Shown one piece after another: positions 1 through 64,000 of a stretch of DNA of 64,000 nt. Each line of letters begins with the position of its first letter. Position 1 is the first letter of the stretch. The DNA lies in assembly GCA_021203545.1 (NCBI GenBank), contig JAJQAZ010000038.1, positions 1 to 64,000 of the forward strand. The letters run 5' to 3'. Position numbers and translations under genes: made by a program. The DNA comes from Tannerellaceae bacterium (GTDB lineage Bacteria; Bacteroidota; Bacteroidia; Bacteroidales; Tannerellaceae). The notes beneath the pieces are model-generated. The model was not told the DNA's origin. It did not search any database and saw only the letters and a list, made by a program, of their open reading frames with translations.

Positions 1-154
1 AAATAATTCATATGTGTTATACTTTATTAGTTGTGTGTATACAAAAGTACCATCACGTTAGCAGCTCAATGGGGAAATTTGAACATAAAAGGAATAAATT
101 TGAACACAAATGGTTTTTATTTTCTCCGTTTAAAAGAATAAAACGTAGATTTTA

Positions 155-162
155 TAATTTTG
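155..162 (+). promoter_or_regulatory. possible -7 promoter element
   Basis: TAATTTTG fits the Bacteroidota -7 consensus TAnnTTTG and lies 27 bases before the ATG at 189. There is no good TTTG at the expected -33 distance (the nearest is TTTA at 129-132, spacer 22), so this is weak. A direct repeat, AAATTTGAACA followed by an A-rich tail, occurs just upstream near 76 and 96. Confidence 0.3.
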
Positions 163-188
163 CATTATATAACACTTATTTCTATCTT

Positions 189-2130
189 ATGAATCACTAT
201 CTGGTTATTTTCTTTTTTTCTATTTTCACTGATTTGCTGTCGTCCTGTAACCCCATTGCAACAAGCACTCTATATGGCTGGAGAAAATAGGTCTGAATTG
301 GAGAAAGTATTGAAAAAGTATGAACATGACGAATTAAAATACCGGGCGGCCGTTTTCCTGATTGAAAATATGATCTATCACCAATATCGTGCAGGAGAAT
401 GGGTCGAGATATACAACAAATATTTCGAATATTATGGAACAGGTAGATATACCCCTGAGGAAGTTTATGAAAAAATAAAACAGGAAGAAGGCGACCTCTA
501 TTCTAAAAGTTGGGTACTGAAAAAAGATATAGAAGAGGTAGACTCAGCGTATCTGACAGGAAACATAGAATGGGCATTTAAAGTATGGCAGGAGCAACCC
601 TGGGGGAAAAATATCTCATTCGATGAGTTTTGTGAACAGATTTTACCTTATCGTACCGGTAATGAAACATTATCTATATGGAGAGAAGAATTATACAACC
701 ATTATAATCCGTTGCTGGATGATTTCAGGAAACTACCGGAGGCAAAAAATCCATTACTGGCCGCCCGGAAAATCATTGAATTACTGGCAGAAGAGGGAGC
801 CTACTGGACTACTTCGTTACCCCAGGGCCCACATGTAGGTCCCCTGCTTGTAAAGTGGAAAAGCGGTACCTGCCGTGAAATGTCTGATATAGTGATTTAT
901 GTATTACGAGCACTTGGCATCCCTTGTGGTATGGATTATTTTCTGATATATGGTGATAGTAACGAGGCCCATTTGTGGACTTACATACCCGATAAAGAGG
1001 GACATATTTACATATATGATTTTCCGGACACGCTAATACGTCCGGCTGCTAATCTGAATATGAGAAAGGCCAAAGTGTACAGGAAAACATTCGGTTTAAA
1101 TTCAGAGGATGTGATACGGATGGGAGAAATGAAAGGAGGTATATATCCCTCTTTTAGCGTACCATTGTTCAAAGATGTTACAGCTATTTATAAAGATAGC
1201 ATACAGGTTGATTTAGTCATTCCTGCTTCTTCTTTTTACCGGCAACTGCCTCCAGCTGAAATAATACACCTATGTAACTCCCAATATAATCAGTGGCTTC
1301 CGGTTGCCTGGAGCAAACGGAAGGGGGATTCTATATCTTTTAAAGATGTAGATACAGATGGTGTTTTTTTACTGGCAGTGTGGCAGAATAACCAATTGCA
1401 ACTTATTACAGATCCATTTTATTTAGAACCGGGTGGAGATGTCCGTTTTATCCGACCTACAGACGAACTACAAGATATAACTGTTTTATCCAAACACATC
1501 AAAAAAGAAACCTACCTGTACCGTATGGCAGGAGGGGTATTTGAAGGAAGTAATTATCCGGATTTCCGAACCTCGGATACCTTATATGTAATACCACAGT
1601 CGCCGGAACGTTTATATACCCCGGTCTGGTTGACTTCAGGTAAAGAATACCGGTATATTCGTTACTATGGACCACCACATAGTTTCTGCAATGTGTCAGA
1701 GGTTGCTTTTTTATACAGGTCCGGGGGGGGTAATATACTGCTGGAAGGAAAACCAATTGGTAGCCCTGGGAGTAATTTCAATGACGGAACTCATCAGTAC
1801 CAGCATGCTTTGGACGGTGATCCTTATACCTCTTTTGATTACAAAGAACATTACGGAGGCTGGGTAGGCCTGGATATGGGAAAAGCCCGGCAGATTACCA
1901 AAATAGTATATGTTCCACGTAACCGGGATAATTTTATTCGTAAGGATGACCTATATGAATTATTTTATTTTAGTAACAGAGAATGGTACTCATTAGGAAA
2001 ACAGACTGCAACATCCGATTCGCTGGTTTTTAGGGGCCCATCCGGAGCATTATATTACCTGCGAAACCATACCCGCGGAAAACATGAACGTATTTTCGAG
2101 TATCTGAATCAAAGACAGGTATTCAGATAA
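189..2130 (+). CDS. transglutaminase-like lipoprotein with discoidin-like C-terminus; frame break in the signal peptide
   Basis: The mature protein is open from about 250 to 2130. It shows a transglutaminase-type core: a Cys in SGTCREMSD (near 870) and a His in EAHLW (near 970). The last 150 residues resemble a carbohydrate-binding discoidin (F5/8 type C) fold, with LDGDPYTSFDY and WVGLDMG. The frame has no ATG near its start, only TTG at 256. A good lipoprotein leader (MNHYLVIFF through LLSSCNP) begins at ATG 189 one frame away. Removing one base from the CCCC at 251-254 joins them as SSCNPLQQAL and gives 646 residues; the T7 run at 213-219 is a second candidate site. The role is probably binding or cleavage of peptide or glycan at the cell surface. 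Substrate is unknown. Confidence 0.75.
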
Positions 2131-2692
2131 AAAAGACAAACAGAACATTAAAATCTTTCAGTTTATCTTTTAACTTTTTCATAGCACCGGATAATTGATT
2201 TTTTACAGTCTGTTCAGAAATAGATAGCCTCTCCGCTATTTCTCTGTTTTTCAATCCCTGTTCGCGGCTCATCTCAAAAATGAGCCGTTGTTGTTGGGGT
2301 AATTCCTCTTTTGCCCGTTCCAGCTTTTCCAGAAACTCTTCATAAAGTAACAGGGCATCCGTATCACTTCCCTCTTCGGTTTCGTTTCCGGTGAAAGCGA
2401 TGTACTCTTCAAAGTTTACCTGGTTAATCTGGCGGCGGAACTCATCTATGATACGGTTCTTTGAGATTGTAAAAAGAAAAGACTTAAACGATTTATCTGT
2501 GCGGAGAAAACGGCGGTTGTCCCATATTTTTATAAAAGTATCCTGCACTACCTCCTCGGTCAGTAGAGCCGAACGGGTATGCATCAATACAAAATTATAC
2601 AACAGGTCGGCATACGACCTGTAGAAATAGGTAAAGGCCTCATGCGAACCATTTTTGAGTTCTTCAAGATATGTTGTTTCATTGGTTAACAT
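2123..2692 (-). CDS. RNA polymerase ECF-type sigma-70 factor
   Basis: This encodes an extracytoplasmic-function sigma factor of the Bacteroidota group. Region 2 carries AFTYFYRSYADLLYNF and EEVVQDTFIKIWDNR; region 4 carries LPQQQRLIFEMSREQG followed by a helix-turn-helix, NREIAERLSISEQTVKNQL. The start chosen is MLTNETTYLEEL at 2692 (189 residues); an in-frame start at 2740 would add 16 residues unlike the family. It overlaps the convergent transglutaminase gene by 8 bases. No anti-sigma factor (FecR type) lies next to it, so its signal and regulon are unknown. A TATATTTG -7-like motif sits only a few bases before the ATG, so a leaderless transcript is possible. Confidence 0.9.
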   Translation of the reverse strand: MLTNETTYLEELKNGSHEAFTYFYRSYADLLYNFVLMHTRSALLTEEVVQDTFIKIWDNRRFLRTDKSFKSFLFTISKNRIIDEFRRQINQVNFEEYIAFTGNETEEGSDTDALLLYEEFLEKLERAKEELPQQQRLIFEMSREQGLKNREIAERLSISEQTVKNQLSGAMKKLKDKLKDFNVLFVFFI

Positions 2693-2743
2693 CCTAACAA
2701 ATATACAATAGAATTTGATATGAAGAACATCTGCCCGCAAGTA

Positions 2744-2775
2744 TTTGTTTTTTCAGAATGCCTTTCTTACCTTTA
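2744..2775 (+). promoter_or_regulatory. promoter for cardiolipin synthase
   Basis: TTTG at 2744-2747, a 20-base spacer, then TACCTTTA at 2768-2775. This is one mismatch from the Bacteroidota consensus TTTG-N19/20-TAnnTTTG. The start codon is at 2801, giving a leader of about 20 bases. Confidence 0.55.
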
Positions 2776-2800
2776 GCAGTAATTAAGGACGTAACCATAC

Positions 2801-4243
2801 ATGGTAAGTGCAATCCAGATAGGAGTTCAAACCATTGTCGGCACCATACTATTTATATCTTATTGTGTCACAATTTTGGGGTTGGTACTGGTTATCATCA
2901 CAGAAAACCGTAATCCGCTGAAAACCATCCCCTGGATTCTTGTGCTTTTATTTTTACCCGGTATAGGACTTCTCGTTTATTTCCTGTTCGGGCAGGACAA
3001 CCGCAAACAAAAAATCATTTCGCGGCGAACTTATAAACGTATTATGAAACGTCCGCACGGGGTCAGTCCGTTGAAAGAGACCCATCCCGTACCGGAACAA
3101 TACAAACCCCTTGCCCACCTGTTAGGAGTAAGCAACGAATTCTCCCTTTTACACGGGAGCAAAATTGATATTTATACAAACGGGAAAGAAAAGTTTGAGG
3201 CATTGCTCAAAGCTATTGAAAACGCTACCCATCACATTCATCTGGAATACTATATCTTCTGCGACGACGAGATAGGCAACCGGGTAAAGGATACACTGAT
3301 ACGGAAAGCCGGCGAAGGCATTGAAGTACGTGTTCTATACGACGATGTGGGATGCTGGAACGTCAAAAAAAGCTTTTTCCGGGAAATGAAAAACGCGGGT
3401 ATCCAGGTACACCCTTTCCTACGGGTAGTTTTACCGGTACTTTCCGGTAAGGTAAATTACCGGAATCACCGCAAAATTGTAGTAATAGACGGTAGTATAG
3501 GCTTTATCGGAGGGATGAATATTGCCGACCGGTATTGTGTTGGCACCAGTTGGGGATCGTGGAGAGATTCGCATTTTAAAATACAGGGGAAAGGGGTATA
3601 CGGATTACAATCTGCTTTCCTGATAGACTGGTATGTAATTACAAAGCAATTGCTGAACGGACAGGTTTATTATCCCAGGGTTCCGGTATTAAGTAACAAT
3701 CTGATGCAGATCGTAACCAGTGGCCCGGTAGGTCAATGGCGGGTACTCCTGCAATCTACGATCAAAGTAATTGCTACCGCCCGGAAATATGTATATATCC
3801 AGACTCCCTATTTTCTGCCTACTGAAGGACTTAACCAGGCGTTACAGGTGGCTGCTTTAGGAGGAGTAGATGTCAGGCTGATGCTACCCAAACGGGCGGA
3901 TGCACCTTCGGTAAACATGGCTTCCCACTCTTTCATTGACGATATGGTCAAATCGGGTGCCAAAGTATATTTCTACAACCCGGGATTTCTGCACGCCAAA
4001 CTGGTACTGGCCGACGATATGGTAGCCTGTATTGGCTCTGCCAATATGGACTTCCGGAGTTTTGAACACAATTTTGAGATAAATGCAGTAGTGTACGACG
4101 AAGATTTTGCCCTGCAAATGAAAAAGGTATTCTACCACGATATGCACAATTGCGAAAAACTGGTACCCGCGCGCTGGCTGAAACGACCTTTAAAACAAAG
4201 AGTTGCCGAATCTTTTATGCGTCTGTTCTCTCCTCTTCTTTAA
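2801..4243 (+). CDS. cls: cardiolipin synthase (phospholipase D family)
   Basis: Membrane enzyme that joins two phosphatidylglycerol molecules into cardiolipin and glycerol. The 480-residue protein starts with two membrane segments (residues 8-30 and 40-63). Two phospholipase D HKD motifs follow: HRKIVVIDG within NYRNHRKIVV (about residue 222) and HAKLVLADD (about residue 399). Each is followed by the usual GG/GS-NM-D element (FIGGMNIADR, IGSANMDFRS). Length and order match bacterial ClsA-type synthases. The 3' end overlaps the convergent rsmD by 29 bases. Confidence 0.95.
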   Translation: MVSAIQIGVQTIVGTILFISYCVTILGLVLVIITENRNPLKTIPWILVLLFLPGIGLLVYFLFGQDNRKQKIISRRTYKRIMKRPHGVSPLKETHPVPEQYKPLAHLLGVSNEFSLLHGSKIDIYTNGKEKFEALLKAIENATHHIHLEYYIFCDDEIGNRVKDTLIRKAGEGIEVRVLYDDVGCWNVKKSFFREMKNAGIQVHPFLRVVLPVLSGKVNYRNHRKIVVIDGSIGFIGGMNIADRYCVGTSWGSWRDSHFKIQGKGVYGLQSAFLIDWYVITKQLLNGQVYYPRVPVLSNNLMQIVTSGPVGQWRVLLQSTIKVIATARKYVYIQTPYFLPTEGLNQALQVAALGGVDVRLMLPKRADAPSVNMASHSFIDDMVKSGAKVYFYNPGFLHAKLVLADDMVACIGSANMDFRSFEHNFEINAVVYDEDFALQMKKVFYHDMHNCEKLVPARWLKRPLKQRVAESFMRLFSPLL

Positions 4244-4772
4244 TAAAAAGGCTGAAATTTACCGAACCATACACCCGGTGTTGGGAAAAGTAAGGCAGAG
4301 CAGAAAAATCATATTCACGCGGATGCTCCATGATCAGTATACCACCTTCCTTCAGCAATCCTCTTTCTAAAATAATCTCCGGTATTTTAGCTAATTCGAG
4401 AAGAGCATAGGGCGGATCAGCAAAAATAAGATCAAAGCTACCCGGCGGTACACTTTGCAGATATTTAAAAACATCTCCCCGTAACAGTTTCAGATTTTCA
4501 TCTTTTAGTTGAGCCGCCACCTTCTTTATAAAATCAGCATGCCGGTTATTCTTCTCTACAGCCACAACCTGTTTACATCCACGGGACAGCAATTCGAACG
4601 AAATACTACCGGTCCCGGCAAAAAGATCCAATGCTACCAACCCTTCCGGATCAACCAGGTTATTCAACACATTGAAAATATTCTCTTTCGCGAAATCAGT
4701 TGTCGGACGTGCGCTGAACGATGAAGGTACATCAAAACGGCGCCGGCGATATTTACCACTTATAATTCTCAT
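4215..4772 (-). CDS. rsmD: 16S rRNA (guanine(966)-N(2))-methyltransferase RsmD
   Basis: SAM-dependent methyltransferase that modifies G966 of 16S rRNA (E. coli numbering). The N-terminus MRIISGKYRRRRFDVP, the SAM-binding motif ALDLFAGTGSISFE and the catalytic motif FADPPY are all typical, as is the length of 185 residues. Its ATG overlaps the stop of the upstream DUF3822 gene (4769-4772), so the two are translationally coupled. The pairing rsmD-DUF3822 is common in Bacteroidales. Confidence 0.95.
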   Translation of the reverse strand: MRIISGKYRRRRFDVPSSFSARPTTDFAKENIFNVLNNLVDPEGLVALDLFAGTGSISFELLSRGCKQVVAVEKNNRHADFIKKVAAQLKDENLKLLRGDVFKYLQSVPPGSFDLIFADPPYALLELAKIPEIILERGLLKEGGILIMEHPREYDFSALPYFSQHRVYGSVNFSLFIKEEERTDA

Positions 4773-5587
4773 AACGTTAAAGCAATTAAATCCAATGGCG
4801 CTTTCAGCATATCGCCACTATTCAGATAAGCCTCCGATGGGATTTCGGCAGGATGTATATCATTCAGGTAAACGCCCAGTTGGGGTATCAGTTCGTGCTG
4901 TAATTCCGGCAATCCGGATAACAGCAAACGATCGTTCAACTGGTTTAAACCGGTATGCTGCCATACATATAATATATAGTATAAAATATCATTGATATGA
5001 AAATACCTGTAAGAATTTACAACCAAGAGTTCTTTTTGCCGGAAACAAACAATATCTATAAATCCGGGATGCAGATTCACATACATCCGGGTTTGCAGAG
5101 AAGCGGAACTCTCTTTACTCCACAGAGGCAACAGCGGATACAGATGATGATAATAACCGGGATGAATAAATGAACGGGAACAAAACTCATAAATCTCCTT
5201 ATCCAACTGGAACAACAAAACTGCATCCATTCCGTCCGGCCTGTTATATAACGGTTCACCTATACGGTGACTGAAATTATAAGAGAGGAAACGGGCCTGT
5301 TGCTTCTCCCGGAAAAATAGTTCCGGCACCATCACATAGACCGGCGACTCCGTTATAATATTGATCCGGGCAAAAGGCCAGGTAAAAAAACGGTTCTCAA
5401 AAAAACAATCCTTCAGAGATGTAATATAGGACTGGGACTTATCAAACACGATAGATTGATAGTGATAGTCTTCCTTCACCACCGGATCATATAAAGAAAA
5501 AGAAAGTCCATCCGGTTGAAGCCGGATGGACAATATATTCTTTTCTGAATTTTCTACAGTATATTTATCAGGTAAACTGATAATCAT
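4769..5587 (-). CDS. DUF3822 family protein
   Basis: A 272-residue protein of a Bacteroidota family with no established function. Visible features are an N-terminal LSIRLQPDGLSFSLYDP strand segment and a later VNLHPGFIDIVCFRQKELLVVNSYRYF segment. This two-lobed layout resembles the actin-like ATPase fold, which is an inference. It is coupled to rsmD by a 4-base overlap. No signal peptide is seen, so it is probably cytoplasmic. Confidence 0.8.
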   Translation of the reverse strand: MIISLPDKYTVENSEKNILSIRLQPDGLSFSLYDPVVKEDYHYQSIVFDKSQSYITSLKDCFFENRFFTWPFARINIITESPVYVMVPELFFREKQQARFLSYNFSHRIGEPLYNRPDGMDAVLLFQLDKEIYEFCSRSFIHPGYYHHLYPLLPLWSKESSASLQTRMYVNLHPGFIDIVCFRQKELLVVNSYRYFHINDILYYILYVWQHTGLNQLNDRLLLSGLPELQHELIPQLGVYLNDIHPAEIPSEAYLNSGDMLKAPLDLIALTL

Positions 5588-5600
5588 ATATATCAGACAA

Positions 5601-6230
5601 TTATTCCCAGTTTCCTGCGTTGTTGTTGATCTCTGTAACAGAACCTACACGCAGCCCCGGATATCTATCCAGCTTTTCAGTTTTGTCTTTCAGGTTATAT
5701 ATTTCCTGTGGGTTCAGACCACTCAGATAATCGTCATACAATACGCCTGCCTGGAATACTTTTACAACATAACCGGATGCTGATTCCAGTGTAGCGGTAT
5801 CCATTGTAAATTCGAGAGGTTCTCTTCCCGGAACAAAACGAAGATCATTCGCATTATATCCCCGGCCAAACAATGTATCTTTTGCGTTTACCCAGAAAGT
5901 ATCACGCACGATTAAACCTTTTTCTACAGCTTGTTGCTCAGTCATACCAGACTCTAACTGTTCGTCGGTAAGAGCACCTTCTTTAACGAGGAAAGGAAGA
6001 TTTTCTTCGTTCAGGAATTTGATCAGGTCATTAAAAGAACCCGCATGCTCCTTATGAACGTTTTTATATTCGATCTGCGCTTTACGAATATCAATCAAAC
6101 GGGCAATGATAGCCTTCTCACGTGTTTCCCTTTCTTCATTAAACTCAATGGGTCCTCTAATGCTTCTGTAGCACATATAGGCCAACACAAGAACTGCAAC
6201 AGCTAATAAGATTTTTAAAGTTACTTTCAT
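5601..6230 (-). CDS. conserved membrane-anchored protein, function unknown
   Basis: A 209-residue protein with one N-terminal membrane segment (LKILLAVAVLVLAYMCY, residues 5-21). A charged helical stretch follows (residues 32-60, EERETREKAIIARLIDIRKA), then a predicted extracytoplasmic domain. The layout, a short basic start, one long hydrophobic helix and an amphipathic continuation, is loosely pilin-like, but there is no prepilin cleavage site. It lies 13 bases upstream of the DUF3822 gene on the same strand and probably shares its transcript. Confidence 0.7.
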   Translation of the reverse strand: MKVTLKILLAVAVLVLAYMCYRSIRGPIEFNEERETREKAIIARLIDIRKAQIEYKNVHKEHAGSFNDLIKFLNEENLPFLVKEGALTDEQLESGMTEQQAVEKGLIVRDTFWVNAKDTLFGRGYNANDLRFVPGREPLEFTMDTATLESASGYVVKVFQAGVLYDDYLSGLNPQEIYNLKDKTEKLDRYPGLRVGSVTEINNNAGNWE

Positions 6231-6323
6231 GGTGTATATTATTTTTATAATTTATTTCGTTTGGCAAATTTAAAAAAGAATCTTTAATACACTACTTTTA
6301 TAGCCAAAATTATTACAAACAAA

Positions 6324-7742
6324 ATGATAAATAGTTATTTGACAACTCAAATTTTACGAAATTTCCCCCATACACCCTCCGGAGATCAGTCTGAAGGAAT
6401 CCGGATTTTGTCTGATTTTTTAGTTTTACCCGACCCCGATTCAATCTTACTGATCAAAGGATACGCCGGTACAGGTAAAACATCATTGATCGGGGCTTTG
6501 GTCAAAACATTAACAGAATTTAAGCAGAAAACAGTGTTGATGGCTCCTACAGGGCGTGCCGCCAAAGTTTTTTCAAATTATGCCGGACAGAAAGCTTATA
6601 CTGTCCATAAAAAGATATACCGCCAAAAAGCCTTTTCAAACGAAATGTCCGGATTCCAGCCTGCGGATAATCTCTATAAAGATACGATTTTTATTGTAGA
6701 TGAAGCTTCTATGATATCCAACGATGGACTTGATTCGTACGCATTCGGCACCGGACGCCTGCTCGACGATCTGATCCAGTACGTATACAGCGGAGAGAAT
6801 TGCCGGCTGATTCTGATGGGCGATGAGGCACAGCTACCTCCGGTAGGCCAGACTGAAAGCCCGGCACTAAACAGGTATATACTGGAAGGGTACAACCTGA
6901 CGGTTATGGGATTTCAATTAACGCAGGTAATCCGTCAGAACGAGGATTCAGGTATTCTTTTCAATGCCACTTCATTGCGTAACGCACTGAAAGAAGGTAT
7001 AGTATCTCAGTTTCCGAAACTACAGGTTAAAGCTTTCCCGGACATTATTCAGGTAAACGGGGATGAGTTAATAGAAGAAATATCTTCCTCCTATAATAAA
7101 GTGGGTATAGAAGAAACGATCATCATTACCCGTTCTAACAAACGGGCCAACATCTATAATAACGGAGTCAGGAACCGGATTTTATACCGGGAAGAAGAAT
7201 TATCATCTGGCGATCGCCTGATGATTGCGAAGAACAATTACTACTGGCCGGAGAAATACGAAGAAATGGATTTCATCGCCAACGGCGAAATTGTAGAGGT
7301 TATTAAGGTCCGTAAAACCTACGAACTATATGGGTTCCGGTTTGCAGACGTATCCGTACAGTTTGAAGACTACGACCTGGAAATGGATGTCAAAATACTA
7401 CTTGATACCCTGCAGGCCGAATCACCTTCATTACCCAGAGAGCTGAACGATAAATTATTTTACACCATTCTGGAAGATTACGAAGATATACCTACCAAAG
7501 CAGGAAAATACAAAAAAATGAAAGCCGACCCACACTATAATGTGGTACAGGTTAAATATGCCTATGCCATTACCTGCCATAAAGCACAGGGCGGACAGTG
7601 GGCAAATGTATTCCTCGACTTCGGCTACCTTACCGAAGAAATGATGGGCGAAGACTTCTATCGCTGGCTTTATACCGCTATGACACGGGCTACGGAAAAA
7701 CTATACCTGGTGAACGTTCCGGAAAGCTTTATAGAATCTTAA
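6324..7742 (+). CDS. RecD-like ATP-dependent DNA helicase (AAA family)
   Basis: Superfamily 1 helicase of the short RecD-like type (472 residues) common in Bacteroidota. Walker A is GYAGTGKTSL (about residue 47), Walker B is FIVDEASMIS (about residue 127), and motif III is LMGDEAQLPPVG. The C-terminal UvrD_C_2 module contains YAYAITCHKAQGGQW and ends in YTAMTRATEKLYLV. There is no RecB or RecC partner nearby, so it is probably a stand-alone 5'-3' helicase for repair or recombination. Confidence 0.9.
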   Translation: MINSYLTTQILRNFPHTPSGDQSEGIRILSDFLVLPDPDSILLIKGYAGTGKTSLIGALVKTLTEFKQKTVLMAPTGRAAKVFSNYAGQKAYTVHKKIYRQKAFSNEMSGFQPADNLYKDTIFIVDEASMISNDGLDSYAFGTGRLLDDLIQYVYSGENCRLILMGDEAQLPPVGQTESPALNRYILEGYNLTVMGFQLTQVIRQNEDSGILFNATSLRNALKEGIVSQFPKLQVKAFPDIIQVNGDELIEEISSSYNKVGIEETIIITRSNKRANIYNNGVRNRILYREEELSSGDRLMIAKNNYYWPEKYEEMDFIANGEIVEVIKVRKTYELYGFRFADVSVQFEDYDLEMDVKILLDTLQAESPSLPRELNDKLFYTILEDYEDIPTKAGKYKKMKADPHYNVVQVKYAYAITCHKAQGGQWANVFLDFGYLTEEMMGEDFYRWLYTAMTRATEKLYLVNVPESFIES

Positions 7743-7776
7743 ACATTCACGAAAACTATATTTCAGGATTAATCTA

Positions 7777-7784
7777 TATATTTG
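7777..7784 (+). promoter_or_regulatory. -7 promoter element before the 7809 gene
   Basis: TATATTTG is an exact match to the Bacteroidota TAnnTTTG element, 24 bases before the ATG at 7809. No TTTG is found at the -33 position. It supports 7809 as the true start. Confidence 0.4.
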
Positions 7785-7808
7785 TTGGACTTAATCAAGT
7801 AAAAAGAG

Positions 7809-8575
7809 ATGTCACAAACAGAAAAATAAAATATTTACTGGAAGAGGTAAAAAGGCTGGAAGGCCTGTTGGCCGGAATACAGGATGCCGCGATCTACCCG
7901 GTTTCCTTCTTTGATCAATCGTTTGATCTTACCCGTAAACTCCTGAAAGAGCTGTACCAGATAGAAGCCAATCAGGTAGAAACATTACGCAAACAGATGG
8001 AAGTCCGGCAGGCGATGTTGCAGGAAATCCTCCTGCAAACACCAACGCCGGAACCGGTACCTGAACCAGAATTGGTTCCAAACGAAGATGAAATATCGTC
8101 CGAAGCACTCGAAGCAGTAAGTGAAGATACACAGGAAGAGATAGCATCCGGACTGGAAGAAGAACCGGAAACCCTACAGGAACCGGAAGCCGGAGAAACA
8201 ATAGAACCGTCTCCCGGACCCGGACCGGTATCTGCCGTACGGGACGAAAAAACAATCGAAGAACTGTTGAGAGAGTACGCTCCTTCCTCACAACCTCTGA
8301 GTCCTGCTGAGAAAAACACGGCTTGTCTGGGCGACATTATCGAAAAGAAAAACCTGGCCGATTTCAGGAAAGCATTCAGTCTGAACGATCGCTTTTATTT
8401 CAGGCGCGAGTTATTTGCAAACGACGATAGCAAAATGAACGAAGCGATTGCAGACCTGAACGAATTAGAATCACTGGAAGATTCACTGGATTACATCAAC
8501 AATAAAATGAGATGGAACCCGGAAGACAAACCGGTGGCGGATTTTATCTGTTTACTGGAAAAAAGATTTTTATAA
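7809..8575 (+). CDS. conserved Bacteroidales protein with acidic Pro/Glu-rich linker; frame break near the start
   Basis: The frame is open to 8575 but has no good start. ATG at 7809 reads MSQTEK and then a stop. One more A in the A5 run at 7822-7826 gives MSQTEKIKYLLEEVKRLEG and an intact 255-residue protein. It has an N-terminal helical region, an acidic low-complexity linker rich in Pro and Glu (about residues 80-155), and a compact C-terminal domain with FRKAFSLNDRFYFRRELF. That C-terminal domain is recurrent in Bacteroidales proteins of unknown function. It is probably cytoplasmic. rsmI starts 12 bases downstream. Confidence 0.7.
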
Positions 8576-8587
8576 AAAACGGACTCC

Positions 8588-9283
8588 ATGGCTAAACTAT
8601 ATATTGTACCTACCCCTATCGGCAACCTGGAAGATATCACCCTCCGGGCGTTGCGGATATTGAAAGAGGTAGATACCATTCTGGCCGAAGATACGCGTAC
8701 AACAGGCAAGTTGTTGAAACATTTCGACATACAAACCCGTATGCAGTCGCATCATAAATTCAACGAACACAAAACCGTTGAAGCGGTGGCCGCACGTATT
8801 CTGGGTGGCGAAAACATTGCCCTGGTATCCGATGCCGGTACTCCGGCCATATCAGATCCCGGTTTTCTGGTGGTTCGCAAATGTGTCAGAAAAGGAATTG
8901 ATGTAGAATGTCTGCCTGGGGCAACAGCTTTTGTTCCGGCCTTAGTACAGTCAGGGCTTCCCAACGATAAATTCTGTTTCGAAGGTTTCCTGCCTCCTAA
9001 AAAGGGAAGGCAGACCCGGCTGAAAGAGATTGCAGCCGAAGAGCGGACAGTTATTATCTATGAATCGCCTTACCGGGTGGTCAAAACACTTAGTCAACTA
9101 ATAGAAGTATGTGGTACGGAACGTTTCGTTTCGGTATCGCGCGAAATATCCAAACTGTACGAACAAACTGTACGCGGCACTTTACAGGAGGTACATTCCT
9201 GGTTTCTGGAACATGAACCGAAAGGCGAATTTGTAATTATTCTGGGCGGACTATCCACCGGAAATAAAGAAGAAAAAGAATAA
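8588..9283 (+). CDS. rsmI: 16S rRNA (cytidine(1402)-2'-O)-methyltransferase RsmI
   Basis: Tetrapyrrole-methylase-fold enzyme that 2'-O-methylates C1402 of 16S rRNA. Typical motifs are YIVPTPIGNLEDITLRAL at the N-terminus, LAEDTRTTGKLL, and the SAM-site motif LVSDAGTPAISDPG. A later block, FYEGFLPPK-like (here FEGFLPPKKGR), is also characteristic. At 231 residues it matches the shorter Bacteroidota form. Confidence 0.95.
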   Translation: MAKLYIVPTPIGNLEDITLRALRILKEVDTILAEDTRTTGKLLKHFDIQTRMQSHHKFNEHKTVEAVAARILGGENIALVSDAGTPAISDPGFLVVRKCVRKGIDVECLPGATAFVPALVQSGLPNDKFCFEGFLPPKKGRQTRLKEIAAEERTVIIYESPYRVVKTLSQLIEVCGTERFVSVSREISKLYEQTVRGTLQEVHSWFLEHEPKGEFVIILGGLSTGNKEEKE

Positions 9284-9303
9284 ATTAAAAGTATTAGTAG
9301 CAT

Positions 9304-10176
9304 ATGAAAAAAGTATTTGCATCCTTGATCTGTATCTTGCTGTTAGCATCATGCGGACAACAATCCTCCGAGTCCAAACAACTTCAGGCGGAAAATGATT
9401 CTCTAAGACTGGAAAATGCAAAAAATGCAGCTCAAATGGACGAAATGCTCTCCATATTAAATGAAATAGAGGACGATTTCCAGGTAATCCGCGATGCGGA
9501 AAACTACCTGACTATCCACCAGAATGATGTAGAGCTGGGAGGAACAAAGCGGGAATTGCTACGGCAAAACATGTTGCTCGTAAAAGAAACATTACAGAAA
9601 AACAAGCAACAGATAGCCGAATTAAATAAAAAACTGGAAAGCAGTAATATTCAATCTTCCGAACTGCGGAAAACAATCACCCGGCTTACCAAAGAGCTGG
9701 AAGACAGGGCTGCGATGATTACTTCCCTGCAACAACAGTTAGCACAAAAAGATTCGCAGATACGTGAAATGGGCGAACAACTGACCGGGCTCAACGAAGA
9801 ATTGGAGGATATGGCACTGACCAACCTGTCGCAGTCCGAAAAAATTAAAAGCCAGGATAAAGAAATCAATACCGGTTATTACTGTTTTGGTATAGCCAAA
9901 GAGCTGAAAGACCAGAAAATTTTAATGAAAAACGGCCTATTGGGTAAAGCGAAAGTATTGCAGGATGGATTTAACAAAGACTATTTCATCTCTGTGGATA
10001 TCCGCGACTTAAAAGAAATTCCCCTTTTTGCACGCAAAGCGAAACTGCTCTCTACCCATCCGGACAATTCATACGAACTGGTGACAGACGAAGAGAAAAA
10101 CCTCACACTGTTTATCACAGATTACAAAGAATTCTGGAGTATGGGTAAATACCTGGTAATTGAAGTCGGACTGTAA
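9304..10176 (+). CDS. coiled-coil lipoprotein, function unknown
   Basis: The 290-residue protein begins with a lipoprotein signal peptide (MKKVFASLICILLLASCGQQ; lipobox LASC, Cys at residue 17). A long coiled coil follows, from about residue 28 to 185, rich in Gln, Glu and Lys. A globular C-terminal domain of about 100 residues contains YYCFGIAKELKDQ and KEFWSMGKYLVIE. It probably sits on the periplasmic face of a membrane. Its stop codon overlaps the ATG of the yjjG-like gene (TAATG). Confidence 0.8.
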   Translation: MKKVFASLICILLLASCGQQSSESKQLQAENDSLRLENAKNAAQMDEMLSILNEIEDDFQVIRDAENYLTIHQNDVELGGTKRELLRQNMLLVKETLQKNKQQIAELNKKLESSNIQSSELRKTITRLTKELEDRAAMITSLQQQLAQKDSQIREMGEQLTGLNEELEDMALTNLSQSEKIKSQDKEINTGYYCFGIAKELKDQKILMKNGLLGKAKVLQDGFNKDYFISVDIRDLKEIPLFARKAKLLSTHPDNSYELVTDEEKNLTLFITDYKEFWSMGKYLVIEVGL

Positions 10177-10864
10177 TGTATAAAAGTCTTTTATAGATTT
10201 AGACGATACACTATGGGACACCTGTTCCAATAACCGGGAATGCCTCGAAGAAATTTATACCGATTATCATTTTGACCGGTATTATGCCTCCTTCGGGGCA
10301 TTCTATGATATTTATATGCCAAACAACCTGGAATTATGGGCCCAATACAGACGGAACGAGATAGACCGCTGGACACTGATACTCGAAAGATTCCGCTTTG
10401 TAACCCGCCCGTTGGGTATAGTAGAAAAAGAAGAGGTATTGAAAATCAACGACGATTTCCTGCAACGTACCACAACCAAAACCCGCCTGATACCCGGAGC
10501 CATAGAGTTACTGGAATACCTGCGTCCTTCGTACCGCCTGTTTATCCTATCCAACGGTTTCCGCGAAGTACAATACCTCAAACTAAAAAACTCCGGACTG
10601 GCTCCATACATCGAGAAAATGATCCTCTCCGAAGATGCCAACATCCAGAAACCCCACAAAGAAATATTTGATTTTGCACTAAAAAACACCAACTCCCGCC
10701 GCAAAGAATCCCTCATGATCGGCGATAGCTGGGAGGCCGACATAATCGGTGCCCACAACTCCAAAATAGACCAACTATGGCTAAACCCCTCCGGTTTACC
10801 TCCACAAGGATTTATCCCCACTTACACAGTCACCACCCTCAAAGAAATCAAACAAATCCTATAA
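10176..10864 (+). pseudogene. YjjG-like HAD-family nucleotidase, frameshifted near the start
   Basis: HAD-superfamily phosphatase resembling YjjG (noncanonical pyrimidine nucleotidase). From ATG 10176 the frame reads MYKSLL then stops; one more T in the T4 run at 10189-10192 gives MYKSLFIDLDDTLWDT, the catalytic DLDDT motif I. The frame then continues to 10864 for 229 residues, the normal family length. Motif II (FILSNGF), the motif III Lys (IQKPHKEIF) and motif IV (GDSWEADIIGA) are present. As written, motif I would be lost, so the gene is either inactive or the base is a sequence error. Confidence 0.85.
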
Positions 10865-10993
10865 CTTTCCCCTATTTCATCACAGCCCCATTACCAACTT
10901 ATTACTGCTTTAATGCCGTAATTGTGTAATGCTAGCGCAGATTTAAATCTGTGCCTAAAAAAACGGAAGAGACCAGTAATGATACATAAAATT

Positions 10994-11101
10994 GTTCGGC
11001 GTAGCGTCTTCGCTACGTCGTTTTAAAAAGTGAGGCTCCAGCCTCATGTGAAGCAGGAGCTTCACCCATTTTAGCGACATAGCGAGGACGCTATGCCGAA
11101 C
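10994..11101. repeat. imperfect palindromic intergenic element
   Basis: The 27-base arms at 10994-11020 and 11075-11101 are inverted copies with four mismatches; the left arm begins GTTCGGCGTAGCGTCTTCGC. Between them lie two smaller hairpins: GTGAGGCTCCAGCCTCAT and GTGAAGCAGGAGCTTCAC. The GCGTAGCG wording recurs in other intergenic palindromes of this window (39157, 45720). Confidence 0.75.
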
Positions 11102-11360
11102 GAAAACACGAAAACACGAAAACAAAAACTCTTAAGCCCGCGACATTGGTATTCTGGTTACACCAAACAAAAGATTGCAAATAAAACATTCCAGTAACAC
11201 ATTGTTACAATTTTGCACTTTTAGCTAACACAGCCTTTTTACAAAATAAACAAACAGGAAAAAAAGAAAATACAGATACATGCAGTTAAGTCAATTCAGG
11301 TACATTTGTCAAAAGGAAAAATGGAGATCAAAGAGGGAAAAAGCACCAGTGGTTTGTTCC

Positions 11361-11400
11361 AAAAGCATCAATGCTTCGGGTAAAAAGCATTGATGCTTTT
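11361..11400. repeat. 16-bp perfect inverted repeat (hairpin)
   Basis: AAAAGCATCAATGCTT at 11361-11376 is the exact inverse of the sequence at 11385-11400, with an 8-base loop. Each arm is itself partly palindromic (AGCATNNATGCT). Function unknown. Confidence 0.7.
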
Positions 11401-11608
11401 AAGAAAGAGGGCCGGAGATCTGATTTTTCCCATTTTATGACCCGGTTTAAAGCCAGAAGCTCCGACAATACAACCTCTATCCGGATAACAAAAAGTACCC
11501 ATTTCCGCTCTTTACCTATCACTCGTAAGAAATTGCTGCCTATGCTTTTCGTTTTGTGCTTTCTTTTTGGTACCGGAAAAAACAGATCACAAACAAAGTG
11601 AAAAAACT

Positions 11609-11680
11609 AAACTCCATGAGAATCGAATATTTTCCTCCCACATGTATAAAGGGAAGGAATAAACGATTCTCACGGAGTTT
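11609..11680. repeat. large hairpin downstream of prfC
   Basis: The outer arms 11609-11625 and 11664-11680 (AAACTCCATGAGAATCG and its inverse) differ at one position. Inside, TTTTCCTCCC pairs with GGGAAGGAAT, so almost the whole 72 bases fold. It lies 62 bases beyond the prfC stop on the minus strand. It could terminate prfC transcription or be a small structured RNA. Confidence 0.6.
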
Positions 11681-11741
11681 AAATAACAATTTGTTATAAG
11701 CAGTTACTTTGACATTCTGTCATCCGGAGATTTGACCGGGA

Positions 11742-13322
11742 TCAGAATTCCGATGTGAAGTGGAATTTTATATCCGGGAAATCCTGTTGAGCCATAGTTA
11801 ACACATAGCCGGAGTCGGCCAGGTATACATCCCGGCCTTCTTTATCGAGGGCCATATACTGGGATTTACGTTTTTTGAAATTGTCCAGCATCTCTTTGTT
11901 ATCGCTTTCTATCCAGCAGGCTTTGTATAAACTGATTGGTTCCCATTTACATTGCGCGCCGTATTCGTGTAACAGCCGGTACTGGATTACTTCAAATTGC
12001 AACTGGCCAACGGTTCCGATAATCTTGCGGCCGTTAAACTGGTTTACGAACAACTGAGCTACCCCTTCGTCCATTAACTGTTCAATACCCTTATTCATCT
12101 GCTTGGCCTTCATAGGGTCGGCATTTTCTATGTATTTAAACATCTCCGGCGAGAAACTAGGTAATCCTTTGAAATGAAGTTGTTCGCCAGCCGTCAGGGT
12201 ATCACCGATCTTGAAATTTCCGGTATCCGGCAACCCGATAATATCACCGGCAAAAGCCTCATCAACCGTCTCTTTCTTTTGTGCCATAAAAGCCGTAGGG
12301 CTACTAAAGCGCATCATTTTGTTGAAACGGATATGTTTATAGTTAGCATTACGCTCGAAACGGCCGGAACAAATCTTCACGAAAGCAATACAACTGCGGT
12401 GATTTGGGTCCATGTTGGCGTGAATCTTAAAAATAAAACCGGTAAAACTATCTTCCTCCGGAGTTACAATTCTTTCCACAGCCTGCACCGGACGGGGCGA
12501 AGGAGCAATACGGACAAAGCAATCCAGTAACTCTTTTACCCCAAAGTTATTAAGTGCCGAACCGAAAAATACCGGGGCAATGTCACCAGCCAGATACGTA
12601 TCCACATCAAATTCAGGGTAAACTCCTTCTATCAATTCGATATCTTCCCGTAGTTTTTGTGCCAGGGTAGGCTCAATATAGTTTTCCAGTTCCGGACTCT
12701 CTATATCCGTAAACTCCACACTCTCTGTTACATACTGTTTGCTGGGCGTATAAAGATCCAGTTTTTTCTCAAAAATATTATACACGCCTTTAAACCGCTG
12801 CCCCATATCAATCGGCCAGCTTAACGGACGTACCTTTATTTTTAGTTCCTCTTCTATTTCATCCAGCAGGTCAAACGGTTCCTTCCCGTCGCGGTCCATT
12901 TTGTTGACAAAAACAATCACCGGCGTTTTACACATCCGGCAAACTTCCATCAACTTCCGTGTCTGCGCTTCTACTCCTTTGGCGATATCCACCACGATAA
13001 TTACACTATCCACCGCAGTCAGTGTACGGAATGTATCCTCCGCAAAGTCCTGGTGACCCGGAGTATCCAGGATATTGATTTTATGTCCGGAATAATCAAA
13101 CGCCATAACAGAAGTAGCTACAGAGATACCCCTCTGCTTTTCGATCTCCATCCAGTCTGATGTAGCCGTTTTCTTAATCTTATTTGATTTCACTGCTCCG
13201 GCCACATGGATAGCACCCCCAAAGAGCAGTAATTTTTCAGTCAGGGTAGTTTTTCCCGCATCCGGGTGACTTACGATAGCAAATGTTCTTCTTCTCTGTA
13301 TTTCTTCTGTATATTGACTCAT
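11742..13322 (-). CDS. prfC: peptide chain release factor 3
   Basis: Translational GTPase that removes RF1/RF2 from the ribosome after termination. The 526-residue protein has the G1 motif [15 protein letters not shown], the G2-region [11 protein letters not shown]3 [12 protein letters not shown], and G4 [10 protein letters not shown]. Domain II and the RF3 C-terminal domain follow ([11 protein letters not shown]). Length matches E. coli RF3 (529). Its ATG overlaps the stop of rfbD by 4 bases, so they are coupled. Confidence 0.97.
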
Positions 13323-14191
13323 GATTGCTTACTTAATTTCTCATAACAATTATATAAACTCTTTTCCCAGTGGGGAATATGTAGTTTATAGTCGAGTTTT
13401 ATTTTTGTTTTATTCAGTACACTATAATGCGGACGGGCAGCCCGTGTCGGGTATTCGCTTGTTTCAATCGGACATACTTTACAATCTAATCCGGCCACCT
13501 TCATAATCGCTGTCGCAAAATCGTACCAGCTGCATACCCCCTCGTTCGAAAAATGATATACACCCGGACAAAAAGCATCCTGTGCTGCGGCCTCTACTAT
13601 TTTCATCAATGCCTGTGCCAGATCGCCGGCATAAGTTGGCGTACCCACCTGGTCGAAAATAACATTCAGTTCCTCCCGTTCATTACCCAAACGGATCATA
13701 GTTTTCAGGAAATTATTACCATACTCCGAATAGAGCCACGAGGTACGTACAACGACAGAGCCAGGACAGGTAGCCTGTAATATGTTTTCGCCTGCCAGCT
13801 TGGTATATCCGTACACCGAAACCGGACAAACCGGAGCGTTTTCAGTATAAGGCAGGTAAGAAGTTCCGTCGAACACATAATCCGTAGAGACATGAATTAC
13901 TTTAATACCTCTGGGGGCTGCCACCTCAGCCAGGTTACTCACGGCATCCCGGTTAATCAGTATTGCTGTAGCTTCGTCGTCTTCGGCCTTATCTACCGCC
14001 GTGTAGGCCGCACAATTGATTATGTAATCAACCCGGTTTGCTTCCACAAACTCTTCCACCGCCTGCCGGTTGCAAATATCCAGTGTATCCACATCCGTAA
14101 ACAGGAATTCATATCCGGGATATTGTCCGGCAATTGCCCGGATACAACATCCCAACTGTCCGTTACCTCCGGTTACCAGTATTTTCTTCAT
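13319..14191 (-). CDS. rfbD: dTDP-4-dehydrorhamnose reductase
   Basis: Short-chain dehydrogenase that makes dTDP-L-rhamnose with NAD(P)H, the last step of the RmlABCD pathway. The N-terminal Rossmann motif is VTGGNGQLG; the active site is YGYTKLAGE (Tyr-x3-Lys) with STDYVFDG upstream. The 290 residues fit the family. The other rml genes are not in this window; a lone rfbD in a housekeeping cluster with prfC and DUF4924 is a recurring Bacteroidales arrangement. Confidence 0.93.
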
Positions 14192-14200
14192 ATTGATTCT

Positions 14201-14749
14201 TTAATTTCCCAATTCAAGTTCGCCGGCCATATCCTGATGGTACTTCTCACCCAGCAGGTTCAGAAAGGCACTGATTTGCTGTATACCCTCCAACGTCCCG
14301 GCAGAAATCTCTTTTCCCTGCATCTTTAGCATCAGGTACCCATACAGAGCCGAAAAACAGGTTTCCAGTTCCGGCAGTTCCTGCCCTCCCGATTTGGTAC
14401 GCAACTGTACTATTACGGGCAACGTTTTATAATAAATCCCGCTATAAACCATCTCCTTCGGAGATTTAAGCAATCTCAGGTGCAGATCGGTTAGGGCAAT
14501 AATTACATTCTTGTTCAACTGGATATGTCCGTTTTCTTTTACCCCTTCGGAACGCATCATCTCAATCAATTCTTCATACCACTGAACAATTTCTTTCTTT
14601 GCTTCCTCCGGTTGGTCATACCGGCCCACAACATTCCGGCGAATCGCTTCCGGATCAAACCGGTTGGCCCGGATCAGATCTTCCACCTGCCACATATAGA
14701 GCAGGTATTGTATAATATTTTGTTTTCTTAATTGTTTCGCTACTATCAT
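14201..14749 (-). CDS. DUF4924 family protein
   Basis: A 182-residue, mostly helical protein of a Bacteroidota-specific family without known function. It starts MIVAKQLRKQNIIQYLLYMWQVEDLIRA and contains VVGRYDQPEEAKKEIVQWYEELI. It has no signal peptide. Its ATG overlaps the last base of the upstream Mur-ligase-like gene (14749), and rfbD follows after 9 bases, so the four genes 15645-11742 probably form one transcript. Confidence 0.85.
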   Translation of the reverse strand: MIVAKQLRKQNIIQYLLYMWQVEDLIRANRFDPEAIRRNVVGRYDQPEEAKKEIVQWYEELIEMMRSEGVKENGHIQLNKNVIIALTDLHLRLLKSPKEMVYSGIYYKTLPVIVQLRTKSGGQELPELETCFSALYGYLMLKMQGKEISAGTLEGIQQISAFLNLLGEKYHQDMAGELELGN

Positions 14750-15645
14750 TATGAACGCAAAGTTAAACTATATTCGGATATCGCCTGGTAAAAATCCTTA
14801 TCCTGCACTCCCAACTGTTTGCATACCAGGCGTGCGGCATTCAGGTTGAGCAGGAAATAACAGTCCGGCACATATACCGGATATTCCCCGTACCGGGTCA
14901 CTAGGTAATGAGTACCCTCTTTATCCGTAACCTGATGTTCTTCATAAGGCATGGCCGTTATATCCTCTCTTACCTTCAAGGCAAGTTCTTTCAATTTTTC
15001 GTCGCCACTGAAATAGATCAGTTTACCCTCCCGCTCTATGGATTGGATAAACGAGTCATAAATAGCATACGATCCGGGATCCATATTGCTTACAACAGCA
15101 ATATGGGGACGGTAAAACTCAAGCTGAAAACGCTTTTCCAGATCAGATGTCACCAGGGCATCTCCTTCTATCAGGGCAATTCGTGCCTCGTAACTCATCT
15201 TGAAGAGATTCGATAGTACAGGGCATCCGGCTGATAAAGCAAAGTCAAAAAGTAAATTCTGTTTAGCCAATGCATAGGCTACCATGGTAATAATAGACTT
15301 TTTACCCTTCGAACCGGCTACAACTACACGTGTCTTCTCTTTGGTCCGTTGGTAAACAAACTCAGGTACCGACTGAATCAACAAACCCAGTTCGCGTGCA
15401 CGCAACAGTTCCGTATTATCTTTTTTTACCTGCGCGCCCAATACCACAAAGTTTATATCCTTTGTCAATTTCTCCGGATACCAGCCTTCGCCATAGCATT
15501 TGCATTTACTGTCACATAATTCTTCCAGCAAAGACTCTGACAAACCTACACCGGATACTGTTACTTCATATCCTTTCTCACGGATAGCCAGCGCCAGATC
15601 CACCATAAGCGGTTCGGAAACGGAGATCAAATGTACTTTTCGCAT
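14749..15645 (-). CDS. Mur-ligase-like protein, short
   Basis: The 298-residue protein starts at MRKVHLISVSEPL (15645); an in-frame start at 15690 would add 15 residues with no support. It resembles the N-terminal and central domains of Mpl/MurC-type ligases: MRKVHLISV at the start, FVVLGAQVKKDN, then an ATP loop VVAGSKGKKSIITMVAYAL in place of the usual GTHGKTT. A HIAVVSNMDPGSYAIY segment resembles the central-domain metal region. The C-terminal ligand-binding domain present in true Mur ligases (about 450 residues) is missing. It may bind nucleotide without being a ligase. Confidence 0.75.
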   Translation of the reverse strand: MRKVHLISVSEPLMVDLALAIREKGYEVTVSGVGLSESLLEELCDSKCKCYGEGWYPEKLTKDINFVVLGAQVKKDNTELLRARELGLLIQSVPEFVYQRTKEKTRVVVAGSKGKKSIITMVAYALAKQNLLFDFALSAGCPVLSNLFKMSYEARIALIEGDALVTSDLEKRFQLEFYRPHIAVVSNMDPGSYAIYDSFIQSIEREGKLIYFSGDEKLKELALKVREDITAMPYEEHQVTDKEGTHYLVTRYGEYPVYVPDCYFLLNLNAARLVCKQLGVQDKDFYQAISEYSLTLRS

Positions 15646-15764
15646 TGTTAGGAGTTTGGTACAAAGGTACAACAAAAACCACTTATTCACAATTTATCCG
15701 GTGCTGTTAAAAAACCTTTGTGTTCTTTAACTACCTGCCAACAGGCTATCTGTTTGTAATAGGC

Positions 15765-15772
15765 TATCTTTG
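15765..15772 (+). promoter_or_regulatory. -7 promoter element for the M23 peptidase
   Basis: TATCTTTG is an exact TAnnTTTG match, 27 bases before the start codon at 15800. The -33 TTTG is not at the expected spacing. Confidence 0.45.
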
Positions 15773-15799
15773 TAAAACGAACAGACAAACCCACTTATT

Positions 15800-17101
15800 A
15801 TGAATTCAGTGAATAAAAAATACTACCCTTTGATTATCATATTTATTTGTATGGTAGCACTGGGAATAAATACAACCTGCAAACAAACCAAACAACCTGT
15901 TTCCGAAACAGCCGGAATAATAGAAGAGGAAGAGCTGTTTGCGGGTAATTATCAATACGGTATACCTATAGATTCGCTCTATCTGACTGATTATACAATT
16001 AAAAACGGAGAAAATCTCTCCCTGATTTTCTCGCGGCTGGGTTTTAGTGCCCAACAGAGCAATGAGATTATTCAGGCGGCGGCAGATGTACTGCCCCCCA
16101 CCAAAATACGTGCCGGAATGGGATATACGACTCTCTGTTCCAATGATAGTTTATCGAAAGTGAATTACATTGCCTTTGCCCGGTCAAAAACAGATTATGC
16201 AATTATAGATCTTACGACAGATACGATCCGGACATACGAATACAGTAAACCGGTTACGCTGAAACGCCACTATGCGGAAGGGGTACTGAATTCCTCTTTG
16301 TGGAATACACTGAAACAGAGTGGCGCCGATCCCCTGATCTCACTTAAACTGGCAGATGTATTTGCCTGGCAAATCGACTTCTTTGATGTTAAAGAAGGTG
16401 ATGCTTTCCGGTTAATCTATGATGTAGCTTATATAGACGACACGACGGCGGTAAATATTGTCTCTATCCAGGGAGCTGTTTTTACACATAAAGGAAAAGA
16501 TTTTGTGGCAATACCTTTCGAGCAGGACAGTGTCGCGGAATATTTCGACGAAGAGGGCAATAGCCTGCGAAAAGCATTCCTGAAAGCCCCGCTGGATTTT
16601 TACCGTATTACATCCCGTTTCAGTAACTCCCGTTTTCATCCGGTTTTGAAACGGTACCGGGCCCATCACGGTGTAGATTATGCGGCTCCGGTAGGAACTC
16701 CGGTGAAAAGTATCGGTGACGGCACGGTCATTGCCAAAGGATACGAAAAAGGAGGAGGTAATTATGTGAAAGTTAAACATAATTCGGTTTACACCACTAC
16801 CTATATGCACCTAAGCAAATTTGCACAGGGATTGCAGGTAGGCGGCCGGGTACGGCAGGGAGATGTAATTGCTTATGTGGGTTCCACCGGGCTGTCTACA
16901 GGTCCTCACCTGGACTTCAGGGTACATAAAAACGGTACACCTATTGATCCGTTGCAAATGGATGCTCCGCCTTCGGAACCGGTCAAACCGGCACTACAGG
17001 ATAGTTTTGCCCTCGTACGGCAACTGGTATTGGCCGAAATGGATAGTTACCGGTTAGAACAGGCCGGAAAACTGGCTTCTACGGAAGCTTTTACAGAATA
17101 A
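15800..17101 (+). CDS. M23 family metallopeptidase (LytM domain)
   Basis: Peptidoglycan endopeptidase-like protein of 433 residues. It has an N-terminal membrane anchor or signal (residues 10-27, YYPLIIIFICMVALGIN), then a LysM/OapA-like region and a C-terminal LytM domain. The zinc ligands are in HHGVDYAAPVGTPV (H and D) and GPHLDFRVH (HxH-type motif). All catalytic residues look intact, so it may be an active peptide-crosslink hydrolase in the periplasm. A YccF gene follows after 31 bases. Confidence 0.92.
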   Translation: MNSVNKKYYPLIIIFICMVALGINTTCKQTKQPVSETAGIIEEEELFAGNYQYGIPIDSLYLTDYTIKNGENLSLIFSRLGFSAQQSNEIIQAAADVLPPTKIRAGMGYTTLCSNDSLSKVNYIAFARSKTDYAIIDLTTDTIRTYEYSKPVTLKRHYAEGVLNSSLWNTLKQSGADPLISLKLADVFAWQIDFFDVKEGDAFRLIYDVAYIDDTTAVNIVSIQGAVFTHKGKDFVAIPFEQDSVAEYFDEEGNSLRKAFLKAPLDFYRITSRFSNSRFHPVLKRYRAHHGVDYAAPVGTPVKSIGDGTVIAKGYEKGGGNYVKVKHNSVYTTTYMHLSKFAQGLQVGGRVRQGDVIAYVGSTGLSTGPHLDFRVHKNGTPIDPLQMDAPPSEPVKPALQDSFALVRQLVLAEMDSYRLEQAGKLASTEAFTE

Positions 17102-17132
17102 AATGAATATATAACTGATTGAGAGAGAAAAA

Positions 17133-17501
17133 ATGAAATTTATAGGAAATTTGATCTGGTTGTTGTGCGGAGGGTTTATAACCGCCCTGGAATATTTTAT
17201 TTGTGGTATTGTTTTAATGATCACAATCATCGGTATACCTTTTGGCTTGCAGGCAATAAAACTGGGCATACTGGCTTTATGGCCTTTCGGTAGTGTAGTT
17301 ACTCAGGGCAGTAGTGCCGGCGGCTGTTTTTCTACTATTTTTAATATTATATGGATTTTTACCGGTGGCTTGATCATCTGCCTGACTCACCTGTTCTGGG
17401 GAATTATCCTCTGCATTACAATTATAGGCATCCCCTTTGGGAAACAACATTTTAAGATGGCTGGGCTGGCATTGACTCCTTTTGGAAAAAATATCAATTA
17501 A
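17133..17501 (+). CDS. YccF domain membrane protein
   Basis: Small inner-membrane protein (122 residues) made of two tandem YccF repeats. Each has the signature ITIIGIPFG (residues 32-40 and 98-106), preceded by a hydrophobic helix and followed by a Gly/Pro turn (WPFG, TPFG). Its function is unknown. The next gene starts 22 bases after its stop. Confidence 0.9.
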   Translation: MKFIGNLIWLLCGGFITALEYFICGIVLMITIIGIPFGLQAIKLGILALWPFGSVVTQGSSAGGCFSTIFNIIWIFTGGLIICLTHLFWGIILCITIIGIPFGKQHFKMAGLALTPFGKNIN

Positions 17502-17523
17502 TGCCCGCACCAGAAAAGAAAAA

Positions 17524-20215
17524 ATGCGTTTATTTTTAATCCTGTTTTTTATATTTTGTTGCTATTCCGGATATGCCCAGCAAACTACGGTTGAAGTAAA
17601 CGGAACGGTAATGAATGAAGAAGAGGGAGAACCGGTTGAACAGGCTACAATCCGTTTACTCAATCAAACCGATAGTGCTTTTATACAGGGCACTACCAGC
17701 TCCTCCCAGGGTAGCTTCTCTTTGAAAAAAGTCAGGCCGGGTTCGTATATCCTTCATATAACTTATCTGGGCTTATCTCCTTTCTATAAAGAAATTCAGG
17801 CAGGACAGCAAAATTTGGAATTGGGAACTATCAGCCTGCAACCGGGTAGTATCGAATTGGAAGGAGCTGTAGTAACAGCCAAAGCTCCGGATATTGTAGT
17901 GAGGAATGACACAATCGAATATCATGCCGATGCTTACAAAGTAACCGAAGGGGCAGTACTGGAAGACCTGTTGAAAAGGCTGCCGGGTGTAGAAGTGGAT
18001 AAAGATGGGAAAATAACAATTAACGGAAAAGAAATCAGTAAAATACTGGTAGACGGGAAAGAATTCTTCTCGAGCGATCCGAAAACAGCCGCACAGAATT
18101 TACCTGCCGATATGGTAGAGAAGATCCAGACCTATGAAAAGAAGAGCGATAAAGCCAGCCAGACCGGTTTCGACGACGGAAACGAAGAGAATGTAATTAA
18201 CCTGACAATCAAACCTGAGAAAAGAGGGGGCTGGTTTGGGAATGCACACGCCGGATATGGTAGCGAAGACCGCTACGAAGGAAATGCCATCGTAAACAGG
18301 TTTGCAGGAAACGATATCCTATCGGTTACCGGCAATATGAATAATGCCAATGGCCGCGGAGTGAACGATGCCGGAGTAGGCATGGGACGCTCGTACGGAG
18401 GCACGGGACTTTCCACCACCGGGAATGTAAGTACCTCTTTTAATAAAGAATTCAACCCGGAACTTAGTCTGAATGGTGATGCCCGTTTCGATCATCATCA
18501 TACGGAATACAGCCACAAAAGCCATACGGAGAATATCCTGCTGGCCGATAGTTCCACATTCGAAAACCAATCCAGTCAGAGTAAAAATAGTTCCAAAAGT
18601 ACCGGAGCAGGTGTCCGGATTGAATGGAAACCGGATACACTGACCTCCATTTATATACGTCCGGATTTTAACTACTCCTGGAATGAGAGTTTATCCCGGT
18701 CCGAACGCTATTTATATGACAATCAGGAGCAGGCCATTAACCAGACTCAACAGATGAACCAAAGTAACGGCCACAGTCAAACAGCCGGAGGTTTTGCGCA
18801 GTTCAACCGGATCATGAACTCCAAAGGGAGGGTGTTAAATATTTCCCTATCGGGTAGAATGAATTACTCAACGGAAGACGGTACAAATAACTCACTGACG
18901 GAATATTTTCTACGTACAGACGATATTGACAAAGAAGAACTGGACCAGGTATTCCACAACAACACGGAAGGTAAAAACCTGGATGCCAATATTTCGTGGG
19001 TAGAACCGCTGGGAAAGAATTACTTTATTCAGGCAGAGTACAACTTCCAGTATAACAAACAGGATGCGTTGAGGAACACGTATACGAAAGATGAGAAACA
19101 GACATATTCCCTGCTGGATAGTGCATACAGCAGAAGTACACAAACTCTGACAAGTGCTCACCGGGCCCACATCAGTTTCCGGGCCCAAAAAGAGAAGTAC
19201 AATTACCAGATTGGTGTCAGCATCGATCCCTCTTATAATAATAGCTATACATTTGTTGGCGACAGTACACTGTCCTATATTTCTTACCATACGGTGAATT
19301 ATTCGCCAAACGGCTATTTTATGTACCGGTGGAATACACGGAGTAACCTGCGGATTTCATACAGGGGATCAAGCAATCAGCCCCCTATCCATTACCGGCA
19401 GGCAATACCGGAAATCGTAAACCCCACATTGACCCGGATCGGGAACCCGGATCTGAAACCCTCTTACAGAAGTACCCTTGCACTCACGTTTCATCATTTT
19501 ATCCCGGAAAAACAACAAGTGTTTATGGTCTCTATGGACTGGCAATATGTGGCAAACGATATTACAAATAAAACAGAATACTCGGACGACGGCAGCGGTA
19601 ACAGAGTAACGACCTATGGGAATGTGAACGGGAATTATCATGTGAACGGACGCCTTATGCTGAATACCCCTCTTAAAAACAGGAAGTTTTTGCTGAATAG
19701 CCATACAACAGTAAGCTATAATAACAGGAACGGATTTATCAATACGGAGAAAAGTAACAGTAAATATTCTCTATCCACGAGATGGCAAGCCTCACTTTCC
19801 GGTCTGAGCGGTTCGATGTGGGAATGAACAGTATGGTCCGGTATAACAGTTCAACCAACAGCCTGCAGCCACAAAATAACCGTACCATCTGGAATTATGA
19901 GATAGGTGGATACACCACCGTTAACCTGCCTTTGGATTTCAAAATCGAAAGCGATCTCTATTACTCCGGTTCTGCAGGTTATTCGGATGGGTTCGGGAAA
20001 AAGAGGTATTATGGAATGCCTCGGCATCCAAATCATTCCTGAAAAACAAACAGGCAACCGTTCGCTTCAAAATATACGACATCCTGCAACAACAGAGCAA
20101 CATTTCCCGTACCGAAACAGCCAATTACATCTCCGAATCCGAATACAACAGCCTTTCCAGCTATTTCATGGTCTATTTCATCTACCGCTTCCAGTTCTTC
20201 CCGGGAGGAAAGTAA
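17524..20215 (+). pseudogene. outer-membrane beta-barrel receptor with carboxypeptidase-like N-domain; two frameshifts
   Basis: TonB-receptor-like protein of the OMP beta-barrel family. It has a signal peptide (MRLFLILFFIFCCYSGYAQQ), a carboxypeptidase-regulatory-like domain (residues 22-105), a plug (LLKRLPGVEVDKDGKITING) and a long barrel. The main frame stops at 19827. It resumes one frame over with FRSERFDVGMNSMV, and again after 20000 with LWNASASKSFLKNKQ. One extra base near 19798-19810 (CC or TTT run) and one in the A5 run at 19999-20003 restore an 897-residue protein ending in YRFQFFPGGK. No SusD partner is present, so the ligand is unknown. The start at 17524 is chosen because it begins the signal peptide. 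Confidence 0.85.
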
Positions 20216-20216
20216 A

Positions 20217-20933
20217 TTAAAATAGTTGAGGAGGTTTAAACTCTTCAATCGGTCTTTTCGCTTCTTCCACCATGTAAGGATGATGGCATGCGGGACAAGA
20301 AAGGAAATATTCGAAATAGTGGGTCTGACCGGGTTTGACTGTTCTTTTTTTAGATGGCTTTTTAATGACAGGTGTATTACATTTGGTACAAAGATCACCC
20401 TCTTTAAGAACTCTTCTGGATGCAATTGCATTTTCTGCCTTGACTTCTTCCTGCAATTTATACCCTTCATCTTCCAATAATTCTTCCTGATTGATAGCCT
20501 GTGTAGCCAAAGCATCACACCGTTCGTTTTCCGCATGTCCGTTATGGCCTTTCACCCAATGGAAATGTACTTCATGTTGTGTAAGTAATTCCAACAACCG
20601 CTCCCACAGGTCTCTATTAATCGCTTTTTCTTTCTTCGTTCTATACCAGTTATTTTGTTTCCATTTTTTAGCCCAACCCTGTTCAATCCCATTTACAACA
20701 TATTGTGAATCCGTATACACATTCACAATGGCCCTTTTGTTTAGTTTTTCAAGTCCGGTAATCACCCCCAACAACTCCATACGGTTGTTAGTAGTCTCTT
20801 TAAATCCCTGGCAAAACTCTTTCCTTGCACCTTTATAAGAAAGTATAACTCCATAGCCCCCTTTACCGGGATTAGGATCTGCTCCTCCATCCGAAAACAG
20901 GTCTACAACAGGTATTTGTTGATTTTGTTCCAT
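20217..20933 (-). CDS. rnhA: ribonuclease HI with C-terminal zinc-ribbon-like extension
   Basis: Cuts RNA in RNA-DNA hybrids. The four catalytic acidic residues sit in FSDGGADPNPGKGG, NNRMELLG, VYTDSQYVVNG and ENERCDALA. The core ends near residue 155. An extension to residue 238 carries CTKCNTPV and later CPACHHPY, two CxxC pairs that could hold one zinc. The canonical HI enzyme (about 155 residues) lacks this. Its stop lies one base from the end of the convergent receptor gene. Confidence 0.93.
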   Translation of the reverse strand: MEQNQQIPVVDLFSDGGADPNPGKGGYGVILSYKGARKEFCQGFKETTNNRMELLGVITGLEKLNKRAIVNVYTDSQYVVNGIEQGWAKKWKQNNWYRTKKEKAINRDLWERLLELLTQHEVHFHWVKGHNGHAENERCDALATQAINQEELLEDEGYKLQEEVKAENAIASRRVLKEGDLCTKCNTPVIKKPSKKRTVKPGQTHYFEYFLSCPACHHPYMVEEAKRPIEEFKPPQLF

Positions 20934-20981
20934 TGTTTATATTCGTTTTGTATGCGTTAAGAATGAATCTTCCGAATAGCC

Positions 20982-21013
20982 CAAAGGTAATTTTTTATTC
21001 CATAAGTTACAAA
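20982..21013 (-). promoter_or_regulatory. rnhA: promoter for rnhA
   Basis: Read on the minus strand: TTTG (21010-21013), a 20-base spacer, then TACCTTTG (20982-20989). This is a full match to the Bacteroidota housekeeping consensus, 48 bases before the ATG at 20933. Confidence 0.7.
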
Positions 21014-21284
21014 TCTTTTCACAGGCTGTAGCCTGATGTTACCGGGTTAATGCACCTATTCCACAGTGCTACGACACTCAAATTCTGACACTTACTACTA
21101 CCGACCACTTCGTACAGTGGGGTTCAGAAGATTTATTTGTATCTGTAACTACTGATTTATTAATATTTCCCCTCTTGAGAGGGTTTACCCCAAATGAGAT
21201 AAAATGTGACTCCCCCGGTGAAGCTTAGCGACCGGGATTGCTTTTCACCTCACAAAGCTATCATTCAAAAAATAAATCATCCGG
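21014..21284. repeat. non-coding stretch with hairpins related to the intergenic palindrome family
   Basis: No gene is seen. It holds CCCTCTTGAGAGGG (about 21173) and CCCCCGGTGAAGCTTAGCGACCGGG (about 21213-21237), where only the stem ends are described here. The second is nearly the same as the hairpin at 45709-45733. Flanking ATTTATT and AATAAAT stretches suggest a degraded long palindrome. Confidence 0.5.
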
Positions 21285-21962
21285 TTACTCCCTTATTATT
21301 TCAACAAACATATGATTAGACTCCAGACCACTAAATGTCACCCACACTTCATATTTACCCGGTAAAAATGGCATATCAACATAGTCTAACAAATTCAGGT
21401 TAGCATGTCTTGGACTATAAGTTCCCTCATTTAGTTCTTCATCGCTATATAGTTGGGCTTCTGCTATATTTGTTTCCTCTTCTTTGATAAAGTCTTCCAT
21501 ATCCGGAGGAAATTCATTAAGAACGTCCCACTCCGTTGATATTTGCTCCACTATTTGACCGGAATAAATTACCTCCTCACCCTCTTTTTTTACATATATT
21601 ATTTTTGCAGATAAATTATAATACTTATAATATCGTTTATCACTTAGTCCGGATGTTATACAAAGAGGAATAACAGGAGTACAGCTTTTTCTATCTTTAC
21701 TGATAATTGTATGAGGAATATTTATAAGTAAAGTGTTTATCTCAACCGTATCATCAGGATATCCCGGTGAGCAGACAGACATCTCATTTTCATAATAGCC
21801 TAATTTGATCTCATTAAATTCTTTAGGGAGAAACTGGATTGTTTTCATATTTTTTATTTTACCTTTATATTGATTATAACTCACTGCATTCCCATTCAAA
21901 CTGAGAATAACCCAAAACAAAAGTATATATTTACTATACAACTTATTCATATTTATATTCAT
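21285..21962 (-). CDS. exported protein, candidate immunity protein of the Hcp cassette
   Basis: A 225-residue protein with a cleavable signal peptide (KYILLFWVILSLNGNAVS, residues 11-28), or starting at the second Met (21950). The mature part is acidic and rich in beta strands, and ends in GKYEVWVTFSGLESNHMFVEIIRE. I recognise no family. It starts directly after the stop of the metallopeptidase gene and is last in the cassette. An exported partner right after an effector is the usual arrangement for immunity to a periplasm-acting type VI toxin; that role is inferred from position. Codon use is AT-rich, unlike the flanking genes. Confidence 0.6.
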   Translation of the reverse strand: MNINMNKLYSKYILLFWVILSLNGNAVSYNQYKGKIKNMKTIQFLPKEFNEIKLGYYENEMSVCSPGYPDDTVEINTLLINIPHTIISKDRKSCTPVIPLCITSGLSDKRYYKYYNLSAKIIYVKKEGEEVIYSGQIVEQISTEWDVLNEFPPDMEDFIKEEETNIAEAQLYSDEELNEGTYSPRHANLNLLDYVDMPFLPGKYEVWVTFSGLESNHMFVEIIRE

Positions 21963-22862
21963 TTATCTTTTAATGGGAAATACAGATAAATCAACTTTCT
22001 TTATTCCTGTTATACAGTTCGTACAGAAATAATCTTTGCTATTGTTATTAACATCACCATACATGACACATTTGGAATGTTTTATATCACTTGCATTATA
22101 TTGTTCAGTAGATAATTTAGCCCCAATCCCCAGATAGCAATGATTACCATTATACCCTCTTCCCGTATAAAGAGTAGGAGATGGATCAGGCAATTGATGC
22201 CTTCCATCAACTACCTGCCCTAATTGATGCCCTACTTCATGCAGAATTGTTTTTGTTTGTATACTATCGGAAACAGTACGCCCGAGATTTTTTGTACGGA
22301 GAACTATGATATTTGTATTAGGAACTGAAAAGCCAGCTTTGGCATCAAATAGATTAGCAAAGACTTTAATCGTTCCTGTTCCTATAGGAAGGGTAGTTAC
22401 GTCAACATCTATATAACTATACCAACCAGATCCGGGATTGCGCTCTACCGGGGTACACATGTTTTTTGTTATCTTTCCTTTTTGCCTATTTATATTATAT
22501 TCCCCGCCACAAAACCAATCCGAATTAGTTATATCACTATTTTCAATCCAGAGTGGTCTCGGATATGGGAGTCTTTTTTTAGTTATTCGATCAAAATTGC
22601 CATTAACTTCTTTCAATATCTTATTTTGTATACTTCCTATATTTTTAGCAAGTGCCAGTACAATACAGTATTTGGGTACTGATACAGCCTTTACTTCATT
22701 AATAAAGTCTGTCGAGGCGGAATTAATTACATTTCTATCTGTAGGTAGGATTACAGGAGATAATCCCTGAAAAACAACTCCTTGACGAAAATATTTCATA
22801 AAAGCATCAGTAGTATTAAGAGGGGAAGTTCCAGGCATAGTAGCAAACCTATAAAAAATCAT
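21963..22862 (-). CDS. zinc metallopeptidase, archaemetzincin-like; candidate type VI effector
   Basis: The 299-residue product (from 22862) has no signal peptide. It contains HEVGHQLG (H208, E209, H212), a zinc-protease motif. Further on are HC (241-242), CVM (265-267), a Met-turn-like sequence, and FCTNC (280-283). The order HExxHxxG ... HC ... CxM ... CxxC is that of archaemetzincins, but with a longer insert between G and HC, so the assignment is tentative. The N-terminal 200 residues match nothing I recognise. It overlaps the preceding adaptor-like gene by 14 bases. A T6 run in the overlap (22851-22856) would fuse the two into one protein if it were T5. It is followed by an exported candidate immunity protein. 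Confidence 0.65.
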   Translation of the reverse strand: MIFYRFATMPGTSPLNTTDAFMKYFRQGVVFQGLSPVILPTDRNVINSASTDFINEVKAVSVPKYCIVLALAKNIGSIQNKILKEVNGNFDRITKKRLPYPRPLWIENSDITNSDWFCGGEYNINRQKGKITKNMCTPVERNPGSGWYSYIDVDVTTLPIGTGTIKVFANLFDAKAGFSVPNTNIIVLRTKNLGRTVSDSIQTKTILHEVGHQLGQVVDGRHQLPDPSPTLYTGRGYNGNHCYLGIGAKLSTEQYNASDIKHSKCVMYGDVNNNSKDYFCTNCITGIKKVDLSVFPIKR

Positions 22863-23355
22863 CTTTTTTTGTTCTTATTTTAGTAGTTGCTTCTTTTGCT
22901 GTTCCGGAATTATACTGAGCTGAAATGGTAAATAGATCATTACTTGCCGGGGTTACAAATAATTTATCGGCCTCAATTATTTTTTCGCCTGTACTATCTG
23001 TTGTAAATTCTATCTCACCTTCGCTGTAACAGTAATTTGAATTACGGCTTTTCTCTGTAGCTGTATAGACTACGTTCGAAGAATCCGGATTTAATTTAAC
23101 CTTAAATTTAAACTTCCCTACTGTATTAAAGGAAACTTTACAACGAATTTTTCTTCCCAAACGATCAATGTGGGGTATATTATAAGCCGGATTTACATAT
23201 TGGCTATCGCGAGGCAAATTAACATATTGAGCAATTTCGGGAACTGTTAATTCCTGGTCTCCTTCAAGAATTGTAATGGATTGTATTTCTGGTGTTTTAA
23301 TAGCCATACTAACCTGTCCGAGTACATTGTTTTGAGGGGATGATATTTGAATCAT
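22849..23355 (-). CDS. adaptor-like protein of the Hcp cassette, function unknown
   Basis: A 168-residue, beta-rich protein without a signal peptide. It begins MIQISSPQNNVLGQVSMAIK and contains KVSFNTVGKFKFKVKLNPDSS, which reads like an Ig-like or carbohydrate-binding sandwich domain. I recognise no named family. It sits between tssD and the metallopeptidase, so it may load the effector on the Hcp tube or be the effector's N-terminal domain. It has a strong AAAGGAG ribosome site at 23364-23370, which is unusual in Bacteroidota and suggests it needs high or independent translation. Confidence 0.55.
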   Translation of the reverse strand: MIQISSPQNNVLGQVSMAIKTPEIQSITILEGDQELTVPEIAQYVNLPRDSQYVNPAYNIPHIDRLGRKIRCKVSFNTVGKFKFKVKLNPDSSNVVYTATEKSRNSNYCYSEGEIEFTTDSTGEKIIEADKLFVTPASNDLFTISAQYNSGTAKEATTKIRTKKDDFL

Positions 23356-23363
23356 ATGTTTTT

Positions 23364-23370
23364 CTCCTTT
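23364..23370 (-). promoter_or_regulatory. strong Shine-Dalgarno site of the adaptor-like gene
   Basis: AAAGGAG on the minus strand, 8 bases before the ATG at 23355. Bacteroidota genes rarely have such a full anti-16S match. Confidence 0.6.
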
Positions 23371-23375
23371 GTTAA

Positions 23376-24083
23376 TTAGATGAATTCAAGTTTAAAATTC
23401 TCTATAATTATAAAGCCGTCGGCATTTACAACTCCCCGGCAATCAACTTTTTTGACTCCTTCCTCATCTTCGTCTTGAAAGGTCAGTTCAATTTCTTTTC
23501 CTTCCACAAAGTTTTCCAACTCTACATATAGTGTAACGGGGTAGTCTGCACTCAGCTGCCGGATCTCATTGCCTTCTTCATCCATCCAGTAGGCATCTTT
23601 TATAATAATATCTTCTTCGGATTCAGAAGTATCTTCTGTAACAACCACCGGTTCCGGCTCTTTATACTCCTCCCACCAGAAACCATACGTCTGGGGAAAA
23701 CGGCGGTCTAACTTTATATCTCTGTTTATATCCAAACGCTTTGTGGTGATACGAATTTTTTATGTCATTGGCATGGCAAAGAAAGAAGACATCCCTTCCT
23801 GTACTGTATAAATATATCCTTCGTACCACTCAAGTATCCGCACAGGAGACCTCTCTTTGGTATCAAATATTTCGACTTTGCCGGATACCGGGCGTGGCTT
23901 CCTTCCTAATAGTTTCTCCAACAGGTAATCATCGCCGGTTGATTCTACTTCTAATTGGATATCGCCACCGAGCAGTCCGGTAGTAGGACGGCCACGGTAA
24001 TCTACTTCGCGGTTAAAACCATAGGTACACCTTAGTACATGATAAATTTGGCCTTCCAGGGTTAATGTGATTTCTTTTGCCAT
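23376..24083 (-). pseudogene. tssD: type VI secretion tube protein TssD (Hcp) with C-terminal extension; in-frame stop
   Basis: Hcp-type ring protein of the Bacteroidota type VI system (T6SS-iii). The N-terminal part shows the TssD pattern: ITLTLEGQIYHVLRCTYGFNR, DYRGRPTTGLLGGDIQLEVEST and GYIYTVQEGMSSFFAMPMT. A TAA follows at 23760-23762. The same frame continues with KIRITTKRLDINRD and TYGFWWEEYK, the expected end of the barrel. An acidic linker and an extra domain (DAYWMDEEGNEIRQLSADYP) then run to 23376, giving 235 residues in all. No other structural type VI genes are in the window, so this is an orphan Hcp carrying its own cargo cassette. The stop could be a sequence error or real inactivation. 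Confidence 0.75.
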
Positions 24084-24255
24084 AGGATTAGGTAAATAAT
24101 CTAAATTAAACTATGGCAACGAATATAGGGAATATATTTTACAAACCGGTCTAAAATAAAAAGAAAAAACAGAAAAAAGTCTGTCCTTATGCAATCCCGG
24201 ATCAAGTCCGGGAACAGAATTCATCTAATAGTCCCCCCTTCAGGGGGTTAGGGGG
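24084..24255. repeat. short intergenic stretch with two G/C hairpins
   Basis: CCCGGATCAAGTCCGGG near 24196 and CCCCCTTCAGGGGG near 24235 form hairpins in the gap between the M15 peptidase gene and tssD. The second resembles intergenic repeats elsewhere in the window. They may also stop transcription from the M15 gene. Confidence 0.5.
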
Positions 24256-24921
24256 TTACTCCACCAACTTATACTTTGCCTGGGCCTGGGCTTTGGTTAC
24301 GGCGTTGAAATGCCACCATTCGTAGAGGATGGTGCGGAAGCCGGCGCGGGTCATTACGTCGCGTAGCAGACGCCGGTTTTTTAATTCCTGTTGGGTTATT
24401 TTGCCGGAAGCTACCAGTTCTTCTTCTTTATTGATGTGGGCTTCCATACCAAAATAATCAAAATCGCTGCCCATGGGTAGGGCGATGCCGTTTTCATCCA
24501 CAATAGAAACATCTACCGCCATACCATAATTATGCAAACCTCCTCCATTGGCCGGATTACTTACATAATTGGTCTTATTGGTGCCCCGTACCAGATTCCA
24601 CATTTTACGCTGGACCGACATCGGACGGGTAGCATCGTATACGATAATGGAATAGTTGGGATGGATCTGTTTGAGGTATTGCTGGGCTTTCAGCAGTTTT
24701 TCTGCAGCCTCTGCCTGTAACCAGATACCGGAAATACCGTCATACACTTTTTCACCCAGAAAATTATCGGTGGTGGCATATTTCAGATCCATTTGGAGCG
24801 AATGGTCCAGTTTCTTTGCATCTACCAGCCCCTGTGCGGAAAGATAAGTATCCAGATCTCCGGTTTGTGCCTGTGCCAGAAAGGCTGTCCATAAGAAAAG
24901 AGAGATAAAAAGAAATCGCAT
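24256..24921 (-). CDS. D-alanyl-D-alanine dipeptidase, VanX/DdpX-like (M15)
   Basis: Exported zinc dipeptidase of 221 residues with a signal peptide (MRFLFISLFLWTAFLAQAQ). VanX-family ligands are in GGGLHNYGMAVDVSI (H and D) and EWWHFN (catalytic Glu and His). The substrate-binding YDATRP motif is present. It hydrolyses D-Ala-D-Ala, more likely for cell-wall turnover than for vancomycin resistance, because no vanH or vanA is nearby. murI follows upstream on the same strand. Confidence 0.92.
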   Translation of the reverse strand: MRFLFISLFLWTAFLAQAQTGDLDTYLSAQGLVDAKKLDHSLQMDLKYATTDNFLGEKVYDGISGIWLQAEAAEKLLKAQQYLKQIHPNYSIIVYDATRPMSVQRKMWNLVRGTNKTNYVSNPANGGGLHNYGMAVDVSIVDENGIALPMGSDFDYFGMEAHINKEEELVASGKITQQELKNRRLLRDVMTRAGFRTILYEWWHFNAVTKAQAQAKYKLVE

Positions 24922-24946
24922 AGTTAATTTATTTAGTTATTTTTGT

Positions 24947-25780
24947 TTATTCCATTGTTACCGTTTCGGCCTGTACCGGCCGGCTCAGGAAAAGAGTAGC
25001 CGAAGTTGTAAATTTATCGGCAGACTCGGTAGTCCAGAAACGGCAGGTACCTCCGCGGGTGATCTGCCGGCGGAGGCCCGGATGCCTGTATAAATACTCT
25101 TTCAGGCTCTCTGCGATACGTTCCCCCTGCGAAAAGATACGTACTTCCGGAGGCAGGTATTTCCGGATCTTTTCCTCCAGCAGCGGATAATGGGTACATC
25201 CCAGTACTAGCGTATCAATCAGTGGGTCTTTTGAAAGCAGTTGACTGATATGTTTCTCTACAAAATAGTCGGCTCCCGGACCACGGAACTCATCGTTCTC
25301 CACCAAAGGAACCCACATGGGGCAGGCCTCGCCTGTAACTGTAATGTGGGGAAAGTATTTCCCGATCTCTATCGTATAGGAATTGGAACGGATGGTCCCG
25401 GAGGTTCCCACAATCCCGACATGTTTGCTTTGGGTCAGATCGTCTATGATCTCAACTGTAGGGCGTATAACCCCAAGTACCCGCCGGTCCGGATCAAGTA
25501 CAGGCAGGACGCGCTGCTGTATTGTACGGAGTGCTGTTGCCGAAGCGGTATTGCACGCCAGAATAACCAGGTGGCAACCGGCATCAAACAGTTTAGACAC
25601 CGCCTGACGGGTAAATTCATACACCACATCGTACGAACGGGTTCCATAGGGTGCCCGCGCATTATCTCCCAGATAGATATAATCATACTGGGGCAGAACT
25701 TCCCTGATCTTTTCCAGAATAGTGAGTCCTCCGTAACCAGAATCAAAAATACCTACCGGACCGGGTGATTGTGAATACAT
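24947..25780 (-). CDS. murI: glutamate racemase
   Basis: Interconverts L- and D-glutamate for peptidoglycan. The Asp in FDSGYGGLTIL and the two catalytic Cys residues in ILACNTASATAL and LVLGCTHYPLL are present. The start is taken as MYSQSPGPVGIFDSG at 25780 (277 residues); a longer frame from 25819 would run through the terminator hairpin at 25803-25838. It lies downstream of the ompH genes on the same strand. Confidence 0.95.
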   Translation of the reverse strand: MYSQSPGPVGIFDSGYGGLTILEKIREVLPQYDYIYLGDNARAPYGTRSYDVVYEFTRQAVSKLFDAGCHLVILACNTASATALRTIQQRVLPVLDPDRRVLGVIRPTVEIIDDLTQSKHVGIVGTSGTIRSNSYTIEIGKYFPHITVTGEACPMWVPLVENDEFRGPGADYFVEKHISQLLSKDPLIDTLVLGCTHYPLLEEKIRKYLPPEVRIFSQGERIAESLKEYLYRHPGLRRQITRGGTCRFWTTESADKFTTSATLFLSRPVQAETVTME

Positions 25781-25802
25781 AATCCTGCTTTTATAAAATA
25801 AC

Positions 25803-25838
25803 AAAAGGATGCCTATCATAGTTGAAGGGCATCCTTTT
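25803..25838 (-). terminator. rho-independent terminator downstream of the ompH genes
   Basis: AAAAGGATGCC (25803-25813) pairs with GGCATCCTTTT (25828-25838) around a 14-base loop; a T-rich tract follows on both sides. It sits between the second ompH stop (25856) and the murI start (25780), so it probably ends the bamA-ompH transcript. Confidence 0.75.
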
Positions 25839-25855
25839 ATCTTATAATGGGGTTA

Positions 25856-26350
25856 TCAAAGACCTAATTTTCTTCTTACCAACGGGTTGGCATCTATAGC
25901 GTTGTTACCGGTATAGTAGAACATTTTGGTATCTACAACATAAGAGTATTTATTCTCTTCGGCAACGTCCTGAACTGCCTTACGCACTTTTTCCTGCAAC
26001 GGCTGGATCAGTTCTGCTGATCTTTTCTGCATTTCCTGCTGAGCAACAGGTACAAAATTCTCAATACGTTCCTGGATACTCTGAATTTCCTGCGTTCTTC
26101 TCAATTTGATATTCTCAGTCAGTGTTTCCTGATTCGCAATGAAATCTTCATATTTTTTTGTATACTCATCCTGCATACCTTTCAGTTCTTTTTCGTACTG
26201 CTCACCCAGATCAGCCATTTTCTTCTCATAGTTAGAGATTTCCGGTAATGCCATCAATATCCCTTCAAAATCCACATGAGCGATCTTCATGTCCTGTGCA
26301 AACACTACTAATGGCAACATCACCATTAATAAAATAATAAGTTTCTTCAT
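25856..26350 (-). CDS. OmpH/Skp-like periplasmic chaperone
   Basis: A 164-residue exported protein (signal MKKLIILLMVMLPLVVFAQ) of the OmpH/Skp family. The N-terminal strand MKIAHVDFEGILMALPE is followed by a long charged coiled coil (residues 45-125) and a C-terminal YSYVVDTKMFYYTG strand. Skp holds unfolded outer-membrane proteins for the BAM machine. It is the second of two adjacent paralogs downstream of bamA. Confidence 0.92.
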   Translation of the reverse strand: MKKLIILLMVMLPLVVFAQDMKIAHVDFEGILMALPEISNYEKKMADLGEQYEKELKGMQDEYTKKYEDFIANQETLTENIKLRRTQEIQSIQERIENFVPVAQQEMQKRSAELIQPLQEKVRKAVQDVAEENKYSYVVDTKMFYYTGNNAIDANPLVRRKLGL

Positions 26351-26415
26351 TTTCTATTTTCTAATTTGTTATTAATCTTATTTTGATTGCTTCGAAAGCG
26401 CACAAATTTAAGGAT

Positions 26416-26931
26416 TTATTTTGAATATCCCATCTTTGCAAGGACCTCATTACTAATATCAATAGAGGGAGAGGCAAAAATAATACTCATTGCCGATGCC
26501 CTGTCTACTACCAACTGATATCCTTTTGCTTCCGCTACCTGCTTAACCGCATTATAAATCTCGTCCTGTATAGGGCCTAAGATCGCATTCTGCCTTTTAA
26601 ACAATTCACCATCATTACCAAAATACTTACGTTTCAACTCCTGCGCTTCCTGCTCTTTGGCAATGATCGCTTCTTCCCGTTTTGATCTCATCTCGGCGGA
26701 AAGAAAGGCCAATTCACTCTGGTAGGATTTATACATGTTCTGTGCCTCCTGCTGCAATGCCTCTACCTCATTCTGCCACTGTTGCGACTGCTGAGCCAAT
26801 TGTTGGTTCGTAGACTCATAAGCAGGGATATTCTTCAGGATATACTCCATATCTATTAAAGCGTAATTCTGTGCAACTGCTGTCATCGAGCAGAAAAGCA
26901 ACACGCTAAAAAGGGTAATCATCTTTTTCAT
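26416..26931 (-). CDS. OmpH/Skp-like periplasmic chaperone
   Basis: A 171-residue paralog of the neighbouring gene, with signal peptide MKKMITLFSVLLFCSMTAVAQ. The N-terminal strand NYALIDMEYILKNIP, a Gln-rich coiled coil (residues 40-115) and YQLVVDRAS at the C-terminus fit the family. The start is set at ATG 26931; GTG 26937 two codons upstream is also possible. It lies 79 bases downstream of bamA and has its own good promoter. Confidence 0.92.
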   Translation of the reverse strand: MKKMITLFSVLLFCSMTAVAQNYALIDMEYILKNIPAYESTNQQLAQQSQQWQNEVEALQQEAQNMYKSYQSELAFLSAEMRSKREEAIIAKEQEAQELKRKYFGNDGELFKRQNAILGPIQDEIYNAVKQVAEAKGYQLVVDRASAMSIIFASPSIDISNEVLAKMGYSK

Positions 26932-26965
26932 ATTCACTCTAATTTTAGTTCCTTTCTTATGACTA

Positions 26966-26996
26966 CAAATATAGCAGAGGGTTTAGAATAAACAAC
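26966..26996 (-). promoter_or_regulatory. promoter for the ompH pair
   Basis: On the minus strand: GTTG (26993-26996), 19 bases, then TATATTTG (26966-26973). One mismatch to the Bacteroidota consensus, 34 bases before the start at 26931. Confidence 0.5.
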
Positions 26997-27010
26997 CTAA
27001 ATAAAGTTAA

Positions 27011-29668
27011 TTAAAATTCCTGACCTAAAATGAAGTGCAGATTACTTCCTCCGCGGGTTCTGCTACCACCGTCAACTTTGTCGAATCCATACGCCCAGTC
27101 GATACCCATCAACCCGATCATCGGCAGGAAGATACGCACACCCACACCGGCAGAACGTTTCAAAGAGAAGGGATTGAAGCTCTTCAGATCTGACCATGCA
27201 TTACCGGCCTCCACGAAGGCGACCCCATAAATAGTAGAAGAAGGTTCAAGCAGGAACGGATAACGCAATTCCATACCCAAACGGGAGTAGGCATATCCGT
27301 AACGTCCGTCGTTACCAATAATTGAACCGTTCTCGTATCCTCTGAGTGCAATTGTTTCGGTTGCATAAGTATAAGAGTAACCCGACATACCGTCACCCCC
27401 CATATAGAAGGTTTCAAAGGGCGATTTCTTATCACTGTTATAGGAACCCAGGAATCCGTATTCCACACGGGTCATCAATACCGGCGTACGCTTCACCTGC
27501 AAAGAAGATAACGGAGAGAATATCTTGGCTTTGAATTTCCACTTATGATACTCAATCAGCTTATATTTCTCGTCGTTACCCAGTGTTGAATAATCTTTAT
27601 TATCAAACAAAGAGTAAGGAGGAGTTGCATTTACCGAGAATGAGAACTGTGATCCCTGACGGGTATACAGCGGATTATCAATAGAGTTGCGCTGGAATAA
27701 CAACTCAAGGTTGATATTGTGGCTGGTTCCGTTCTGAATCAGGAAGTAACGCCAGTCTTTCATGATGTAAACCTGATAGTTCAGCGAAGCCATAAACTGG
27801 AAGTAGTCATCCGGCCATCTCAAACGTTTACCATATCCCACAGATAATCCCAACATCTGTATAGATTTATCCGGGTCGTATGCCATTTCGTAGTTACCGT
27901 AGTTGTATCCGTAGCTACTACCATATCCTCCATATCCATACCCGCTACCATATCCGTAATATGGATTGTAGGAACTATACATATTACTATAGTAACTGTC
28001 GCTGATATCTGTCTGTTTCGAATAATAAGCACTTACAGAAAGTGTATTCGGGCGTTTCCCACCAAACCACGGGTCCATGAAAGAGATACTATACGATTGA
28101 TAATAGCGTCCGTTAGTCTGTGCACTTAACGTAAGTGTCTGCCCTTCACCCTGCGGAAGAATACCTTTGTAGCTCTTCGGGTTCAGGAAGTTTTTCACCG
28201 AGAAGTTAGTAAACTTAAAGCTTAACCGTCCGATTACCCCGGTTTGTCCCCAACCGGCAGAGAACTCTACCTGGTCGTTTGCTTTGGAAACAAGATTATA
28301 CTCAATATCTACCGTTCCGCTCTCCGGGTCCGGTATTGGGTTAGGCTGCATATTTTCAGGATCAAAGTGTCCCATCTGGGCCAACTCACGGATAGAACGC
28401 ATGAGTGCTTCCCGGCTAAACAGCATACCCGGTTTGGTATGTAATTCACGACGTACAATATCTTCATACAAACGGTCGTTACCGTTAATAATTACACGGT
28501 TGATGGTAGCCTGCGGCCCCTCCATAATACGGATTTCCAAAGAAATAGAGTCGTTTTGAACATCTACTTCTACCGGATCGGCATTGAAGAAGAGATATCC
28601 GTTATTGTAATACAGGTTAGCTACCGCTTCATCATCCATTAACAAACGTTCGTTTAGCTTCTTTTGGTTATACACCTCACCGGGCTTCATATTCAACAGA
28701 TATTCCAGATATTCTGTAGAATATTGTGTATTTCCCACAAAACGGATGTCTTTCAGGTAATACTTTTGTCCTTCATCAATAGTAAGAAAAATATCAACAG
28801 TTTTCTCGTTATGGTTCACTACACTGTCTGCCAGTAAAACAGCATCCCGGTAACCATGTTCATTATATTTATCAATGATGTTTCTTTTATCGTTCTCATA
28901 CTCTTCGGTAGTAAACTTCTTCGTACTGAACATTTCCCGGACACTCGGTTTGAAGCGTTTAAACAAAGAGAACTTTTCATTGGTCTTCTTCATCACTTTC
29001 CGCAGGTCGTTATCCGACAGGGCTTCATTGCCTTCAAAAGTGATCAGGTTGATTTTTGTTTTTTCGTTCTTATCAATATGGATATCAACCGTCACTTCTC
29101 CGTCACTGTTTCTGTCCTCACGCTGAACAATATTTACATCCACATTTTTAAACCCTTTTCCGTCAAAGTACTTCTCAATCACCACTTTGGCACGATCCAT
29201 CAGGTTAGGCGTCACCTGATACCCTTTGCGTAACCCCAGGCGGGCATCCAGGTCTTCACGTTCTCCCTTTTTAATCCCGTAATAGTTTACATCCGCAATA
29301 CGGGGACGTTGTTTTAACTGGATTTCGAGCCAGATTTTATCATCTTCTATCTTTGTCGCGACAATTTTAACGTCCGAAAACAACCCGTGCCGCCAGAAAC
29401 GTTTCACCGCGGCTGTTATTTCATCTCCCGGTACAGTAACCACATCACCCACCGACAAACCGGAAAAACCGATCAATACAAAATCATCATAATTAGTTAC
29501 TCCTGTAACTTTAATATCCTCAATGGTATATTTTTTAGGAGTTAACGAATAGGAAATAACCGGAACTTCCGCCGGTGTATCAACATGTGCAGAATCGGTT
29601 TCCTGGGCTGATACAGCCAATGAAAAACCAAGAAAAATAAAAAGAAACAGCACTATTTTTTTGTACAT
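27011..29668 (-). CDS. bamA: outer-membrane protein assembly factor BamA
   Basis: Omp85-family insertase that places beta-barrel proteins in the outer membrane. The 885-residue protein has a signal peptide (MYKKIVLFLFIFLGFSLAVSAQ), five POTRA domains (about residues 45-440, e.g. GFKNVDVNIVQR, GEVYNQKKLNERL) and a C-terminal barrel ending in FILGQEF with a final Phe. The barrel contains an unusual Tyr/Gly-rich stretch near residues 565-595 (GYGSGYGYGGYGSSYGY). uppS lies 14 bases upstream, a conserved Bacteroidales arrangement. Confidence 0.96.
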   Translation of the reverse strand: MYKKIVLFLFIFLGFSLAVSAQETDSAHVDTPAEVPVISYSLTPKKYTIEDIKVTGVTNYDDFVLIGFSGLSVGDVVTVPGDEITAAVKRFWRHGLFSDVKIVATKIEDDKIWLEIQLKQRPRIADVNYYGIKKGEREDLDARLGLRKGYQVTPNLMDRAKVVIEKYFDGKGFKNVDVNIVQREDRNSDGEVTVDIHIDKNEKTKINLITFEGNEALSDNDLRKVMKKTNEKFSLFKRFKPSVREMFSTKKFTTEEYENDKRNIIDKYNEHGYRDAVLLADSVVNHNEKTVDIFLTIDEGQKYYLKDIRFVGNTQYSTEYLEYLLNMKPGEVYNQKKLNERLLMDDEAVANLYYNNGYLFFNADPVEVDVQNDSISLEIRIMEGPQATINRVIINGNDRLYEDIVRRELHTKPGMLFSREALMRSIRELAQMGHFDPENMQPNPIPDPESGTVDIEYNLVSKANDQVEFSAGWGQTGVIGRLSFKFTNFSVKNFLNPKSYKGILPQGEGQTLTLSAQTNGRYYQSYSISFMDPWFGGKRPNTLSVSAYYSKQTDISDSYYSNMYSSYNPYYGYGSGYGYGGYGSSYGYNYGNYEMAYDPDKSIQMLGLSVGYGKRLRWPDDYFQFMASLNYQVYIMKDWRYFLIQNGTSHNINLELLFQRNSIDNPLYTRQGSQFSFSVNATPPYSLFDNKDYSTLGNDEKYKLIEYHKWKFKAKIFSPLSSLQVKRTPVLMTRVEYGFLGSYNSDKKSPFETFYMGGDGMSGYSYTYATETIALRGYENGSIIGNDGRYGYAYSRLGMELRYPFLLEPSSTIYGVAFVEAGNAWSDLKSFNPFSLKRSAGVGVRIFLPMIGLMGIDWAYGFDKVDGGSRTRGGSNLHFILGQEF

Positions 29669-29682
29669 AAAACTGCTAATGT

Positions 29683-30426
29683 TTATGGTTTCAACTGCTC
29701 ACTTGTTTTACCATACCGCCTTTCGCGCTGCTGGTAATACAATATCGCTTCATATAACCCATTTTCCCGAAAGTCAGGCCAAAAGGTATCCGTAAAATAA
29801 AGCTCGGCATACGACAGTTGCCAGAGCAAAAAATTACTGATCCTCTTTTCCCCTCCTGTCCGTATCAACAGATCCGGGTCAGGAATGCCTATTGTTGTCA
29901 TGTGGTCTGAGACTACCGCCTCAGTTATATCGTTGGGGGTTATTTTCCCGTTTTTTACCTCTTCTGCCAGTGCTTTCACAGCCTCAGTTATTTCCCATCG
30001 GGACGAATAACTTAACGCCAGTACAAGTGTAGTACCTGTATTGGCAGAAGTAGTTTCTATACATTGTTGTAACGTTTCGCGGGTTACTTCCGGTAAATGG
30101 TACAGATTGCCGATTGCTTTCAACCGGATATTATTTTTCATCAGATCCGGAGTTTCATTATGGATAGCTGTCACCAGCAACTCCATCAGGGCACGGACTT
30201 CACTTTCCGGGCGGTTCCAGTTCTCGTTCGAAAAAGTATACACAGTAATATAAGGAAGCCCGATCTGCGCTGCTGCTTCTATGACTTTACGAACGGAAAC
30301 CACACCTTCCCGGTGTCCAAAGCTACGGTCTTTTCCCTGTGCTTTGGCCCAACGGCCATTTCCATCCATAATAATCGCCACATGTTGCGGCAACCGGGTC
30401 TTATCTATTTCCTCAATTAATGACAT
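29683..30426 (-). CDS. uppS: isoprenyl transferase (undecaprenyl diphosphate synthase)
   Basis: Builds the C55 lipid carrier for wall and O-antigen synthesis from FPP and IPP. The hallmark [17 protein letters not shown], with catalytic Asp, lies at the N-terminus; [27 protein letters not shown] and [12 protein letters not shown] follow. The start is [13 protein letters not shown] at 30426 (247 residues); an in-frame start at 30486 would overlap the neighbour. Confidence 0.96.
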
Positions 30427-30457
30427 AGTAGCCTGTAAATGCTTTACAGTATGAATA

Positions 30458-31135
30458 TCAATTACAGTACATTCTGCGCTTACCAAAATCCCAGCTCAGC
30501 GAGATTGACCATAAAAAATACCAGTCTTTATTTTTAAAACAATTATTACTCAAACCATACGGATCGTCCAACATACTATTACTTTTATCCGTTACATCCA
30601 ACCTGTCTGTAAACAGCTTATAAAAAGTAAATTCAGCCATCAGGTTGAACCGTTCCGCGATCCTGAACTTCAGGCCAACTCCTCCGGGTATATTAAATCC
30701 CGTATAATTGATCTCCGCAGAAGGAGAAAACAACCATCCTACTCCTATACACAGAAACGGAGTAAAGGTTCTTTGTGTATGAAAACGCTCCGGATTCTTA
30801 TAATCCAGAAAGTTAAACTCACTTCTGACTCCAACATCTAAAATCTCCCGTTTAAAAGAGACCTGCTGCAAAAGGAAGGGATACTTTTCCGGACCACCCG
30901 AACCCGAGATCTTACTTCCCGTCACATTTCCACGCAACGCCCAGCGTGAATTTATATTATACCGTATCTGTGCACCTATTGCCGGCCAACTGTTTTTAAA
31001 AGGGATCGTATGGTTTACATCTCCCATATAAAACCCGGCTCCAGCATTTATTCCTATCTCATATTTATATTCCTGTGCAAAACCTGCCGGAATAGAAAAA
31101 CAGAACAGGAAAATCAACCAACCATACCGCCTCAA
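30458..31135 (-). CDS. DUF6089 family outer-membrane protein
   Basis: A 225-residue exported protein (signal [22 protein letters not shown]) that reads as a small beta-barrel: alternating strands such as [19 protein letters not shown] and [12 protein letters not shown]. It belongs to a family that sits beside uppS and bamA in many Bacteroidota. Its role is unknown, perhaps in envelope maintenance. Confidence 0.85.
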
Positions 31136-31166
31136 AGCAGAAAAGATTTGTACTTAACCTTGTATG

Positions 31167-32501
31167 TTATTTTGCAAATCCAAGGCGGTTGATGCGTCCT
31201 TTCCAGGACTCATCCCTTACATTTCCGCTTATCGTTGCTTTTCCTCCGAAAAGATACATATATTGTTCATCATCTACCACAACCGAAACAAATCCCCGGG
31301 CTACAAACTCTTCCGGCAAAGCCACCAGCATACCTGATTCTTTCCAGGCTACTCCACGGTTCTGTGAAATGAATATATCCCTGGAAGGTTTGCCATCTTC
31401 ATCAAATCCCCCGATCAGGTATAATTTATCATCGTATTTGGTAATCGCAGCACCTCTTCTGTACGGGAAATTGATATTCTGGTAAGCTTCCCAATAGAGT
31501 CCGTTATTTGTATTCCAGACTGTTGGTATAAACTCACCGTCACGAGTACCACCCAGAATAAGCAGAGCAGGTGTATTAATAACTCCGTAAGTAATCCGGT
31601 TTAACTCCTCCAAAGGAAAATTAGCAGGAATCTCTTCTCCTACGTCACCTATAACCAATCCGTTATCTCCTGTTAAAGTTGCAAAAACATTGTCTCCATT
31701 CGAATTCCGCAGAACAACAGATAATGTATTTTCAGTCAGAGCACCTAATATGGATACCACAGACTCTCCGGAAAGCTCTACACTCCAGTTAAAACCATCC
31801 GTTGAAGAATACAACATTCCATCATTAGCCGGAACAAACAATTTCCCGGCCAAAGCAAGCATTTGGTACACCTTAGCATTTACAGGCAAATCAGTTCCTT
31901 TAGCACTCCAACTATCCGGAGTATTAAAAGAGGCGGATTGCGCCACCCAACCATTATTTACAAAAGAATACATCAGGAATCCGTCGTGAAATGCCACGAC
32001 TTTCTGTGTAGTTATCGTTTCACCCACAATCTTTGGCTGAAACAAATTCCACACCATGGTATCCGGCAGAACGGTATGTATATTTAACTCCGCCACATAT
32101 CTTTTGGTTGTCAGGCCATCCATGGCTACTGTTTTAATATCAACCGGTTGTGTAAAGTCAATAGAATCATTCTCGGTAGAACCGGTCCAGAAAATAGTAT
32201 CTCCTGTGGCACGCGGATAAAGTTCAATGCTGGAAACATAGGAGGTAAACGTAATAGAAGCCAGAACTTTTTCATCTATTTCCGTACCAAAATCCATAGA
32301 ATCGGGGTTATAAATCAGTCCTTCCAACTGGTCTATAACAAAAACAACATCGCTCAAACCACTGATTGAATCATTAGAAAGTGAAAACGAAGCTATTTGT
32401 GGATCACGGCTCACTTCATATTCTGTATCATCTGAATCCATACATGCCCATAAACCCAGGAATATACATCCGACTACAAATAGTACTAATTTATTCTTCA
32501 T
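31167..32501 (-). CDS. DUF6242 domain lipoprotein
   Basis: A 444-residue lipoprotein with the lipobox in LFVVGCIFLGLWACMDS (Cys near residue 20). The N-terminal domain (SFSLSNDSISGLSDVVFVID) is the recurrent DUF6242 region. A Kelch/BNR-like propeller follows, with repeats such as YDDKLYLIGGFDEDGKPSRDI and DEQYMYLFGGKAT. It probably sits on the cell surface and binds something; the ligand is unknown. Confidence 0.85.
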   Translation of the reverse strand: MKNKLVLFVVGCIFLGLWACMDSDDTEYEVSRDPQIASFSLSNDSISGLSDVVFVIDQLEGLIYNPDSMDFGTEIDEKVLASITFTSYVSSIELYPRATGDTIFWTGSTENDSIDFTQPVDIKTVAMDGLTTKRYVAELNIHTVLPDTMVWNLFQPKIVGETITTQKVVAFHDGFLMYSFVNNGWVAQSASFNTPDSWSAKGTDLPVNAKVYQMLALAGKLFVPANDGMLYSSTDGFNWSVELSGESVVSILGALTENTLSVVLRNSNGDNVFATLTGDNGLVIGDVGEEIPANFPLEELNRITYGVINTPALLILGGTRDGEFIPTVWNTNNGLYWEAYQNINFPYRRGAAITKYDDKLYLIGGFDEDGKPSRDIFISQNRGVAWKESGMLVALPEEFVARGFVSVVVDDEQYMYLFGGKATISGNVRDESWKGRINRLGFAK

Positions 32502-32668
32502 TGAAAATTATCATATATATCTACACAAACCACAAAAGTAGAAACATTTTTGGCTTTACAGCCTATGAAAAAGAATATTTATAAAATTTTAGTGACAAAT
32601 TATGGTTTTAAAAACTATTCATACTCTTTACATAACAAACAAAATCGCCACTTTCCTTTATTTTATAT

Positions 32669-33670
32669 TCATTTTCCTGCAAAAAAAAGATTTACAGCGG
32701 GAGCCTCTACCCCGTTTTGTAAGCATACGGCAGACTTTTCGATCTGTATCTCATCCCATAAACCGGCCTGCAGAAAAGAGGTGAGAGTATGGCTTCCACC
32801 CTCTACCATGAGGGAATGGATCTTCCATTTGAAAAGATGATCTAATATCGTTTCTATCACATACCCGTTGAAATCAATTGGGATATATTCAATATTATTC
32901 TCTTTTTTTCGCTCATATTTGGTAAAAATTAAGGTTTTTACTGTTCCATCCAACAGGTGTGCCTGGGGTGGGACCACCAGTTCTTTATCTATTACCACAC
33001 GAACAGGAGACTTACCGCTCCAACTACGCACAGTCAGCGAAGGATTATCCAATAAAGCGGTACGGGTACCCACCAGAATAGCCTGTACTTCGGATCTCCT
33101 TTTATGTATAAGTTGCGAAGAAACAGGAGTCGAGAATACAAAAGGAGGTTGTGACGCGTCCGTCCGGCAGTAATCCAGAAAACAGTCACTGCTTTGTGCC
33201 CACTTCAACAGCACATAAGGCCGCCTCAAAGTATGCGCCGTCATAAACACCCGGTTCAACTCTATCGCCTCTTTTTCCAGGCATCCGGTTACGACTTCTA
33301 TCCCTGCTTCACGCAACAGGCGCACTCCCCTGCCGGATACTTCCGGAAAGGGATCAAACGAACCCACTACTACCCGGCGAATACCACTCCGGATAATCAA
33401 ATCCGCGCAGGGAGGTGTTTTCCCATGATGAGAACAAGGTTCGAGATTCACATAAATCGTTGATGCGGGTAAAAGACTTTTATCTTTTACCGAAGCTATC
33501 GCGTTTACTTCCGCATGAGGCCCGCCATACAGCCGGTGATAGCCCTCCCCTATGATTTTGCCGTTTGCCACAACCACCGAACCAACCATCGGATTAGGAG
33601 CAACCTGCCCCAATCCCTGACGGGCTAATTGGAAGCAACGCCACATATATTTTTCATCCTCTGTATACAT
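32669..33670 (-). CDS. ribD: riboflavin biosynthesis deaminase/reductase RibD
   Basis: Bifunctional enzyme for two steps of riboflavin synthesis: deamination of the pyrimidine and reduction of the ribose side chain. The deaminase zinc site is in HAEVNAI and EPCSHHGKTPPC; LGQVAPNPMVGSVVV is typical. The reductase domain starts near residue 150 (RPYVLLKWAQSSDCF) and ends with LMVEGGSHTLTSFLQ. The length of 333 is normal. It is divergent from prmC, with 44 bases between the starts. Confidence 0.95.
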   Translation of the reverse strand: MYTEDEKYMWRCFQLARQGLGQVAPNPMVGSVVVANGKIIGEGYHRLYGGPHAEVNAIASVKDKSLLPASTIYVNLEPCSHHGKTPPCADLIIRSGIRRVVVGSFDPFPEVSGRGVRLLREAGIEVVTGCLEKEAIELNRVFMTAHTLRRPYVLLKWAQSSDCFLDYCRTDASQPPFVFSTPVSSQLIHKRRSEVQAILVGTRTALLDNPSLTVRSWSGKSPVRVVIDKELVVPPQAHLLDGTVKTLIFTKYERKKENNIEYIPIDFNGYVIETILDHLFKWKIHSLMVEGGSHTLTSFLQAGLWDEIQIEKSAVCLQNGVEAPAVNLFFAGK

Positions 33671-33714
33671 ACCGTTTGCTTATCTTTTTGATTACTTTTG
33701 CAAAAAAACGATTT

Positions 33715-34563
33715 ATGACTGAAGCCGTATCTTTTATTCGTCAGACATTACAATCTGTTTATTCCGCGGGGGAAGCACGCAGCCTGGCAAACATAGTTGT
33801 ATGCCATGTAACCGGCCTCTCACCCTATCAATTACTATCCGGCAAAGATAGAGAATTATCCACGATCGAAAAAGAGAAGATACGGGAGATTACGGAACGG
33901 TTAAAAAACCGGGAACCTATACAATATATTATGGGTGAATGCGAATTTTACGGTTTAAAGTTCCGGGTGAACCCCTCGACACTCATTCCACGGCCGGAAA
34001 CAGAAGAACTGGTAGAAGAAATTATCCGCGATCATACAAACAGCCCAAAACAGATATTGGATATCGGCACAGGCAGTGGGTGCATAGCCGTTTCGCTCGC
34101 AAAAAAATTACCCGGAGCAAAGGTACAGGCTATAGATATCTCGCCGGATGCACTGGCTACAGCCATTCAAAACGCACAGGATAATAACGTGGAAGTCGCT
34201 TTCAGCCAGGCTGATATTTTAAACGAAAGAACTTATTGCACCGTGTTGACAGGCACTTATGATATCATTGTCAGCAACCCCCCTTATGTAACCGAACAGG
34301 AAAAAGAGAGTATGGAAAAAAATGTCCTCAATCACGAACCCCATACAGCCCTGTTTGTTAAAGATCAGGATCCCCTGTTATTTTACCGGGAAATAGCAAA
34401 AGCCGGGCTCAAACTACTCCAGCCGGATGGGAGGCTCTATTTCGAGATCAACCGGCAATATGGGAAAGAAACAGTAAGCCTGCTGGAAAATATGGGATAC
34501 CGGAATGTTATAGTAAAACAGGATCTGTCCGGAAACGACAGAATTGTAAAAGCAACAAGATGA
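33715..34563 (+). CDS. prmC: peptide chain release factor N5-glutamine methyltransferase
   Basis: Methylates the Gln of the GGQ motif in RF1 and RF2. The N-terminal helical domain precedes the SAM motif LDIGTGSGCIAVSLA and the catalytic VSNPPYV. The start is MTEAVSFIRQTLQ at 33715 (282 residues). The stop overlaps the recX start (ATGA), and recX in turn overlaps comF, so the three form one operon. A TACTTTTG -7 element at 33693-33700 precedes it, though without a well-spaced TTTG. Confidence 0.94.
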   Translation: MTEAVSFIRQTLQSVYSAGEARSLANIVVCHVTGLSPYQLLSGKDRELSTIEKEKIREITERLKNREPIQYIMGECEFYGLKFRVNPSTLIPRPETEELVEEIIRDHTNSPKQILDIGTGSGCIAVSLAKKLPGAKVQAIDISPDALATAIQNAQDNNVEVAFSQADILNERTYCTVLTGTYDIIVSNPPYVTEQEKESMEKNVLNHEPHTALFVKDQDPLLFYREIAKAGLKLLQPDGRLYFEINRQYGKETVSLLENMGYRNVIVKQDLSGNDRIVKATR

Positions 34564-35051
34564 AACAGGTAAGCGAAACAGAAATGTTACATAAAATGGC
34601 GGCCTATTGTTCGGCTGCCGAACGGTGCATACAGGATGTAGAAAAAAAACTGGCGGCTACGGATTTGCCTTCCGAAGCCCGGAAACGTATTATTAAACGC
34701 CTCACGGACGAGAAGTATATCGATGAAACCCGCTTTGCCGGGTTTTATGCGAATGATAAATTACGTTTCAATAAATGGGGGCGTATCCGCATCTCCTTCG
34801 AACTACAAAAAAAGAGGATCCCGGATGCTATCCGGTTTGAAGCGATAGAGAATCTGGACCAGGAAGTTTATATATCCACCCTCCGCTCTATCCTGAAAAA
34901 CAAACTTAAAACCACGAAAGGTAAAGATAAACGGGATGTATATTATAAACTACTACGGTTTGCCGCCGGAAGAGGTTTCGAAAGCAGCGAAATAAACAAA
35001 TGCCTGAAAGATCTGCTGAACAACACAGACTATGAAGAATATACTGACTGA
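34560..35051 (+). CDS. recX: regulatory protein RecX
   Basis: Small helical protein (163 residues) that modulates RecA filaments. RecX-type repeats are visible: MLHKMAAYCSAAERCIQDVEKKL, then LTDEKYIDETRFAGFYANDKL and FNKWGRIRISFELQKKRI. It overlaps prmC by 4 bases and comF by 20 bases; there is no recA next to it. Confidence 0.9.
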   Translation: MKQVSETEMLHKMAAYCSAAERCIQDVEKKLAATDLPSEARKRIIKRLTDEKYIDETRFAGFYANDKLRFNKWGRIRISFELQKKRIPDAIRFEAIENLDQEVYISTLRSILKNKLKTTKGKDKRDVYYKLLRFAAGRGFESSEINKCLKDLLNNTDYEEYTD

Positions 35052-35727
35052 TTTTCTGCATCTTTTTTTTCCTAACCTTTGTCTGATATGTGATATACCT
35101 TTGGTAAAAGACGAAGAATACATCTGCCTGCACTGTATTTCCCGCCTGCCACATACAAATTATTACAAAGAAAAGGAGAACCGGGTGTTTCAACTTTTCA
35201 TTGGAAAATCAGATATTCAGGAAGCTTCCGCATTCTTACATTTCGAGAAGGGAAACTCTGTCCAGAAATTAATTCACCATCTGAAATATTACAGGAATAA
35301 ACAATTGGGGTACATGTTAGGAAGGATGGCGACACGCCAGTGGGAAACACATGCTCTTTTCCGGGATATAGATATGATGATCCCCGTTCCTCTTCACCCC
35401 AGGCGGGAAAGAGAACGGGGATATAATCAGGCGGAGTATATTGCCCGTGGCATCCAATCTATACGAAAAACACCGATCAACACCACTATACTATCACGAA
35501 CTTACTCCTCATCATCACAAGTTCATAAAAATCTATTTGATAGATGGCTCAACATACGCCATCTTTTCGCCACCAACCAACACGAACTTTTACAGGATAA
35601 ACACATTTTACTGGTAGACGATGTGGTAACATCCGGTTCTACTCTAAGTGCATGTGCGGATGCTTTACTAACCCTACCCGGTGTGCGGGTCAGTATTTTC
35701 GCCTTAGCCGCTGCCCGCAGGGTTTAA
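35032..35727 (+). CDS. ComF family phosphoribosyltransferase-like protein
   Basis: A 231-residue protein of the ComF family, linked to DNA uptake in competent bacteria but also common elsewhere. An N-terminal zinc-finger-like CLICDIPLVKDEEYICLHC is followed by a PRT domain. The PRPP loop is HILLVDDVVTSGSTLSAC and the PVPLHPRRERERGYNQAEYIA block is typical. It overlaps the convergent LytTR gene by 4 bases. Confidence 0.92.
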   Translation: MKNILTDFLHLFFPNLCLICDIPLVKDEEYICLHCISRLPHTNYYKEKENRVFQLFIGKSDIQEASAFLHFEKGNSVQKLIHHLKYYRNKQLGYMLGRMATRQWETHALFRDIDMMIPVPLHPRRERERGYNQAEYIARGIQSIRKTPINTTILSRTYSSSSQVHKNLFDRWLNIRHLFATNQHELLQDKHILLVDDVVTSGSTLSACADALLTLPGVRVSIFALAAARRV

Positions 35728-36149
35728 TCCTGCAACACCAGGCGGTTCATTAATACCGGCAGATACGAGTCACTGATAGGAATCAGTTCGTTCCCGATCC
35801 GGATGCGTTTTCTTTCTATATAACTTATCTGGTGTATGGCCACTATAAAAGAACGGTGTACCCGGCAAAAATCTTTCTCAGCAAAGACTGCCTCAAAACG
35901 CCTGAGGCTAATCTGGGAAAGCAAAGGTTTACCGTTTTCCCTATGTATCTTCACGTAATCCCCATATCCTTCCAGGTAAAGAATCTCTTCCCGGCGCACA
36001 CGGATGATTTTACTCCCTTCTTTCACAAAGATAGGATGTTCACCCTGCTCCCTTTTCAGTTCCTCCAACGCTCTATCCAACTTCTCGATATATCCCATCA
36101 GGATATTCAATGTAGAAGTTTCTCCTTCTAATCTGATAGATTTCAACAT
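35724..36149 (-). CDS. LytTR DNA-binding regulator
   Basis: A 141-residue protein with a short helical N-terminus and one LytTR domain: IFVKEGSKIIRVRREEILYLEGYGDYVKIH, then DFCRVHRSFIVAIHQISYIER. There is no receiver domain, so it is not a classical response regulator; activity may depend on partner binding or level. It lies beside a second LytTR gene of the LytR/LytS-type pair. Confidence 0.88.
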   Translation of the reverse strand: MLKSIRLEGETSTLNILMGYIEKLDRALEELKREQGEHPIFVKEGSKIIRVRREEILYLEGYGDYVKIHRENGKPLLSQISLRRFEAVFAEKDFCRVHRSFIVAIHQISYIERKRIRIGNELIPISDSYLPVLMNRLVLQD

Positions 36150-36176
36150 AGGTTGTTTTTATTTAAAAGTAGTTAG

Positions 36177-36254
36177 CACTCGTTTCACTCGTTAGTAGTC
36201 ATCAGTCGCTTCGCTCTTTAGTAGTTATCACTCACTCTGTTCGTTAGTAGTTAA
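36177..36254. repeat. three 26-base tandem repeats
   Basis: Three consecutive 26-base units at 36177-36202, 36203-36228 and 36229-36254 share the pattern CA(C/G)TC-N9-(G/T)TTAGTAGT. Complementary ACTACT stretches at about 36280 and 36315 could pair with the TTAGTAGT cores. They lie upstream of the LytTR gene, between two regulators. No gene is seen in 36150-36435. Confidence 0.7.
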
Positions 36255-36435
36255 GTAGATTTCCGGGATTCTTCTTTAACTACTTTGACTACTAGACCTC
36301 AGAGAGGCTGATGACTACTTTGACTACTTTTATACTGATCACAAAGTAAAGGAAAACAACCGTTTAGAAATGTTAATCGTCGGTAAGAAGATGAATTCAG
36401 GCGGTGAAACACCCTATAAGGGCGGTGAACAGGAT

Positions 36436-37191
36436 TTACTCCTCAAGTATCCATTTTTTAAAAACAGGCGATTTTGTTTTACTGATAATAATACGTTCCG
36501 GAACAGGCTGTGTAAGGTTCACCGACAAGCGGCTGCCAAACCACAAATCAACATCTTTAATGGATTTACGGGCAATAATAAACTGCCGGTTTGCACGGAA
36601 AAAAGTATGTTCGTCCAACTGTTCGCTTAATGCATCGAGTGTACGGTCTACCGGATGCTTTTTGCCATCGGCAGTAAAAGCCGAAACTTTCTCATTTGCC
36701 GTATAAAAATAACAGATATCCTCCACCGGAAGCGGGTAAAATTTATCCGCCAGCATAATCAGCAGGCTTTTTATTTTACCTCCTCCCTGCAACATCGTAC
36801 GGGTACGGTTTACATGGGCTTTCCGCTCTTCCGGATCAAATAGTTTTAATTTATTCAAAGCCCTTTCCAGCGAATCCAGTGTTACCGGCTTCAACAGATA
36901 ATCAATACTACACACTTTAAAAGCCTCAAGGGCATACTCATCATAAGCAGTCGTAAAAATAACCGGCGAATCAATATCCACCTGCTCAAATATTTTAAAC
37001 GCATTTCCATCGGCCAGGTGAATATCCATAAAAATAATATCCGGCGAAGGCATTGAACGGAAATAGCCCACACTCTCTTCTATACTTTCCAGTTCCGCTA
37101 CAACGTCGATATCCGATACCGAATTTTGCATCAACAGGGTTTTCAAACTCCGTACGGCAAGTGTTTCATCCTCTATAATAATTGCCTTCAT
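36436..37191 (-). CDS. LytR/AlgR family response regulator
   Basis: A 251-residue regulator: an N-terminal receiver (MKAIIIEDETLAVRSL, phospho-acceptor Asp in DIIFMDIHLADGNA near residue 57, Lys in YLLKPVTL near residue 106) and a C-terminal LytTR DNA-binding domain (KSLLIMLADKFYPLPVEDICYFYTAN, TFFRANRQFIIARKSI). It follows the sensor kinase gene by 7 bases on the same strand. Confidence 0.93.
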   Translation of the reverse strand: MKAIIIEDETLAVRSLKTLLMQNSVSDIDVVAELESIEESVGYFRSMPSPDIIFMDIHLADGNAFKIFEQVDIDSPVIFTTAYDEYALEAFKVCSIDYLLKPVTLDSLERALNKLKLFDPEERKAHVNRTRTMLQGGGKIKSLLIMLADKFYPLPVEDICYFYTANEKVSAFTADGKKHPVDRTLDALSEQLDEHTFFRANRQFIIARKSIKDVDLWFGSRLSVNLTQPVPERIIISKTKSPVFKKWILEE

Positions 37192-37198
37192 ACACTTT

Positions 37199-38374
37199 TT
37201 AATCCTTTCCGGATTTTCCGGGTTTATCCACTAAGGGTAAAGATACCTTAAAATACTCTTTCCGTGAAGAGATCACGATATCTTTTCCTGTCAACATAGT
37301 ATACCTTCCCCACAAATTTTTCAGGCCGATCCCACTGCCTGAAGATATCTCGTTTTTAGGCTGAATTTTATTGGAAACAACCAACATACCGTCCTGTGTC
37401 GTATAAATGTCGATTTGTAACGGATATTGTTTACTAATCACATTGTGTTTTACGGCATTCTCTATTAGCGGCAGGATACTCAGAATAGGTAAATTCCAAA
37501 GTAAATAAGGAGGATCCGCCTGAATAGAGAAAAAAAGTTTCCCTTCATACCGCACACCCAGCAAATAGGTATAAGCTTTTACAAATTGCAATTCTTCCGC
37601 TAAAGTAACCAACTCTTTAGTATTACTTTGCAATATATATCTGAATACCTGCGATAATTCATTCAGGTAAGTAAGTATCTGTTCCTTCCCACCACTTTGT
37701 ATCAGGGAATTGAGTCCATTGAGCGAATTAAAAAAGAAATAGGGATTAATCTGCCCCATCAAAGCATTGTAGGAGGTCTGTAATTTTTCAGTCTTCAGTC
37801 GTTCTACCTCCAGTTTCATTTCCTGGCGGGTATTCAAAATCCGGATCAGCAATACCAATAAAGCAACCGTAATAAACACAAAAATATGTTCCGTCACCAA
37901 AGGACGTGGAAACGGCGAAGGAACCAATGGCTTAAAAAAGGGAAAAGGAGGTTCCATAAACTCTTTTTCAGGCCCTCTGCCCGGAGGTCGTGCATGAAAT
38001 CCAAACGTATCTAACCCTAAAATCTCTTCAAAAATAAAATGTTGCAGAACCGGGTATAACTGAATCAGCAGAAAAGCAAGAATCAGATTGAGACCGGTAG
38101 CAAACAAAAAGACCTTAAACTCAGCCTTCAAACCCAAATACCCACCCAATTTATACGTACCGATAGTAGTATAAAAAAGAAACAGAGTAAAAAAGAAAAA
38201 CCAGGCCAGAGAGAAATAAAGAAAATAAACATTGGATGATGTATCCAAAGGAGCCATCCCACTCCGGTTGGAAATGCCATACCAACGCATTAACAGGGAG
38301 AAATTTACAAAAAGACTTAATAGTACCGAGACTAATAACCCTACCCAAAAATCATTTTTCTTATTCCGAAACAT
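37199..38374 (-). CDS. LytS/YehU-type sensor kinase lacking the phospho-acceptor His
   Basis: Membrane protein of the His_kinase (PF06580) type, start MFRNKKNDFWVGLL at 38374 (391 residues). It has four membrane segments between residues 10 and 205 and a kinase domain. The conserved dimerisation box NPHFLFN here reads GQINPYFFFNSLNGLN: the phospho-acceptor His is Tyr (TAT). The ATP site looks normal (LIENAVKHNV, SGSGIGLKNLWGRY). If the base is correct, this protein cannot autophosphorylate at the usual site. It is paired with the LytR regulator downstream. Confidence 0.9.
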   Translation of the reverse strand: MFRNKKNDFWVGLLVSVLLSLFVNFSLLMRWYGISNRSGMAPLDTSSNVYFLYFSLAWFFFFTLFLFYTTIGTYKLGGYLGLKAEFKVFLFATGLNLILAFLLIQLYPVLQHFIFEEILGLDTFGFHARPPGRGPEKEFMEPPFPFFKPLVPSPFPRPLVTEHIFVFITVALLVLLIRILNTRQEMKLEVERLKTEKLQTSYNALMGQINPYFFFNSLNGLNSLIQSGGKEQILTYLNELSQVFRYILQSNTKELVTLAEELQFVKAYTYLLGVRYEGKLFFSIQADPPYLLWNLPILSILPLIENAVKHNVISKQYPLQIDIYTTQDGMLVVSNKIQPKNEISSGSGIGLKNLWGRYTMLTGKDIVISSRKEYFKVSLPLVDKPGKSGKD

Positions 38375-38480
38375 ATGGTCTTTATAATAATAAAGACGAC
38401 AAATATATAGATAACTTACCAAAACACCCTTCCCACCCCGGGGAAACGGAAAAATTAACCGATGAAACGCCTGAACAAAA

Positions 38481-38608
38481 CTCTCTACAGAAGTTTTTTT
38501 GTGAAAAAGTTTGCCACTTTGCCACACCATCAAAGCTAACATATTATCTATCAAACACATAAATCCCAAAACGAGCGATGCAAAGTATGATGCAAAGGTG
38601 ATGCAAAC
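38481..38608. repeat. left arm of a duplicated 5' region upstream of the sensor kinase
   Basis: The part 38577-38608 is the perfect inverse (32 bases) of 39444-39475. The outer part 38481-38526 is an imperfect inverse of 39530-39571 (shared GCAAAGTGGCAAACTTTT and GTAGAGAG). The stretch between the two pairs is about the same length in both arms. Confidence 0.85.
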
Positions 38609-38778
38609 GTTTTAGTTTGCTACCTTGTTGACTATTTTATCCTCTTTTAAGATCTCTCCGACTATAATTTCTTCCTGTTTTCATTCGCTGCAACAGGGTA
38701 GTATCGTTACAACGGCATCGCCGGGCCATTACGGTGACATTGATGTGCCGTCAGAGTGCCACTGGCGTGTCAAGAGCC

Positions 38779-38866
38779 TGGCACAGCAGTGCCATTCTAT
38801 TGGCACGATAGTGCCCCGGTGATGGCACAGCAATGCCTTCGTGATGGCACACAAGTGTCTGCGAGA
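38779..38866. repeat. 22-base tandem palindromic repeats (four units)
   Basis: Four exact 22-base periods start at 38779, 38801, 38823 and 38845. Each has TGGCAC, four variable bases, a pairing GTGCC-like half, then a 6-base linker. Each unit can form a small hairpin. Related GTGCC words occur in the 80 bases upstream (e.g. GATGTGCCGTCAGAGTGCCA near 38742), suggesting older, decayed units. There are no unique spacers of CRISPR type. Confidence 0.8.
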
Positions 38867-38973
38867 TGTTAATAGAATCTTCTGGTTAAGTGTTCTTTCA
38901 GAACACCATTTACCATCCAATTACCATATCCATAAAATCCGGTATAGTCCTGAAATTTTACCCTCTTAAATCA

Positions 38974-39419
38974 CTCTCTACACACATCTCTTCACCCTCG
39001 TAGAGGGTAGTATATCTTAGACCCCGGCAACCCTCTACCATTTATACATATCTTTTTATGTATACTTATTTGTAAGCCCGGGGGCTTGAATGTAAACCGT
39101 CGATCAGCCTTAGCTAATAACTATAGTAAATCTGTTAAGGGGCAGTTTAGTTCAGACCACGGCAGAATGAGCGTAGCGAATGCCACCGTGGGTTAGCATA
39201 TACCCCATTTATTCGAGCTGAAAGCCCAGCTAAAACCAACTACAAATTCATTTTCAGCCTCGTAACTAATTCGTAATTATAGAGTTGCCCCTTCAGGGCG
39301 CAGATCGTATCTGGTGTCTGAACCCACGGTGCCATTCGCTACGCTCATTCTGCCGTGGGCTAAACTAAGTTGCCCTTTTCAAGGGCGGAAAACACATATA
39401 AGAGGTGTGTAAAGAGTAG
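38974..39419. repeat. long imperfect palindromic intergenic element
   Basis: The ends are inverted copies (ACTCTCTACACACATCTCTT at left; AAGAGGTGTGTAAAGAGT at right). Inside, 39157-39194 and 39321-39358 are a 38-base inverted pair with one mismatch, containing AATGAGCGTAGCGAATG. The left end (CACCCTCGTAGAGGGTA) recurs at 61721 in another element. Confidence 0.8.
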
Positions 39420-39443
39420 TACAAAGATGATGCAAAGTTTTTG

Positions 39444-39571
39444 GTTTGCATCACCTTTGCATCATACTTTGCATCACCTGATTTAGGACTTATACCAGTA
39501 ACAACCAAAACATTAACTTTAAGCGTGAAGCAAAGTGGCAAACTTTTCGACTAAAAAACATTTGTAGAGAG
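39444..39571. repeat. right arm of the duplicated 5' region, upstream of valS
   Basis: The counterpart of 38481-38608 in inverse orientation: a 32-base perfect pair plus a looser outer pair. Relative to their own genes, valS and the sensor kinase carry this sequence in the same orientation. Confidence 0.85.
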
Positions 39572-39678
39572 GGAGGCTTCATAAAAAGTTGGCGGTGTGC
39601 TGATATAGATAAAGTTTAATTTTGAAAGAGGTGTCCTGAATTCTCGTAAAGAATCGGCTTCGTTCGGTAGTTTTTTTA

Positions 39679-39686
39679 TACTTTTG
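39679..39686 (+). promoter_or_regulatory. valS: -7 promoter element for valS
   Basis: TACTTTTG matches TAnnTTTG, 73 bases before the valS ATG. No TTTG at the -33 spacing. Confidence 0.4.
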
Positions 39687-39759
39687 TCAATTAATTGGGG
39701 AGTTATCTCCCTATTTAACAATAGGAATACAGACAAGACAAGAACAGAATAACAAAATC

Positions 39760-42381
39760 ATGGAAATTGCAAGTAAGTACAACCCCGCAGAGGTTGAAGG
39801 GAAATGGTACCAGTATTGGTTAGATAACGGATTTTTTAAATCGGTTCCGGACGAACGCGAACCTTATACAATTGTCATCCCTCCTCCTAACGTCACCGGC
39901 GTACTGCATATGGGGCACATGCTTAACAATACAATACAGGATATTCTTATCAGACGAGCCCGTATGCAGGGGAAAAATGCGTGTTGGGTTCCGGGAACCG
40001 ACCACGCGTCGATTGCTACGGAAGCCAAAGTGGTAGATAAACTGTCCCAGAAAGGAATAAAGAAAACCGACCTCAGCCGGGATGAGTTCCTGAAACATGC
40101 CTGGGAGTGGAAAGAAGAATATGGAGGGGTAATCCTGAAACAATTACGTAAACTGGGCGCATCCTGCGATTGGGATCGCACGGCCTTTACGATGGATGAA
40201 ATCCGTTCGAAAAGTGTAATTAAGGTTTTCACAGATCTATATAAAAAAGGGGAAATATACCGGGGTGTACGTATGGTAAACTGGGACCCACAAGCCCTGA
40301 CAGCACTTTCTGATGAAGAAGTTATATACAAAGAAGAACATAGCAAGCTTTTCTACCTTCGCTACAAAATTGAAGGAGAAGAGAATTATATAATCATTGC
40401 CACAACCCGTCCTGAAACGATTTTGGGTGATACGGCTGTATGCGTAAATCCGAACGATCCGCGTTATACTTTCCTGAAAGGGAAAAAAGTAATTGTTCCG
40501 TTGGTAAACCGGGCGATACCGGTTATTATGGACGATTATGTGGATATGGAATTCGGTACCGGCTGCCTGAAAGTGACACCGGCACACGATGTGAACGACT
40601 ATATGCTGGGAGAAAAATACAATCTTCCAACCATTGATATTTTTAACGACAATGGTACAATCAGTGAAGCAGGCGGGTTGTATGTAGGAATGGACCGTTT
40701 TGAGGTACGGAAACAGATTTCGCTGGATCTGGCGGAAGCCGGGTTGATGGAGAAGGTGGAAGACTATGATAATAAAGTGGGGTACTCCGAACGTACACAC
40801 GTACCCATCGAACCTAAATTGTCGATGCAGTGGTTCCTGAAAATGCAGGAACTGGCCAAACCGGCGCTTGATTCGGTTATGGAAGATGAGATCCGTTTTT
40901 ATCCTCCTAAATTGAAAAATACCTACCGCCACTGGATGGAGAATATCAAAGACTGGTGTATTTCACGCCAGTTATGGTGGGGACACCGGATTCCGGCCTA
41001 TTACCTGCCGGAGGGTGGTTTTGTGGTAGCCGAAACAGCTGATGAAGCCCTTGAACTGGCTAAAGAGAAAACGGGGAATGCAAATCTGACTGTGGCCGAC
41101 CTGCGCCAGGATGAAGATTGCCTGGATACCTGGTTCTCTTCGTGGCTGTGGCCGATCTCGCTGTTTGACGGAATTAATAATCCGGGTAATGAGGAGATCA
41201 GCTATTACTATCCTACCAGCGATCTGGTAACGGCACCCGATATTATTTTCTTCTGGGTAGCACGGATGATCATGGCCGGATACGAATACGAACACGAAAA
41301 GCCTTTCAAAAATGTATATTTCACCGGATTGGTACGGGATAAACAGGGACGTAAAATGTCAAAATCGCTGGGTAATTCACCCGATCCGTTGAACCTGATT
41401 GATCAATACGGGGCTGACGGTGTACGTATGGGTCTGATGCTGACCGCTCCTGCCGGAAATGATATTCCTTTCGATGAAGCATTATGTGAACAGGGCCGTA
41501 ATTTCAATAACAAGATATGGAATGCGTTCCGGCTGGTAAAAGGCTGGAAGGTCGATGAAACAATTGCACAGCCCGAAGCTTCGGCCATTGCTATCCAATG
41601 GTTTCAAAACCAGTTGAGTAAAACCATACTCGAAATGGACGACCTGTTCGGAAAATACCGCCTGAACGAAGCGATCATGGCAGTATACAAACTGTTCTGG
41701 GATGAATTTTCTTCGTGGTTCCTTGAAATTATCAAGCCGGGTTACGAACAACCGGTAGATAAACAGACTTATCATGCGGCTCTGGGATTCTTTGATTCAT
41801 TACTCCGCCTGTTGCATCCGTTCATGCCGTTTATTACCGAAGAGTTATGGCAGGCACTGGCTCCACGCAAAGAGGGCGAAAGTATTATGGTTTCCCTTTA
41901 TCCGGAAGTTACACCGGACGAACCAGGCTTACTGGCTTCTTTCGAAATTGTAAAAGAGATTATCGGAGGTGTACGTACGGTACGGTTACAAAAAAACATA
42001 CCGAACAAAGAGACTCTCGAACTACAGGTATTAGGAGCACATGATAACCGGTTCAATCCGGTAATTAAGAAAATGTGTAATCTGACAGGAATTGAGAAAA
42101 CAGGTGAAAAAAGTACCGGCGCGGTATCGTTTCTGGTGGGAACAACCGAATATGCTGTTCCGCTGGGAAATATGCTCAATGTAGAAGAAGAACTAACAAA
42201 ACTGCAGGAAGAGTTAGTATATCAACAGGGCTTCCTGGCTTCTGTTTTGAAAAAGTTAAGCAATGAAAGTTTTGTAAGTAAAGCTCCGGCTAAAGTAATC
42301 GAGATGGAACGCAAGAAGCAGGCTGATGCCGAAAGTAAAATACGAAGCCTGGAAGAAAGTATCGCGGCGTTAAGACAGTAA
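39760..42381 (+). CDS. valS: valine--tRNA ligase
   Basis: Class I aminoacyl-tRNA synthetase charging tRNA-Val. The HIGH box is [15 protein letters not shown] (near residue 50), the editing domain contains [14 protein letters not shown], and the KMSKS box is [15 protein letters not shown] (near residue 531). The C-terminal coiled coil ([16 protein letters not shown] to the end) is typical. The 873 residues match the family. Confidence 0.98.
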
Positions 42382-42404
42382 CAACACATTATACAATTAA
42401 TACC

Positions 42405-43259
42405 ATGAAACAAACACGCAGAACATTTTTCAAAAAAAGTATGGCAGGAGCACTCCTTCTGGGAGTTGCTTCGCAGGCCAATGCGTTTATTGCCAACTCT
42501 ATTAAACCCAAAGCACCTAAAGCAACAAACCCTTTTCACCTGGGGATGGCCGGATACACATTTGTGAATTTCGACCTGGATACTACTCTGAAAACAATGC
42601 AAAGGTTAGACATCCATTACCTTTGTATCAAAGATTTTCATCTTCCGTTTGATAGTACAGACGAACAGATTAAAGCGTTTCACGCCAAATGTGCCGATCA
42701 TGGGGTTACAGGGTATGCGGTTGGCCCTATTTATATGAAAACCGAAGAAGAGATAGACCGCGGCTTTGCCTATGCCAAACGGGTAGGTGTAAAACTGATT
42801 GTAGGTGTACCTAACTATGAACTATTGCCTTATGTGGATAAAAAGGTAAAAGAATACGGCTTCAATTATGCGATTCATTTACACGGTCCTGATATTGCCC
42901 TGTATCCGGATGCTACGGACGTTTGGGAAAATACAAAAGACCTGGATCCCCGGATCGGTATGTGCCTGGATATTGGCCATGACCTCCGGAACGGATGCGA
43001 CCCGGTTGCCGACCTGCGGAAATACCACACACGGGTGTTTGATATGCACATCAAGGATGTAACAGACTCCTCCAAAGCAGGTGTAGGTATTGAACTGGGA
43101 CGGGGTAAGATAGACTTCCCTGCGCTTATAAAAGCTATGCGGGAGATAAACTATACCGGCATGTGTAGCCTGGAATACGAAAAAGATATGAAAGATCCTT
43201 TCCTGGGTATTGCCGAATCGATCGGTTACTTCAAAGCAATGAGTGATTTAGAATTTTAA
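42405..43259 (+). CDS. sugar phosphate isomerase/epimerase (AP endonuclease 2-like TIM barrel)
   Basis: A 284-residue exported TIM-barrel protein of the xylose-isomerase-like family. The N-terminus has a twin-arginine-type signal, QTRRTFFKKSMAGALLLG, ending near residue 27. Metal-ligand regions are visible: CLDIGHDLRNG, FDMHIKDVTDSS, GIELGRGKIDFPALI and SLEYEKDM. It probably isomerises or epimerises a sugar in the periplasm. The substrate is unknown. The gene follows valS by 23 bases and precedes DUF6340. Confidence 0.9.
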   Translation: MKQTRRTFFKKSMAGALLLGVASQANAFIANSIKPKAPKATNPFHLGMAGYTFVNFDLDTTLKTMQRLDIHYLCIKDFHLPFDSTDEQIKAFHAKCADHGVTGYAVGPIYMKTEEEIDRGFAYAKRVGVKLIVGVPNYELLPYVDKKVKEYGFNYAIHLHGPDIALYPDATDVWENTKDLDPRIGMCLDIGHDLRNGCDPVADLRKYHTRVFDMHIKDVTDSSKAGVGIELGRGKIDFPALIKAMREINYTGMCSLEYEKDMKDPFLGIAESIGYFKAMSDLEF

Positions 43260-43267
43260 CTATCTAT

Positions 43268-44302
43268 ATGAGAAGTACACTCTTAATAGGATTCATATGT
43301 GTATTGTGTAGCTGTACAACGATTAGTTATATGGGTATAGAAACATATAATCCGGCGGAAATCACATTTCCCGACCCTGTCAAAAAAATCCTGATCGTAA
43401 ACAATGCAGTACCCCAGCCATCTGAACTTGGATATACCTATTCCCTGGGAGGTGTTAATCAGGATACCTGCCGGGCTTATGCAGACAGTGCCCTGTTTGC
43501 GGCGGCTAAAACACTCGGGGAATCTATTGTTGAACATGAATTCTTTGAGGATGTACTTCTTTATCATTTACCTATCCGTACGGATGATCTCTATTTTTCG
43601 GACCAGAAATTAACTGCTGCACAGGTGAACCGGTTATGCCGGGAAAATGGTGTGGATGCGATTATTTCTATAGACCGTTTACTTTTCAACATGCACAAGT
43701 CTGTCACTTCCCTTATGGAAGGATACGCATATGGACAGATTGATGTTAAAATGAATGGGATTATACGAAGTTATTTGCCCGGCAAAGAGAATCCGCTAGC
43801 TACCGTACATGTACAGGACTCTGTCCAATTTTCGTTAACAGCAGGGAGCAGGGAACTTTTAAATGAACAACTGCCCCCTCCAAACAAAATATTGGAACTG
43901 GCTGCAATCTACCTGGCAGATAATTTATATCCCAACTTTGTACCTTTCTGGAAAGAAGAAGAACGTTGGTTTTTCAATGGTGGTAATACCTTATGGAGAG
44001 AAGCAAGTGCTTTCGCCGGTTCCGGCAGGTGGGAAAAAGCATACGAGCGGTGGGAACAAATTTACCACCGCACCGGATCATGGAAAGATAAAGCCAAAAC
44101 GGCTTCCAACATGGCACTTTTCCATGAGATAAACGGTAATATGGAGGAGGCACAGAAAAAAGCGGAAGAGGCTTATCAGTTGTTCCTCACACACAAGGGA
44201 GAAAAAGATGAACAGACCCAAAGACAGGAAATATATAAAAATATACTCTCCCAACGGGCACATAAAGATATGAAACTGGATATTCAATTTGGGAAACCGT
44301 AA
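43268..44302 (+). CDS. DUF6340 family lipoprotein
   Basis: A 344-residue lipoprotein (MRSTLLIGFICVLCSCTTISYMG; lipobox LCSC, Cys at residue 16). The first 230 residues form the DUF6340 region. The C-terminal part has TPR-like helices (WEKAYERWEQIYHRTG, KTASNMALFHEINGNMEEAQKKAEEAY). Function unknown; it probably faces the periplasm. A clear promoter for the next gene lies inside its 3' end. Confidence 0.87.
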   Translation: MRSTLLIGFICVLCSCTTISYMGIETYNPAEITFPDPVKKILIVNNAVPQPSELGYTYSLGGVNQDTCRAYADSALFAAAKTLGESIVEHEFFEDVLLYHLPIRTDDLYFSDQKLTAAQVNRLCRENGVDAIISIDRLLFNMHKSVTSLMEGYAYGQIDVKMNGIIRSYLPGKENPLATVHVQDSVQFSLTAGSRELLNEQLPPPNKILELAAIYLADNLYPNFVPFWKEEERWFFNGGNTLWREASAFAGSGRWEKAYERWEQIYHRTGSWKDKAKTASNMALFHEINGNMEEAQKKAEEAYQLFLTHKGEKDEQTQRQEIYKNILSQRAHKDMKLDIQFGKP

Positions 44303-44318
44303 AATATTACTACTTTTG
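44288..44318 (+). promoter_or_regulatory. promoter for the 44354 gene
   Basis: TTTG (44288-44291), exactly 19 bases, then TACTTTTG (44311-44318): a full match to the Bacteroidota consensus. It starts inside the DUF6340 coding end. Confidence 0.65.
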
Positions 44319-44353
44319 ATTTCGAAAAAGAAAAAATAAATACTTCATACGTT

Positions 44354-44812
44354 ATGAGCTCCGATAATTCAAAAGTTATATCAGTTATTGAAAATACAAT
44401 AACAAAAGCTATTCAGGAATATTGCCGGAATGAATCGTCCTCCCTGGCCAGCGACCTGTATATTCAGGCTGATTATGAAAGCGGAGAACTCCAGTTGTTT
44501 ACTGAGGAAGAGAATTTACTGGCTAAAGTGGTTATTTTTAACTGGGTAAACTCGCCAGATGAAGATAGTTTCTATAAAAATATTATCCCGTTACTGAAAA
44601 CTATTTTATCAAATTTAACCGGGAAAAATCTGTTTGAATGTGATTGTTTTGTAAAACCATTTTCTATCAGCCTGACGGATGATGAGTTTACAGTAATCGA
44701 AGAATTACTATTCATTGACGATGAAACATTCCGTCTGGACGATCCCCTATTAAAAGACCTGGATACCGATTTAGATGATTTTTATCCAATCTTCTTTCAG
44801 ATATTGAATTAA
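44354..44812 (+). CDS. conserved acidic protein, function unknown
   Basis: A 152-residue acidic protein with no signal peptide. It has helical N-terminal (VISVIENTITKAIQEYC) and Asp-rich C-terminal (LKDLDTDLDDFYPIFF) parts. I recognise no family. Its own promoter and its position before a tRNA gene suggest a housekeeping or small regulatory role, which cannot be stated more closely. Confidence 0.75.
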   Translation: MSSDNSKVISVIENTITKAIQEYCRNESSSLASDLYIQADYESGELQLFTEEENLLAKVVIFNWVNSPDEDSFYKNIIPLLKTILSNLTGKNLFECDCFVKPFSISLTDDEFTVIEELLFIDDETFRLDDPLLKDLDTDLDDFYPIFFQILN

Positions 44813-44843
44813 GTAATTAATTTCGCATCCTGAAAAACCCATT

Positions 44844-44916
44844 GCCGACATAGCTCAGTTGGTAGAGCAACTCATTCGTAATGAGTAGGTCGCCGGTTCG
44901 AGTCCGGCTTTCGGCT
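44844..44916 (+). tRNA. tRNA-Thr (anticodon CGT)
   Basis: A complete 73-base cloverleaf: acceptor GCCGACA with TTTCGGC (one C-T mismatch), D arm GCTC...GAGC, anticodon stem ACTCA/TGAGT with loop TTCGTAA, T arm GCCGG-TTCGAGT-CCGGC, discriminator T. The loop gives anticodon CGT, reading ACG. No CCA is encoded. Confidence 0.95.
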
Positions 44917-45011
44917 CTATTTTACAGACATCCTTTTTATATCTTTAACTGTTAAACTATAAAAGTTGAGTTTTTTAAATTTATTATTATCATTGTAATG
45001 AAAGACTCAAT

Positions 45012-45251
45012 ATGAGTAGTATAGTAGAGCAAAAGAACAATATTATCAGAGGTGTCTTAAATACAGACAGTCCTGCCACTCTTATGGACTTTGAAGATCT
45101 ACGACTTTTGGATATACCCTGCCCAAATATTCCAGCGGCTACTCCGGAAAATTAAAAAAAGAGGGCATTAAACGCTATAGAACAGGCTAAAAATGGCCAA
45201 TTTAAAACTCATGAAGAACTATTAGATAAGTTTCGTTTTATCTATGAGTAG
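45012..45251 (+). pseudogene. degenerate antitoxin-like gene with in-frame stop
   Basis: ATG 45012 reads MSSIVEQKNNIIRGVLNTDS for 47 codons to TAA at 45153-45155. The same frame continues as KKRALNAIEQAKNGQFKTHE to TAG at 45249. The second part looks like the C-terminal arm of a small antitoxin (NAIEQAKNGQFKTHEELL). It is followed at once by a toxin-like remnant, so the pair is probably a decayed ParE/RelE-type module. Confidence 0.5.
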
Positions 45252-45265
45252 GGAAAAATAAGGAA

Positions 45266-45493
45266 GTGATAAGATCGATTATAGAAAGTTCTAAAATCTT
45301 AGAAATTCATCCTAAAATAGTACCTCGTGAATTAGTACTCGAAAATATGGCAGTCGAATTTCGTTCTCTTGTTGTAATGATAGGAAGATTCAAAATGATC
45401 TACTATATTGATGGAAATAATATTATGATTTCTTTTATTGTGGATTGCCTGCAAGATCTTTCAGCCTTAGCAGAAAGCAGAATATCTTATTAA
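45266..45493 (+). pseudogene. ParE/RelE-type toxin remnant
   Basis: A 75-codon frame from GTG. It contains IIESSKILEIHPKIVP and, at its end, YYIDGNNIMISFIVDCLQDLS, which resemble the C-terminal half of ParE/RelE toxins. The usual N-terminal strand and helices (about 20 residues) are missing or out of frame, so it is probably inactive. It directly follows the antitoxin-like frame. Confidence 0.5.
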
Positions 45494-45626
45494 CCGGAAA
45501 TTTCTTTATTCTTCTCCTATTCATGTATTTTTAATTTATATTCCCGACTGTGAAAACAAGAATTTGTAATCAGTATTGATCGGAAGATTTGTTTTTAATT
45601 TAATTTATTGACAAATACGGTTTTAA

Positions 45627-45937
45627 TCTCCCCCCTTGAGCTACTTCTACACATATCATTTTTATGTTAAAGTATTTCTAATCCCGAAGGGATTAAATAT
45701 GAATAACCCCCGGTGAAGCGTAGCGACCGGGGGCAGAAGTGATATACCCTACCCTCTACAACTCCGATAGGTGTTGAATAATAGGGTTCAACCCACTGCC
45801 GGGGTTGATATTACTTTTGATATCCATAACCCCCAGTCGCCAAAAGCTTTACTGGGGGTTATTTACATTCAATCCCTTCGGGATTACTACTTAAAAAGAT
45901 GTTTGTAGAGAGTAGCTCTCAAGAGGAAAAATCCATC
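45627..45937. repeat. long imperfect palindromic intergenic element
   Basis: The ends are inverted copies: CTTGAGCTACTTCTACACAT at left and the inverse (GTAGAGAGTAGCTCTCAAGAGG) at right. Inside, TAATCCCGAAGGGATT occurs in both arms and hairpins start with AACCCCC. The left hairpin, CCCCCGGTGAAGCGTAGCGA with its partner, is almost identical to one at 21213. The element sits between convergent genes. Confidence 0.8.
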
Positions 45938-46014
45938 AAAATAAATCTTTTACAATCTTTCGGGTTCCAATAATTACAAATGGAACATCCTGGTTTATCA
46001 GGGTTCTCTCACTC

Positions 46015-47547
46015 CTAATTTGCTAAATAACCATATATAGGTACAGTGGTTTTACCCTGATTTATATATTCGTTTAGAATACTGGAATTTTGTATCTTTG
46101 TCCAGCCCATATCAAAGCTTCTACTAGAAACAACTTTTTTATCATTTCCATAGTCAAATTCAACAGTTATATTTATAATAGTTTTACTAGGTATCGAATA
46201 AGCCGGATAAAAATAGACAACATCAGATTTTGATTCCCGATATGGGTCATTTCCTCTTACATAAGTCTGACTATTAACAAAATAACAATCTTTAGTCACT
46301 TCAATGGAAGTACAAAAACTGGGCTTACTTAATGCTATCAAATCTATATTAATTACTTTAAAACTTTTTATTGGAAGAGTAGGGTTAACAACAATTAAAC
46401 TTTCTATAGGTGTTTGAGGTGTAAAAGTAGGATAGGTTACAAAATAGCCTTGTTCAATTCTATTTAATATTAAATATTGATTATATGAATATTCCGGCTG
46501 TTGCTTTAGACTCCATAAACCTAAGGATTCATTCTTGTTGACAATAGTTTGTAGTGGTACATTACTTAATGGTGGTACCGAACCGCCCAAATTTGTTATG
46601 GAGGTTCCATCCAATTCAATCTGTCCACTGGTATTTAAAGTAGTATAGACAGTATTTTCACTTGAAAAGTAACCAGAGGCTGAACCTATTGCACTTCCGG
46701 CAACACTAATACCTCGACCAATACTTTTTACTGGAGGAAAGAAATTACCAACAAAACCTACAACACCTCCTAAGCCTTTCAATATTTTATCGAAACCTCC
46801 TGCCGGATCACTTTTTTCAATGTTAGGAACCAGAACCTGACCAGTATAAGTTCCGTTTAACTTTATTTGTGATTCTAAATTATTAAATCCTTTTATATCT
46901 ATTGTAGGTTTATTGTTTATATTTCCATAAACAAGTTCAAAAGAAAACCCATTCCAACCTTTATTTAAGTGTCCAAAATTTGCATTACTTTGTTTTATTA
47001 CATTCGAAGTAGTTGCATATTTTCCTGTTGAATTAAATATTCCTTGAGTACGTTTATTAGAAGGGAGTATGGAAGAGGGGGTCTTTGATTCTAATAACCA
47101 TACAAAGGAATTATTTCCTACTGCTACCGGATGATAATAAAAGCCTTTTAATATTCCTCTTAATTTATTATAAAACAAAATATAATTAGGTTCATCACTG
47201 TTTGAATTTATCAATGTATGAGATAACATTTCCCAGCCATCAGTTCGTTTAATATCCATTCTAAATTCATCCGGTATATCCATAGAGTTGCCTGCTACCA
47301 TTTTCCATGGTGGATCTATTTGCAAGCCTCCTCCATTTAAAATAATTTTATCTACAGTTTCCCAATTATTATGGAGATCCGGATTACTTACAGAGGCATA
47401 TTCATATGACAGTGCTCTTGTCTGTACGATTCCCTCTTTATATTCATCCTGAATATCATTTAATATTACTTCCTGTTGACAACTTGTAATCAGTAGAAGA
47501 ACCCAAGGAATCAATAGACTTTTTGGAAATAAGTTTTTTGTATTCAT
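46015..47547 (-). CDS. lipoprotein of unknown function at the SusE/F position
   Basis: Starts at MNTKNLFPKSLLIPW (47547), with lipobox LITSC, for 510 residues. No known fold is apparent. A glycine-rich, weakly hydrophobic stretch (residues about 255-305, ILKGLGGVVGFVGNFF, IGRGISVAGSAIGSASG) is distinctive. It is 33 bases downstream of susD and the last gene of the minus-strand SusCD unit, where surface glycan-binding proteins are usually encoded. That is the basis for guessing a binding role. AT-rich compared with susC and susD. Confidence 0.7.
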   Translation of the reverse strand: MNTKNLFPKSLLIPWVLLLITSCQQEVILNDIQDEYKEGIVQTRALSYEYASVSNPDLHNNWETVDKIILNGGGLQIDPPWKMVAGNSMDIPDEFRMDIKRTDGWEMLSHTLINSNSDEPNYILFYNKLRGILKGFYYHPVAVGNNSFVWLLESKTPSSILPSNKRTQGIFNSTGKYATTSNVIKQSNANFGHLNKGWNGFSFELVYGNINNKPTIDIKGFNNLESQIKLNGTYTGQVLVPNIEKSDPAGGFDKILKGLGGVVGFVGNFFPPVKSIGRGISVAGSAIGSASGYFSSENTVYTTLNTSGQIELDGTSITNLGGSVPPLSNVPLQTIVNKNESLGLWSLKQQPEYSYNQYLILNRIEQGYFVTYPTFTPQTPIESLIVVNPTLPIKSFKVINIDLIALSKPSFCTSIEVTKDCYFVNSQTYVRGNDPYRESKSDVVYFYPAYSIPSKTIINITVEFDYGNDKKVVSSRSFDMGWTKIQNSSILNEYINQGKTTVPIYGYLAN

Positions 47548-47580
47548 GTTATAAAATTTTTGATTATAAATAATAGACAA

Positions 47581-49104
47581 TTAATACCCTTTATTCTGCT
47601 CCAGCAGATTATTGATTTGCATTTCGCGGTAGGGGATTGCAAATAATAGTTTTTCCTGGGTGACCTGATAGGTTCTTTCCAGAAGGTCAGGATATAACAA
47701 TTTTGTTTTTTGTCCGTATCTGGTCATTACGTCTATGGCTTTTCCGGTACGAACCAGATCATACCAGCGCTGATTTTCGAAAGCAAACTCAATGCGTCTT
47801 TCGTGTGCTATGGCCTCTTCGGTTATTGTATCGAGGGGATCTAAACCTGCACGATGGCGCACTTGATTAACCAGTGTCAATGCTTCACCACTATCATCAG
47901 GAAGTAAACATTCTGCCAGAGACAGGAGCACATCCGAATAGCGGTATATAGGCCAGTTGTCATCGGTATTGAATACTTTGGCATGGGGATGCCGGTATTT
48001 ATTGATGAATGGATACTTCACCGGGTAATTATCAAGTCTGCTATCACCTACCGGCAGAATAGCCGTGGGAGTGAAATCTTCATTATCATCTTTCTTGCCG
48101 GCTGCCATAGCAATAGAGACAGGAAGCCGTTCGTCGCCCGGTTCATAGGCATCAATCAAATCCTGTGTGGGAGTATTCCAACCACCGGTATTGCGTGTCG
48201 TACTTTCGGGTACTCCGGTCATTATTTCCGCACTGGATGTCCGGGGTAAAAAATGATACAGCCAGTCGCTTTGCTGACCCTGCTCTCCCTGTTGATATTG
48301 TACTTCAAAAAGCGACTCCCGGTTGTTTTTATTAGATGGCTCGAATACATCGCTGTAACGATCTTCGAGTTTATATCCCATTTTCATAATTTCACGTAAC
48401 TGGGTGATAGCACCGGCATAATCCCTTTCCGGCATAGTCATCAAGACTTTAGCCAACAACATCCGTGCACTTCCTTCGGTAGCCCTGCCATCCTGGGGGA
48501 ACTGCGGAACTTTCAGGTAATCAATTGCTTCTTTTACATCTTCCAGAATTAATGCATACACATCTTTTACAGGAGACCGTTTCAAAAAAGCATTTTCAGG
48601 TCCGGTAACAGGTGTTGTATGCAAAGGTACATCCCCAAAAGTCCTTACTAATGTAAAATAGTAATAGGCACGAAGAAACTTGGTTTGTCCGGTAATTTTC
48701 TGTTTGAAAGCCTCCGGAAAATCTTTTCCTTCCAGATGATATAATAATGTATTGGCGCGTGATATCCCGATATAGGAAATATAGTACACTTCATTGCTCC
48801 ATTCATTCTGGTCGTCGTTAATAAAATCGGCTACCTCTTCGCGGTAACGGAATTGTGCCCCTCTATCGGTTTTATTAAAGATATAATGGGTATTGTCCGA
48901 ACGCATCTCCCCTACTACAAAGCCAGGTATTCCACAGAGTCCTCTAAGATTCTGATACACTCCGTTCAAAGCCTGTTCAAAATGCTCCTGTGTCTGGTAA
49001 AATTTACTTTCATTGGAATAGTGTTGGGGCGGAATATCCAAAAAACTATCTGCACAGGACACTGTTAATAAAACAGTTACCATAAAATATAATATCTTCT
49101 TCAT
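47581..49104 (-). CDS. RagB/SusD family nutrient-uptake lipoprotein
   Basis: Surface lipoprotein (507 residues) that caps a SusC channel and captures glycan or peptide. Signal peptide MKKILYFMVTVLLTVSCADSFLD gives the lipobox TVSC. TPR-like helices and the C-terminal SusD region follow (HERRIEFAFENQRWYDLVRTG, LFAIPYREMQINNLLEQNKGY). It is 29 bases downstream of the stop of its susC partner. Confidence 0.94.
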   Translation of the reverse strand: MKKILYFMVTVLLTVSCADSFLDIPPQHYSNESKFYQTQEHFEQALNGVYQNLRGLCGIPGFVVGEMRSDNTHYIFNKTDRGAQFRYREEVADFINDDQNEWSNEVYYISYIGISRANTLLYHLEGKDFPEAFKQKITGQTKFLRAYYYFTLVRTFGDVPLHTTPVTGPENAFLKRSPVKDVYALILEDVKEAIDYLKVPQFPQDGRATEGSARMLLAKVLMTMPERDYAGAITQLREIMKMGYKLEDRYSDVFEPSNKNNRESLFEVQYQQGEQGQQSDWLYHFLPRTSSAEIMTGVPESTTRNTGGWNTPTQDLIDAYEPGDERLPVSIAMAAGKKDDNEDFTPTAILPVGDSRLDNYPVKYPFINKYRHPHAKVFNTDDNWPIYRYSDVLLSLAECLLPDDSGEALTLVNQVRHRAGLDPLDTITEEAIAHERRIEFAFENQRWYDLVRTGKAIDVMTRYGQKTKLLYPDLLERTYQVTQEKLLFAIPYREMQINNLLEQNKGY

Positions 49105-49133
49105 CTCTATTTGTTTTTAGTGTGATACCTGAA

Positions 49134-52100
49134 TTAAAACTTAATACTACATCCGATACTGAATATTCTGGGAACCGGGTAGGTCGTTTTATCAATTCCT
49201 AAACCGTTCCATCCCAAACCATTTTCGCTTACTTCGGGGTTCATTCCCGGATATTTAGAGAATGTTTTCAGATTCTGTGCAGTTAGATATACCCGTAAGC
49301 TTGAGATATAATTATTACTTTTCAGAGGTACTGTGTAACCAAGTGTTATATTACGGATAGATAAATAGGTGGCATCGTATACCCAGCCGGTATGTGTGTA
49401 ACGGTACAATTCTGTTCCGGTATCTGTACGGGGTACTAATCCGTTACCCGGATTTTCAGGCGAACGCCAGCGGTCGGCTACTGACCTCAACACATTAAAA
49501 CATCCGTCAATATTTTCAGTATACTCATTATTACCATTTATAATATCCCCTCCGATCTGGCCGGTCAGTAAAATACTCAGATCAAAATTATTCCAGGAGA
49601 AATCGTTAGTCATCCCAAATACCATATCCGGATTAGGGTCTCCTATAATGGTCCGGTCGTTCATATCAATGATTCCATCGGGTACACCATTCGGGCCACT
49701 AACATCTTTCATCCGAACCGTACCTATCTGGGAAGAAGCATGTTTGGGCTGGGTATCGAATTCCTGCTGTGTCATATATACGCCATCAAAGACATACCCT
49801 GTAAAGACTCCAATCGGATGTCCTACCCGTAGCTGGTTTACCCAACCCTGATTGGAATGCCCGTTTACCGGTGTGTCATTCGTACCCAATGCCAGCACTT
49901 TATTCCGGTTAAACGCCAGATTTAGATTGGTTGATCATTTCAAGTCGCCGGTCAGGTTACGGGAACTAATGGTTATTTCATGTCCCCACGAACGGAATTC
50001 CCCAATATTGGACTGAATGTCGCCAAAACCGGAGGAGCGCGGTATATCTACCTGATAAAGCATTCCATCCGTAGTTTTGCGATAATAATCGTACATAACA
50101 AAAATGCGGTCGTTCAGGAAACTGAAATCCACACCCACATCTACCTGGCTGGACTCTTCCCATGTAAGATAGTCGTTACCCAAATTACCCGGTACTTTAC
50201 CGGGTACCAATGAATTCCCAAACACATAGTTACTGGTAACTATCCCCGCTATATAGTTGTAATTTCCTATATTATAGTTTCCCGTAAGACCATAACTGAC
50301 TCTTAGTTTCAGGTAATTCATTACTGAATTTACCGGTTCCATAAAGGCTTCATCTGAGACGATCCAACCAGCCGAAACCGATGGAAAATTAGCATATTTA
50401 TTATCCGGGCCGAAGCGCGAACAGCCGTCCCGGCGGATCGTGGCCTGCAACAGATACCGGTCTTTGTGGCTATAATTAGCCCGGGCAATCAGGGATACCA
50501 TAGACCATTGTTGCATGGAGCTACCTCCGTTTTTGGTAGCCGCCGCATCCACCCAGGTTATATCATCATCCGGAAAATCCGTACCGTTTATCTGTGCAAA
50601 TTCCTGTGTATATTTTTGCGCGGAATATCCCAGAAGGGCATCTACGGAATGGTCTCCGAATGTTTTATTATAATTCAACAGGTTTTCAACAGTCCAGCTA
50701 TAATAGAAATTGGAGTCATAGCCTCCGGTTGCTTTTTCGGGAGGTGCTGTAAACATACCTCCACTGGATGTAGACGGATTAAAATAGCGATAGTTACCAT
50801 TACCAATATCCACACCCGCCTGAAACCTGTAACTGATACCATTCCAGATATCAATATCCGCAAACGCGTTACTGATGATAGAGTAACTTTTATATTTATT
50901 GGTACGCTCCTGAATCACACGGAGCCAGTTAGGTTGTGGAAATATGTTGGGCGCATTCATAGCAATGGCCAGACTACCGTCTTCTTCATACGGGCTCAGG
51001 CAGGGAGACATTAAGATGGCCGAATTCAGGATATTCCAGGCTCCGTCGGTACTATGATTGTTTGTAAGTGTAAGTGTTGGAGCTATATTAAGCCCGATCT
51101 TTACCCGGTCGTTTACCTGGTATTCATTATTGGAACGGAGAGAGAACCGTTCGAAATCGGTATTTAAAATAACTCCTTCCTGATTGAAATAACTAAAAAA
51201 GATAGCCGAGCTTAATTTGTCTGTTCCACTCATAATAGAGAGACTATAATTCTGAACCGCTGCCGTACGAGTCATTAAATCATACCAATCGGTTCCCTTT
51301 CCATATTGTTCGGGATTCCGGTATACTTCCGGAACTTCAGTTATTTTAGGATCCCGTCCATATTTTATTATGTCTTCATAAATCTCTTTTTGAAATTGTG
51401 CAAACTCTGTTCCGTCCATCATATCCAGACGTTTCAAACCTTTCAGGGTCTGGATACCGTAAGATGCATTAAATTGTATATCCGTTTTTCCTTTGCGTCC
51501 TTTTTTTGTTGTAATCAATACCACTCCATTGGCAGCTCTTGATCCGTATAACGAAGCGGCCGCGGCATCTTTAAGTACTGAAAAGGATTCAATTTCATCC
51601 GGGTTGATCATATTCAGCCCTGTACTCAATACCATACCGTCTACCACAAACAGCGGTTCGTTTCCGGCGTTCACAGAAGCGGCACCCCTGATACGGAAAG
51701 CCATACCTTCACCCGGCTTACCGGTGGTCTGGTTTATCTGTACACCGGCAATCTGACCCTGTAATTTTTGTCCTAACTGGCCTACCGGTAAATCGTTTAA
51801 ATCCGACGCGTTCAGACTGGATACAGCCCCGGTAAGGTTCCTTTTCTTTTGTGTTCCGTAACTTGCTACCACTATTTCGTCAAGCGTTTTGGTATCTTCC
51901 TGTAATATTACATTCAGTACGGTCTGATTTGTAATAGTTATCTCCTGTGGTACATATCCCATATAGGTAAAAGTGAGGACATGACCCGGGGAAACATTCA
52001 GTTCAAAATTTCCGTCTATATCGGAAATTGTTCCGGTTGTGGTTCCTTTGATCACAACATTCACTCCTATCAGAGGATCATCTGCCGGGTCTGTTACCCG

Positions 52101-52208
52101 GCCTTTTAGCACATTTTGGGCATACAGAGCGGCATTACTCACTACTAAGAAAAATAAAAAGAGTAATTGCGTGCGCCTGCACTTTTTCATACGTTGAGTT
52201 TTACGCAT
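49134..52208 (-). pseudogene. SusC/RagA-type TonB-linked transporter, interrupted by an in-frame TGA
   Basis: Outer-membrane glycan importer of 1,024 codons if read through. The N-terminus has a signal peptide (to ALYAQ), a carboxypeptidase-like domain (VLKGRVTDPADDPLIGVNVV), the TonB-box-like region and a plug (GAVSSLNASDLNDLP, AAAASLYGSRAANGVVLITT). A single TGA at 49935-49937 interrupts LTGDLK|STNLNLAFNRNK; both halves share one frame, and a Trp (TGG) fits the site in SusC proteins. The barrel ends at 49134. The mutation or base error splits off the last quarter of the barrel. Confidence 0.88.
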
Positions 52209-52370
52209 AACATGATTATTTAAGATTAATAATTAAGAGAATCTCTGCCAACAAAACTATGCGTAAGAACCTTGAGGGGAGAGGATTTTTGGATATAGAA
52301 AGAGGAAATCCGAACACTTTATACCCGGTGTTCAAATTTCCTCCCTATTTGTTGATTCTTTATGTATGGG

Positions 52371-55300
52371 TTATTCCTCGTCCATGAGTGTTTTCGGTAG
52401 TGTTCCGAAATGTTCACGGAAGCAACGGGTGAAATATTTGGGATCGTTAAAGCCTACCTGATAAGCTATTTCAGAAACATTCATGGTACGGGTTTTCCGG
52501 TTTTTAATGATCAATTCTTTCGCCAGGTTTAACCGGTAACTGCGGATGAATTTTCCGGTAGACTGCCCCGTCAGTTGCTGCAGTTTGCGGTTTACAAGGC
52601 TTTTACTCATAGCCATTGCCACCGAGAAGTCGGGCACTTCAAACTCCGGATTCTTATAATTCTCCTCCATTACCTGCATAACTTTATCGAGGAACTTTTT
52701 GTCTTTGGATTCATCGTCTATTTGCAAAACCGACACATCCATGTTAAATTCGAATTGCTTTTGTTGTTGTTTGCGGCTATTCAGGATATTACTGATACGA
52801 ACCAACAGAAGTTCTTCTTCGAATGGTTTGGAAAGGTATTCATCGACCCCGATTTTAAAGCTTTCTATTTTATTCTCCGTAGAAATTTTAGCCGTCAGGA
52901 TAAGAATCGGGATGTGTGAGGTCGAAATATTTTCTTTCACTTTGCGGGATAATTCCATTCCGTCCATTACCGGCATCATTAAATCGGTCAGGATGAAATC
53001 AACGGGCTTATCAGCAAGGATTGCCAGTGCTTCTTTTCCATTCCCGGCCTCCTCTACGTGATATTGTTTTTTCAGAATGGAACGCAGATAAACCCGCATA
53101 TCGGGATTGTCTTCTACTACGAGGATCCGGGTTTTCCTGTTTGTATCATCCGCGGGAAGTTCCTGCACCGGCAGGGTGGGTACAGAGGTTATCGTATCCT
53201 GCTGTTCACTGTTTTCGCCCGTTTGCAGAGGCAGTATCAGCCGGAAAGAGGCACCTTTACCCGGGTTATTACGGGCGGTAATGGTTCCACCGTGTTGTTC
53301 AACGATACTTTTACACAGGTACAGCCCGATCCCTGTTCCGCTTTGTCCGGACATAGGATATGGTACATTCTTTTTAGACTGGTAAAAACGGTCGAATATT
53401 TTTGTCATATCCTCCTGACGGATACCCATCCCGGTATCGGATATATTAATGTATAGTTTGGTAAGGCCATGTTCCATACAATTTAACTCCGCGATATAAA
53501 TGGTAACGGTTCCGTTATCCGGAGTAAATTTTATAGCGTTCGAAAGAAGATTAATGAATACTTTACGCATACACTCTTCGTCAAAATAGAACCAGGAATG
53601 AGTAACCCTGTAACATTTACGTATTTCTATTTTCCTCTCTTTGGCCAATGCTTCAAACGGCATCATCATATTTTCGAGGAAGGAGATGAAGGCTCCGTTT
53701 TGTTTATGAATTTTGATGTTTCCCGATTCTACTTTCCGGAAATCCAATAGTTGATTCACTAAGGAAAGGAGGGATTTGGAGTTTTTCTCTACGATATTCA
53801 GTTGCTCAATCACTTCCGGGTTATAACTTAATTTCAGGGCCCGTTCTATAGGCCCCATGATGAGAGTGATAGGAGTGCGGAATTCGTGCGTGATATTGGT
53901 GAAAAAAGCGATCTTATCGGTGGTTACCTGTTCAAGTTCGCGTGTACGTTCTTTTACCATACGGGTAAGTACCTCTTTTTGTTTTTCAAGAGAGGATATT
54001 CTCCGGAGATAGATCCAAAATATACCTACAATAAAAGCAATAGCAATACCCGAAATAAACCACCATGTTTTATAAAAATAGGGTTTTATAGTAATGACGA
54101 GTTCGGTTATTTCGTTCAGACCCGGATCATCTCCCGCTACTTTCACCTGAAAGGTATAGGTTCCCGGATTAAGGTTGGTATAATTTACAAAATGCCGCTT
54201 ACCTCCGGCTTCTACCCAATCAGTATCAAACCCTTTCAGCCGGTAGAGATAGTTGATTTTATGAAGATTCTCAAAATCAAGAGCCGAGAACGCAAGTGAA
54301 AAAGATTTATGCTTTTCATGTAACCGGATCTGATGTGCACGGCTGATGTCTTTATCCAGTATCTGATCAGTACCACCGTAAATGATTTCATTCAGAACAG
54401 TTAGCTGTGTAAATACTACCTTAGGGGCACTTTTGTTCTTTTCGGTATGCACACCCTCTATACCGATCAATCCTTCCAGATTACCAAAATAAAGGATCCG
54501 GGAGGTGGGCGATTTATGGTAGGCATTCCAATAGAACTGGTCGGACAGGATACCGTCTGCCCGGTAATAGTTTGTAATGCATCCTGTACCGGGGTGGTAA
54601 CAGGCAAGGCCGTAGTTGGTACTTAGCCATAATTGCTGGTATTCGTCTTCCAGAATGCCCAATATGCCATTACTGGGTAATCCGTCACGGGTGGTAATGT
54701 TGATAAAACGAAAATCTCCGTCCGGTTGCTCTATCAATTTGTAAAGCCCATATCCCAGGCTTCCCACCCAGATAGTTCCTTTTTTATCTTCATAGATACA
54801 ATTAATCTTCTCAATGTTTTTACTGCCGGGGTCGTCCAGTTTATATCCCATAAATTGATATTCCACTTTATACGGATTCCGGGCATATGTTTTAAGATCC
54901 ATACAAATAAGTCCACGGGAAGTGCCTATCCATAATCGTTGCCGGGAATCAATAGTCATACCTACCATGCTGTTTTGGAAAAGTGTATCACTGGGTAGTG
55001 GAACCGGCTTCAGGGTTTCGGTTGTATTATCATAAAAATGGAGCCCTTTCAGGGAACCGATCCAGATGCCGTTATTTAATTCATCATATTGTACACACCC
55101 GATAAAATCGTTTCTCAATTCCTCCGTATTGCCTGTATCATACCGTTTGAAAACAGGATTGGATGATAGCTTTTTCAGATCCAATACATTGAGTCCTCCA
55201 CCCCAGGTGCCTATCCAAAGGCGTTGTTGGTTATCTTCCGTAATTGCACTGACCGAATTATGGCTCAGACTGGTAGGCACATTATAATTATGGGTAAAAT

Positions 55301-56504
55301 GTATAAATCCGTCACGGTCCAGCCTCTTCAGATTCAGTCCTCCTTCCGTATTACCCACCCAAAGGTTACCGGTTTTGTCTTCGTAAATAGCATTTACAGG
55401 GTTTTCCGCCAGGGAAGCGGGTTGATGCCGGTTGTGTACATAACTTTTTAATATGAGGTTTCGCCTCACCATTTTATTAACCCCTCCCATTTCGGTACCG
55501 ATCCAGATAGTATTTCCGTCTGTCAGTAAAGAGTTAATAAAATTACAATTGAGTGAAGTCTCTTTGGAGTCCTGGTTTTGTATGATGCGGACGAAACTAT
55601 CGGTAACCGGGTCATAGAAATTCAATCCTTTCAGGGTAGCGACAATCAACTCACCTTCGGGAGACAACATAAAGCCGGTAGTATATCCCTGTGAGATAGA
55701 AAACGGATCCGTAGCCAGATGCCGGTAAATCTGGTACTCTCCCGTATGCATATTAAAACAGTAAAGCCGCCTGTTGGTTCCCACCCATACATCTTCTCCT
55801 TTTTGAAACATACATTGTACGCGGGTTTGCGCATCTATGGCATCCCGGAAAACCGGTTGCAGCATCAGTTCACGGTTGTTCTGTATTTTCACGATGTATA
55901 TTTCGTGTTGATACGCAATCCATATCCGGCCGTTGATTTCTTCTATAGCAGTAATTGGTGCATGGTTTATATCCGCTTTTGGCGGAGTAAAACAGACACT
56001 CCAAACTTCACCTTCCGTAGTAAACTGTACGCAATAAGCGACATATAGGGTTACAATCCAGATATTTCCTTCGCAGTCTTTCCGTACATGAAAACTTTCC
56101 TGGTTGGTACAGGCTGTAGGTAACTGTAAGTCAACAAGCCAGTTGGTGGTAAGATCCAGCACGTCCACTCCTCCTTCGGAGGCGATCCATAAACGGTTGA
56201 AATTATCTTCACATGCCTGCCGGATAAAATTACTTTTCAGCTGCACTGCCTCCGATGTCGTATGGTAATGAACGAAATCATACCCGTCATAACGGGATAA
56301 ACCATTGGAGGTAGACAGCCACAGAAATCCCTGGCTATCTTTGTAAATATCATCAATATAGTTGTGTAACAAACCGTCCTCAATCGTAATATGGGAAAAA
56401 CGGTATTGTTCACGCAGAGCCTGCGGATCTATCCGGGCATATATGGATAAAGTAAAGAACCATACAAATACAAATGTGGCTAACCTGTTTATCATAGTAT
56501 TCAT
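52371..56504 (-). CDS. hybrid two-component system regulator (HTCS)
   Basis: One-protein sensor and regulator, 1,377 residues, that typically detects a glycan fragment in the periplasm and activates nearby PUL genes. In order: signal peptide (1-24), a two-component-regulator propeller (about 30-740, repeats such as NRLWIASEGGVDVLDL), a Y_Y_Y domain, one membrane helix (WWFISGIAIAFIVGIFWIYL), HisKA with FFTNITHEFRTPITL, HATPase (GTGIGLYLCKSIVEQHGG), a receiver (FILTDLMMPVMDGMEL) and an AraC-type HTH (VSEIAYQVGFNDPKYFTRCF). All key residues are present. It separates two oppositely oriented susCD units. Confidence 0.96.
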   Translation of the reverse strand: MNTMINRLATFVFVWFFTLSIYARIDPQALREQYRFSHITIEDGLLHNYIDDIYKDSQGFLWLSTSNGLSRYDGYDFVHYHTTSEAVQLKSNFIRQACEDNFNRLWIASEGGVDVLDLTTNWLVDLQLPTACTNQESFHVRKDCEGNIWIVTLYVAYCVQFTTEGEVWSVCFTPPKADINHAPITAIEEINGRIWIAYQHEIYIVKIQNNRELMLQPVFRDAIDAQTRVQCMFQKGEDVWVGTNRRLYCFNMHTGEYQIYRHLATDPFSISQGYTTGFMLSPEGELIVATLKGLNFYDPVTDSFVRIIQNQDSKETSLNCNFINSLLTDGNTIWIGTEMGGVNKMVRRNLILKSYVHNRHQPASLAENPVNAIYEDKTGNLWVGNTEGGLNLKRLDRDGFIHFTHNYNVPTSLSHNSVSAITEDNQQRLWIGTWGGGLNVLDLKKLSSNPVFKRYDTGNTEELRNDFIGCVQYDELNNGIWIGSLKGLHFYDNTTETLKPVPLPSDTLFQNSMVGMTIDSRQRLWIGTSRGLICMDLKTYARNPYKVEYQFMGYKLDDPGSKNIEKINCIYEDKKGTIWVGSLGYGLYKLIEQPDGDFRFINITTRDGLPSNGILGILEDEYQQLWLSTNYGLACYHPGTGCITNYYRADGILSDQFYWNAYHKSPTSRILYFGNLEGLIGIEGVHTEKNKSAPKVVFTQLTVLNEIIYGGTDQILDKDISRAHQIRLHEKHKSFSLAFSALDFENLHKINYLYRLKGFDTDWVEAGGKRHFVNYTNLNPGTYTFQVKVAGDDPGLNEITELVITIKPYFYKTWWFISGIAIAFIVGIFWIYLRRISSLEKQKEVLTRMVKERTRELEQVTTDKIAFFTNITHEFRTPITLIMGPIERALKLSYNPEVIEQLNIVEKNSKSLLSLVNQLLDFRKVESGNIKIHKQNGAFISFLENMMMPFEALAKERKIEIRKCYRVTHSWFYFDEECMRKVFINLLSNAIKFTPDNGTVTIYIAELNCMEHGLTKLYINISDTGMGIRQEDMTKIFDRFYQSKKNVPYPMSGQSGTGIGLYLCKSIVEQHGGTITARNNPGKGASFRLILPLQTGENSEQQDTITSVPTLPVQELPADDTNRKTRILVVEDNPDMRVYLRSILKKQYHVEEAGNGKEALAILADKPVDFILTDLMMPVMDGMELSRKVKENISTSHIPILILTAKISTENKIESFKIGVDEYLSKPFEEELLLVRISNILNSRKQQQKQFEFNMDVSVLQIDDESKDKKFLDKVMQVMEENYKNPEFEVPDFSVAMAMSKSLVNRKLQQLTGQSTGKFIRSYRLNLAKELIIKNRKTRTMNVSEIAYQVGFNDPKYFTRCFREHFGTLPKTLMDEE

Positions 56505-56774
56505 TAAAAAGGGTTTTCCCTACAAATATAAAAACAGAAAGCATACATAAGTAAAAAAAGTCGATATCATATTACTTAATATCGATATTTTGACATGCTT
56601 TTAACAATAGCCCGCCAATAACTGATACTCTGTGCCTTCCCTTTCACAAATAAATAAACAGTCCATTTACTCAAATATCCTCCTTATGTGTTCAAAAATC
56701 ACCCCGTGTTCGTAAACACCCCTCTATCTTTACCTCCGTAAAAACTTTTTTATAACATGTAAAACAATATTATT
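56505..56774. other. divergent regulatory region between HTCS and the second susC
   Basis: The 270 bases separate the HTCS start (minus) from susC (plus). A TATCTTTA -7-like box lies at 56725-56732 without a matching TTTG. ATATCGATATT-type words (TCGATATCATATT, AATATCGATATT) occur at 56560-56590 and could be an operator. No gene is seen. Confidence 0.4.
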
Positions 56775-59700
56775 ATGCAAAAAAAGCAAAAGAGAAACTG
56801 AGCCTATGCTTACGGATTGCCCTGTTCTTTTTAGTAATAACATGCTTTCCCCTGACTCTGGCTGCTCAAAACCAGGTAACAGGTAAAATTACTGATAAAA
56901 AAGGAGAACCACTGATTGGAGTGAATGTACACGTGAAAGGAACTACGAATGGAACTATTACTGATTTTGACGGTGGATTTGTATTGCAGGTATCGCCGGA
57001 GGATGTTTTATCCGTTTCTTATATCGGATATGCCCCACAGGAGATCAAAGTGGGAAATCAGACAACTATCCGGATTATCCTCAGAGAGGATACGGAGATG
57101 CTGGACGAAGTGGTAGTTGTGGGATACGGAACGATGAAAAAGCGGGATATAACCGGATCCGTTAAATCTTTCGACAACTCCGCCCTTATGTCGACCGGAC
57201 AAAATTCAACCTTAGGAGCCCTGCGGGGACAAAGCGCGGGTGTAAATGTAACCCCTTCTACCGGAAAACTCGGATCCGGTTATAAAATCGAGATTCGTGG
57301 GATGAATTCTATTGGTAAATCGTCAGATCCGCTGGTAGTAATTGACGGAGTGATCGGAGGGGATATTAATGCCCTGAATCCAGCGGATATTGAGAAGATT
57401 GATATCCTGAAAGATGTTTCCGCGACAGCTATTTATGGTTCGCGGGGTGCGAATGGGGTGATCATCGTAACGACTAAATCCGGACAAAGCGGAAAAACAA
57501 CCGTTACGTATGATATGACAATCGGATTTACTTCGCCCGTGAACCTGCCCCGCATGTTCAATGGGGATGAATATGTAGCGTATGCCGAAGAGGCGATCCG
57601 GGGTGGTTCTAATCACAATTCGTTTACCGGATTTGAAAAAGAGAATGCCGACAACCGCAACTATACTGATTGGCTGGATTATACCCTGCAGAAAGGTTTC
57701 CAGACGACCCATACCATTGGGATGAGTGGTGGAAATGAACAGTTAAAGCATATCATGTCGTTTGGATACACCAAACAGACCGGCAACATCCCCGGCGAAC
57801 AGATGACCCGTTTCAACGGTAAACTGGGACTGGAAGGAAAAGCCGGAAACTTTACCATGGGTATGTCGGCCTATATTCGTTATTCGGATATTGGCAACGG
57901 TTCAAAAGAGGCATTACGCTCCTCCCTGCGCCTGCGCCCTGTCGCTTCTCCTTATGATGCCGACGGAAACCGTCAGTTTTATGTACAGGACTATCGTCCG
58001 GAGCGTTTCACCAACCCGCTGTATGATGCGGAAAATGAAAACACCAATTTAAGACAAATGAATGTATTTGCCAATATATTTATGGACTATAAGATCATAG
58101 AGGGATTGAATATTCGTACCTCGTTTGCACCTTCTATCGGTGCGAACCGTGACGGCTATTCGGCTGATACATTTACAAAGACCAATAAAGGAACCGATCT
58201 GCCCAAAGCGGATTTAACGAATGTAAACCAGTATACCTATACATGGGATAACACAGCAACCTTTATGCGCACCTTTAAAGAAGATCACCGCCTGAATGCT
58301 ATGGTAGGTACAAGTACCTATAAAAGATCGTATGAGCGTTCCTATATACAGGTGAAGAATCTTCCTTTCCATGCGAAGTGGCATAACCTGGGTGCAGCGG
58401 GTGAAGAGGTAAAACGGGAATCGAACGAAGAGAAAGAGACCATGGTTTCTTTTATGGCCCGTTTAAACTACTCTTATAAAGATAAATATATCTTTACTGC
58501 AACAGGCCGTGGCGACGGTTCCTCCAAACTGGCGGAAGGAAATAAATGGGGTTTCTTCCCCTCGGCAGCAGTTGCCTGGCGTATCACCGGAGAAGATTTC
58601 CTGAAAGAGAATGATGTGGTGGACGATCTGAAAATCCGTGTCAGTTACGGCGAATCAGGCAACAATGTGGTAGGGCCTTACAGTACTATTCTGGGAACTA
58701 CTAACACCCAATATGATTTCGGAGGTGTAAATGCAAACGGGCAATATATTAACCGTATCAAAAATGATAATCTGGGCTGGGAAAAGAGTAAAGAGGTGAA
58801 TCTGGGTGTTGACTTCAGCTTCTTTAATAGCCGCCTGTCCGGTAATATCGAACTTTATCATAAAGACAATGTGGATATTATTATGGGTCAGAACATACCC
58901 CAGACGAACGGCTTTACTGATATATCCGCTATTAATATCGGTAAAACCCGTAACCGCGGAATTGAGATTGGTTTAAACTCGGTGAATATCCTGACACGTG
59001 ATTTCACCTGGACAACGAATTTAAGTTTTGCAACCAATAAAAACGAAGTGCGCGAAATATTTGGTGATAAGAAAGATTATCCGGACCAGAATCTTTTTAT
59101 CGGACATCCTGTATTGGTGCATTATGATTATGAGTGGAGCGGTATCTGGCAATTGCATGAAGAGGCCGAAGCCGCTAAATATGGCCGGGTGCCGGGAGCT
59201 GTAAAAGAGGTAGACCAGAATAAAGACGGTGTGATGAATCCGGAAGACGACCGGGTAATTTTAGGCAATCCGTTCCCGGACTGGACAGGAAGTATTACCA
59301 ATACGTTTACTTATAAAAATCTGGATTTTTCCGTATTTATCTACACCCGGCAGGGCGAAATGAAATGGAGTAAATTCCACCAGGAGCTGCAAAACGAATA
59401 CCTCGGTGAGATCAACCAATTGAAAGTAAACTACTGGACACCGGAAAACCCGTCTAACGAATTTTTCCGTCCCGTGGGCAACGGGGGTAATACCAACCTG
59501 CTTTCTTATAAAGACTGTTCGTTTGTACGGGTAGGAAACATCACTTTAGGATATACGTTCCCTAAGAAGATTTTGAAAGCCCTGCATGCTTCACGCGTTC
59601 GTGCCTATGTAACGGCTGTTAATCCGTTCCTCTTTACCAACTATACCGGTCTGGATCCGGAATTCGGAGCCAATTCGGTTAATAGGCCCAATAATGCCGA

Positions 59701-59776
59701 TGCCGATAACACAGCTACTTATAATAGTGGCGTTTCCACAGCATCTTATCTGTTTGGTCTGAATGTAACATTTTAA
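56775..59776 (+). pseudogene. SusC/RagA-type TonB-linked transporter, frameshifted in the signal peptide
   Basis: A second outer-membrane importer, about 1,000 residues. ATG 56775 reads MQKKQKRN then stops; one more A in the A7 run (56779-56785) gives MQKKAKEKLSLCLRIALFFL with a cleavage site after LTLAA. The rest is open to 59776: carboxypeptidase-like domain (VTGKITDKKGEPLIGVNV), plug (GYGTMKKRDITGSV, TAIYGSRGANGVIIVTT) and barrel, ending FGLNVTF with a terminal Phe. If the missing base is real, translation could only begin at an internal start such as GTG 56921, without a signal. susD follows after 3 bases. Confidence 0.88.
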
Positions 59777-59779
59777 ATC

Positions 59780-61585
59780 ATGACAATTATGAAGTATAAT
59801 ACGATTAAAAATATAGTAGCAGGAGCCACCTTATTGTTCACGACAGTCTCCTGTGCAGATTTTCTTTCTGAAAAACCGGAAGGCATTATGGATGCCGAAG
59901 CCTATTTTACGACGGCCGAAGGGTATGAATATATGGTAAAAGCGGCCTATGAACCGGTGCGCTATGTAACACGCAAAACAGAACCCTTTGCATTAGGCAC
60001 GGATATATATACGCAGCCCGGGCGTGGTATGGACGACCAGTATGAAACCGATAAAGCAGAATACAACCGCCGTTATCTGCAGGGTTTCAACGAATATTTC
60101 CGTACGGCTGTGAATGCTTCCGAAGGGTGGCTGGCAAATTTTTTCTTTGACTGTTACAACCTGATCCAGCGAAGCAATAACGTGATCAGTTATGGGCAAC
60201 GGGCTGATATTCCCGAAAGTGTAAGGAATCAGCGAGCTGCAGAAGCCCATTTTCTCCGCGCATTTGCCTATTTCTATCTTGTACAAACCTATAGCGATGT
60301 ACCTTTATTGACTGAGGAAATTACAACGCCTCATATGACCGCCGAAAGGACACCCGAAAAGGATATTTATGAGTTTATCATTACAGACCTGGAAGCCAGT
60401 TATAATGATCTGGCTCCTAAAAACCAGCAACCGGAATATGGACGCGTAACACGTGGCGCAGCCAAAACATTGCTGTCAAAAATATACCTGACACGATCCT
60501 ATAAATCGTTTGCCGAAAGTACGGATGCCCGCAAAGCATACGATCTGGCTGAAGATGTAATTAAAAATGAAGGGTATACACTACTGGCTGATTTCAATGA
60601 TATATTCGAAGAAGGCAACGAAGAAAACGATGAAATAATCTTTGCCGCTCAATACAGTACCAATCGCCAGACCAACTGGGGTGGAAATACAGACTATTCA
60701 ACCTTCCAGCCTTTCCTTTATAGCATACCGGGTATGGGTGCCAAAACCGAATACCTCGAACGCTACATGGGAAAAGCAGCCCCCACACGTGCAGCCTATC
60801 TGCTCTTTGACCGTTCGTGGGATACCCGTTTTGACAAGACATTCCAGCGCGAATATTTCGCCAACGAAGAAAAAGCATGGGATCAGGGTGCATTCGGAGA
60901 AATACAGGTTGGACAGAAAATGTTCCACTTTGTGTTTCCTGACGAACCACAAATGAGCCGGGATGAAAAAGATACGTATCCTTACTTTGTGGTTAACTTC
61001 GATGAATATTATGACCAACCTTTGGTAGGAGGCCTGAAAGATGACAACGGAGATTACCGTGTGAACGGGTTTGCCCGGGATAAAAAAGGAGACGATACAA
61101 AACCCCGTTATTATGTGTATCCGGGAATTAAAAAATTCCGGGATTCCAGAGCGTTGTATAGTGACGGTGGCGAAGAAGGCACACGCGACCATTTTGAAAT
61201 GCGTTTGGGTGAAGTGTACCTGATTGCCGCGGAAGCCTCTATGAAAGCAGGTTCGGGCGACAGTACAGGCTATCTGCAGGCGCTCCGTAACCGGGCAGCC
61301 GGTGGAAGTGGAGCACCCGCACTGGAACTTACGATTGATAATATCCTCGACGAACGGGCGCGCGAACTGATGGGTGAAGACCGCCGCTTCTTCGACCTGA
61401 AACGCACCGGCAAACTCCGCGAACGTGTGATCACAAAGAAAATGAACGAACGTGCAGCCCGGGCCCTTGAAGTATGGGGAGAAGAGAACGCATTCAAAGA
61501 CGAATATATCAACCGTCCGTTACCCTACGACTGGATGCGCTATCTGCAAAACCAAATATCCCAGAATCCGGGGTACGATTATTAA
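59780..61585 (+). CDS. RagB/SusD family nutrient-uptake lipoprotein
   Basis: A 601-residue SusD, larger than the first pair's partner. Lipoprotein signal MKYNTIKNIVAGATLLFTT with lipobox TVSC (start at 59780 or 59789). SusD features: EAYFTTAEGYEYMVKAAYEPVR, AEAHFLRAFAYFYLVQTYSDVPL, and LMGEDRRFFDLKRTGKL. It is 3 bases after its susC partner and ends at a terminator hairpin. Confidence 0.94.
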   Translation: MTIMKYNTIKNIVAGATLLFTTVSCADFLSEKPEGIMDAEAYFTTAEGYEYMVKAAYEPVRYVTRKTEPFALGTDIYTQPGRGMDDQYETDKAEYNRRYLQGFNEYFRTAVNASEGWLANFFFDCYNLIQRSNNVISYGQRADIPESVRNQRAAEAHFLRAFAYFYLVQTYSDVPLLTEEITTPHMTAERTPEKDIYEFIITDLEASYNDLAPKNQQPEYGRVTRGAAKTLLSKIYLTRSYKSFAESTDARKAYDLAEDVIKNEGYTLLADFNDIFEEGNEENDEIIFAAQYSTNRQTNWGGNTDYSTFQPFLYSIPGMGAKTEYLERYMGKAAPTRAAYLLFDRSWDTRFDKTFQREYFANEEKAWDQGAFGEIQVGQKMFHFVFPDEPQMSRDEKDTYPYFVVNFDEYYDQPLVGGLKDDNGDYRVNGFARDKKGDDTKPRYYVYPGIKKFRDSRALYSDGGEEGTRDHFEMRLGEVYLIAAEASMKAGSGDSTGYLQALRNRAAGGSGAPALELTIDNILDERARELMGEDRRFFDLKRTGKLRERVITKKMNERAARALEVWGEENAFKDEYINRPLPYDWMRYLQNQISQNPGYDY

Positions 61586-61616
61586 TCTTCCCGGCGGAAG
61601 TATAAATAAAAGTACG

Positions 61617-61647
61617 GGAACGCAGAAATTTGTTTAATCTGCGTTCC
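61617..61647 (+). terminator. rho-independent terminator after susD
   Basis: GGAACGCAGA (61617-61626) pairs with TCTGCGTTCC (61638-61647) across an 11-base loop, followed by TTATATTTC. It separates the susCD unit from the GH3 gene. Confidence 0.7.
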
Positions 61648-61689
61648 TTATATTTCAATCTTATCAACTTAAAAGATTATGCTTTACTT

Positions 61690-61983
61690 CCTTTCTCGAT
61701 CTACTCTCTACACATGTTTTCACCCTCGTAGAGGGTAATATATCTTAGACCCCAGCAACGCTGGGGGGAAGATAACAGAATCTATATTTCGGGCTGAAAG
61801 CCCAGCATAGTCATGTATAAACTAAAATAGTTGGGGTTGCCTCCGGTCATATTATACTATGTTGCTCCTACGGAGCGAAATATCTTCCTTCTCAATTAAA
61901 CCCCAGCGTTGCTGGGGCCTAAGATAGGATAGGCCTCCGGCCTGAATAACATGTGTGTAGAAAGTAGCTCAAGAGGGGAAACC
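61690..61983. repeat. long imperfect palindromic intergenic element
   Basis: Ends are inverted copies (CTACTCTCTACACATGTTTT; ATAACATGTGTGTAGAAAGTAG). Modules include CACCCTCGTAGAGGGTA, CCCCAGCAACGCTGGGG with its inverse at about 61903, GGGCTGAAAGCCC and CTCCTACGGAG. The first 50 bases closely match 38974-39030 and the right end matches 45920. It stands between susD and the GH3 gene; nothing else is coded in 61586-62083. Confidence 0.8.
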
Positions 61984-62083
61984 AAATACTCTATTGATCA
62001 AGAAATTAAAGGTAAAATAAAATCTTCGAATCACCGCTGATTTGTAATCTCCTTCAAACAGAGAACTATTAATAATAAATTAA

Positions 62084-64000
62084 ATGTTACATAAAATAAA
62101 ATACCAACTACTTATTGCTTTTTCAACCCTGTTACTCACGGTGGGATGTACGAATGATACCTCTTATCCCTTCCGGGATACTTCGCTGCCGGTAGAAGTA
62201 CGGGTTGATGATCTTGTATCGCGGCTTACACTGGAGGAAAAAGTGAGTCAGATGATCAGTGAAGCGGCTGCTATTGAACGGCTGGGAATACCTGCTTACG
62301 ACTGGCAGAACGAATGTTTGCACGGCGTGGGTAAACTGGGCGATTACAAAGTAACCGTATATCCCCAGCCAATCGGAATGGCTGCCACATGGGACGAGGA
62401 ATCTCTGCTGAAAATGGCTGATTATACCGCTACGGAAGGAAGAGCGATCTACCACGACTCTTCCCGGAAAGGCATCACAGCCAGCTACTACGGACTAACC
62501 TACTGGTCACCCAATATCAATATTTTTCGTGATCCACGCTGGGGCAGAGGCCATGAAACATTTGGTGAAGATCCCTATCTTACTACCGTATTAGGTAAAG
62601 CGTTTGTAAACGGATTGCAGGGAGACGATCCCCGTTACCTGAAATCATCAGCCTGCGCCAAGCATTATGCCGTACACAGTGGTCCCGAAACACTGCGCCA
62701 TGAATTTAATACCGAAGTGTCTGAATACGATCTGTGGGATACCTATCTGCCCGCCTTCCGTGACCTTGTTACCGAAGCCGGCGTTTCCGGTGTAATGTGT
62801 GCTTACAATGCCTATGCCGGACAACCCTGTTGCGGAAATGACCGCTTTATGATGGATATTCTCCGGAACCAATGGGGATTCGATGGATATGTAACTTCCG
62901 ATTGCGGTGCGATTGATGATTTCTATAAATATCATCAAACCCACCCAGATACCTTATCTGCAGCCGTAGACGCGGTATTGCACGGTACCGATCTGGATTG
63001 TGTGCGGGATGTTGTGTATAAAACTCTTGTACAGGCTGTCCGTGAAGGCAAAATAGCAGAATCGTATATTGATGAATCGGTCAAACGGCTATTTACCATA
63101 CGCTTCCGGCTGGGAATGTTCGACCCGGAAGAATTGGTTCCCTACGCTCAAACCTCCTTAGCTGTTTTAGAATGCGATGCGCACAAGGAACATGCATTGA
63201 AAATGGCCCGTCAATCTGTGGTTCTCCTGAAAAACGAGAAGAATACGCTTCCGCTACGGAAAGACCTGAAAAAAATAGCCGTGATAGGCCCGAATGCCGC
63301 GAATGAAATGTGCCTGTTGGGAAATTATCACGGATATCCTTCCGAAATTGTAACCGTACTGGACGCGGTTCGTGAAAAAGTATCACCGGGAACTGAGGTT
63401 GTATATGAGAAAATGCTGGAATACCTGGAAACAGACAACTTTCAGCCACTTAACTTTAATAAACAACTTTCGGCCGGAGCCGGCAAAGCAGGATTCAAAG
63501 CCGAATATTACAAAAATACCACCTTCGAAGGAACACCTGTTACAGAAATACAGGATACCGTCTCTCTGAACTATAAAGGAATAACAAACATTACCGGGGA
63601 TATAGAGTCATTAGCCTTTTCAGCACGCTTCACCACCCTCTTTACACCGGAGGAGACCGCTGAAATCGCCATTAAAGTGGATACCGACAAACGATTCCGC
63701 CTGATAATTGACGGAACAACTCATATAAATACATTGGACCGGAAAGCAAAAACAAATGAAGTATACAAAAAGGTATTTGAAAAAGGGAAGGAATATACCA
63801 TTGTGCTGGAAGCGGTTATGCGGGGAAGACACGGATCACTCTCTTTCTCCATGGGGCAAATAATTCAACCTTCCTTACAGGAATTGGCCGCAAAAGTAAA
63901 AGACACGGATGCTATTATCTTCGCCGGAGGTATTTCGCCCGAACTGGAAGGCGAACAGAATGGTGTACAATGCGAAGGTTTTCTGGATGGCGACCGCACT
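62084..64000 (+). CDS. glycoside hydrolase family 3 with PA14 domain, 3' end cut off
   Basis: Exported beta-glycosidase, of which the first 639 codons lie in the window. The signal MLHKIKYQLLIAFSTLLLTV leads to the lipobox-like TVGC. The GH3 N-domain has YWSPNINIFRDPRWGRGHETFGEDP and the catalytic Asp in GYVTSDCGAIDD. The second domain begins SVVLLKNEKNTLPL. It is interrupted by a PA14-like insert (FKAEYYKNTTFEGTPV, about residues 470-610), a layout of many Bacteroidota beta-xylosidases and beta-glucosidases. It is the presumed hydrolytic partner of the PUL. Confidence 0.95.
   Translation, partial: MLHKIKYQLLIAFSTLLLTVGCTNDTSYPFRDTSLPVEVRVDDLVSRLTLEEKVSQMISEAAAIERLGIPAYDWQNECLHGVGKLGDYKVTVYPQPIGMAATWDEESLLKMADYTATEGRAIYHDSSRKGITASYYGLTYWSPNINIFRDPRWGRGHETFGEDPYLTTVLGKAFVNGLQGDDPRYLKSSACAKHYAVHSGPETLRHEFNTEVSEYDLWDTYLPAFRDLVTEAGVSGVMCAYNAYAGQPCCGNDRFMMDILRNQWGFDGYVTSDCGAIDDFYKYHQTHPDTLSAAVDAVLHGTDLDCVRDVVYKTLVQAVREGKIAESYIDESVKRLFTIRFRLGMFDPEELVPYAQTSLAVLECDAHKEHALKMARQSVVLLKNEKNTLPLRKDLKKIAVIGPNAANEMCLLGNYHGYPSEIVTVLDAVREKVSPGTEVVYEKMLEYLETDNFQPLNFNKQLSAGAGKAGFKAEYYKNTTFEGTPVTEIQDTVSLNYKGITNITGDIESLAFSARFTTLFTPEETAEIAIKVDTDKRFRLIIDGTTHINTLDRKAKTNEVYKKVFEKGKEYTIVLEAVMRGRHGSLSFSMGQIIQPSLQELAAKVKDTDAIIFAGGISPELEGEQNGVQCEGFLDGDRT

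Follow-up and report, generated by a model that had tools for sequence, protein, structure and literature searches.

A 22-bp array of inverted half-sites in a Tannerellaceae genome and the linkage of such repeats to VapE loci, often with HU-HIG genes, in Bacteroidales

Two described repeat systems are closest to the arrays reported here. The BrickBuilt MITE of Porphyromonas gingivalis has a 23-nt tandem repeat and is present in 19 copies, many of which carry a leader and a tail (PMC4596501). In the parts of that paper that describe the element, BrickBuilt resembles the present arrays in being a dispersed, intergenic tandem repeat of Bacteroidales with a nearly equal period and a partly conserved unit, and dyad symmetry, small inverted-repeat ends and unit-number differences between strains are mentioned for it (PMC4596501). 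Unlike BrickBuilt, the arrays reported here have a period of 22, with 23 as a minority spacing, and 41 other arrays with the half-site described below, TGGCAY, are without the terminal inverted repeats (TIRs) that bound the array studied here. The same parts of the paper report no link to HU-HIG or VapE, and the two repeats are compared by description only, not by sequence.

The second system is the REP/BIME-RAYT pair. As described in the relevant parts of two papers (PMC2817692, PMC3733652), it also consists of dispersed extragenic palindromes in arrays, with species-specific types and a likely partner gene. The partner proposed here is VapE/HU-HIG and not Y1. The present arrays also differ in their strict 22-bp frame, in arms that are not kept complementary and in a half-site sequence that is not conserved across the class. 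They may work like a REP/RAYT pair, but they lack two of its defining traits, Y1 linkage and arm complementarity.

The HU-HIG (PF18291) and BT4734/VapE (PF08800, PF05272) proteins of Bacteroidales are encoded by genes that adjoin arrays of this frame. To our knowledge, no array has been described for either protein family. No description of such arrays was found in searches of open-licence literature on Parabacteroides and Bacteroidetes palindrome arrays, on REP/BIME or on HU-HIG with VapE, which is weak evidence of absence.

The window, the whole 64-kb stretch of Tannerellaceae DNA that was analysed, contains an array of seven 22-bp units at 38713-38866. Here and below, arrays, the element and its internal repeat are given without strand. 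Each unit reads TGGCAY-N4-RTGCCA-N6, with TGGCAY as the left and RTGCCA as the right half-site and free bases at the N positions. The four best units (38779-38866) start at 38779, 38801, 38823 and 38845, exactly 22 bp apart, as a sequence-only reading of this DNA had claimed. The decayed units that it mentioned upstream are present as three weaker units in the same phase, at 38713, 38735 and 38757. The motif TGGCACNNNNGTGCC, with two or fewer mismatches, has 15 matches in the window, 12 of which lie within 38713-38866, and 7.9 are expected window-wide. At exact 22-bp spacing the four best units reach a score of 44 of 48; the maximum in 200 Markov-simulated 64-kb sequences is 31. A second 22-bp array, with an AAGCAT-like half-site, is found by a sequence-blind scan in a gap between open reading frames (ORFs) at 11340-11421. 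Elsewhere in the window, a 26-bp tandem repeat of 3.3 copies (36168-36253) lies between two LytTR-type regulator genes that were named by eye.

Two points of the sequence-only reading stand in part. It described the unit as a palindrome of the TGGCAC-N4-GTGCC type. The right half-site, however, opens 34 of the 42 arrays of the TGGCAY type and the left half-site closes 29 of them; in this tally the window array itself has a left half-site at both its start and its end. Because arrays usually open with the right and close with the left half-site, the natural module is RTGCCA-N6-TGGCAY with 4-base separators, rather than a TGGCAC-N4-GTGCCA hairpin. This module is an 18-bp inverted repeat that recurs every 22 bp, a layout that a dimeric DNA-binding protein would require. 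The reading also equated the period with two helical turns. The 22-bp spacing is exact, but it corresponds to about 2.1 turns at 10.5 bp per turn, and "exactly two turns" is therefore approximate.

Arrays of this type recur in the same genome and in related genomes. A single-unit pattern with one mismatch has 43 matches per strand in the whole genome, compared with 15 and 9 for a reversed control, and arrays of the half-site type were read at ten loci, the window included. A two-unit pattern that permitted periods of 20-23 finds arrays in 6 of 123 family genomes, and all matches listed have a period of 22 or 23. With three mismatches it matches 15 of the 123 family genomes and 6 of 393 order genomes; two of these six belong to one other family and have a single weak match each. 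A degenerate half-site pattern with one mismatch is matched in 35 of the 123 family genomes (eight with one match only, the richest with 72) and in 11 of the 393 order genomes, four of which have a single match that may be due to chance. The array is thus neither unique nor variable in phase, since arrays recur in genomes of the family and their phase is almost invariant. A phage or plasmid origin of the TGGCAY array is rejected, as the strict TGGCAY pattern has no match in viral contigs and the window region has none in plasmids. Four matches of a GAAAC pattern in viral contigs are, by eye, not arrays of this kind.

The rule that these arrays have in common is spacing, not sequence. A scan that leaves the letters unspecified, and scores only the agreement among the six half-sites of three consecutive units, was applied to 400-kb samples of G076 (P. 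distasonis) and its congener G075 and to the 64-kb window. At a score of at least 31 and a period of 22, there are 10, 15 and 2 inverted-repeat clusters, respectively. Periods of 18-21 and 24-27 yield none, and a period of 23 yields 2, 0 and 0. The same scan finds no cluster scoring 29 or more in 2 Mb of Markov sequence. The half-sites differ between arrays and include TGGCAY, RGAAAC, TGGAAC, TGATAA, AGTACT-like and other words. Within the TGGCAY type (41 fetched loci and the window), TGGCA-Nk-TGCCA with k up to 24 has k=6 in 102 of 104 cases, and TGCCA-Nk-TGGCA has k=6 in 115 of 132, with k=7 in 5, k=10 in 1 and k=16-17, the next half-site, in 11; these counts lean towards k=6 because the loci were collected with patterns near that spacing.

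The spacers change while the half-sites are kept. At six sites compared between G076 and G077, half-site cores differ at 9 of 225 positions (4.0%) and flanks, which include coding sequence, at 36 of 982 (3.7%), versus 24 of 89 (27%) for loops and 21 of 101 (21%) for linkers; site E is shared only in its right part. Of the 24 loop changes, 19 fall at sites A and C, where entire arrays may therefore have been replaced or converted. Site F is exactly two units, or 44 bp, longer in one of these genomes than in the other. At the ilvA site, two P. distasonis genomes are exactly 44 bp apart in length, with flanks 98.6 and 99.3% identical; at the peroxidase site, the same two genomes show no unit-number difference. 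The label of minisatellite, which the sequence-only reading offered as an alternative, is true as a description: copy number varies by whole units, with the ilvA site exactly two units (44 bp) longer in one of the two P. distasonis genomes than in the other. In the array upstream of the VapE gene of these two genomes (L418 and L360), one linker is, by eye, inverted between them, and the inversion ends at half-sites. Some breaks in similarity between related genomes lie inside or at arrays (L144 compared with L134; the L142 and L147 sites compared with G090). In G000, at the start of L110 and the end of L114 (contigs C78 and C179), an array passes into a 55-base contig end that the two contigs share in inverted orientation; a repeat or insertion element may sit in an array there.

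The window array lies inside a mobile-looking element of 1.09 kb (1,091 bp) at 38481-39571. The element is bounded by a left TIR at 38481-38608 on the forward strand and a right TIR at 39444-39571 on the reverse strand. It also contains a second dispersed repeat of about 270 bp (39132-39401) with 58-bp inverted arms at 39137-39194 and 39321-39378, which has many copies elsewhere in the same genome. To its left is a LytS-type histidine kinase gene (37199-38569, reverse strand) and to its right a valyl-tRNA synthetase gene, valS (39760-42381, forward strand), both named by eye. With its TTG start the kinase ORF extends into the element; by eye, an ATG near 38374 is the likelier start. The array is placed 5' of the kinase gene and is an exception to the preference of arrays for gene ends.

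The kinase-valS gap of four sister genomes contains no match to the window TIRs and no TGGCAY array. Scanned without regard to sequence, the same gap contains 22-bp repeats of other words, with scores of 33 in G003, 29 in G001, 27 in G002 and 24 in G004, where a score of 27 is reached by Markov sequence a few times per Mb. The half-site words in this gap differ among G000, G003 and G001, an instance of word turnover from species to species at a single site.

None of the 41 other loci of the TGGCAY type contains a match to the window TIRs. These TIRs also bound five miniature copies of 663-715 bp (L366-L370), three of which contain two units of another half-site type, 22 bp apart. Both ends of a 3.3-kb element, L371, match the right window TIR at 80 and 83%. 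L371 encodes HU-HIG and BT4734/VapE. Upstream of its HU gene there is an array with a score of 30 and a half-site type similar to that inside the miniature copies. The two L371 proteins have no match in the window, and no module with the TGGCAY half-site type of the window was found among the loci analysed.

Arrays in other genomes are also found at loci with VapE homologues. The array lies between HU and VapE in L317, upstream of VapE in L360 and upstream of HU in L274. HU-HIG and VapE genes are both present in L317, as in L371, and L274 contains HU and a VapE homologue; in L360 VapE is present and HU was not found in the locus. The VapE linkage of L317, L360 and L274 is biased, because these loci were found through the array pattern. 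For this reason, 23 loci were taken by VapE protein similarity alone, with the VapE protein of L371 or of L317 as the query. They comprise the top Bacteroidales rows of a plasmid collection and gut scaffolds H1-H12, H14-H16, H40, H51-H56 and H59; H13, H57, H58, H60, H61 and more distant rows were left out. For each locus, the strongest tandem lag among 12-40 was determined over the 1 kb that precedes VapE, counted from the annotated start or, where VapE is unannotated, from the start of the match.

Of the 23 VapE loci, 14 have a best upstream lag of exactly 22. Grouped by sequence, the 23 loci fall into 11 clusters, and a locus with a best lag of 22 is present in 7 of them. Agreement at lag 22 reaches at least 50 of 88 in 11 of the 23 loci, versus 26 of the 798 1-kb windows taken as controls in G076 and G075. 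Three of the 14, L419, L422 and L438, have weak agreement at their best lag of 22 (41, 41 and 43 of 88). By the sequence-blind palindrome score, with a threshold of at least 28, period 22 is found in 14 of the 23 loci, period 21 in 6 and period 23 in 2, and the remaining periods of 18-27 in none. Lag 22 is not the single best lag in nine loci: the best is 21 in L425, a tie of 21 and 22 in L430, 36 in L427-L429, 23 in L433, 20 in L421, 30 in L431 and 28 in L437. Four P. massiliensis loci (L425, L427, L428 and L430) have repeats near VapE at periods 21, 22 and 36, which may represent a looser form of the frame. No VapE and only two weak HU matches were found in the G076 and G075 samples (400 kb each), so these 800 kb could not test the linkage. 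With the VapE protein as query, no relative was confirmed in viral contigs.

The linkage to HU is weaker. By tblastn, HU is found in 11 of the 23 VapE loci, namely 9 of the 14 with a best lag of 22 and 2 of the 9 others. Eight HU proteins from such loci were scanned, and every one matches HU-HIG, PF18291. The annotated HU gene is divergent from VapE in L419, L420, L421, L424 and L426; in L432 the VapE gene is unannotated. HU was not found by tblastn in the stretch examined for the other 12 loci, including L417, L418, L434, L435 and L439, which have a best lag of 22. As HU is absent from about half of the VapE loci, there is room for another binder, or for an HU encoded elsewhere.

We consider it slightly on the probable side that the arrays are cis sites of VapE/HU-HIG modules that have spread as solo copies, and that they act as DNA recognition arrays. 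Short half-sites in alternating orientation, on average 11 bp apart, would provide a 22-bp frame to which a dimeric or oligomerising protein could bind. The array class would belong to Bacteroidales modules that encode BT4734/VapE, often with an adjoining gene for HU-HIG, an HU-like DNA-binding family. Within a module, the array between or just upstream of the genes is probably an operator, a recombination or replication site, or both. Gene-less copies would have dispersed across the genome, both as solo arrays, which commonly follow a stop codon closely, and inside TIR-bounded miniature elements such as the window element. Each lineage would have its own half-site sequence, or dialect. HU-HIG is the natural candidate reader, because it is a DNA-binding protein whose gene often adjoins the array. 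VapE may act in replication, transposition or regulation. Both the role of HU-HIG as binder and the spread of the arrays by the module are inferred.

A broader version of this proposal is more tentative, and we hold it to be somewhat less probable than not. It supposes many parallel VapE/HU-HIG lineages, each with its own half-site word in a common 22-bp grammar. HU-HIG would coat the array and VapE would help to copy or move it, and the whole would be a selfish or regulatory system coded by spacing.

The alternative that survives best, although we consider it unlikely, is that the arrays are REP/BIME-like selfish or nearly neutral repeats, dispersed palindromes that were copied by a transposase and are passively kept, with no dedicated binder today. 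The arrays are dispersed, intergenic and near stop codons, their copy number shifts by whole units, and G004 contains two near-identical arrays (L117 and L122) in different contexts, all of which would be expected of such repeats. Passive maintenance does not account well for a spacing that is held while the spacer sequence turns over. The arms also do not covary, whereas preserved palindromes are reported in the relevant part of the RAYT paper (PMC2817692). The Y1 (RAYT-type) domain, PF01797, is matched in four of the six genomes searched, but at E<=0.001 it has no match in the array-rich G076 and G077. The 11 Y1 loci (L151-L161) have single units only, in four of them. A RAYT link of the arrays is unsupported on both counts.

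Function at the RNA level, as tandem hairpins at mRNA 3' ends that stabilise or terminate transcripts, is improbable. The position of the arrays fits it to some extent. In tandem gaps, the array is nearer the upstream stop in 14 of 18 cases in the TGGCAY set and in 26 of 35 in a second set. Convergent gaps are enriched in the TGGCAY set (13/34 vs 6/49, p=0.008, with a 150-bp limit for control gaps and after exclusion of the 8 of 42 arrays that lie within ORFs or at contig edges), but not in the second set (10/54 vs 6/44, p=0.59). Where a TGGCAY array adjoins only one gene end, T-G exceeds C-A by 22 to 11 at the innermost pair, read on the transcribed strand; at convergent gene ends, however, T-G is found 6 times and C-A 10 times.

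The arms do not behave as hairpin stems. Their covariation does not exceed chance whether they are paired across the 4-base or the 6-base spacer, with one of 48 position tests at p=0.042, and in one family perfect arm identity is rarer than expected (7% vs 24%). In some species the arms are systematically unequal, for example TGAAAC opposite TGGAAC, which gives G-U on one strand and A-C on the other. In G075 and G018, with other half-site types, the G-U-rich strand agrees with transcription in 8 cases and disagrees in 12. Among 47 of 56 arrays, 25 agree, 18 disagree and 4 tie; the 9 left out are divergent. Spacer lengths are also held more tightly than hairpin loops should need. RNA hairpins as the main function are rejected by the arm covariation and strand-orientation tests. 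Three Rfam matches are all far under their gathering scores.

The evidence favours DNA-level recognition over RNA hairpins, because loops and linkers vary, arms do not covary and strand orientation is independent of transcription. The protein-binding array of the sequence-only reading is likewise favoured by the conserved half-sites, the free spacers of near-fixed length and the failed RNA-hairpin tests, from which binding is inferred. That gene-end arrays are topology or roadblock sites that bind gyrase or a nucleoid protein and absorb supercoils, like E. coli BIME-2, is very improbable, as the gene-end position, in one set between convergent genes, and the gyrase binding given for BIME-2 in part of one paper (PMC2817692) fit it, but changing half-site dialects misfit a conserved enzyme and the convergent enrichment is confined to one set.

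Under the preferred reading, as cis sites of VapE/HU-HIG modules, the 22-bp arrays are a chromosomal repeat class of gut bacteria, undescribed as far as we have found, that follows one rule, a 22-bp frame with free letters. The frame provides a simple search rule that ignores sequence. The reading names concrete protein candidates for the array class and suggests a role for the HU-HIG and BT4734/VapE families. It also suggests that RAYT may not be the only means by which palindrome arrays are dispersed, and that there may be a second one.
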